Origin: a virus
DNA: 28,440 nt
Direction: 5' to 3' (one strand)
IMG/VR virus record: IMGVR_UViG_3300021425_000132
Span: 1 to 28,440 of that record
Within the stretch, counting starts at the first letter, position 1; the number at the start of each line of letters is the position of its first letter. The notes under the pieces are model-generated. The model was given only the letters and a program-made list of their open reading frames with translations. It had not been told where the DNA came from and made no database searches. The position numbers and the translations under genes are program-made. Shown here in pieces: positions 1-28,440 of this stretch.

Positions 1-555
1 CGTGTCGACCAACGAGAACACGCGCGATTCAGGACGGGCAGCCTCCCAGAGATCAGCCACGTACTGAGCGCCGATCAACTGCTGGCCATAGCCAGACTCG
101 GCACTATCCATCGCCTTCGTGTAGGCTGCGACCTCGGCTTGCGATGCCGTGCCCTTGCGAACGCGAGGGAACAGGTTGTCGATTGCTTGCTGGTCGACAC
201 GCTTGACCTCGGCTTCGTCCAAATAGAACGCAGACGAGACCACCCCGAAGGCCTTGGAAAGCTCCTCGGAAGGGCCAGCGCCGATGCCCGCCTTCGCCTT
301 AGCCGACATGATGTCATACAGCATCTCGACGTCAGACGCCGTGTAGTTGTAGCGGCTGAACTTCGTGCCCCACAAAGCAGCGGGAGACGAGCCACCGAAC
401 TTCATTTTGCGTTCAGCGTCTTTGTCCGACTTGATGGCCGATGCCATATCGTTGAACAGCGCGCGCGCTTGCTCTTCGGTGATAGCACCCTTGGGAATGG
501 AGTCCAGCCGCGCGGCCACGTCACGCAGCAGGCCTTCTAGCGCCTGGTTATCCAT
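1..555 (-). CDS. Major capsid protein, N-terminal part (HK97 fold), cut by the window edge
   Basis: This encodes the first 185 residues of the phage major capsid protein, which assembles the icosahedral shell after processing by the protease encoded just upstream. The start is the ATG at 555, behind a GGAGG Shine-Dalgarno and overlapping the protease stop. Residues 1 to about 75 are charged and helical, like the delta/scaffold domain that HK97-type prohead proteases remove. The core then begins, and the frame is open to base 1, ending in VFSLVDT. The remaining part of the same protein lies at 27600-28440, in line with a circular map. Identity rests on position directly after portal and S78 protease and on the matching C-terminal half. 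The cleavage site cannot be read from sequence alone. Confidence 0.85.
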   Translation of the reverse strand, partial: MDNQALEGLLRDVAARLDSIPKGAITEEQARALFNDMASAIKSDKDAERKMKFGGSSPAALWGTKFSRYNYTASDVEMLYDIMSAKAKAGIGAGPSEELSKAFGVVSSAFYLDEAEVKRVDQQAIDNLFPRVRKGTASQAEVAAYTKAMDSAESGYGQQLIGAQYVADLWEAARPESRVFSLVDT

Positions 556-1228
556 TGTTTGCCTCCTTCGCAAATGCGGTCAATGCCGCTACCACGGCCT
601 TATCGGCCACGAACGTCTTGGGTTTTTCCTCCGGCTTCATATCGCCATGCATACCTTGTTGGCCCATCTCGTCAAAGTGGTCATCAATCAACTCGGCCAG
701 CATCGCGATAGCAGCCCGAATCTTTTCGGCGCTTGCCTTGCTCATCCTGCGCCCTGCTTTTTCGGTCGTGTCCATATCATCCTCCACGCCGCGCAGGCGC
801 ACGGCCTCCCGATTGGCCGGAATGGCCACCATAGAAACTTCAAGCAACTCCATACCCGTGTGCGTCATCGGCTCACCGGCCTTGCTGCCGGGCCGACGAG
901 ACAGGCTTCTGAAGCCCACGCTCACCGTATTGAGCATCCCAGCTTCCACAAGCTCGCGGGCCATATTGCCCTTGCCGGTCGGCGCGAACTCGACGTCCAC
1001 TTCTAGGCCCTCGGGGCCAACCTCGACGCGACGCGCGCGGCCTAGGATGTCATCAATGGAGCCATAGCGGTGGCTGTCGAGGATGACAGGATTGGAGCGG
1101 TAAGCGTCCAGCTTCCAACCCGCCTGGTCGATCACCTCGTTCTGGCGATCCACAGCAGCAGTCGAGGCCCGGAAGGTGAAGATACCCTCCTGCCCCTGCC
1201 CAATATAGTCAGCCTTGACGCGAATCAT
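548..1228 (-). CDS. HK97-family prohead protease (peptidase S78)
   Basis: A 226-residue serine protease that matures the prohead by cutting the scaffold or delta domain from capsid subunits and then degrading itself. Family signs are the opening TFRASTAAVDRQNEVIDQ block, the catalytic histidine in DSHRYG (His53), the catalytic serine in VSVGFRS (Ser103) and the later ELLEVSMVAIPAN strand with an acidic residue. The C-terminal 75 residues are helical and charged, as in many proteases that carry a short assembly tail. The gene overlaps the portal-fusion stop upstream (ATG at 1228 against stop at 1209) and the capsid start downstream, so the three are translationally coupled in the order portal, protease, capsid. 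Length is normal for the family. Confidence 0.93.
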   Translation of the reverse strand: MIRVKADYIGQGQEGIFTFRASTAAVDRQNEVIDQAGWKLDAYRSNPVILDSHRYGSIDDILGRARRVEVGPEGLEVDVEFAPTGKGNMARELVEAGMLNTVSVGFRSLSRRPGSKAGEPMTHTGMELLEVSMVAIPANREAVRLRGVEDDMDTTEKAGRRMSKASAEKIRAAIAMLAELIDDHFDEMGQQGMHGDMKPEEKPKTFVADKAVVAALTAFAKEANNG

Positions 1229-3692
1229 TGAGCCACCCCTGTATCTGTGCCGCTATGTCTGACTGTAACACCCCCGCCGTGGACGTGTCATCCTCAACCA
1301 CATAGGTCATCGCGCACCGACAGTTAATCGTCTCCGCTGCACTCGCCTTGCCCCTGCCACCTGTCGGGTTGCCCGGGCTCTGGAACTCCACCCCACCCAC
1401 GGTAAACGATTCAGTCAGGCCGATAGGCTGCCGCTGGTAGCGACGATGCGCTGCCGCGTGGGTCTCGCGCTCTCGCCCATCAAAGCTCGCCAGCCATTGT
1501 TTCTTCACTCCCAGGCCGGTGGCCTCGGCTTCTTTCGCGCCCATCAGGCTACCCTCGGTGAGCGCCCCGATAGTCTCGGTGCGTGCGATGGTTTCCGCGC
1601 TGCTGCGGATGCGGTCGCCCATTACAGACTCGACACGCTCCATCAACGCCTCGACGCCCTCGCCATCCTGCACACCCTCAAGAAGGCTGGTTTTAAGCTG
1701 GTCCCAAGTGGTGTCGTTGACCTGCTCGGCGAACTTCTGCGCCCGGGCCTGCATCGCTGCGGCCACCTCGGGAGACTCCAGGTTAAACAGCGCCGTGTCT
1801 GCACGAAGCTCGCCCAGGGTAGCCACCGCGCCCAACTCCGCCGCCGTCTGTATCTGGTCAAGCAAGGCATCCGCGAAAAGTGTCTGCCAAAAAACCTCAT
1901 CCCAGATGGCATCGATATCCTGCTCGCTTTCCATCGCTTTTGTGGCCTGTTTCACCAAGCGGTCAGCAAGCTCCTCGCCCTGCTGAAGCATCAGCCGGGA
2001 CACCTCGCGCTGGAAACCAGCCATCAGCCGGTCAGCACGCCGCCCAAACTCCTCGTAAGCCTGCTTGTGCTCGACAGAACCCAACTCGATAGGCTTCACC
2101 ATCTGCTTGATGGCGCGCTGCTCGCGCTCGGCTTCGATGCGCTCCATCGCAGGCACCATCTCCTCTGCCCATCGCCGACCGGCATCGCCACCCCACAGAA
2201 GCCACGCGACATAGCCGGGCGTCTCCTTGCCGGGCTTATCCCAGCCGGGCTTCTTGTCGCTTTCGTGCCGCGCAAACCAAGCACGCATCCGGCGTATCTT
2301 GTCCGGTGGCACGTCGCGACGCGCTGCGATGTTGCGAGCCTCGGCCACAGTCTTAGGCTGTAAGCCATCACCACCGCGCCCCTCTTCGTACAGACGTAGG
2401 CCCTTGCGGGCTGCATCCCTCACCGCCTGAGGGGCGATGAAGCGCAAGCCGGGATATTCGGCATACTTTGCGCCCTGCTGCTGGTCAACAACGTCTGTTG
2501 TGCCGGGAATGCTTGCGGGCTGGTTGCCCCACTCCCAGCCCTCGCCATCGTTCAAGAATTGCGGGGCAAGCTCGGACAGGATGCGATTGAGTGGCACCCC
2601 AATAGAGGCCCAGACCTTCGCCTGCTCGGCCGTCTCCTTCATATCGCTTTGCAGGGCCAGCACGCCGCTCAAGTCGAACGATACCCGCTCGGCCTCGCCC
2701 TTGAACATCGGCACCAGTTGCTCTGTGACCTCCTGGGCCAAGAAGTCAGCCAAAGGAATCATTGTGTCTGTCCAAAAGCCCTTGTGTGCCTGCTGAACGT
2801 TGTTGTAGGTGCTGCCCTCCTGGTCACCAATCAACTCAGGCGGCACACCGTAGACCATGCAAGCGTCGGTGCGTGTCCATTTCATCAGCTCGATAAACTG
2901 CGCATCGCGAGGTGAGATGCCCATCGGCGTGAAGGTCGCAGCCTGCCCAAGCACCGCGAGCCTGTGCGCCTTGTCAACGCCCTTGAAACGCTTTTCGAGC
3001 ATATCGCGCAGGGCCTCTACCTGGTCGCGCGCCCACGTCGAATCCTTGTCGGCTGGCGTCACCACCCCGGCCAACTGCACCCCGTTGCTGAACACATTGT
3101 GATTCGACCGCAGGGCAGCGTGGCCAGTGTCCAGCGCGAGCCTGGTCGCAGCGATGGGAGATAGGCCCTCGAACTCATCGATGGGATTGGGATTGCGAAA
3201 CCAGATGACCTCACTGGGCCGGAAGGCCAGCCGCTGATTGTTCCACTCGTATATCCAGCCGCCCAAGTAGTTGTCCACGTCGGGCACCAGACGCATCCGA
3301 TCAGGCCGTGCCCACCAGATTTCACGCGGGACACCTTCGCCATCTTCGCCGCGCTCAAGCACCCAGTACGCTTCACCCCACAGGTCGAGCGCCATCACGG
3401 TCATTTGCCAGAGGCGGTTGGTCGTCCACCAAGGATTAACGGTGCGCAGCAGGTCGTACAGCTGCCCCTCGGCCACGTCTTGCCCGTCACGATGCAGCAG
3501 CAAAGGCAGACCAGCGAGCGACCGCGCCCGCAGGTTCACACAGGCATACACCGCCGATGAGGTCGCGAGGTAATTCCCGTATACCTCTGGGCTCCACCTT
3601 TCGGGATCGGTGCCAAATGCGATGTCCGCAGGCTCAATGACCGCAGGGCCAAGCCTGAATATCTTGCTTACGAGTCGCTGTAAGTAATTCAT
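1209..3692 (-). CDS. Portal protein fused to a middle module and a Mu gpF-like minor head domain
   Basis: A long protein of 827 residues. Residues 1 to about 380 are an HK97-family portal, the dodecameric ring through which DNA enters and leaves; the NYLATSSAVYACVNLRA and VYGVPPELIGD blocks are typical. About residues 422-513 form a separate module with RRMRAWFARHESDKK and VAWLLWGGDAGRRWA, a block I know from other phage structural proteins but cannot assign a function. About residues 700-800 match the Mu gpF/SPP1 gp7 head-morphogenesis family: ARTETIGALTEG, then W..SFDGRERETHAAAH, then NCRC. I chose the ATG at 3692 (MNYLQRL). The open frame continues upstream to 3848, but through a terminator-like hairpin. 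The Shine-Dalgarno (AGGTGG) is rather distant. Portal and gpF are usually separate neighbouring genes, so the fusion is notable. Confidence 0.92.
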   Translation of the reverse strand: MNYLQRLVSKIFRLGPAVIEPADIAFGTDPERWSPEVYGNYLATSSAVYACVNLRARSLAGLPLLLHRDGQDVAEGQLYDLLRTVNPWWTTNRLWQMTVMALDLWGEAYWVLERGEDGEGVPREIWWARPDRMRLVPDVDNYLGGWIYEWNNQRLAFRPSEVIWFRNPNPIDEFEGLSPIAATRLALDTGHAALRSNHNVFSNGVQLAGVVTPADKDSTWARDQVEALRDMLEKRFKGVDKAHRLAVLGQAATFTPMGISPRDAQFIELMKWTRTDACMVYGVPPELIGDQEGSTYNNVQQAHKGFWTDTMIPLADFLAQEVTEQLVPMFKGEAERVSFDLSGVLALQSDMKETAEQAKVWASIGVPLNRILSELAPQFLNDGEGWEWGNQPASIPGTTDVVDQQQGAKYAEYPGLRFIAPQAVRDAARKGLRLYEEGRGGDGLQPKTVAEARNIAARRDVPPDKIRRMRAWFARHESDKKPGWDKPGKETPGYVAWLLWGGDAGRRWAEEMVPAMERIEAEREQRAIKQMVKPIELGSVEHKQAYEEFGRRADRLMAGFQREVSRLMLQQGEELADRLVKQATKAMESEQDIDAIWDEVFWQTLFADALLDQIQTAAELGAVATLGELRADTALFNLESPEVAAAMQARAQKFAEQVNDTTWDQLKTSLLEGVQDGEGVEALMERVESVMGDRIRSSAETIARTETIGALTEGSLMGAKEAEATGLGVKKQWLASFDGRERETHAAAHRRYQRQPIGLTESFTVGGVEFQSPGNPTGGRGKASAAETINCRCAMTYVVEDDTSTAGVLQSDIAAQIQGWLNDSRQG

Positions 3693-3857
3693 ACGGCCAG
3701 CATACCACCTGCCCAAACGCAACAAAACCCCAGGGGTGAGCCTGGGGTCTGCTGGTGCCGAGGTGTGAAGCATCGGCGTGCTGTATCGGCAGCACCCCAC
3801 CGGAATCAAGCGGAGCCCGGAAGGGACAACCAAAGTACCACAGCCCACAAAAAGCCG
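3693..3857 (-). other. Non-coding gap with two hairpins between methyltransferase and portal genes
   Basis: These 165 bases between two minus-strand genes are the longest gap between same-strand genes in the window. They hold a hairpin at 3778-3795 (GTGCTG, six-base loop, CAGCAC) and a second, stronger one at 3727-3748 with a T-rich tail. No convincing short gene was seen, and no good promoter lies between the second hairpin and the portal start, only a weak TATGCT near 3700. The gap separates the packaging and modification genes from the head genes and may regulate head gene expression or contain a packaging site. Those roles are inference. Confidence 0.5.
3721..3748 (-). terminator. Intrinsic terminator-like hairpin upstream of the portal gene
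   Basis: On the minus strand ACCCCAGG pairs perfectly with CCTGGGGT around a six-base loop and is followed by TTTTGTT. This is the form of a factor-independent terminator. It lies after the methyltransferase stop (3858) and only about 35 bases before the portal ATG, so it may act as an attenuator that lowers read-through into the head genes. Confidence 0.6.
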
Positions 3858-4979
3858 TCAAGCGTCCGGGAATAGGCCCAACTGCTCCTCGCTTGGTCTT
3901 GCCGCCTCGATGCGATCACGGGCAATACTCAGGTACTCGGGATCTATCTCAATGCCCGTGAAGCCGAAGCCCTCAAGCACCGCGCCCCTGCCGGTCGATC
4001 CTGAGCCCATAAACGGGTCAAGCACCACACCACCCGGAGGCGTCACCAATCGGCAGAGATACCGCATCAGGTCGGTGGGCTTCACCGTGGGATGGTGATT
4101 CACCCGTGGCTTGTTCGTGCGGTTTCGTGGATTGTCACCACCTGGGCCATCATCGGCCACCCGGTCAGCGATGCGCACAGCCTCGCGATCACCCAACCCA
4201 TCCTCCCGATCAGTCTTGCTTGCCTTCGCCTGGTAAAAGAAGCGGGCAGCGGAGCCGCCTTGATCGTCGTGGCCGAATGTCACATGGGCCTTTTCATGTC
4301 CTTTTGCTTGGCTCTTGAAGTCGCCATTATTCCTTGCTGTCGCCTTGCTTGGCCCCGTCACCGGGAACAACCCCACCACCTCATCGCTGCCATCGTGGAT
4401 CAGGTTAGCAGGCCAGCGGCCCAAAGGATGCTGCTGCGTCTGATAGCCGTCTGGAATCGTGCCGTTATAGCCGATACTTTTTGCCTGTTTTGCGCCCCAT
4501 GTCCCTGTCATGAGACCATTCACCCTGCACCCATCCACATTGATCGCCCCCGTGCCCCACTCCAACACGTTACCCGCCACCGTGCCTGCGAATGGCTTAC
4601 GAGCGACCACGATAGGCTCCCACGCTGGTTTAAGCGCCGTACCCCATCCCTGCCAGTCACCCTTTAGGTTTAGCGACTTCGGGAACCCCGACCCAAAGGC
4701 CCAACCAATCTGATCGCGAACCTCAAACCCCGCATCCTCAATCGCCACCACGCCCCGGTGATAGGTGCGCGTGCCGAAGAAGGCCAACAGGTGCGCCCCA
4801 GGCTTAAGCACCCGCAACACCTCGCGCCAAACCTCCACGCTGGGCACGCTGTGGTCCCACGCCTTGCCCATAAACGATAGGCCATACGGTGGGTCGGTCA
4901 CACAGGCGTCCACGCTGCAATCAGGCAGGCCCTGAAGCACCTCCAAGCAGTCACCCAAAAGCAGATTGACTTCACGCAA
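3858..4979 (-). CDS. Beta-class DNA methyltransferase (N6-adenine or N4-cytosine)
   Basis: A 373-residue SAM-dependent methyltransferase of the N4/N6 type. The catalytic motif IV, TDPPYG, is near the N-terminus (residues 28-33), and the SAM-binding motif I, DPFMGSGSTG, is near the C-terminus (about 321-330), the beta-class order. The middle (about 100-290), rich in Gly, Asn and His, should be the target-recognition region. Just before motif I lies HPTVKPTDLMRYL, typical of this family. The in-frame start is TTG at 4979, behind GGGAGA and overlapping the terminase stop (4972); the open frame continues upstream only as antigenic-like shadow of terminase. No restriction enzyme is nearby, so it probably protects phage DNA from host restriction or marks it for packaging or replication. 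The target sequence is unknown. Confidence 0.9.
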   Translation of the reverse strand: MREVNLLLGDCLEVLQGLPDCSVDACVTDPPYGLSFMGKAWDHSVPSVEVWREVLRVLKPGAHLLAFFGTRTYHRGVVAIEDAGFEVRDQIGWAFGSGFPKSLNLKGDWQGWGTALKPAWEPIVVARKPFAGTVAGNVLEWGTGAINVDGCRVNGLMTGTWGAKQAKSIGYNGTIPDGYQTQQHPLGRWPANLIHDGSDEVVGLFPVTGPSKATARNNGDFKSQAKGHEKAHVTFGHDDQGGSAARFFYQAKASKTDREDGLGDREAVRIADRVADDGPGGDNPRNRTNKPRVNHHPTVKPTDLMRYLCRLVTPPGGVVLDPFMGSGSTGRGAVLEGFGFTGIEIDPEYLSIARDRIEAARPSEEQLGLFPDA

Positions 4980-6174
4980 ACGCCAATTCTCCCTTGCCCA
5001 AGAAAAGCTCAGTGAGCGCCCACACCAGTGCGTCCAGCCGGTCAGGCGATGGCCCACCTGGAGACCAACCCGTAAGCTGATCCTCAAGCAGAGGGAAGGC
5101 CCCAACGTGCGAGACGCGGCCCTGCTCATATAGCGCAGCCACTGGCTCCGCCCTCGCGACTTTACCCCGCGAGGCGTGGACGATGCGAATGGGGGCATCT
5201 GCCCAGGCTGTCCTGAGGACGTGCGCCACCATATCGCCGCCCTGGTTGCCCTCAGCAACGATCCTATCCGCTTTGAACTCGTCGAACGCACGCATAGCCA
5301 CCCGTGCCCATTCATCGGGTTTGTAGCGCCCAGAGCGGTCAGCGAGGACGTACCCGCGTCCATCCTCACCGATGGCAGCCACCACGATACCTGTCTCGTC
5401 GCTGTCATCCCTCGCGGTTACTGCCGGGTCGATGGCCACCACCACCCGCCGCAACTCTGGTGCCTCGCGTACCCGCGTCGCGTCGATGGCGTCGCGCTGC
5501 CAGAGGGCGTCGGGATTGTCATTGAGGTCCTCGCCCTCAAGCTCTTGACGACCCAGGCGCGTACCCTCGTAGCGAGCCATCAAGCCAGTCAAGAACGATG
5601 GGGCAAGGTTGGCGGCATTGTCGAGTGTGCGACCACGGGTCACGATGAGGCCCGGGCTCGCCTGGATCGTCCGCATCAACGGTACATTCTTCGGCGTCGT
5701 CGTCACCACCACCTGAGGATGGTCACCGAGGCGTAAGCCCATCATCGCCATATCCCAGGTGTCAGGCCGTGCCCACGCTGCCGCCTCGTCGCACCAAGCG
5801 TGCGTGTGTTGCGGCCCCCGAAGGCGGTCGGGTTCCTCTGCGGAATAGGCCACCGCCATCGCACCATTAGCCCAGGTGAGCCGCCGCTTGGAGGGCTCGT
5901 ACACTGGTTTATTCCAGGGCTCACACACCGACAAGATGCCAGACTCGCCTTCGATCATCACATCTCGCACATCGGCAGCCGTAGGCCCCACCAGGGCGAT
6001 GCGCGCCCCAGGTTTAGCCACCGAGCGCACCCACTCTGCACCGACGCGCGTCTTGCCCCACCCACGGCCCGCCTTCACCAGCCAGATTGACCAGTCACCC
6101 CGAGGAGCCAACTGCTCAGGCCGCGCGACCAGAGGCCACGACCATGCAGCCGCTGCCCGCTCTAGGTCATTCAT
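4972..6174 (-). CDS. terL: Terminase large subunit (ATPase-nuclease packaging motor)
   Basis: A 400-residue motor that pumps phage DNA through the portal and cuts the concatemer. Seen in sequence: Walker A AGRGWGKT (residues 35-42), Walker B HAWCDE with the catalytic acid (about 126-130), the coupling motif VTTTPK near 160, and a C-terminal RNase H-like nuclease with VVAIDPAVT, AEGNQGGD and DALVWAL acidic clusters. It follows the small subunit with an 8-base overlap and in turn overlaps the methyltransferase. Its length is compact but complete. Family features fit the Terminase_6/phage terminase-like group. Whether packaging is headful or cohesive-end cannot be decided from the sequence alone; the circular map of the window suits headful packaging but does not prove it. 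Confidence 0.95.
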   Translation of the reverse strand: MNDLERAAAAWSWPLVARPEQLAPRGDWSIWLVKAGRGWGKTRVGAEWVRSVAKPGARIALVGPTAADVRDVMIEGESGILSVCEPWNKPVYEPSKRRLTWANGAMAVAYSAEEPDRLRGPQHTHAWCDEAAAWARPDTWDMAMMGLRLGDHPQVVVTTTPKNVPLMRTIQASPGLIVTRGRTLDNAANLAPSFLTGLMARYEGTRLGRQELEGEDLNDNPDALWQRDAIDATRVREAPELRRVVVAIDPAVTARDDSDETGIVVAAIGEDGRGYVLADRSGRYKPDEWARVAMRAFDEFKADRIVAEGNQGGDMVAHVLRTAWADAPIRIVHASRGKVARAEPVAALYEQGRVSHVGAFPLLEDQLTGWSPGGPSPDRLDALVWALTELFLGKGELAFA

Positions 6175-6592
6175 CGCCCAACTTCTCAGCGAGGCCCTGA
6201 CGGTTGTACCGCTCCAGGCTCATCGCAAGGTAGCCCGTCACATCACCCGATACCTCAACCTTGCTCCGGTCGGTCATCAGGCCCAGGTGCTTGCCCAATA
6301 GTTCCCACGCCTTCACGCGCGCTGTCTTGCAGGTCGGCCCGTCATCTGCGGTGGCCTCAGCGAGCAGGCCATTAAGTACCCGCTCTGCCGTTACCTCTGC
6401 CTTCGCAGCCAGCTTCTCGCGCCCCTTGGTCACAGCGGCCTGCACGCTAGCATTGGCTAACAATCGTGCGGCCTGCTCGTTGGCGGTTTTTTTGCTGTAA
6501 CCAGCCCTGATTGCCGCCTGCGTTCCGTTCAGGTCTTTCAGGTATTCCTGCACGAAGGTTGCTTGCTTCGGAGTCAGTCCCTTCTCACTCAT
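6167..6592 (-). CDS. terS: Terminase small subunit
   Basis: A 141-residue DNA-recognition subunit of the terminase. It opens with SEKGLTPKQATFVQEYL followed by NGTQAAIRAGYSKKTANEQA, the helix-turn-helix hallmark of the Terminase_2 (XtmA-like) family, then a helical oligomerisation region (about 60-110). It forms the ring that selects viral DNA and feeds it to the large subunit, whose gene starts inside the last codons of this one. Upstream it overlaps the stop of the zinc-finger gene at 6585. Start is the ATG at 6592. Length is usual for the family, and no motif is missing. Confidence 0.93.
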   Translation of the reverse strand: MSEKGLTPKQATFVQEYLKDLNGTQAAIRAGYSKKTANEQAARLLANASVQAAVTKGREKLAAKAEVTAERVLNGLLAEATADDGPTCKTARVKAWELLGKHLGLMTDRSKVEVSGDVTGYLAMSLERYNRQGLAEKLGDE

Positions 6593-6863
6593 CGTCCAGC
6601 CCTCGCACCTCTCGCCACGGCCTCGCCCCTGGTCGATGCGGTCGGCAGACCAACCACCGACCTACCGAACAATACCCGCCCAGCTCTGCCTCGGGATGCG
6701 GCACCCACGCGACGCACCGCAGACAGACCAACTCCGATTCTATCACCACGATGCGCCCGTGCATCTTTTTTCGATACGCCGCAGCGTGCCTGCATCGCGA
6801 CGAGCAGTATTTCCGCCCGCCGCTGGTGTCCATCAGGTCTGCACCGCACCACGCACACTGCAC
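6585..6863 (-). CDS. Small zinc-finger protein
   Basis: A 92-residue protein that starts QCAWCGADL and continues GRKYCSSRCRHAAAYRKK: a treble-clef-like C-x2-C...C-x3-C arrangement seen in many short phage and bacterial proteins. A second set of cysteines follows (VCLRCVAW and later single Cys). I chose the GTG at 6863. A competing frame starting with ATG at 6867 lacks the zinc-binding pattern and is rejected. The stop overlaps the small terminase start, so the gene sits at the junction of early and packaging genes. A DNA-binding or regulatory role for packaging is possible but is only inferred from position. Confidence 0.72.
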   Translation of the reverse strand: MQCAWCGADLMDTSGGRKYCSSRCRHAAAYRKKMHGRIVVIESELVCLRCVAWVPHPEAELGGYCSVGRWLVCRPHRPGARPWREVRGLDDE

Positions 6864-6872
6864 ACATACAGT

Positions 6873-7058
6873 CTACCCCCGTTCCGCCAACGCGCGCATC
6901 CTATGCCCGTAGGCCTCCAGGGCCATCGAGATGACCTGCGACCGACTGAGCCCGCTCCTGTCGCTCGCCTGACGCACCAGCGCGGCCACCTCGCGGGACA
7001 CGCTCGCGGTCACAATCTCACGCGGTGCTTCACCAATCTGAGGTCTGCCCTTACGCAT
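6873..7058 (-). CDS. Ribbon-helix-helix (CopG/Arc-type) DNA-binding protein
   Basis: A 61-residue basic protein. The stretch EIVTASVSREVAALVRQASD followed by RSGLSRSQVISMALEAYG has the form of a short beta strand plus two helices typical of CopG/Arc repressors, which bind operators as dimers. The ATG at 7058 lies inside the end of rusA (stop at 7051) behind GAGGGTG, so it is translated together with the resolvase. No partner toxin gene is visible next to it, which argues against a toxin-antitoxin pair. A regulator of phage gene timing is likely; the target site is unknown. Confidence 0.75.
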   Translation of the reverse strand: MRKGRPQIGEAPREIVTASVSREVAALVRQASDRSGLSRSQVISMALEAYGHRMRALAERG

Positions 7059-7419
7059 CGCACACCCTCACAATCAATCGCCCGTGCGGCTTCTCACCCT
7101 GAGCCAGTTCGACCTCGGGAGCCCACCTAATCCGCAGGTCCACCACCTGGGAATCATCCGCCCACACCCACGGGGTCATCGAGTCGAGCGCGGCCTTCAG
7201 GAGGTTGTCCAGGTCACGCCGTCTCTTATCTGGCCTCACCGCGAGGATGTCGACGCACACCGGGCCGGTGAACTTCTGAGCGCCCACGAAGATACAGTTT
7301 GCTGCCACCTCCTGCTTGTACTGCCGCCCCTCTGCCGACAGGATGGCCCGGCCGTTGACCTGCCGCCAGTACCGATTGACCGACGGCGGCCAGGGCAGCG
7401 TGAGGATCACTTCCGGCAT
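7051..7419 (-). CDS. rusA: RusA-family Holliday junction resolvase
   Basis: A 122-residue endonuclease that cuts four-way DNA junctions formed in recombination and replication, needed to give linear substrate for packaging. The LPWPPSVNRYWR opening and the RRRDLDNLLKAALD block contain the family's essential aspartates and lysine (Asp69, Asp71, Lys75), and a third acidic cluster WADDSQV lies at about 87-92. Start at ATG 7419 has AGGAGG upstream; the longer frame to 7467 overlaps the neighbouring gene and lacks support. It sits among early genes and pairs logically with the ERF/exonuclease recombination system on the other strand. Confidence 0.93.
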   Translation of the reverse strand: MPEVILTLPWPPSVNRYWRQVNGRAILSAEGRQYKQEVAANCIFVGAQKFTGPVCVDILAVRPDKRRRDLDNLLKAALDSMTPWVWADDSQVVDLRIRWAPEVELAQGEKPHGRLIVRVCDA

Positions 7420-7565
7420 CTGAGCCTCCTCCTGATTCGAGCGCACAGGCTCAGTCGCTTGCGCCACATCCGACGCTGCGACAGGCTGGGCTTGTCAGCG
7501 AGTTCCTTCAGCTCGCGCATAATCATCTGCTGCTTGAGCCACGTGATCACCTGATCGACTTCCAT
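7407..7565 (-). CDS. Small basic protein of unknown function
   Basis: A 52-residue protein starting MEVDQVITWLKQQMIM, with an N-terminal amphipathic helix and a very basic C-terminus (QRRMWRKRLSLCARIRRRL). The ATG at 7565 has a strong GAGGAGGTG Shine-Dalgarno, and its stop overlaps the rusA start, so it is likely a real, coupled gene despite its size. I do not recognise the family. Nucleic-acid binding is suggested only by charge. Confidence 0.6.
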   Translation of the reverse strand: MEVDQVITWLKQQMIMRELKELADKPSLSQRRMWRKRLSLCARIRRRLRCRK

Positions 7566-7576
7566 CGCACACCTCC

Positions 7577-7807
7577 TCAGAACGGGATGGGCTCGAAGCC
7601 CAGCGCCCGGCACACCGCATCTTCCCGCTCGCGCAACTCACGCGCCACACGTGCGGCTGTTTCTGCCTCCTCGCGCTGCCAGTCACCGGCCTCGCAGTCG
7701 CAGTACGACTCAACCACGCTCTCGGTAGCAAAGCCACCCGTGCCGTACCAATCCCAGCCACGCTCGACGTGGAACACCAGCCCCAACCCTTCACACTCAG
7801 TGCACAT
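7577..7807 (-). CDS. Small DnaJ-type cysteine motif protein
   Basis: A 76-residue protein opening MCTECEGLGLVF, a CxxCxGxG motif like one half of a DnaJ zinc repeat, followed by YCDCEAGDW and then a charged helix (QREEAETAARVARELRERED). Proteins with such a paired motif are frequent among small phage proteins, but no specific role is known to me. It is the first gene after the TATAAT-containing leader at 7805-7880. Its start lies behind GGGAGAAATCAAG, the ribosome binding leader shared with the genes at 9322 and 9625. Confidence 0.68.
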   Translation of the reverse strand: MCTECEGLGLVFHVERGWDWYGTGGFATESVVESYCDCEAGDWQREEAETAARVARELREREDAVCRALGFEPIPF

Positions 7808-7880
7808 CTTGATTTCTCCCGTATCGTAGGCGGTGCGTCCGCCCTGACTTATATCCTATCGTGTTAATTATAACTTGTAA
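7805..7880 (-). promoter_or_regulatory. Repeated promoter-leader cassette, copy B
   Basis: On the minus strand this gap contains TTTACAAGTTATAATTAA with a perfect -10 TATAAT at 7872-7867, then an untranslated leader with an inverted repeat GGCGG-TGCGT-CCGCC (7829-7843) and the ribosome site GGGAGAAATCAAG just before the ATG at 7807. No good -35 box is visible. Nearly the same cassette occurs at 9623-9698. It probably drives transcription of the 7807-to-rusA gene group. Confidence 0.6.
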
Positions 7881-7891
7881 ACCATCCCTAA

Positions 7892-8152
7892 CTATTTGCT
7901 ATCAACTTTTTTCGCGCCATCGCTCTGACGCCACACACTGAGCGCGTGTCGGGCCATGTGACCATCGTCATCCGCCCACCGAAACCGAAGCGTGTCGCGC
8001 CCTCGGTCGTCGACCTGCTCCACCCAGTTCGCCGGGCTCGCGTACCACTCCAGCGCCTTCTGGTAGCCGCGCAGCTGCGCCTGGTCGACCTCGTGCTGGC
8101 GTCGCAGCCGCTCGATCTCCTGCACCAGGGCGTCGATCTCATCGGGCGTCAT
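7892..8152 (-). CDS. Hypothetical early protein with N-terminal coiled coil
   Basis: An 86-residue protein. Residues 1-30 (TPDEIDALVQEIERLRRQH) predict an amphipathic helix or short coiled coil, and the rest contains Trp- and Arg-rich segments such as RFRWADDDGHMARHALS. Start at ATG 8152 overlaps the stop of the upstream gene (8139). Genes with this general make-up are common in phage early regions and often lack a known role. It ends just before the promoter cassette at 7805-7880. No enzyme motif was seen. Confidence 0.65.
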   Translation of the reverse strand: MTPDEIDALVQEIERLRRQHEVDQAQLRGYQKALEWYASPANWVEQVDDRGRDTLRFRWADDDGHMARHALSVWRQSDGAKKVDSK

Positions 8153-8417
8153 CTTGCATCTCCTTCCGCACCGCATCCCAGTCACGCCCCTGCGGCATCG
8201 CTGTGAACCCGCTCGCATCAATCTCGCCCTGCACCCAGCCGCTGCGGTCGAACACATCCAGGCTCGGCAGGTCGTCGCAAGCCAGGTCACGGAGGTGCTT
8301 CGCGATGGCGTCAATCTCCTGCTCGCTCTCGCAGGCCACGGGCTGGCCATCAATCAGAACGTAGTGGCCCTCCAGGGCATCGGTCCAGTGTGCCGGAGGG
8401 TCAATCAGGTCAAACAT
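8139..8417 (-). CDS. Hypothetical small acidic early protein
   Basis: A 92-residue acidic protein (MFDLIDPPAHWTDALEGHYV...). The ATG at 8417 sits behind GAAGGAGAGAGAG, a good ribosome site, and overlaps the upstream stop at 8410; the downstream gene begins inside its last codons. I recognise no domain. Its many Asp and Glu residues and small size would suit a host-takeover or inhibitor protein, but that is speculation. Confidence 0.62.
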   Translation of the reverse strand: MFDLIDPPAHWTDALEGHYVLIDGQPVACESEQEIDAIAKHLRDLACDDLPSLDVFDRSGWVQGEIDASGFTAMPQGRDWDAVRKEMQDDAR

Positions 8418-8862
8418 TCTCTCTCTCCTTCAAGGGCTTCGCGCCCAGATTCCAGGGCTGGCACCGCATAAACGCTTCGGCCAAGCAGACCATCCCAGAC
8501 GGGTACGCGTCGGTCTCGCGGCAATAATGGCACCGCTGACACGGTGGGGGCACACTGCTGGCCGGTCTCGTGGCCCGCAAGGCCTTTGTTCGCTGATAGA
8601 GCCGCGCCATCGACCGCGAGTGTCGCTCGCGCTTGGCGGCTATCCTGCACTCCGGGCACGCCTTCTCGGATCTCGTTCCCCGGTAATCCTTGCCGCAGGC
8701 CAAGCACACCTTATCGGTCAACACCACGGGCTTCTTGCCCTTGCGTATCTGAAGGCGCTCGCGCTGCACCAGGCAGGCAGCACACCGCCTGCTTGCGCTG
8801 TTGCCGACGTAAGTACCCCCGCAGTCCTCGCAGGTACGTGGCCCTTCTTTCGTGGCCGCCAT
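8410..8862 (-). CDS. Multi-zinc-ribbon protein, possible HNH-like or DNA-binding
   Basis: A 150-residue basic protein with several cysteine pairs: RTCEDCGGTYVG with RRCAACLVQ, then VCLACGKDYRGT with ACPECRIAAKRERH, then CQRCHYC near residue 118. The first two look like tandem zinc ribbons, each with a basic helix. The RHSRSMARLYQRTKALR stretch resembles linker regions of phage proteins that sit next to HNH nucleases, but no catalytic HNH motif is seen. Start at ATG 8862 lies behind GGGGGG and forms a TAATG overlap with the upstream stop. A DNA-binding function is likely. Confidence 0.68.
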   Translation of the reverse strand: MAATKEGPRTCEDCGGTYVGNSASRRCAACLVQRERLQIRKGKKPVVLTDKVCLACGKDYRGTRSEKACPECRIAAKRERHSRSMARLYQRTKALRATRPASSVPPPCQRCHYCRETDAYPSGMVCLAEAFMRCQPWNLGAKPLKERENV

Positions 8863-9089
8863 TAGCCCCCCCTTGGTGCCCGCTGCACCATCGCATCGTG
8901 CCGCCAGCCTTGCCGCTTGACCTGCCGGAGGACGTGACGCCCGCCCCAGGTGCGAGCGGCCCACCAGAGGTGATCAGGCGGCTGCTGGCCGTGCGTCCTC
9001 TGCCATTTGTACCGCACGTGAGCGAAGGCGCACGTGTCACACAGTTCGCCGACGTCCAGGCAATCCAAGCACACAGCGTTACCCCTCAC
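8862..9089 (-). CDS. Small cysteine-rich protein
   Basis: About 75 residues with AVCLDCLDVGELCDTCAFAH near the N-terminus, giving two CxxC pairs that could bind one zinc ion, followed by a basic, Trp- and Gly-rich tail. I prefer the GTG at 9089 because it makes a GTGA overlap with the upstream stop (9086); a GTG at 9098 is the alternative. The gene is coupled by TAATG to the next cysteine-rich gene. Family unknown. Confidence 0.6.
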   Translation of the reverse strand: MRGNAVCLDCLDVGELCDTCAFAHVRYKWQRTHGQQPPDHLWWAARTWGGRHVLRQVKRQGWRHDAMVQRAPRGG

Positions 9090-9322
9090 GCCAGCCACCC
9101 AGCGAGATCAGACAGCACGCCCTCGTAAGAAGCCTGCTCGGTGTCGTACCAGCCGCCGTACACCTTCATGCTCGCGTCACCTTCGACCACCAGCAGGTCG
9201 TACCTGCGCAGGCCCGTGCTCCACTCGACACGCAGGCGATCCTGCCGCCGGTCGTACGTCACGCTGTCCAACGTGCCATCAATGCCGTCAATCGCAACCA
9301 AAACAATCTGTAGTTCTTCCAT
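9086..9322 (-). CDS. Hypothetical small early protein, mostly beta
   Basis: A 78-residue acidic protein (MEELQIVLVAIDGIDG, then RRYDLLVVEGDASMKVYGG). It alternates predicted strands and turns, with no cysteines or catalytic motif. The ATG at 9322 follows the shared leader sequence GGGAGAAATCAAG. I do not recognise it. Position in the early leftward operon suggests a host-interaction or regulatory role, without further support. Confidence 0.63.
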   Translation of the reverse strand: MEELQIVLVAIDGIDGTLDSVTYDRRQDRLRVEWSTGLRRYDLLVVEGDASMKVYGGWYDTEQASYEGVLSDLAGWLA

Positions 9323-9356
9323 CTTGATTTCTCCCTTCTCGCCGGATTGCCCGCCG
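9320..9356 (-). promoter_or_regulatory. Repeated ribosome-binding leader, copy C (no promoter)
   Basis: The 48-base gap before the gene at 9322 repeats the leader GGGAGAAATCAAGATG and, like the other two copies, has a GC-rich inverted repeat just upstream (GCCGG and CCGGC arms around 9341-9358). It lacks the TATAAT segment. A shared translational control signal is the simplest reading. Confidence 0.5.
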
Positions 9357-9370
9357 GCTCGGGATGTAAC

Positions 9371-9625
9371 CTACAAAGTCTCGAAAACTTCAAAGCCTTT
9401 TGCGGTCAACCTAACCGCAGCATCCGGCCCATCAGCACCATCGTGATAAACCAGGTCGGCATTCATCAAGCTGGTGAAAACGCCCTTGTCTTGGGCCGTC
9501 TCAATAATGTTGCCAGACCAGGTCAAGGTCTCATAGTGATCCTCAGGGCGCGCACCATTACAGGGCGTGCATTCGTCGTAGGCGATTTTCTTGATCATCG
9601 CGGCTTGAAGGATGGTAACTTGCAT
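9371..9625 (-). CDS. Hypothetical phage early protein (possible winged helix)
   Basis: An 84-residue protein with the blocks IIETAQDKGVFTSLMNADLV and VRLTAKGFEVFETL. The DKGVFTSLMN...LTAKGF pattern resembles small phage hypothetical proteins that look like a short winged helix, with the C-terminal part as a wing. Function is unknown. A CTPC pair lies near residue 19. Start at ATG 9625 follows the promoter-leader cassette at 9623-9698, so it begins a transcription unit; the longer frame to 9664 is rejected. Confidence 0.66.
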   Translation of the reverse strand: MQVTILQAAMIKKIAYDECTPCNGARPEDHYETLTWSGNIIETAQDKGVFTSLMNADLVYHDGADGPDAAVRLTAKGFEVFETL

Positions 9626-9698
9626 CTTGATTTCTCCCGTCTCTGGCCGGTGCGTCCGACCCACCCTTATACAATACTTGTTTAATTATAACTTGTAA
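9623..9698 (-). promoter_or_regulatory. Repeated promoter-leader cassette, copy A
   Basis: Minus strand: TTTACAAGTTATAATTAA with -10 TATAAT at 9690-9685, which overlaps the TAA stop of the upstream gene (9686). A weak -35-like TTGGAC lies at 9712-9707. A leader with a GC-rich inverted repeat near 9645-9661 and the ribosome site GGGAGAAATCAAG leads to the ATG at 9625. It matches the cassette at 7805-7880 closely over about 75 bases. Confidence 0.6.
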
Positions 9699-9865
9699 AT
9701 ACCCCTGTCCAAAATTTCCCAAAGTTTTTTGTCCGCCTCGCTTGGTGCCTGTGTTTCGGCCTGGTGCACCTCGATAGCACGCCTCAGTTGTGTGCACAGT
9801 TCAAGGGCCTCCCAGAGGTCGCGCGGTGTGTAGGTCTTGCTTAGAATCGCCTCAATCGTCAGCAC
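9686..9865 (-). CDS. Hypothetical small helical protein
   Basis: A 59-residue protein, mostly helical (LTIEAILSKTYTPRDLWEAL, then LRRAIEVHQAE). The GTG at 9865 has GGGAGG six bases upstream and overlaps the preceding stop at 9852, making it a better start than the ATG at 9898. No known domain. Its stop codon lies within the -10 box of the following promoter cassette. Confidence 0.58.
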   Translation of the reverse strand: MLTIEAILSKTYTPRDLWEALELCTQLRRAIEVHQAETQAPSEADKKLWEILDRGIYKL

Positions 9866-10043
9866 GTTGCGCCTCCCGAGTTCCGTACACGAAACCATCC
9901 CACTTCTTGCCCCTCGGCCTGGTTGTGCCGTTGCGTGCCATTGTTTCTTCGGCCTTGCGTGCCCGCGCCTGCCCCTTGCAGCGCCTGCACGGCTCCCAGG
10001 CTGCCCGGCAGACCATACAGCGGCCCTCTGGTACCTCAGGCAT
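9852..10043 (-). CDS. Small zinc-binding protein
   Basis: A 63-residue basic protein: GRCMVCRAAWEPCRRCKGQAR gives two CxxC pairs, then a lysine/arginine-rich tail ending in TREAQRADD. The ATG at 10043 overlaps the MazG stop (10036) behind GGGGCGGTGG. It is one of several cysteine-rich small proteins of this operon. A single zinc finger that binds nucleic acid or a host protein is likely, but the target is unknown. Confidence 0.62.
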   Translation of the reverse strand: MPEVPEGRCMVCRAAWEPCRRCKGQARARKAEETMARNGTTRPRGKKWDGFVYGTREAQRADD

Positions 10044-10371
10044 TGCCACCGCCCCGGGTAAAGCCGTCAGGGTACCGCTGGCGAAGCTTCCAAATGTTTC
10101 CGCGGGCCACGGCGTTGAGGTCGATCTCATGGGCCGTCGCGATGGCCGCAAGATACCAGAGCACGTCACCCAACTCCGAGGCCAGCCGTGCCGTATCGAG
10201 CGGTATGCCGTGACCATAGTGCTTTTTCAGGAGTTCGCCCAGCTCGCCCGCCTCGCCGTTGAGGCCGAGGGCCAACACCAAGCGCTCCTTATCATCGAGT
10301 ACAGCGGGCATCGTACGCCTCGACGCCTTCTGGTAATCCGCCAGTGTCAAATAGGGCTCATTTACCTTCAC
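10036..10371 (-). CDS. MazG-like nucleoside triphosphate pyrophosphohydrolase
   Basis: A 111-residue all-alpha NTP pyrophosphohydrolase of the MazG/MazG-like superfamily, which removes pyrophosphate from (d)NTPs or ppGpp-like nucleotides. The metal-binding pattern is visible: GLNGEAGELGELLKK (Glu40, Glu43), then ASELGDVLWYL (Glu66, Asp69). The start is the GTG at 10371, with GGAGGAG five bases upstream; the ATG at 10392 is less well placed. In phages such enzymes are proposed to clean nucleotide pools or to delay the host starvation response. It is coupled to the upstream gene by a 14-base overlap. The exact substrate cannot be told from the sequence. Confidence 0.88.
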   Translation of the reverse strand: MKVNEPYLTLADYQKASRRTMPAVLDDKERLVLALGLNGEAGELGELLKKHYGHGIPLDTARLASELGDVLWYLAAIATAHEIDLNAVARGNIWKLRQRYPDGFTRGGGNA

Positions 10372-10591
10372 AGATCTCCTCCAGATGCACACAGAGGCCC
10401 TCGACCTCGTACCCCTCCCATTGCAGCCACCGCACCAACTTTCTCACCGCGCCATCTTCAGTGCGTGCGTTGAGCGTGCGCGGATTCAACAACGCCTTCC
10501 CGCTCTCGTTATACGGCTGCACCCTGAAGGTCTTGAGCGGCTTCGGCATAGCCTCCAGAGTAGGCCGCCAGCACAGAATCTGCAACCTCAC
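10358..10591 (-). CDS. Hypothetical small early protein
   Basis: About 77 residues. The core KTFRVQPYNESGKALLNPRT then AVRKLVRWLQWEGYEVEGLCV looks like a small alpha/beta protein; no family recognised. The start is uncertain. GTG 10591 gives a GTGA overlap with the loader stop (10588), a spacing used elsewhere in this genome. ATG 10549 has GGAGG but only two bases away, and ATG 10621 has no ribosome site. The stop overlaps the MazG start. Confidence 0.58.
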   Translation of the reverse strand: MRLQILCWRPTLEAMPKPLKTFRVQPYNESGKALLNPRTLNARTEDGAVRKLVRWLQWEGYEVEGLCVHLEEICEGK

Positions 10592-11367
10592 CACCGTGCC
10601 GCTCCACGAAAGGATTCCCATTCCATAATGCAGATCGTCGAGTCACGGTCAATCAGCCGGTTAAGCGCCCTGTCTCCGATGTAACGAGCGAAGGCCTGCT
10701 TGCCTAGATTGCTGCTCAAGCAAACTGGCTTGCCCTTCTCGTAGCGGTCATTGATGACATCGTTGATCACACGCTTCTCTTTTTCGTCCATTTCCTGAAT
10801 CTCATCGATACAGAGGATGTCGACCGCAGCCAGCGCGCGAAACACGTCGGCCTCGGTCTGCGTGTTGGTGCGGCCCCAAGTGTCGCGAATGGCCCGGAAT
10901 ACCTTTGAGGCCGTGAGGAAGATGGCGGATTTACCCTCGCGCAGAGCCTGAAGCGTGACCGCCGACAGAACGTGGGTCTTACCCGTGCCCGTCCAGCCGA
11001 TCAGAACCAAGTTCTTGCCATCCCTTATCGTCGCTCCGAGGTCTTGCGTATAGGCCTCAATCTGCCCCATAACGCGCTCGCTATTCGTACATCCGGCCTT
11101 GAATCCGGCAATCGTACAGTGCTCGTAAGCCGAAGAAATCCCAGAGTCACCAAGCACCTCGCGCCACCGTTGCATGGCCTCGTCACGCAAGGATGCCTCG
11201 AATACCTCGTTTTGCTTGCGATAAGCCTCCTCAGAGCACGCCGGACAGCTTGTCCATGTCCTGGTCAAGTAAAGCCTCGAAACAAACTTGCCGTGCTTCT
11301 GACAGGTTGCGTCTTTTTTCTTCTCGCCCTTTTCAAGGGGCACCAACAACTCGCCGATCTTTTGCAT
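10588..11367 (-). CDS. DnaC-like replicative helicase loader (AAA+ ATPase)
   Basis: A 259-residue AAA+ ATPase of the DnaC/IstB-like class. It carries an N-terminal zinc ribbon (TCQKHG then WTSCPACSEEA, residues 20-55), Walker A GWTGTGKT, Walker B ILCIDEIQEMDE and an arginine-rich sensor region near GDRALNRLIDRDST. Such proteins load the host replicative helicase onto origin DNA opened by the initiator. ATG 11367 follows GAGGTG and lies next to the initiator stop (11376). No phage helicase or polymerase gene was seen, so this phage should recruit the host replisome, as lambda O and P do. Confidence 0.92.
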   Translation of the reverse strand: MQKIGELLVPLEKGEKKKDATCQKHGKFVSRLYLTRTWTSCPACSEEAYRKQNEVFEASLRDEAMQRWREVLGDSGISSAYEHCTIAGFKAGCTNSERVMGQIEAYTQDLGATIRDGKNLVLIGWTGTGKTHVLSAVTLQALREGKSAIFLTASKVFRAIRDTWGRTNTQTEADVFRALAAVDILCIDEIQEMDEKEKRVINDVINDRYEKGKPVCLSSNLGKQAFARYIGDRALNRLIDRDSTICIMEWESFRGAARW

Positions 11368-11375
11368 TTCACACC

Positions 11376-12308
11376 TCACGCTAACTCTTCTTTCGAACGG
11401 TCGTAGACTCTCTCGTACCGCTCTTTTTGCCTTCTCACATAATCCTTGCCGTAGAAATACTCCGCAGCAGATCCGGCTACGAACTCCTCGCCATCGTGGC
11501 TGCGGTAGTCCTGTTTTGACAAGTCCTCTGGCTCCCAACCACCGCGCTTCGGCTTGTCTTTGTCGAGCCAGTCAGCCCTGAACCCACGCCACCCACGTTC
11601 AGCGCAAATCCTGACCGCCTCAGCAGGCGAAATACCCGCCTTCGATGCCTCGTTGGTCATACCAGACCAGGCCGTCTGTGTCAGCGGGTTCCTGCCGCGC
11701 ACACGCAACCAGTCGCGCCAGACGGTCTCGTCACAGTCAGCCGGTCGCTCAATCGTCGTTGTTTTTTTCACCTTCTGAGAGGGAGAATTATGCGGCTTGT
11801 CCGCTGCGCTTTGCGCCTCTATTCTCTTCTCTTCTTTTCTATTCTTATCTATTCTATTCTCTTCTAGGGGCAAATTTACAGGCTCTAAACCCGCATCATT
11901 GCTAGACGCGACACTACACGGACGCGACACCGACACTACATCGGCACTACCTTGACGCGACACCGACACTACACCGGCGCTACCTGAACGCGACTTCGGC
12001 GCTACACTGGCACTACCTCGACGCGACTTCGGCGCTACCTCGACGCTGCTTTCCGGAAGTGAAGCAGTCACGTGTGAGCCATCAATCTGAAGGTCAATTA
12101 AGCCAGATTGCTGGACGGCCTCAAGGCTCCTACGAACACCATCGCGAGTAAGGCTCATCCAGCTGGCCAACTGGGGAATGGTTGCCGTAAGCACCGGCTG
12201 CCTCATAAGCAACTCATAAAGGCCATGAAAAACGGCCCGCGCATTTTGTGGCATCCCACAATATCCTGCGTCCTGGAGTCGATATGGCTCCTTATACCAA
12301 GGCTTCAC
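11376..12308 (-). CDS. Replication initiator (lambda O-like) with winged-helix N-terminus
   Basis: A 310-residue protein. Residues 1-75 form a winged helix (NARAVFHGLYELLMRQPV, then SLTRDGVRRSLEAVQQSGL) suited to origin binding. Residues about 80-135 are a low-complexity stretch encoded by the iteron array (units with APKSRRGSAS and VVSVSRQGSAD). A charged linker (NRIDKNRKEEKRIEAQ) is encoded by the AT-rich tract. The C-terminal 130 residues (DETVWRDWLRVRGRN...) form a helical domain expected to contact the loader. The start is GTG 12308, with GAGGAGG upstream, overlapping the Cro-like stop. Architecture and gene order (regulator, initiator, loader) match lambda cro-O-P, though there is no clear sequence match to O. 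Confidence 0.85.
   Translation of the reverse strand: MKPWYKEPYRLQDAGYCGMPQNARAVFHGLYELLMRQPVLTATIPQLASWMSLTRDGVRRSLEAVQQSGLIDLQIDGSHVTASLPESSVEVAPKSRRGSASVAPKSRSGSAGVVSVSRQGSADVVSVSRPCSVASSNDAGLEPVNLPLEENRIDKNRKEEKRIEAQSAADKPHNSPSQKVKKTTTIERPADCDETVWRDWLRVRGRNPLTQTAWSGMTNEASKAGISPAEAVRICAERGWRGFRADWLDKDKPKRGGWEPEDLSKQDYRSHDGEEFVAGSAAEYFYGKDYVRRQKERYERVYDRSKEELA
11815..11880 (-). other. AT-rich, strand-asymmetric tract (probable origin-unwinding element)
   Basis: Inside the initiator gene, just downstream of the iterons in gene direction, the plus strand is almost all pyrimidine with repeated CTATTCT and AAATTTA. The stretch is clearly AT-richer than its surroundings. Phage lambda has the same order: iterons, then an AT-rich region inside gene O. 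Unwinding here is inferred. Confidence 0.6.
11921..12052 (-). repeat. Iteron array within the initiator gene (candidate replication origin)
   Basis: About twelve 11-base units (plus-strand forms such as GACGCGACACC, GACACTACATC, GGCGCTACCTC) run head to tail, grouped in 33-base higher-order repeats: copies of GACGCGAC begin at 11921, 11954, 11987 and 12020, with a shorter step to 12042 and a partial unit at 11905. An 11-base step keeps each unit on about the same face of the helix. Because 33 is a multiple of three, the protein carries 11-residue repeats. Confidence 0.75.
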
Positions 12309-12553
12309 GATGCCTCCTCGGTAAATCTAGTGCTGAAGATAGCCGCCTGAATCTTCTCAAGCTGGTGGGTTCCTTCAACCAGTTTGTGTATGCGATACGC
12401 ATAACGGCCTGGGAAAACACCCCGGCGAATCCACTGGGACACCGCCGGAGCATTGAGCCCAAACATCCGCGCCAGCTTCGCCTTATTCCCTGCCGCCCGC
12501 GCCGCATCCTCGATCACCTGAATCAAGTAAGTACGTGCTTCGTTTGTCGTCAT
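12305..12553 (-). CDS. Cro/YdaS-like helix-turn-helix regulator
   Basis: An 82-residue protein with a clear helix-turn-helix (about residues 24-43, KAKLARMFGLNAPAVSQWIR) resembling the YdaS/Cro family, then GVFPGRYAYRIHKLVEG, where the PGRYAY block is typical. It most likely binds the palindrome at 12598-12612 and controls both divergent promoters, including its own. The start is ATG 12553, with GGAGG upstream; the ATG at 12577 would lie before the predicted transcription start. It is the first gene of the leftward operon and overlaps the initiator gene start. No CI-type repressor or integrase is nearby, so it probably tunes early expression. Confidence 0.85.
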   Translation of the reverse strand: MTTNEARTYLIQVIEDAARAAGNKAKLARMFGLNAPAVSQWIRRGVFPGRYAYRIHKLVEGTHQLEKIQAAIFSTRFTEEAS

Positions 12554-12572
12554 TGTTTCCTCCTGTGTAAAC

Positions 12573-12602
12573 ATCATACCCCACCCTTTTCTTGTTTGTA
12601 AA
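12573..12602 (-). promoter_or_regulatory. Leftward early promoter
   Basis: Minus strand: -35 TTTACA (12602-12597), 18-base spacer, -10 TATGAT (12578-12573). The predicted start lies near 12566, giving a very short leader that still contains the GGAGG of the regulator gene. The -35 overlaps the palindromic operator. Confidence 0.68.
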
Positions 12603-12612
12603 TACTATTTAC
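12598..12612. promoter_or_regulatory. Perfect palindromic operator in the divergent promoter region
   Basis: GTAAATA-C-TATTTAC is a perfect 15-base inverted repeat. It covers most of the leftward -35 box and the first bases of the rightward -35 box, so one bound regulator dimer could block both promoters. The half-site GTAAATAC recurs at 9695-9702, close to the TATAAT of promoter cassette A. Confidence 0.68.
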
Positions 12613-12636
12613 TTTTTTGTTCGTCTGTGATGTAAT
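12608..12636 (+). promoter_or_regulatory. Rightward early promoter
   Basis: Plus strand: -35 TTTACT (12608-12613), 17-base spacer, -10 TGTAAT (12631-12636). Predicted transcription start is near 12643, about 37 bases before the ERF gene ATG at 12680. It overlaps the operator at its left end. Confidence 0.6.
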
Positions 12637-12679
12637 TGACCTTGCTACGGGAGAACTCAATACAGAAAGGACTATTCTC

Positions 12680-13276
12680 ATGAGTCACGTTTACGCTGCC
12701 TTCGTGAAGGCACAGCGGGCCTTTGGCCCGGCCCTGAAGGCGCACACCAATCCTGTCTACCGCTCGAAGTATGCCGACCTGTCGGCCTGCATCGAGGCCG
12801 TGATTGACGGGCTGCACGAAGCAGGCTTCGCCCTGGTTCAGCGCACCGAAGAGCGCGAGGGCGGTGCGGTCGTCGAGACGGTCTTTCTCCACGAGTCTGG
12901 CGAGGAGATTTCAGGCGGTAAGCTGTTCGTGCCAGCGACGAAACCAGACGCACACGGGATGGGGAGCGCGCTCACCTATGCCCGCCGGTACTCGCTGCTT
13001 GCGGCCTGCGGCTTGGCCCCAGAGGACGATGACGCGAACAAGGCCACTGGGCAGGGCAAGAGCGAGCCTCGGCAAGCTGCCCCCACCCGTCAGCCATCTG
13101 CGGCACCACAGGGCACCGTGACAGCCGCACAGGCCGAAGAGATCGAGGCGCTGCTGATCCAGGTCGGTGGGGATCAGGTCAAGCTGCTTGATCACCTCGG
13201 CGTCTCGAAGTATGCCGATATCCCAGCGGCCTCGTATGACCGCGTGATCGCCAGCTTGCGGAAGAAGGTGAAGTGA
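12680..13276 (+). CDS. erf: ERF-family single-strand annealing protein
   Basis: A 198-residue recombinase of the ERF superfamily, which anneals complementary single strands during phage recombination. Family signs are VYAAFVKAQRAF, NPVYRSKYADLSACIEAV and HGMGSALTYARRYSLLAACGL. A linker rich in Ala, Pro and Gln (about 125-155) leads to a C-terminal domain of unknown role. The ATG at 12680 follows AGAAAGGA and is the first good start after the rightward promoter; the open frame starting with TTG at 12617 would include promoter DNA. It overlaps the exonuclease gene by TGATG, and the two act as an exonuclease-annealase pair. Confidence 0.94.
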   Translation: MSHVYAAFVKAQRAFGPALKAHTNPVYRSKYADLSACIEAVIDGLHEAGFALVQRTEEREGGAVVETVFLHESGEEISGGKLFVPATKPDAHGMGSALTYARRYSLLAACGLAPEDDDANKATGQGKSEPRQAAPTRQPSAAPQGTVTAAQAEEIEALLIQVGGDQVKLLDHLGVSKYADIPAASYDRVIASLRKKVK

Positions 13277-13857
13277 TGCCGGAGGTGCCCAACCTGGAAC
13301 AGGGCACACCAGAATGGTTGGAGTTCCGGCGCTGTCTGCGGATGGCGTCGGAGACTCCCGGCCTTCTGGGGCTCAACAAATACACCACGCCCGAGCGCAC
13401 CATCGTGAACAAGGTGAGGTGCATCGAGACACCGCAGACGCCAGCGATGGCCCACGGGCACGAACAGGAGCCCCTCGCGAGGGCCTGGTACAACGAGGCC
13501 TTCGGTGAATTGATGCGGCCTGCGGTGTGGCAACTTGGGCAGTACGGGGCCTCGCTGGATGGCATCAATCTTGATGAGGATCGCATCCTTGAGATCAAGT
13601 CTCCCTGGAAAAACCCACGGGAGAGCGAGCGGTGGGTGCAGGCCGAGCAGGGCAAATGGACAGAGGCCGATTATGCTCAGGTGCAGCATCAACTGTACGT
13701 GACCGAGGCAAAGGCCGCCGATCTCGTCATCTGGGATTGGACGAGCGAGGAAGGCCTCGTGATAGAGATCCTGCCAGACCTCGCGTATTGGCATGTTATT
13801 TGGCGTGTCTGGAATCGTTATGAAAAGGAGTTGTCAGAATGTTCAATCAAGCTGTGA
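13276..13857 (+). CDS. YqaJ-type (lambda exonuclease-like) recombination nuclease
   Basis: A 193-residue member of the PD-(D/E)XK nuclease superfamily. It resects double-strand ends from 5' to 3' and hands the single strand to the ERF annealase. Motifs: QGTPEWLEFRR near the start, GHEQEPLARAWY, SLDGI (Asp95), LEIKSPWK (Glu106, Lys108) and VQHQLYVTEA. ATG 13276 overlaps the ERF stop as TGATG. The GTG at 13273 is possible but not needed. The SSB gene begins 19 bases before its end. Its small size is usual for YqaJ-like phage nucleases. Confidence 0.93.
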   Translation: MPEVPNLEQGTPEWLEFRRCLRMASETPGLLGLNKYTTPERTIVNKVRCIETPQTPAMAHGHEQEPLARAWYNEAFGELMRPAVWQLGQYGASLDGINLDEDRILEIKSPWKNPRESERWVQAEQGKWTEADYAQVQHQLYVTEAKAADLVIWDWTSEEGLVIEILPDLAYWHVIWRVWNRYEKELSECSIKL

Positions 13858-14216
13858 TCGTTGGTCGGTTGGGGCAAGACCCAGAACTGCGCACGATGCG
13901 ATCAGGTGAGGCCGTGATCAATGTCACAGTGGCCACCACCTCGGGGTACACCGACCGCACCAGCGGCGAAAAGAAGGAGTCTACGGAATGGCATCGGGTC
14001 GTTGCTTACGGGCCCGTGGCCGAGGCCATCGCGAGGCTTGCCCGCAAGGGCACCCTGATGTTGTTCGAGGGCTCGATGCACACCCGCGAATACGTGGACA
14101 AGCAGGGCCTCACGAAGAAGTCCACCGAACTGAAGGCGCGTGTGTCTCGCGTTCTGGCTGGTGGGCGGAATGAGGGGCACTCGGGATTGGCGAGCGAGGA
14201 AGAGATCGACTTCTGA
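13839..14216 (+). CDS. ssb: Single-stranded DNA-binding protein
   Basis: A 125-residue SSB of the bacterial type. The OB fold is clear (FNQAVIVGRLGQDPELRTM, TEWHRVVAYGPVAEAIARL, KGTLMLFEGSMHTREYVD), and the C-terminus ends in the acidic tip SEEEIDF that normally docks partner proteins. It covers ssDNA in replication and recombination. ATG 13839 has AAGGAG upstream and overlaps the exonuclease gene end. It is the last gene of the rightward operon, followed by a strong terminator. Confidence 0.95.
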   Translation: MFNQAVIVGRLGQDPELRTMRSGEAVINVTVATTSGYTDRTSGEKKESTEWHRVVAYGPVAEAIARLARKGTLMLFEGSMHTREYVDKQGLTKKSTELKARVSRVLAGGRNEGHSGLASEEEIDF

Positions 14217-14235
14217 CCATTTGCGTGACGCCACG

Positions 14236-14273
14236 AAAGAGGGGTCGCTGACGTCCACAGCGGCCCCTCTTTT
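14236..14273. terminator. Bidirectional intrinsic terminator between convergent operons
   Basis: AAAGAGGGG-T-CGCTG, seven-base loop, CAGCG-G-CCCCTCTTTT: a 14-pair stem with one T-G mismatch position. It has a T run on the plus strand and the matching A run that gives T on the minus strand. It ends the recombination operon (SSB stop at 14216) and the lysis operon (stop at 14302). Confidence 0.88.
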
Positions 14274-14301
14274 GCATCCCCAACCCTGGGTAGCGAGTCC
14301 A

Positions 14302-14604
14302 CTATACCAGAGGCTTGCGGGCCTGTGTCAGACTGTATGCCCCGCAGCCCGCGAGCGTGGTCGCGATGGCCTCGATGAGGATACGCAGCAGGCTCTGCCA
14401 ATCACCAGACAGACGGCCCGTAGCACCGGCCACGATGACGCAGATGGCCAACGAGGCCAAGAACACGGCCAGCACGATGGTCGCGACTGATTGGCCCTTG
14501 AAGGGCACCACAGGCAGCTTCTCCGCTGCATTAGTGACCACCGAGGCCACTGGGCCAGCGAGGATGGGCAGAGCCGCCCCGAGAATTGCGCCGAAGTCTA
14601 CCAT
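14302..14604 (-). CDS. Holin-like membrane protein
   Basis: A 100-residue protein with three hydrophobic segments (about residues 4-24, 38-60 and 72-92) joined by short polar loops and ending in a basic tail (TQARKPLV), as in class I holins that open the inner membrane to release the endolysin. The ATG at 14604 has GGGAGGGCAAG upstream and overlaps the endolysin stop at 14598. It is the last gene before the convergent terminator. No dual-start motif was seen. Confidence 0.78.
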   Translation of the reverse strand: MVDFGAILGAALPILAGPVASVVTNAAEKLPVVPFKGQSVATIVLAVFLASLAICVIVAGATGRLSGDWQSLLRILIEAIATTLAGCGAYSLTQARKPLV

Positions 14605-14963
14605 CTTGCCCTCCCTTGCCGCACGTCGACATGGATCCAGCGGCTGTATTTTCCGATGCCCCCATTAGCGAAGGCGGGCACCTGCTCGGCCAGCGCGGCC
14701 AACTCGTTAGGTGTCAGGGTCTTGCTCCAGACGTCGGCAGCGACGCCCTGCATATGCTGACTGAACTTCGCGCCACCCACGGCTGCGTTGTGTGCCGGGC
14801 AGCGATAACCAGAGGTGACCACCAGAGGGCCACCGGCCAAGTCGCGCAGTTGTTGCAGCGCCTGGGCGAGCACCTGCAAATTCTTGACCACACCCACCGG
14901 GGCCGTGCAGCCACACTTGCACTCCATTTCCCGAAGGCTGAAATTAGCACTGAGCATTGTCAT
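14598..14963 (-). CDS. Endolysin, M15-type peptidase
   Basis: A 121-residue zinc peptidase of the M15 family (D-alanyl-D-alanine carboxypeptidase/L-Ala-D-Glu endopeptidase type) that cuts peptidoglycan peptides for lysis. Zinc ligands are visible: SQHMQGVAADV (His70, Asp77) and RWIHVDV (His111). VTSGYRCPAHNAAVGG is the usual substrate-site motif. The ATG at 14963 makes an ATGA overlap with the upstream XhlA-like gene. No signal peptide or cell-wall-binding domain is present, so it depends on a holin, supplied by the next gene. Confidence 0.92.
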   Translation of the reverse strand: MTMLSANFSLREMECKCGCTAPVGVVKNLQVLAQALQQLRDLAGGPLVVTSGYRCPAHNAAVGGAKFSQHMQGVAADVWSKTLTPNELAALAEQVPAFANGGIGKYSRWIHVDVRQGRARW

Positions 14964-15196
14964 TGGCTGATACCTCGTACCAGGCTGGTGACCGCTGCAC
15001 CGACAGCTAGTGTGACCAGGCCACCAACCCAACGCATCCAACCCTCAAGGCGTTCTACGCGTGACTGGAGGCCCTTCACGCTGCCATCAGTCGAGCCAAC
15101 GAGGGCCTTGTGGATGTCTGACACCTGGGCCTCCACGTGGGATAACCGCTGGTCAATGCTGGCGAGAGTCGGCAAGGGGTCGGTGGGAGGTGTCAT
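14960..15196 (-). CDS. XhlA-like coiled-coil membrane protein (lysis cassette)
   Basis: A 78-residue protein with a coiled coil (about 12-52, SIDQRLSHVEAQVSDIHKAL) and one C-terminal membrane segment (about 54-74, VGGLVTLAVGAAVTSLV). This layout matches the XhlA family of holin accessory proteins. It directly precedes the endolysin and could help or time the holin. A spanin role is also possible, but the order (coiled coil first, membrane segment last) and the lack of a lipobox argue for XhlA. The ATG at 15196 has only a weak ribosome site. A 37-base gap separates it from the tail collar gene. Confidence 0.75.
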   Translation of the reverse strand: MTPPTDPLPTLASIDQRLSHVEAQVSDIHKALVGSTDGSVKGLQSRVERLEGWMRWVGGLVTLAVGAAVTSLVRGISQ

Positions 15197-15233
15197 TGCT
15201 CAAGTGTAGCGGCCCCCTGCCGGGCGTGCAACC

Positions 15234-15710
15234 TCAATAGCTTATGACGTAGTGGACTGGGAAGTTTTTAGGCCGGGCCTCTGAACCCGTCGAGGACGTG
15301 TCAAAAGTGCCGTGCTGTGTGTTGCCCGTGCCAGTAAACGATACCGAATAACCTGCTGTTGGCTGCTTGTATGCTGTGTATTCGTGGACGTGCGCCTTGT
15401 TATCGTCGGCTTGATAACTGCCCATTGTGCGGCCAGAGTCGTACCCCTTCCCGTCATCTAGGCCGCGCAGAAACACGCCGCGAAAGTCGGGTAGATTGAA
15501 GGTCGTACTGCCATCGCCCACCCCGTAGGTCGTGCCGATAGCGGCGAACAGGTCAGCGTAAGTGCTGCGGCTGACAGGTGAGCCATCGCAATACAGCCAC
15601 CCATCAATTGGCGCACCAGGCACGTAGGCCAAAGCCTGAATACTGCCGACGGGTACAGTTGTCCGATTAAGCTTTGCGGCCGTAATGGTCTCGCCTGTCG
15701 TCCAGGTCAT
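15234..15710 (-). CDS. Tail collar domain fibre protein
   Basis: A 158-residue protein with the phage tail collar domain: VGSIQALAYVPGAPIDGWLY, then GVGDGSTTFNLPDFRGVFLRG. A histidine-containing end follows (KAHVHEYTAY). This domain is found in short tail fibres and receptor-binding proteins. It overlaps the preceding tail gene by TAATG and is the last gene of the tail module before lysis. The short C-terminus (ARPKNFPVHYVISY) is typical of the family. Confidence 0.9.
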   Translation of the reverse strand: MTWTTGETITAAKLNRTTVPVGSIQALAYVPGAPIDGWLYCDGSPVSRSTYADLFAAIGTTYGVGDGSTTFNLPDFRGVFLRGLDDGKGYDSGRTMGSYQADDNKAHVHEYTAYKQPTAGYSVSFTGTGNTQHGTFDTSSTGSEARPKNFPVHYVISY

Positions 15711-16162
15711 TATGCTGCCCCCAGATTGATCGTCCAGTTGAAGGTGATGGCCACCGCTGCGGTCTTGTTGATGACCGGCGAAAGTAGCACCCGTGCAAAC
15801 ATCGTACCGCCGCTCGCAGCGTTAAACAATCCCGCCTCGCTCAGTGCTAGGCTGTTCGCCGAGCCGCTCGCGAGGTAGTACGAGACCACCAGCTGCTGCG
15901 CGTTGCTTGTCCTTTGTGTCACGGTGTCGCGGAATTGCTCGTCACCCAGGCTGGCCTGCGATGCCGAGACCGCGCCCGTATCGATGCCGACCGCGAAGTG
16001 AGTGAGCCCTGCTACGCTGTCACCGTCGAGCAGGTCGCGAATCAAATCCAGGCCGCTGGATACGACCAGGTTCTTATGCTCCTGCTGGCTCACGATGGCC
16101 CCTGTGGTCGCGTCTTGTATTGTTACCTGCACGTTAGCCGACACGTTCACCTGGTTCGTCAT
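15710..16162 (-). CDS. Tail protein, probable fibre or baseplate component
   Basis: A 150-residue beta-rich protein (NVSANVQVTIQDATTGAIVS, LDLIRDLLDGDSVAGLTHFAVG). It resembles small tail proteins found between the hub and the collar fibre in many phages, with a conserved HFAVGIDTG-like block and an end of INLGAA type. It starts at ATG 16162 behind GAGGTAG and is coupled to the hub gene. The exact role is unknown. Confidence 0.72.
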   Translation of the reverse strand: MTNQVNVSANVQVTIQDATTGAIVSQQEHKNLVVSSGLDLIRDLLDGDSVAGLTHFAVGIDTGAVSASQASLGDEQFRDTVTQRTSNAQQLVVSYYLASGSANSLALSEAGLFNAASGGTMFARVLLSPVINKTAAVAITFNWTINLGAA

Positions 16163-17727
16163 ACGCCTACCTCGCTGTACCCTACCAGGGCTGTGCCGAC
16201 CGTGCTCACGGGAGCCGCTGACGTTGCCGTGATGGAGTCGGTCAGTGTGACCTGCTCCGAGGCCGACCGCAGCAACACCACCACCTCATTCTCTCGGAAC
16301 TCAATCACGCGGCCCTCACCAGACAAGGCCTTGAAGAATGATTCCCAGCCGCCGATAGACTCGCCATCAAGGGCTTCGACCGTGTACACAAGCTGATTGC
16401 CGAACCGATCCGTAGCACTCACCTGGTCAACCAACCACGAGCCGCTGACACTGTGTGGCGCGAAGCTCGCCGTGAGCAACTGCCCAGGATGCAGGCCGGG
16501 CTGGTCGGTCTCGAAGCGAAGGCGCCGGGGAATCTGACCGTATCGCCTTAGGAGCCCTTGGGCAATCTGTAGGGCGCTGTCATCGTCATTCAGGTTGGCT
16601 CTGTCCTCGATTGACTCCCACACACCAGAGCCGCCAGAGATGGCCGCCTGCTGCGTTATCTGGGCGTCGTCCTGAGCATTGACCAAGATCGGGAATTGGC
16701 CCTGATAGGTCACAGCGATGGTCACGCCAGCGCCCACGGCGGCTGCGCCATCGTCCTGGGCGAATACCGCATCGCCAAGAACATAGAACCAATCCGCTGT
16801 CGTCGTGCTGCCCCGGATGGCGGTACTAGCGCCGACGCCGCCCACCGTGATCGTAAAGGGCGCATCGGCCACGGGAAACGACAGCGTGAAGGTCTTAGCC
16901 GTGCCGTCACCCACGAAATTCTCGGTGCGCTGCGCGGTCTTGTCGACACCGGCACGGATAATCTGCCGGTTGCGGTAGGTCTCTGAGGCCTTGGTGATGC
17001 TGACTCGCCGGGCGTTGTCCGCGTCGATCACAAAAGGCGCTGCGATGGCCGACCGTGGCTTGAAGTATAGGTCTCGGTTGTCATCAATCCACCACGCCCA
17101 GCCAGTCACGCTGGCGAGTTCGTCGAACACGGCAGAGGCCGTGACGTAATTGAATTTGATCGGGTCAATCACAATCCCGCCCGTGTCCACGTTGGTGGTC
17201 GTGACGTTATCGCCGGCCATAAAGTTCGTGACCACATCGGTCACAATGTCATTGAGCGTCTGTGAGCCCGCCTCATAGGTGGCCGCCACGAGCCGCCGGT
17301 CGGCGAGGGCGTCGAAGGAAACGCACTCAACCTCGCGACGCAACCAGGATTGATTGCCGTCGATCACCAGCGCCTCGCCCACGCTGTCGATCAGGCCACC
17401 AAATATCGCCTCGTCCTCGGCATCCAACGTATCGCCTGCCTCGGTCGTCAGCGTCTCGCCTGCCTCGGTGATGAGGGTCACAGACTGCGTGAGCCCAACC
17501 ACCGCGCCGACCTCGACAGCAATATTCTCATCAATGGCAATCTGCTCGCCGACCTCGGTGATGATATCCTCGTCATTCTCGGTGGCCAGAGCAGCCGTAA
17601 GCGTGGCATCAGCCACGAGGACGAAGGACAGACGGCTGCGCGTGTTCAGACGGTCTGACAGCCGCAGAGAACCCACCTCGGTTATCGAGGTTACGTTGCT
17701 GCCTGCGACCGTCAGCGTTAATGTCAC
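16159..17727 (-). CDS. Tail hub/baseplate protein (late control D or gp27-like)
   Basis: A 522-residue protein. Its N-terminal 45 residues and the block SAVFDELASVTGWAWWIDDN then DLYFKPRSAIAAPF are typical of phage tail hub proteins that close the tail tube tip. A later domain (about 285-350) carries TITVGGVGASTA and an FPILVNAQDD block. Residues about 55-106 hold an acidic insertion with TEVGE, TEAGETLTTEAGD and LDAEDE repeats, also seen in the protein at 25017-25505. GTG 17727 overlaps the upstream stop (17724) as GTGA and has GGAGGTG before it. Confidence 0.78.
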   Translation of the reverse strand: MTLTLTVAGSNVTSITEVGSLRLSDRLNTRSRLSFVLVADATLTAALATENDEDIITEVGEQIAIDENIAVEVGAVVGLTQSVTLITEAGETLTTEAGDTLDAEDEAIFGGLIDSVGEALVIDGNQSWLRREVECVSFDALADRRLVAATYEAGSQTLNDIVTDVVTNFMAGDNVTTTNVDTGGIVIDPIKFNYVTASAVFDELASVTGWAWWIDDNRDLYFKPRSAIAAPFVIDADNARRVSITKASETYRNRQIIRAGVDKTAQRTENFVGDGTAKTFTLSFPVADAPFTITVGGVGASTAIRGSTTTADWFYVLGDAVFAQDDGAAAVGAGVTIAVTYQGQFPILVNAQDDAQITQQAAISGGSGVWESIEDRANLNDDDSALQIAQGLLRRYGQIPRRLRFETDQPGLHPGQLLTASFAPHSVSGSWLVDQVSATDRFGNQLVYTVEALDGESIGGWESFFKALSGEGRVIEFRENEVVVLLRSASEQVTLTDSITATSAAPVSTVGTALVGYSEVGV

Positions 17728-18098
17728 GCCGTGGGCACCTCAAGCCATAGCTGGTCATCTTCTGACCACGTATACATCTTGCCATCCTGAGGATAGGGTA
17801 CCGGGGCATCCCACAGACAGGTATCCTCATTCAGCACCCACGAAGGAAACGTCTTGGGCGGGATGAAGGCATCACGCGCTTCGTCGAACAGGTAGCCGAT
17901 ACCCGCATAATTCTTTCGGAAGGGCGTTCCACCGTTAGCGTGGGCACCGCCGCGCGTGTTGTAGCTGGTGCGCTTGCAGGGCTTGCCACGATAGGCACCA
18001 TAATGGGCTTCCCAGTCGACGCCTTCTTCGCCTTCATTCTTGCCGGTGATGACCTCAACAACTAAGTTATTCTCATCGAGAAATGCATAATGAGCCAT
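17724..18098 (-). CDS. Conserved small phage tail-region protein
   Basis: A 124-residue protein (MAHYAFLDENNLVVEVITG, then GGTPFRKNYAGIGYLFDEARD, then DAFIPPKTFPSWVLNEDTCLW). Near-identical small proteins occur next to tail fibre genes of many phages, but no function is established to my knowledge. ATG 18098 overlaps the glycine-rich gene stop as TAATG and has GGAG upstream; the ATG at 18107 is the less likely start. It may be a tail-tip or fibre-assembly factor, from position only. Confidence 0.8.
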   Translation of the reverse strand: MAHYAFLDENNLVVEVITGKNEGEEGVDWEAHYGAYRGKPCKRTSYNTRGGAHANGGTPFRKNYAGIGYLFDEARDAFIPPKTFPSWVLNEDTCLWDAPVPYPQDGKMYTWSEDDQLWLEVPTA

Positions 18099-19012
18099 TA
18101 TGTCCACTCCACATCGCCGGTCCCGGCGGTGATTGTTGTCACGCTATAGCCCCCGGCAGTCGATGTGCTCAGGGTCAGGCCACCGCCTGGATTTGAGATT
18201 GTGTAGGCGTCTGGGTATTTGAGGATGACGACACCTGAGCCGCCGCTGCCAGAAACGAAGTTACCCGAACCCGCACCGCCGCCGCCGCCGCCTGTGTTTG
18301 TCGATCCGCTTGATCCACTTGCACCATCATCGCCACCCGCACCACCACCACCTGACGCAGTTCCGCCTGTTAGTGCAATACCCGCACCACCACCGCCGCC
18401 GCCAGCACGCTCAACGGATGACCCTGTAATTGACGATAAAACACCTAAACCACCAGTCGTAGATGTGACAGACCCACCATTAATGCCAATACCGCCCGCA
18501 CCACCACCGGAGCCACCACTTTGGTATGTTTCCGGCCCATTAGAGCCTCTTCCGCCTGCGTACCCTTGATTGGTAGTACCACTGCCGCCTGTTCCTCCAG
18601 TTGTTGCGCCTCCACCATCAGCGCCGCCGCCGCCGCCGCTTCCCCCGGTTGCACCATTGCTTCCATTGTTTCCAGATCCTGAACCGGCACCACCGCCGCC
18701 CGTGCTGGTTATTGTGCCAAATATAGAGTTTCCACCATTTGTGCCAACCCCTGAATTAGTAGTGCTTCCGGTTCCGCCTCCGCCAACGGTCACAGCGTAG
18801 GTTGTAGCAGTTGAAAGAGAGAGTGCGGTTTCTGCCGATGCGCCGCCGCCGCTATTTTCTCCGGTGACACTCGACCGATAGCCACCTGCCCCAGCCCCAC
18901 CGCCACGGTTAGCACCACCACCACCACCCGCAGCGATGACAAGGTATTCGACGGTGAGTGCAGGAGGTGCGGCAGCCGCGAACCTGTAAGGATTGATTAT
19001 GAAGGTATCCAT
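18098..19012 (-). CDS. Glycine-rich tail-tip/receptor-binding protein
   Basis: A 304-residue protein with a short N-terminal attachment block (DTFIINPYRF, then TVEYLVIAAGGGGG) and about 200 residues of Gly/Ser/Thr/Ala repeats such as GGSGGGGGADGGG, with several poly-Gly runs. The end (GVVILKYPDAYTISNPGG) is the standard closing block of this family. Such glycine-rich proteins sit at phage tail tips and are thought to contact the receptor through packed polyglycine helices. The low-complexity DNA can expand or shrink by slippage, giving receptor variation. It follows the gene at 19013 by TAAATG. Confidence 0.8.
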   Translation of the reverse strand: MDTFIINPYRFAAAAPPALTVEYLVIAAGGGGGANRGGGAGAGGYRSSVTGENSGGGASAETALSLSTATTYAVTVGGGGTGSTTNSGVGTNGGNSIFGTITSTGGGGAGSGSGNNGSNGATGGSGGGGGADGGGATTGGTGGSGTTNQGYAGGRGSNGPETYQSGGSGGGAGGIGINGGSVTSTTGGLGVLSSITGSSVERAGGGGGGAGIALTGGTASGGGGAGGDDGASGSSGSTNTGGGGGGAGSGNFVSGSGGSGVVILKYPDAYTISNPGGGLTLSTSTAGGYSVTTITAGTGDVEWT

Positions 19013-19696
19013 TTAGCCCCTCACGTAGTACACGTAGACCTTGAGGCCAGCGGCAGACGTTCCCGCGGAATCAATCTCAAATTCCAATTTATCCCCGTCC
19101 AAAATAGCCGTCGTGGTCAAGGCAGGCTGCGTGGTTGCGTCGTCGCTGTCGGTCTCGTTGGCCTCGATTGTAATTTTGTCGGTCGTCATCACCGACGTAC
19201 CGCCCTTGTGAATGTCCACCACTACATCACCGCTGCTTGATGCTGTGGTCAGTACGCCGCGCACGTCCTTAAGGGTCATCGCGAAAGGCGCCAGAATCGT
19301 GACCTTAACGCCCGTGGTCAGCGCCGTTGTCTCGTCCGAGCAGGCCACGATAAAGCAGCCTTCAGGATAGCCCCAAGACGTGTCGGTGCCATCGGTTACC
19401 AGCGCCTTGTCTGCGTTGCTTGTCTGCGATGGGAAGTCTGCGATGTCATCGACGCTTGAGCCGGTCTTATCGATCTTGCTCCAAGCGATGGCCGCGCTCG
19501 CGTCGATCTCAGTGTTAGTGATTCCACTCAAGCGCGCTAGGGGCACCGTGCCGCTCGTCAGGTTGGTTGCGTTCAGATTGGCCAACACTTGCGCCACAGT
19601 GGCCTTCACGGTCGCGCTGCTTTGCACCACGGGCAGCACCTCGGTGCCCGCCAGCGTGCTGGCCGCGTTTAGTTCACTTATCTTCTTCTGTGTCAC
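19013..19696 (-). CDS. Tail fibre or tail-tip protein
   Basis: A 227-residue protein whose first 40 residues (KKISELNAASTLAGTEVLPVVQ) are a common phage fibre N-terminus, followed by a repeat-like LARLSGITNTEIDASAAIAW region and a C-terminal beta domain (about 105-227) of carbohydrate-binding appearance. GTG 19696 overlaps the tape measure stop and has GGGGGT upstream. Placement between tape measure and the glycine-rich tip supports a tail tip or fibre role. Confidence 0.78.
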   Translation of the reverse strand: MTQKKISELNAASTLAGTEVLPVVQSSATVKATVAQVLANLNATNLTSGTVPLARLSGITNTEIDASAAIAWSKIDKTGSSVDDIADFPSQTSNADKALVTDGTDTSWGYPEGCFIVACSDETTALTTGVKVTILAPFAMTLKDVRGVLTTASSSGDVVVDIHKGGTSVMTTDKITIEANETDSDDATTQPALTTTAILDGDKLEFEIDSAGTSAAGLKVYVYYVRG

Positions 19697-22600
19697 GCTC
19701 TTACCCCCATCGTCCTTAGCTCACTCACGAGCAGCCTGCCGAGGCCCTGGGCGTCCTCGCGCGTCCATTTGCCATTCCCAGTATAGTTTACATTGACCAC
19801 CATGCCACCCTCGCCCTTACCTGACGCTGCGATGCCTGCACCGATTTGACGGTAGACCGACTCATTGAGTGGCAGTACCGCCTCGTGGTTACGGCCCTCA
19901 CCAACAATGGCCACCGTTGGGCTCTTGACGAGGCCGCCGTTGGCCATCTCCGGCAGCACCGCGAGGCTGCGCATCGTCGAGTCCGCGAAGGTGGCAGGTA
20001 TCGCTTTGCCGCTCTGTAGCTTCCGAATCCAGTCGCTGATCTCATTTGCACGAGCCAATATCTTGGCGTACTCGGCTGTCTCGCGGCCCCCGGCCATATT
20101 GGAGATGCGGGTAAGCTCATCGAGGTAATGGCGCTGTTGCGTCCTCAGCGTCTCAATAGCGCCTTTGTCCACCTTCACGTCTGGGGTCGAACGCGACGCC
20201 CTGGCTGCCGAGATGGCCGCCGTGCCCTCTGCTACCTTGGTGCGTGCCGCAGGGAGCACATCGGAAACCATTGTATCCAGCGCCTGAAAAACTGGTTTTA
20301 ATCGCTCGGTTTCTGCGGTTATGCCGTCACCAAGGGCCTTCACTGCCTTTTTAAACGCCTCGCTCATTGGATCGCCAGCATTGTCGATGACAGCCTGCCG
20401 CAGGTCGGCTAGGTTCTTCATCATCTCGCCGGAGATGAGCGCCTCGAAGATGCCGTTGATCACGTTGTCTCGCAGGGCTGCCCGCAAGTTGTCACCCCAT
20501 TCGGCTACATTGTTTAAGAAGTCCTTGCCGGCCTGACGGAAGGCCCCGGCTAGGCTGTTCTGGATGCCGTCACGCACCCGCTGCGCCTCCTCTTCGGCCT
20601 TGCGCATTTCCTCGGTCGTTTTTCGCACTTCTTCTTGCGTGCTTTGCCACCATTGATACATTGCCGTCCCAGCAATGACGACAGCGCCAGTAATAGCAAG
20701 GATGGCCGCGAGGATGGGATTAGTAACAAACAATGCGCTGAGGCCCTGTAGGGCCGTCCCAACGGCTGCGATAGCTGAAGGTATCTGGGCCAAGGCGATG
20801 GCCGCCTGTACGCCCGCCTGCGCGAACTTAATGGCCGCTGCTGCGCCCGTAATACCAAACGATTCAGCAAGCGTACCCAGATTGCCGAGCAGGCTGTTTG
20901 TCGCGTTAAACACATCGCCCATTGATGACGCAACCTGCGTTAGGCTCGCCTGCTTTGCGTCGAGTGCCGCCTTGACTTTTGCAAGCTTCTGAGCCGCTTC
21001 GTCGTAGGCTGCATTGCCGGGCCTTAGACCTTTGTCGATGAGGCTCACAAGAACACCTTCGGCAGACTTGATGCCCTCCGCTGTCGCGTCCCATTCTTTT
21101 CCAAGCACCTTAGCCGCAAAAGACTGATTAGCAAGGGCCGTGCTGGCCTGGTCGATGACGCCATAAGCCTGAGCCGTGGCCGCTCCGCCGTTGACGCTGG
21201 CCGCCGTGAACCGCTCAAGCTCTGCCCGGGCATTGACCGCCTGCACCGAGAACTTACCAAAAGCGGATTCAATGGCCGATAAGTTCTCCTTGTAGGCCTT
21301 AGCTCGCGCGCCGGCCACATCAAACGAGCGCCCCTGGCTTGCGGCCTGGGCATCAACCTCGCGCAGTGCTGCGCCCAACTTACCAAGCGCCATCGCCATC
21401 GCCTCGAATCGGTCGTAGGCTTGTTGGTTGACCTTGGTCAGCCTAGCAAATGCAGCCTCGGCTTTGCGCGCCTCGACCTCTGCCGCCTTGAGGGCCTTTG
21501 CTTTTTTGGACGCGGCCCCGGTGGCCTGCTGCGCCGCTGCCTTGAGCCCTAGCATTTCTGCCGTGACTTTGCCGGTTGCGTCTTTTGCTATGCCCGCAGC
21601 CTTGCTGTAACCCACGGTCAATTGTGACGATACGTCATCCATTGCATAGCGAACAGAGTCTGTTAACACAGAGCCTATGTCTCGCGCGCCTTCAAGGGCA
21701 GACCTCGCGGCTGCGGACATACTACCGCTCGTAGACTTTGCCCATCCACTTAGATGCGTGGTAGCGGTCTCGGAAAAGCGCGACACATAACCGCCCGCTT
21801 TCGCGAGCCCGACGCCAAGCGCGTTGGCGATCCTATCCCCAAAGGTCTCGCGGAAAAGTAGCCCGATGTACATCATTGCATCATTTACAATGCCGCGCAC
21901 ATCGTTGAATTGCCTCACAATGGCATTGCGTAGGCCCTGCACCGCCTGCGATGCATTATCCATCGCATACCAGACCGCATCTCGGATTAAGTCCCAATTG
22001 CGAATGATGACGTAGGCTCCCGCAGCCACAGCGGTTACAGCAGCCAACATCGGGGCAAATGCTAGGGTAGCCGACACAATAGCCGAAACCGCCGCTGTGC
22101 CAAAGGTGACCACGGCCGGGACAGCCACGCTAGCAAAGGCTGACGCCAGACCAAGAACGACCACCTTAGAGGCCGCTCCCATCTCGACGAAGGCACGCCC
22201 CGCAGAGTCCACCGCACCCTTAAGGCCCCGCTCGCTTATGGCCTCTGTAAGTTCACCGATAACCGCAGACAAAGCTTGAATTATTGGCGTAATATGGAAT
22301 GCCTCAATTATGGCCGTACCGATCTTAGTCAAGGCAATATCTGCACTATCTTGCAGATTAGACATTGCCCCGCTGAAGCTCTTTGACTGTTTGCTCATCA
22401 TATCGGGGAATTCTTGATTCATCCCGTTGATAATGCTTACAATGGCCGTATTGGCATCAATGGCGCCCTTCTCGGCCATCTTCATCGCCTGTGGCTGACT
22501 GACGCCAATCTCTTTAGCCAGCATCTTCCACGCGGGAATACCTCGCTCGGCAAGCTGGTTCATTTCCTCGGCGCTCACCTTGCCCTTAGCGGCCATCTGG

Positions 22601-23178
22601 CCCAGGGCCAGCGTGACACCATCAAGCACCTCCTTGCCGCCACCAAGGCCCGCTACAGCATTTCCAACTGCTGTCATAATGGGAATAACACCCTGGGCCT
22701 CAAAACCGAAGGCCAGGAGGCGCTTACTAGAATCCACAAGGCCGCGCAATTCAAATGGCGTAGTAGCCGCAAATTGAGTCAGATCACGCAAGAACTTATC
22801 GGCCTGCTGCGCCCCGCCAAGCATTGTGGTGAAACCTATCTTGGCCTGCTCAAGTTCTGCCGCGAGGGTGATAGCCCGTTGCCCCACCATCGCGATACCA
22901 CCAGCCACAGCCAAGAGGCCCACACCAGCCGCTGCGGTCTTGAGGCCACCAAGTCCACCGGCAAGTTCTCCAGCCGCACCAGTCGCCTGATTGGCCGATG
23001 CCACAAAGCGACCATTTGCAGCCCGCATCCTGCCATTGGCATCAATATAATTCCCTGACGCTGTATTTACTGATTTACCCAGGCCGTCTGCTGCCTTTGC
23101 CGCGGCGCCGAACCCAGAGATTAAACCTCTAATGTCGACACCGACCCGAACAAATAATTCAGCCGCTGCCGTTGCCAT
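19693..23178 (-). CDS. Tail tape measure protein
   Basis: A 1161-residue protein that sets tail length and travels with DNA into the host. The tape-measure N-terminal domain spans about 105-290 (GFTTMLGGAQQADKFLRD, then EEMNQLAERGIPAWKMLAKE). Hydrophobic segments lie at about 335-390 and 800-845, with long helical Ala/Lys-rich stretches between. The C-terminus (GGLVKSPTVAIVGEGRNHEA) is standard. Its length would suit a tail of roughly 170 nm under the usual 0.15 nm per residue rule. The ATG at 23178 overlaps the stop of the frameshift product as TAATG. Confidence 0.95.
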   Translation of the reverse strand: MATAAAELFVRVGVDIRGLISGFGAAAKAADGLGKSVNTASGNYIDANGRMRAANGRFVASANQATGAAGELAGGLGGLKTAAAGVGLLAVAGGIAMVGQRAITLAAELEQAKIGFTTMLGGAQQADKFLRDLTQFAATTPFELRGLVDSSKRLLAFGFEAQGVIPIMTAVGNAVAGLGGGKEVLDGVTLALGQMAAKGKVSAEEMNQLAERGIPAWKMLAKEIGVSQPQAMKMAEKGAIDANTAIVSIINGMNQEFPDMMSKQSKSFSGAMSNLQDSADIALTKIGTAIIEAFHITPIIQALSAVIGELTEAISERGLKGAVDSAGRAFVEMGAASKVVVLGLASAFASVAVPAVVTFGTAAVSAIVSATLAFAPMLAAVTAVAAGAYVIIRNWDLIRDAVWYAMDNASQAVQGLRNAIVRQFNDVRGIVNDAMMYIGLLFRETFGDRIANALGVGLAKAGGYVSRFSETATTHLSGWAKSTSGSMSAAARSALEGARDIGSVLTDSVRYAMDDVSSQLTVGYSKAAGIAKDATGKVTAEMLGLKAAAQQATGAASKKAKALKAAEVEARKAEAAFARLTKVNQQAYDRFEAMAMALGKLGAALREVDAQAASQGRSFDVAGARAKAYKENLSAIESAFGKFSVQAVNARAELERFTAASVNGGAATAQAYGVIDQASTALANQSFAAKVLGKEWDATAEGIKSAEGVLVSLIDKGLRPGNAAYDEAAQKLAKVKAALDAKQASLTQVASSMGDVFNATNSLLGNLGTLAESFGITGAAAAIKFAQAGVQAAIALAQIPSAIAAVGTALQGLSALFVTNPILAAILAITGAVVIAGTAMYQWWQSTQEEVRKTTEEMRKAEEEAQRVRDGIQNSLAGAFRQAGKDFLNNVAEWGDNLRAALRDNVINGIFEALISGEMMKNLADLRQAVIDNAGDPMSEAFKKAVKALGDGITAETERLKPVFQALDTMVSDVLPAARTKVAEGTAAISAARASRSTPDVKVDKGAIETLRTQQRHYLDELTRISNMAGGRETAEYAKILARANEISDWIRKLQSGKAIPATFADSTMRSLAVLPEMANGGLVKSPTVAIVGEGRNHEAVLPLNESVYRQIGAGIAASGKGEGGMVVNVNYTGNGKWTREDAQGLGRLLVSELRTMGVRA

Positions 23179-23351
23179 TATCGCCTCTTCTGCGCCTCAC
23201 GCTTGCGCTCCTCGGCCTCCAGGCTGTACAGAGCGAGCCAGTCCGTGAACTCCGCTGTGCTCATTGTAGCCCGCAGCGCGGCCCGGGTCATCCCCAGGTC
23301 ACGCGCCAGGATCAGCTCAAAGTAATCGCTACCCTTCTTCGCCAGTCGGGC
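23178..23351 (-). CDS. Tail assembly chaperone, gpT-like frameshift extension
   Basis: This frame has no start of its own with a ribosome site. Joined after Lys118 of the gpG-like protein it adds 57 residues (ARLAKKGSDYFELILARDLG, then MSTAEFTDWLALYSLE), a sequence like the gpT part of gpG-gpT chaperones and similar DUF-type tail chaperone C-termini. It overlaps the tape measure start by TAATG. The reading frame is +1 relative to gpG. The frameshift site is proposed at AAAA, 23355-23352. Confidence 0.72.
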   Translation of the reverse strand, partial: ARLAKKGSDYFELILARDLGMTRAALRATMSTAEFTDWLALYSLEAEERKREAQKRR

Positions 23352-23706
23352 TTTTGGCAGGCGTCACGTCCGTCTGCAACACACGCCCGATGGCCTGGTA
23401 TACCCGATTGAGCGCACCCAGGCTCTTGTTCCGAAGGGCCGGGATGTGCTCGTCATTGAACTTGGGTTCAACGACACAGGCTAGGAAAAGCAGGTCGCTG
23501 AACTTGTCGTCATCTCGCTTGGTGCCCGCCTGCTGGCCGGGTCCGGTGGCTGGCACCGTGACCTCGGCAGCTTTGGCGATACCATCATAGGCCGCACGAC
23601 TGAGCCCCTGCACCTTGACCTTGCCGCCCCACTCGGGCACCTCGACCACCTCGGAGGGTAGGTCGTTGGCTTCTAGGATTTGATCAACGGACAGGAACTC
23701 AGACAT
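23329..23706 (-). CDS. Tail assembly chaperone (gpG-like)
   Basis: A 125-residue protein (SEFLSVDQILEANDLPSEVV, then FSDLLFLACVVEPKFNDEHI and LNRVYQAIGRVL) matching the gpG-type chaperone that coats the tape measure during tail assembly, and found just before it. The ATG at 23706 has GAGGAGG upstream. Close to the end, TPAKSPTGEEG precedes the stop. A +1 shift at the lysine codon gives the longer 175-residue form. Confidence 0.85.
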   Translation of the reverse strand: MSEFLSVDQILEANDLPSEVVEVPEWGGKVKVQGLSRAAYDGIAKAAEVTVPATGPGQQAGTKRDDDKFSDLLFLACVVEPKFNDEHIPALRNKSLGALNRVYQAIGRVLQTDVTPAKSPTGEEG

Positions 23707-23717
23707 GGTGCCTCCTC

Positions 23718-24122
23718 TTAGTAGGTGCCGCGCGTCACATCGCCCGTAACTTGAAATTCAGCCGAGAACGATACTTTATCGCCCACGGGAGCCGTGACGT
23801 TGTAGCTGGTGCAGATGCACTCGCCAGTATACTTGATGTTACCGCCGGTCGTACCAGCCGGGCCATATTGGAACGAGCCAGCCAGGCCAATGATACCCGC
23901 GAGCACGCCGTCTGCGGTCGCGTCCCAGGAGCCTGAGATGCTGATCGTCGCATCCTTGAGACCACCGATATATTCTTTCGAGGCGTCCCCGAAGGTTGTG
24001 ACCTCTGCGGTATCAGCGGTTAACGGGAAGTCCACGTTGTCGCAATATGCCGAGATATCGGTGAGCGAGCCGCCGCTGTTGTCGATCTGAAATTCTGCTG
24101 TTTTGCCGTGCACGAATGCCAT
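23718..24122 (-). CDS. Tail tube protein, second paralog
   Basis: A 134-residue beta-rich protein (MAFVHGKTAEFQ) which shares ADTAEVTTFG, YIGGLKDAT and TSYNVTAPV blocks with the upstream tube protein (24138). It lacks that protein's C-terminal extension. It is probably either a second tube subunit mixed into the tail or a specialised subunit. ATG 24122 follows GGAGGG. Placed just before the chaperone gene, where a tail tube gene normally lies. Confidence 0.85.
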   Translation of the reverse strand: MAFVHGKTAEFQIDNSGGSLTDISAYCDNVDFPLTADTAEVTTFGDASKEYIGGLKDATISISGSWDATADGVLAGIIGLAGSFQYGPAGTTGGNIKYTGECICTSYNVTAPVGDKVSFSAEFQVTGDVTRGTY

Positions 24123-24137
24123 GGTTATACCCTCCTA

Positions 24138-24839
24138 TCAAAGCCGCGCGGTAGCCACGGCAAACGTCGCTGTTGTGAATGTACCCGATGCATCTACCCG
24201 AAGGTAGCGGTTAACCGTACCTGTTGCGGATTTCAACTCGCTGCCTTCAGCGGTCAACTGCGTGAAGGTGATCAGGTCAGCCCAGGCCACGTTGTCGGCG
24301 CTGTGCTGCACCTTGATCGTAATGTCTGTGCCCGTGAAGGCCGTGCAATGGAGCGTAGCCGTGGCCCCGTTCGCCGTGCTTGACGTGTTGTCATTGGCCG
24401 CCGTAGTGCCAGCCACCGTACGAGCCACCAGGTCAGCCAACAGGATGCCGCCTAGCAGGCCGTCGCTCACCTGGGCCTCTGCACTGATTGTGACCGCATC
24501 GGCCACGGGAGCCGTGACGTTATAGCTGGTCTCGATTGCCTGGCCCAGCTGCGCGCGGTTGCCGATGACGCCAGAGCCCGCTGGCACCACCGTGATGACA
24601 CGTGATCCACCGATGGCCGCCTGGAGCACCTCATCCACCGCGCTTGCGCTGCCGTCAAAGAAACCGCTAAAGCTCAGCGTCGCATCTTTGAGGCCGCCGA
24701 TGTAGGCCTTGCTATTCTCGCCAAAGGTCGTGACCTCGGCAGTGTCAGCCGTGGCTGCTGCGTCAACATTGTTAAGAAAAGCAGACAGGTCATAAGCGCC
24801 CACCAAAACCGCAGCGCCCTTGCCATGAATAAACGCCAT
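24138..24839 (-). CDS. Major tail tube protein with C-terminal extension
   Basis: A 233-residue protein. Residues 1-130 are the tail tube fold, sharing ADTAEVTTFG, YIGGLKDAT and TSYNVTAPV with the 134-residue neighbour. Residues about 135-233 add a beta domain (ATLHCTAFTGTDITIKVQHS, then YLRVDASGTFTTATFAVA) like the surface-exposed Ig-type or jelly-roll additions on phage tubes. It polymerises around the tape measure. ATG 24839 follows GGGGG and lies next to the preceding stop at 24841. Confidence 0.85.
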   Translation of the reverse strand: MAFIHGKGAAVLVGAYDLSAFLNNVDAAATADTAEVTTFGENSKAYIGGLKDATLSFSGFFDGSASAVDEVLQAAIGGSRVITVVPAGSGVIGNRAQLGQAIETSYNVTAPVADAVTISAEAQVSDGLLGGILLADLVARTVAGTTAANDNTSSTANGATATLHCTAFTGTDITIKVQHSADNVAWADLITFTQLTAEGSELKSATGTVNRYLRVDASGTFTTATFAVATARL

Positions 24840-24840
24840 C

Positions 24841-25017
24841 TTAGGCCCCCTTTCGCGGCCTACCGCGCCGCTTCGGCTGCGGCTGTGCCGCCTCCTGTAC
24901 CTCTATTGCCCCACACTCAATCAGCCAAGCTTCTGTGCCCTCTGGCAAGGCCTCAATGGTCGAGCCCGGCGGAAAGAACTGGTCACCGATTGTGACGCCC
25001 TTGTGAACCACAAACAT
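24841..25017 (-). CDS. Small protein with C-terminal AT-hook-like motif
   Basis: A 58-residue protein starting MFVVHKGVTIGDQFFPPGST and ending KRRGRPRKGA. The GRP core flanked by basic residues is an AT-hook-like minor-groove motif. Its N-terminal half looks like a small beta domain of unknown role. ATG 25017 overlaps the upstream stop as TGATG, and the tube gene begins two bases after its stop, so it is a real link in the head-tail operon. Function unknown; a DNA-binding or structural adaptor is possible. Confidence 0.75.
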   Translation of the reverse strand: MFVVHKGVTIGDQFFPPGSTIEALPEGTEAWLIECGAIEVQEAAQPQPKRRGRPRKGA

Positions 25018-25505
25018 CAGCCAATCACCTCCACCTCGAACTCACATCCAATATACGGCACCCCGGCCACCTCATAAACCCCGAAGTCGCGCGCCTCGAC
25101 GATGCGGGTACTATGAGCCGCGCCGCCCAGCGTAGGGTCTCCATCAATGGCAGCGCGCACGCTAAGCGCCCCATCAGGGCTCGCGAGATCGTCAACAAGA
25201 TCTTGCCCCTCACCTTCTGCTACCCGGCCAGCTAGCACCCGGATGGGGAACAGATAACGCGAGACGGGCGTGCGGAAGGCGAAGTCGTACCGCACCGACG
25301 ATGGCATCCCTACGATGGCCGCAGGCACGTATACGTTATCCGGGATGGTGTCGTAGACGTACAGGCCGAGGTTGACACCCTGACCTTCTGGTACGAGGAT
25401 ATCCCCATCTTCGGCTAGCAAGTCCTCGCCCGCCTCGGTGGCCAACGTTGCGCCGCCACTCAGCAGGTCGCGCAGACCGTCGCGCATTGTCTTGATGCTA
25501 GCCAA
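25017..25505 (-). CDS. Tail terminator/completion protein (gp17-like)
   Basis: A 162-residue protein in the usual place between the gp10-like joining protein and the tail tube. Motifs include SIKTMRDGLRDLL at the start, then YVYDTIPDNVYVPAAIVGMP and CEFEVEVIG at the end, like phage tail terminator proteins that cap the tube. An acidic stretch, ATEAGEDLLAEDGDILV (about 22-38), sits between the first helix and the core and resembles the hub insertion. The start is TTG 25505 with AAGGAGG six bases upstream; it overlaps the previous stop. No better start fits. Confidence 0.78.
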   Translation of the reverse strand: MASIKTMRDGLRDLLSGGATLATEAGEDLLAEDGDILVPEGQGVNLGLYVYDTIPDNVYVPAAIVGMPSSVRYDFAFRTPVSRYLFPIRVLAGRVAEGEGQDLVDDLASPDGALSVRAAIDGDPTLGGAAHSTRIVEARDFGVYEVAGVPYIGCEFEVEVIG

Positions 25506-26016
25506 GACTCGCCTCCTTAACCGCAGCCTTCAGCAGGCGCACATAGCGCGAGCGCATCGCCTCGAAGGGGTCGCGAAGGTAGCGCCGAGGCACAAGGCCG
25601 CCACGCTTCATGATGTTGCGTCCGATGGTATAGGCGTTCCAGTCCTCACCGCTGCGAGACTTACGCGCAGCCCAGGCATCTAGCACGCCAGGAGGTATGC
25701 CGTGCGGTTTCTTGGGCCAAGACGGATGATCGTGGGCCATTCCCGTACCGAACTCCATATAGGCCGCATAATTGACTTTGCCGCTGCCAAGTGTGCCGAT
25801 GCGCACAAAGGTTGGCAGCGGGCTTTTGTCCACCTCGTAAGTGATACGGCCGCGCAATAAGCCAGTGTCGACTGGGGCTCTTTTCTTGCTTGCGCTTGAG
25901 CCCTCTAGGCCGATACGATGCAGGGCCTTGCTCATCGGCTGCGCGAGGTTGGCATTGTTGCGCAGGGCCCTGATAAGCTCCGGTAGGCCTTCAATCTTGA
26001 CGGTCGCGCTGCTCAT
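25498..26016 (-). CDS. HK97 gp10-like head-tail joining protein
   Basis: A 172-residue protein. KIEGLPELIRALRNNAN, then KRAPVDTGLLRGRITY, and YAAYMEFGTGMAHDH are the recognition blocks of the HK97 gp10 family, which joins the head to the tail. Its C-terminus (RRYLRDPFEAMRSRY) is also typical. The ATG at 26016 overlaps the gp6-like stop as ATGA. Length is standard. Confidence 0.93.
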   Translation of the reverse strand: MSSATVKIEGLPELIRALRNNANLAQPMSKALHRIGLEGSSASKKRAPVDTGLLRGRITYEVDKSPLPTFVRIGTLGSGKVNYAAYMEFGTGMAHDHPSWPKKPHGIPPGVLDAWAARKSRSGEDWNAYTIGRNIMKRGGLVPRRYLRDPFEAMRSRYVRLLKAAVKEASLG

Positions 26017-26603
26017 ACCGCCCCCATCTCGTAGCGTCGGTATGGTTGCAGCAGGGCCCGCACCTCGGGGTCTTTGCTGGTCACGCGCATAAACCCAAGC
26101 TCGGGAGTACCAAGCACGCCGAATGGGGCATCCTTGCGCTTAAAATACCGCGTTGCCAGCAGCAAACAGGCCCGATTGATGGCCTGTGGGTGACTGCCGG
26201 TGGCACAATAGCCCCAGTCACCAATCACACGCACGCCGCGCCGCTCATCGAGCGGGAAGGCCCTGTTGCTGCCCGGTGCGATGTAGATTTGCCGATACGG
26301 TGCCGCCTCTGGTTCAAGCTCGTAGTCATTGACCGTTAGGGCGCTGTAACTCCGCAGGCCCGTGGTGTCGGTGCTAATTGATGTGACCGTCAACAGGTCG
26401 TCATCCAGGTCGACCCGCAGTGGTGCTGTAGCCTTAAAATACCGCGTCAGCGTCTCGGCGTAGAAACGACGCGAGCACTCCATGTCAATCGCACGGGACG
26501 CGGCCTCGATAGCAGATTCCAGCCGCGCATCATCGTTCGCTCCGGTGATGCCCAACCAGGTCTTGAGTTCTGATAAGGTCGCGTACCCGTTGACGATTGC
26601 CAT
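26013..26603 (-). CDS. Head-tail connector protein (HK97 gp6-like)
   Basis: A 196-residue adaptor that sits under the portal ring. The N-terminus (ATLSELKTWLGITGANDDAR, then LESAIEAASRAIDMECSRRF) is the hallmark of gp6-like connectors, and the C-terminal RACLLLATRYFKRKDAPFG block fits as well. The ATG at 26603 is directly next to the stop of the upstream gene. It is placed, as expected, before the gp10-like gene. Confidence 0.92.
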   Translation of the reverse strand: MAIVNGYATLSELKTWLGITGANDDARLESAIEAASRAIDMECSRRFYAETLTRYFKATAPLRVDLDDDLLTVTSISTDTTGLRSYSALTVNDYELEPEAAPYRQIYIAPGSNRAFPLDERRGVRVIGDWGYCATGSHPQAINRACLLLATRYFKRKDAPFGVLGTPELGFMRVTSKDPEVRALLQPYRRYEMGAV

Positions 26604-26939
26604 TTACCCCACCCCTGCGATGCAGACGTTAATGCCGCCTGAGGTATACGCCGTGGTCTTAGCCCTTAAGAACTGGATGCCGCCCAGGTATTCGAACACC
26701 AGCATCGTGGGCGCTGTCACCTTCTTCGCGAGGGAGTGATTTGAATCACCGACGTTGCGGCCAAACATCTCAAACCAGACCGTGCCGCATTGGCTGGCCT
26801 CGATTGTGATTTCGCCCACAAAGGTTCCGCTCACCTGGGCGCTGGCCTGCTTCATTCCAGCGACCTTGACGGCCGTGCCGACCACGCCGTTGGCCTGCGC
26901 GTTAGTCAGGCTGCTGGTGCGTTCAAGGATCCTAGCCAT
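26604..26939 (-). CDS. Hypothetical virion-region protein
   Basis: A 111-residue beta-rich protein (TNAQANGVVGTAVKVAGMKQ, then GEITIEASQCGTVWFEMFG). It resembles small structural proteins found near capsid genes and could be a decoration or head-completion protein. No family is certain. The ATG at 26939 lies in the head operon, with its stop directly before the connector gene. Confidence 0.65.
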   Translation of the reverse strand: MARILERTSSLTNAQANGVVGTAVKVAGMKQASAQVSGTFVGEITIEASQCGTVWFEMFGRNVGDSNHSLAKKVTAPTMLVFEYLGGIQFLRAKTTAYTSGGINVCIAGVG

Positions 26940-27129
26940 TCTTGCGCCTCCTCACGATCTTATCCTCTGGCGGTGCCTCTGGCGCTGTCGTGACCACCTC
27001 GACGCCCACCTCCTCGAAAGACAGCGGGCTGTCAGTCAATAGCGCCGCCTCCAGCTCTGCCGCCTCCACGATGTCACCGGGGGCAAACGCCCCGAGGCTG
27101 CTCTTGTAGCGACTCACGCAGCGCAACAT
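26932..27129 (-). CDS. Hypothetical small acidic protein with basic tail
   Basis: A 65-residue protein: acidic middle (AELEAALLTDSPLSFEEVG) and basic end (DKIVRRRKNG). The ATG at 27129 follows the upstream stop with no spacing. Such small proteins with a GDIV block and basic tail are common in phage head-tail regions; function unknown. Its stop overlaps the next gene start. Confidence 0.65.
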   Translation of the reverse strand: MLRCVSRYKSSLGAFAPGDIVEAAELEAALLTDSPLSFEEVGVEVVTTAPEAPPEDKIVRRRKNG

Positions 27130-27540
27130 CTAGATACCCTCGACCGCGAGGGCCACGAACACGGTCACGCTTAAGTCTGCGGTGGTTGCGTCCCAGGCCG
27201 CTGTGGTGCTGATTTCGACGCCGATTTTATCACCGGCAGCGAAGGGCACAGCGTCACGGTCAAAGATAGGCGTCGCTGCCGTCGCGGTCGTGATCGTCTG
27301 CGTGGTTGCAGCGACCTCGGTGCCGCCCTTGGTCACGCCAACAGTCAACTCACCAGCGGTAGCCGCTGCGGTTGTGTCAATCGACAGGGCCACCACAACG
27401 CCAGCGAAGGGCATCGAAACGCCTTCCACTTGCCCGGTGCTGTCCTTCAACTGAACGTCGGCCTGATCGGCTGCCAGGTTGGCTACACCGAACACGACGG
27501 GCACGACTTGATGACGAGAAAATTCGCGGGTAATTTGCAT
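27130..27540 (-). CDS. Probable head decoration or capsid-associated protein
   Basis: A 136-residue beta-rich, Thr/Ala-rich protein (VPVVFGVANLAADQADVQLK, then SMPFAGVVVALSIDTTAAAT). Its place directly after the capsid gene fits a decoration protein, an inference from position and composition. The ATG at 27540 has AAGGGGAAAGAA upstream, and it lies just behind the hairpin terminator that follows the capsid gene, so it may be expressed at a different level from capsid. Confidence 0.66.
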   Translation of the reverse strand: MQITREFSRHQVVPVVFGVANLAADQADVQLKDSTGQVEGVSMPFAGVVVALSIDTTAAATAGELTVGVTKGGTEVAATTQTITTATAATPIFDRDAVPFAAGDKIGVEISTTAAWDATTADLSVTVFVALAVEGI

Positions 27541-27559
27541 TTCTTTCCCCTTATGAAGA

Positions 27560-27586
27560 AGGCCCCACCCGTGGTGGGCAGGGCCT
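27560..27586 (-). terminator. Hairpin after the capsid gene (terminator or attenuator)
   Basis: Minus strand: CCCACC pairs with GGTGGG around a three-base loop, extended by AGGC with GCCT across a four-base bulge, then TTCTTC. The stem is GC-rich but the T run is weak. It lies 14 bases behind the capsid stop and 20 bases before the next start. Confidence 0.55.
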
Positions 27587-27599
27587 CAAGCGTCACACC

Positions 27600-28440
27600 T
27601 TAGAGCGAGATGTTATACAGGACGTCGGCCATCTCGATACCCGAGGCAGCGCCGGTAGCCGAGTAACGGCCCAGGCCCATACGCAGCGAGTATACGATGC
27701 GGCTTTGATCACGGCCGGGCAGACGCTCGACCTCAACCTTGATGCGACGACGCCAGCCAGCGGTCAAGCCGCGACGGTTGAAGCACACCACTTGGCCCTT
27801 GATGTTGTTCGTGCCCGTGGTCGACACCTTGCCGTCAGCCTCGGTCAGGCTCATCGCCATTGAGGACACCAGCGGGTTGCGCCCGATGGCGGCCAGTTGG
27901 CCGGTCAGCACGGTGGCTTGAGGGCCGAACTTGTCGACGGTCAACACCTCGTCCAACTGGGCGATAGCTTCAGCCGTGGTCGGGTCAGTCACATACACGA
28001 CGTCAGCCGGATTGATGGGATGACCCCAGTCAATCAGGTTGGCTTGGTCGCGCATCCGGGTCAACTGGGCCTTCAGGAGACCGAAGGAGACCACGCCGCC
28101 CGCGTCCTTGCTGTTGTTTGTGTTGTCGACCAGGCCGATGTGGCGCAGACCGTCGAAGGCGAGGTAATACTTGGTGTCGGCCGGGTCAGCGTCATCTAGG
28201 TTGATGTTGCCGGTCGCAGCGTTCGTGGTGTCACCGTTCAACACCACCGCGTCACTGTAGTGAGCGATAGCCAGAGCGGCTTGACGACGAAGGAACGGGA
28301 TGAAGGGAATGATGCTATCCTCTTCCAACTCGGTTGACCAGATTTGATGGATGATGAATTTCTTCGCGTCCACCTGCACCCGGTTCGAGCCGGTCTTGGA
28401 GGTCGCGTAGTCGCTCGCGTTGTTCGCGGTATTCTCGGCC
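27600..28440 (-). CDS. Major capsid protein, C-terminal part (HK97 fold), cut by the window edge
   Basis: The last 279 complete residues of the capsid protein, open to the window edge (ENTANNASDYATSKTGSNRV). Family blocks are IIHQIWSTELEEDSIIPFIP, ADVVYVTDPTTAEAIAQLDE and CFNRRGLTAGWRRRIKVEVE near the C-terminus, which form the P and A domains of the HK97 fold. Together with the N-terminal half at 1-555 the protein would have at least 464 residues. The piece is not in frame with the other half if the ends are simply joined: a gap of 3n+2 bases is needed, so some DNA is missing between the ends. Confidence 0.9.
   Translation of the reverse strand, partial: AENTANNASDYATSKTGSNRVQVDAKKFIIHQIWSTELEEDSIIPFIPFLRRQAALAIAHYSDAVVLNGDTTNAATGNINLDDADPADTKYYLAFDGLRHIGLVDNTNNSKDAGGVVSFGLLKAQLTRMRDQANLIDWGHPINPADVVYVTDPTTAEAIAQLDEVLTVDKFGPQATVLTGQLAAIGRNPLVSSMAMSLTEADGKVSTTGTNNIKGQVVCFNRRGLTAGWRRRIKVEVERLPGRDQSRIVYSLRMGLGRYSATGAASGIEMADVLYNISL

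Follow-up and report, generated by a model that had tools for sequence, protein, structure and literature searches.

The stretch analysed here (hereafter the window) very probably contains a phage replication origin embedded in the gene for the initiator protein. By analogy, this origin most likely works like lambda ori, with iterons that span a single helical turn and are non-palindromic and arranged head to tail. The window is an entire IMG/VR record of 28,440 bases, representing a 28-kb fragment or incomplete genome. The direct observations, from which we infer initiator binding, melting, helicase loading and origin activity, are the iteron array, a constraint on it at the DNA level, a neighbouring purine tract, the surrounding genes, and relatives that share this layout.

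Initiator gene, iteron array and purine tract

The initiator gene (11376..12308, minus strand; 310 aa, GTG start) was recognised by its match to PHROG 678 'replication initiation O-like' (E 3.9e-21), which spans residues 41-308, and it also matched the PHROG 6451 primosomal protein (E 2.4e-12); searches of Pfam and NCBIfam, RepA_N and Rep_3 included, gave no match at E 0.01. AlphaFold2 predicted a winged-helix N-terminal domain at about residues 13-85 (12054..12272, minus strand), with good confidence for residues 1-90 (mean pLDDT 80.6) and the element order H-E-H-H-E-E. Against the PDB, the top matches of this domain model include the winged helices of CodY, MarR and ArsR (TM ≤0.64 on the query), and the full-length model also matched the initiator structure 4pt7. 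Two alignments delimited a conserved C-terminal domain that is common to relatives (residues 186-252; 11553..11753, minus strand). Residues 88-186 were modelled mostly with low confidence and are exactly where the DNA repeats fall; the iterons sit within the initiator gene between its N- and C-terminal domains, a lambda-type arrangement.

The order on the minus strand is a Cro/YdaS-like gene, the O-like initiator gene and a DnaC-like loader gene. Specifically, the upstream regulator gene (12305..12577, minus strand; Pfam YdaS_toxin E 2e-7, P22_Cro E 4e-5) overlaps the initiator start with its end as GTGA. The helicase loader gene (10588..11367, minus strand; PHROG 50, E 1.5e-48) encodes an IstB/DnaA-type ATPase that matched PRK07952 DnaC at E 5.8e-31, below the curated cut-off; its predicted start is the ATG at 11367 in a frame that is open to 11538. 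The position of such a gene after the initiator gene is again lambda-type, here with a DnaC-like product. A sigma-70-like promoter match (12573..12602, minus strand; TTTACA-18-TATGAT, 10/12), in itself weak evidence, is directed leftward through the array. Rfam and tRNA searches returned no match. Elsewhere in the window there are head, tail and recombination genes of phage type: a divergent recombination operon (12617-14216, plus strand; Erf-like annealing protein, YqaJ exonuclease, SSB) adjoins the replication operon, and a very long open frame of 879 aa (1209-3848, minus strand), judged from its translation only, has a portal-like part followed by a head-morphogenesis-like part and may be a fusion.

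The array comprises 13 head-to-tail 11-bp iterons (11907..12049, minus strand) with the coding-strand consensus GT(A/C)GYGYCGNN, read in all three frames. It runs from 12049 to 11907 in strict register, wholly within the open frame 11376-12308(-), and its first unit is the weakest. In coding-strand order, units 1-7 are GCAGCGTCGAG, GTAGCGCCGAA, GTCGCGTCGAG, GTAGTGCCAGT, GTAGCGCCGAA, GTCGCGTTCAG and GTAGCGCCGGT, and units 8-13 are GTAGTGTCGGT, GTCGCGTCAAG, GTAGTGCCGAT, GTAGTGTCGGT, GTCGCGTCCGT and GTAGTGTCGCG. The window contains 13 occurrences of the motif GTMGYGYCG, where 3 would be expected; 8 of them lie in the array and 5 are scattered singletons. No comparable periodic stretch exists elsewhere in the window (best 0.39, compared to 0.64). 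No inverted repeat was found in the array, nor 18-bp inverted-repeat iterons at 20-24 bp steps; DnaA boxes (TTWTNCAMA) are absent from 11000-13000, and IHF consensus sites are absent near the array. The combination of a Rep_3 domain with DnaA boxes by the iterons, which marks Rep_3-type iteron plasmids, was likewise not found.

A 40-bp spacer (11867..11906, minus strand) separates the iterons from a C-free, purine-rich and A+T-rich tract of 5-bp AGAAN-like units (11816..11866, minus strand; 51 bases; TRF period 5/15), which is a candidate DNA unwinding element. A 49-nt stretch of this tract contains 43 purines (88%) and no C on the coding strand and is 73% A+T, in a genome of 60% GC; its A+T content is exceeded in only 7 of 28,392 windows, and the 49-nt window with the strongest strand asymmetry in the record begins one to two bases from this stretch. 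An A+T-rich, strand-asymmetric tract downstream of iterons is also lambda-type, and the identical order was recovered in a lambda control, where the four annotated O-binding iterons lie inside O with an A-rich tract after them.

These results bear on several claims of the original prediction. The array and the AT-rich tract both lie where it had placed them (12049-11907 and 11866-11816), although it counted about twelve of the 11-base units where there are 13, and had the tract follow directly, when only the order holds and the spacer intervenes. The lambda-like order of iterons and then A+T-rich DNA inside the initiator gene was seen, in agreement with the lambda control, as was the difference of the unit from the 18-base lambda iteron. 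The proposed GC-skew check revealed no origin-like switch at the array, only a coding-strand change near 12.6 kb, and is uninformative as origin evidence. The central claim, a putative origin within the initiator gene, is supported as the best explanation by PHROG 678, the predicted winged helix, the DnaC-like neighbour, the lambda order and the layout of relatives.

Winged-helix folds are frequent in regulators and centromere-binding proteins, and iteron arrays of plasmids also act in copy control and partition, so the array might be an initiator binding site for autoregulation, incompatibility or segregation, with the true origin elsewhere. We consider this improbable, given that the array lies deep in the gene (about 260-400 bp into it), far from the promoter-like match, beside the purine/A+T tract and upstream of the loader gene, in a layout that recurs in relatives, and that no ParA/ParB gene was recognised among the neighbour genes.

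DNA-level constraint and the 33-bp period

The array matched itself at lags of 11, 22 and 33 with scores of 0.61, 0.63 and 0.75, respectively, values that none of 5,000 synonymous recodings (same protein, the phage's own codon usage) reached at any of these lags (recoding means 0.35, 0.36 and 0.51). Core columns 1, 2, 3, 4 and 6 showed zero differences within a frame class, and columns 1, 2, 4 and 6 each fall at every codon position; C/T was the only variation in columns 5 and 7, column 8 showed three pairwise differences, and columns 9-11 vary freely, with many differences. Core identity was 0.93-0.95 at every lag, with no fall over distance, and equal in all three frames. Among the four 33-nt copies compared, amino-acid-changing differences exceeded silent ones (pN 0.27, pS 0.15; pN/pS 1.9), a line of support limited to the window, as the relative L091 showed no such excess (pS 0.45, pN 0.31). 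Because recodings lose the periodicity, the columns are constrained and pN exceeds pS, the DNA core is what is kept: the periodicity of the array is a feature of the DNA and not of the protein, which follows. The repeats in the encoded protein vary freely and seem to be a by-product.

Eleven is not a multiple of three, so successive units are read in different frames, with three units per codon-frame cycle, and the TAG contained in the core is a stop in one of these frames. Nine units tolerate GTAG, and all of them have A in column 3; the other four, in which GTAG would make an in-frame TAG, are exactly those with C. The probability of this split is 1/715 with units taken as independent, which they are not fully, because such arrays likely grow by 33-bp duplication, which keeps the frame. 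Avoidance of the in-frame TAG accounts for the 33-base grouping, and the extra similarity at lag 3 is located in column 3 and the free columns. Among 11-bp arrays of relatives, a lag-3 excess is absent in L016, L043 and L002 and slight in L091. As core identity is flat over lags and relatives lack a clear lag-3 excess, the basic unit is 11 bp long, and the period of 33 bp is a by-product of coding constraints for which no separate function is needed. The 33-base supra-repeat had been proposed as a level of its own, which the exactly four GTCG units and TAG avoidance explain away; it had also been credited with preserving DNA and protein repeats at once, which is half right, since the DNA core is kept and the protein repeats are not.

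Many bacterial genomes contain 11-bp arrays of GTCGYGYC-type units, whose copies are often near-identical; such arrays would be the precedent for a functionless recent minisatellite arising from slippage. However, where the bacterial arrays are mostly near-identical, the copies here differ strongly and only outside the core, whose identity is constant with distance, and relatives have the same position and tract again despite unrelated sequences, making this explanation very unlikely. Slightly less likely still is an 11-residue protein linker repeat (VxxxSRxGSAx) with the DNA repeat as secondary: although 33 nt equals 11 codons and TRF reports a 33-bp period in the array, the 11-bp period is lost on synonymous recoding, the copies differ more in amino acids than silently, the core is conserved equally in three frames, and the copies in the protein are degenerate (VAPKSR to VVSVSR).

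Relatives sharing the C-terminal domain

In viral contigs, 567 candidate stretches encode a relative. An alignment of the C-terminal domain retrieved 80 environmental virus loci from such contigs, which add to 12 phage records. The N-terminal domains of these relatives differ (DUF1376, HTH_36, a weak Phage_rep_org_N match, or none named), and the order of Cro-like, initiator and DnaC-like or helicase genes recurs in them and in E. coli Rac. For 54 non-redundant linkers, the mean excess periodicity over synonymous recodings peaked at 11/22/33/44 and 7/14/21/28 bp, with smaller rises at 12 and 23 bp, compared to a flat excess for 217 other ORFs of these loci. At 11/22/33/44, 14/54 linkers, the window among them, passed a strict test, versus 1/217 other ORFs, and at 7/14 the numbers were 10/54 versus 0/217; the linkers are still partly related to one another, such that these counts are not independent events, and many relatives failed the strict test.

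The iteron sets are unrelated: GTAGYGYCG in the window, AACCCA in L091, CAACGNNCGTT in L016, L043 and others, GAACAGCAGGT in L002 (Pseudomonas phage KLEP17-4), and a 22-bp unit in L080. L091 and L002 share with the window the same C-terminal domain and 11-bp head-to-tail units in all frames, and differ from it in their iteron cores (AACCCA and GAACAGCAGGT, respectively) and N-terminal domains. The closest copy of the window's plan is L091, with nine 11-bp units ending AACCCA and then a purine tract, while the CAACGNNCGTT group has a 7-bp AACCAAT-type tract after its 11-bp units. This A/C-rich 7-bp repeat fills the last 30-70 nt before the C-terminal domain in L016, L022, L043, L054, L035 and other linkers, occupying the place of the window's 5-bp purine repeat. 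At 20-40 nt upstream of the C-terminal domain, the coding strand of relatives' linkers is A-rich and G-poor (mean A 0.5, G 0.09).

Within pairs such as L016/L022 and L050/L054, the two C-terminal domains are 98-100% identical in DNA and the tracts almost to the same degree, whereas the N-terminal domains are 46-49% identical (BLOSUM62) and the iterons differ too; identity breaks off between iterons and tract. Such a natural swap, although the several pairs come from one sequence set and represent one or a few events, is what one would expect of an N-terminal domain travelling with its own binding sites. For the window, peptide patterns identified no close relative of the whole initiator or of its N-terminal domain in viral or genome contigs, and the phage and plasmid matches of the initiator cover mainly the C-terminal domain; its own pairing of iterons and N-terminal domain therefore cannot be followed by comparison. 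A scan of viral and genome contigs for three adjacent iterons returned mostly unrelated GC-rich tandem repeats, with no C-domain gene recognised among the matches listed.

DUF1376 (PF07120, unknown function) is the N-terminal domain in many relatives with phased-repeat linkers (L016, L042, L071, L012 and E. coli ydaU, L225:6120-6977), and is probably an origin-binding domain of phage initiators. A different initiator-like gene in a 90-kb viral contig (L100:10788 onward) carries a mid-gene 11-bp array of TTCGTGCC/GTCGCGTC-like units and may be an independent instance of this layout. In the initiator gene of EBPR podovirus 1 (L009:2232-2393), the iterons are GTCCCGAAAACGGGAC-like palindromes spaced in steps of 22-34 bp, which brings them nearer to the lambda style.

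Known origins and a model of initiation

As in lambda ori, the iterons lie within the initiator gene and, read in gene direction, precede a strand-asymmetric A-rich tract (PMC5043065; PMC7466680), with a helicase-loader gene downstream and a cro-type gene upstream; the lambda A+T-rich region has its purines on one strand (PMC5043065). However, lambda has four 18-bp inverted-repeat iterons with start-to-start distances of 20-24 bp, bound by O dimers, as opposed to thirteen 11-bp non-palindromic head-to-tail units here, and the loader is DnaC-like and not P. As the units fall outside the lambda iteron definition of 18-bp inverted repeats, we regard the locus as a variant rather than a member of the lambda type.

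In E. coli K-12, the Rac prophage shares this gene order (ydaS-ydaT-ydaU-ydaV), and its ydaU linker contains GRTGTTCAA-like copies spaced 33, 12, 11 and 13 bp and then an A-rich tract, but the N-terminal domain is DUF1376 and the repeats are fewer and weaker, with only period 33 exceeding all 1,000 recodings. Rac has an active origin, oriJ (PMC3945230). RepA_N plasmids such as pSK41 also have the origin in the rep coding region, where the winged-helix N-terminal domain binds Rep boxes (PMC5703833), and the origin-encoded protein sequence of pSK41 is dispensable for replication (PMC5703833). The window resembles them in the predicted fold and in the putative origin within coding sequence; by sequence, the pSK41 protein belongs to another family, and its C-terminal domain binds DnaG primase, while the window has a DnaC-like loader gene next to the initiator gene.

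For the lambda-like origin that we favour, the winged-helix N-terminal domain of the initiator would bind adjacent 11-bp units along one helix face, one site per turn, and binding along the array would form a large nucleoprotein complex. This complex would strain and melt the downstream purine/A+T-rich tract, where the C-terminal domain would recruit the host helicase, together with the DnaC-like loader, to the opened strand. As in lambda ori, transcription from the upstream cro-like promoter may aid opening. A more specific and tentative proposal, to which we give roughly one chance in four, is that winged-helix protomers assemble singly into a head-to-tail polymer, with one protomer for each helical turn, on 11-bp half-site-like units, in place of separate dimers on palindromes, and that the adjoining tract of 5- or 7-bp units acts as a single-strand loading element that is sequence-specific.

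Three overlapping codes, for protein, initiator binding and melting, would share one stretch of DNA, in which the stop-codon constraint visibly shapes the candidate binding sites. The findings suggest a practical rule, whereby many phage origins could be read from the initiator gene as 11-bp-phased repeats plus a short-period tract, and they predict an origin-binding role for DUF1376. If protomers do polymerise as proposed, the same grammar would be general for a large group of phage initiators, DUF1376 proteins of 'unknown function' included.
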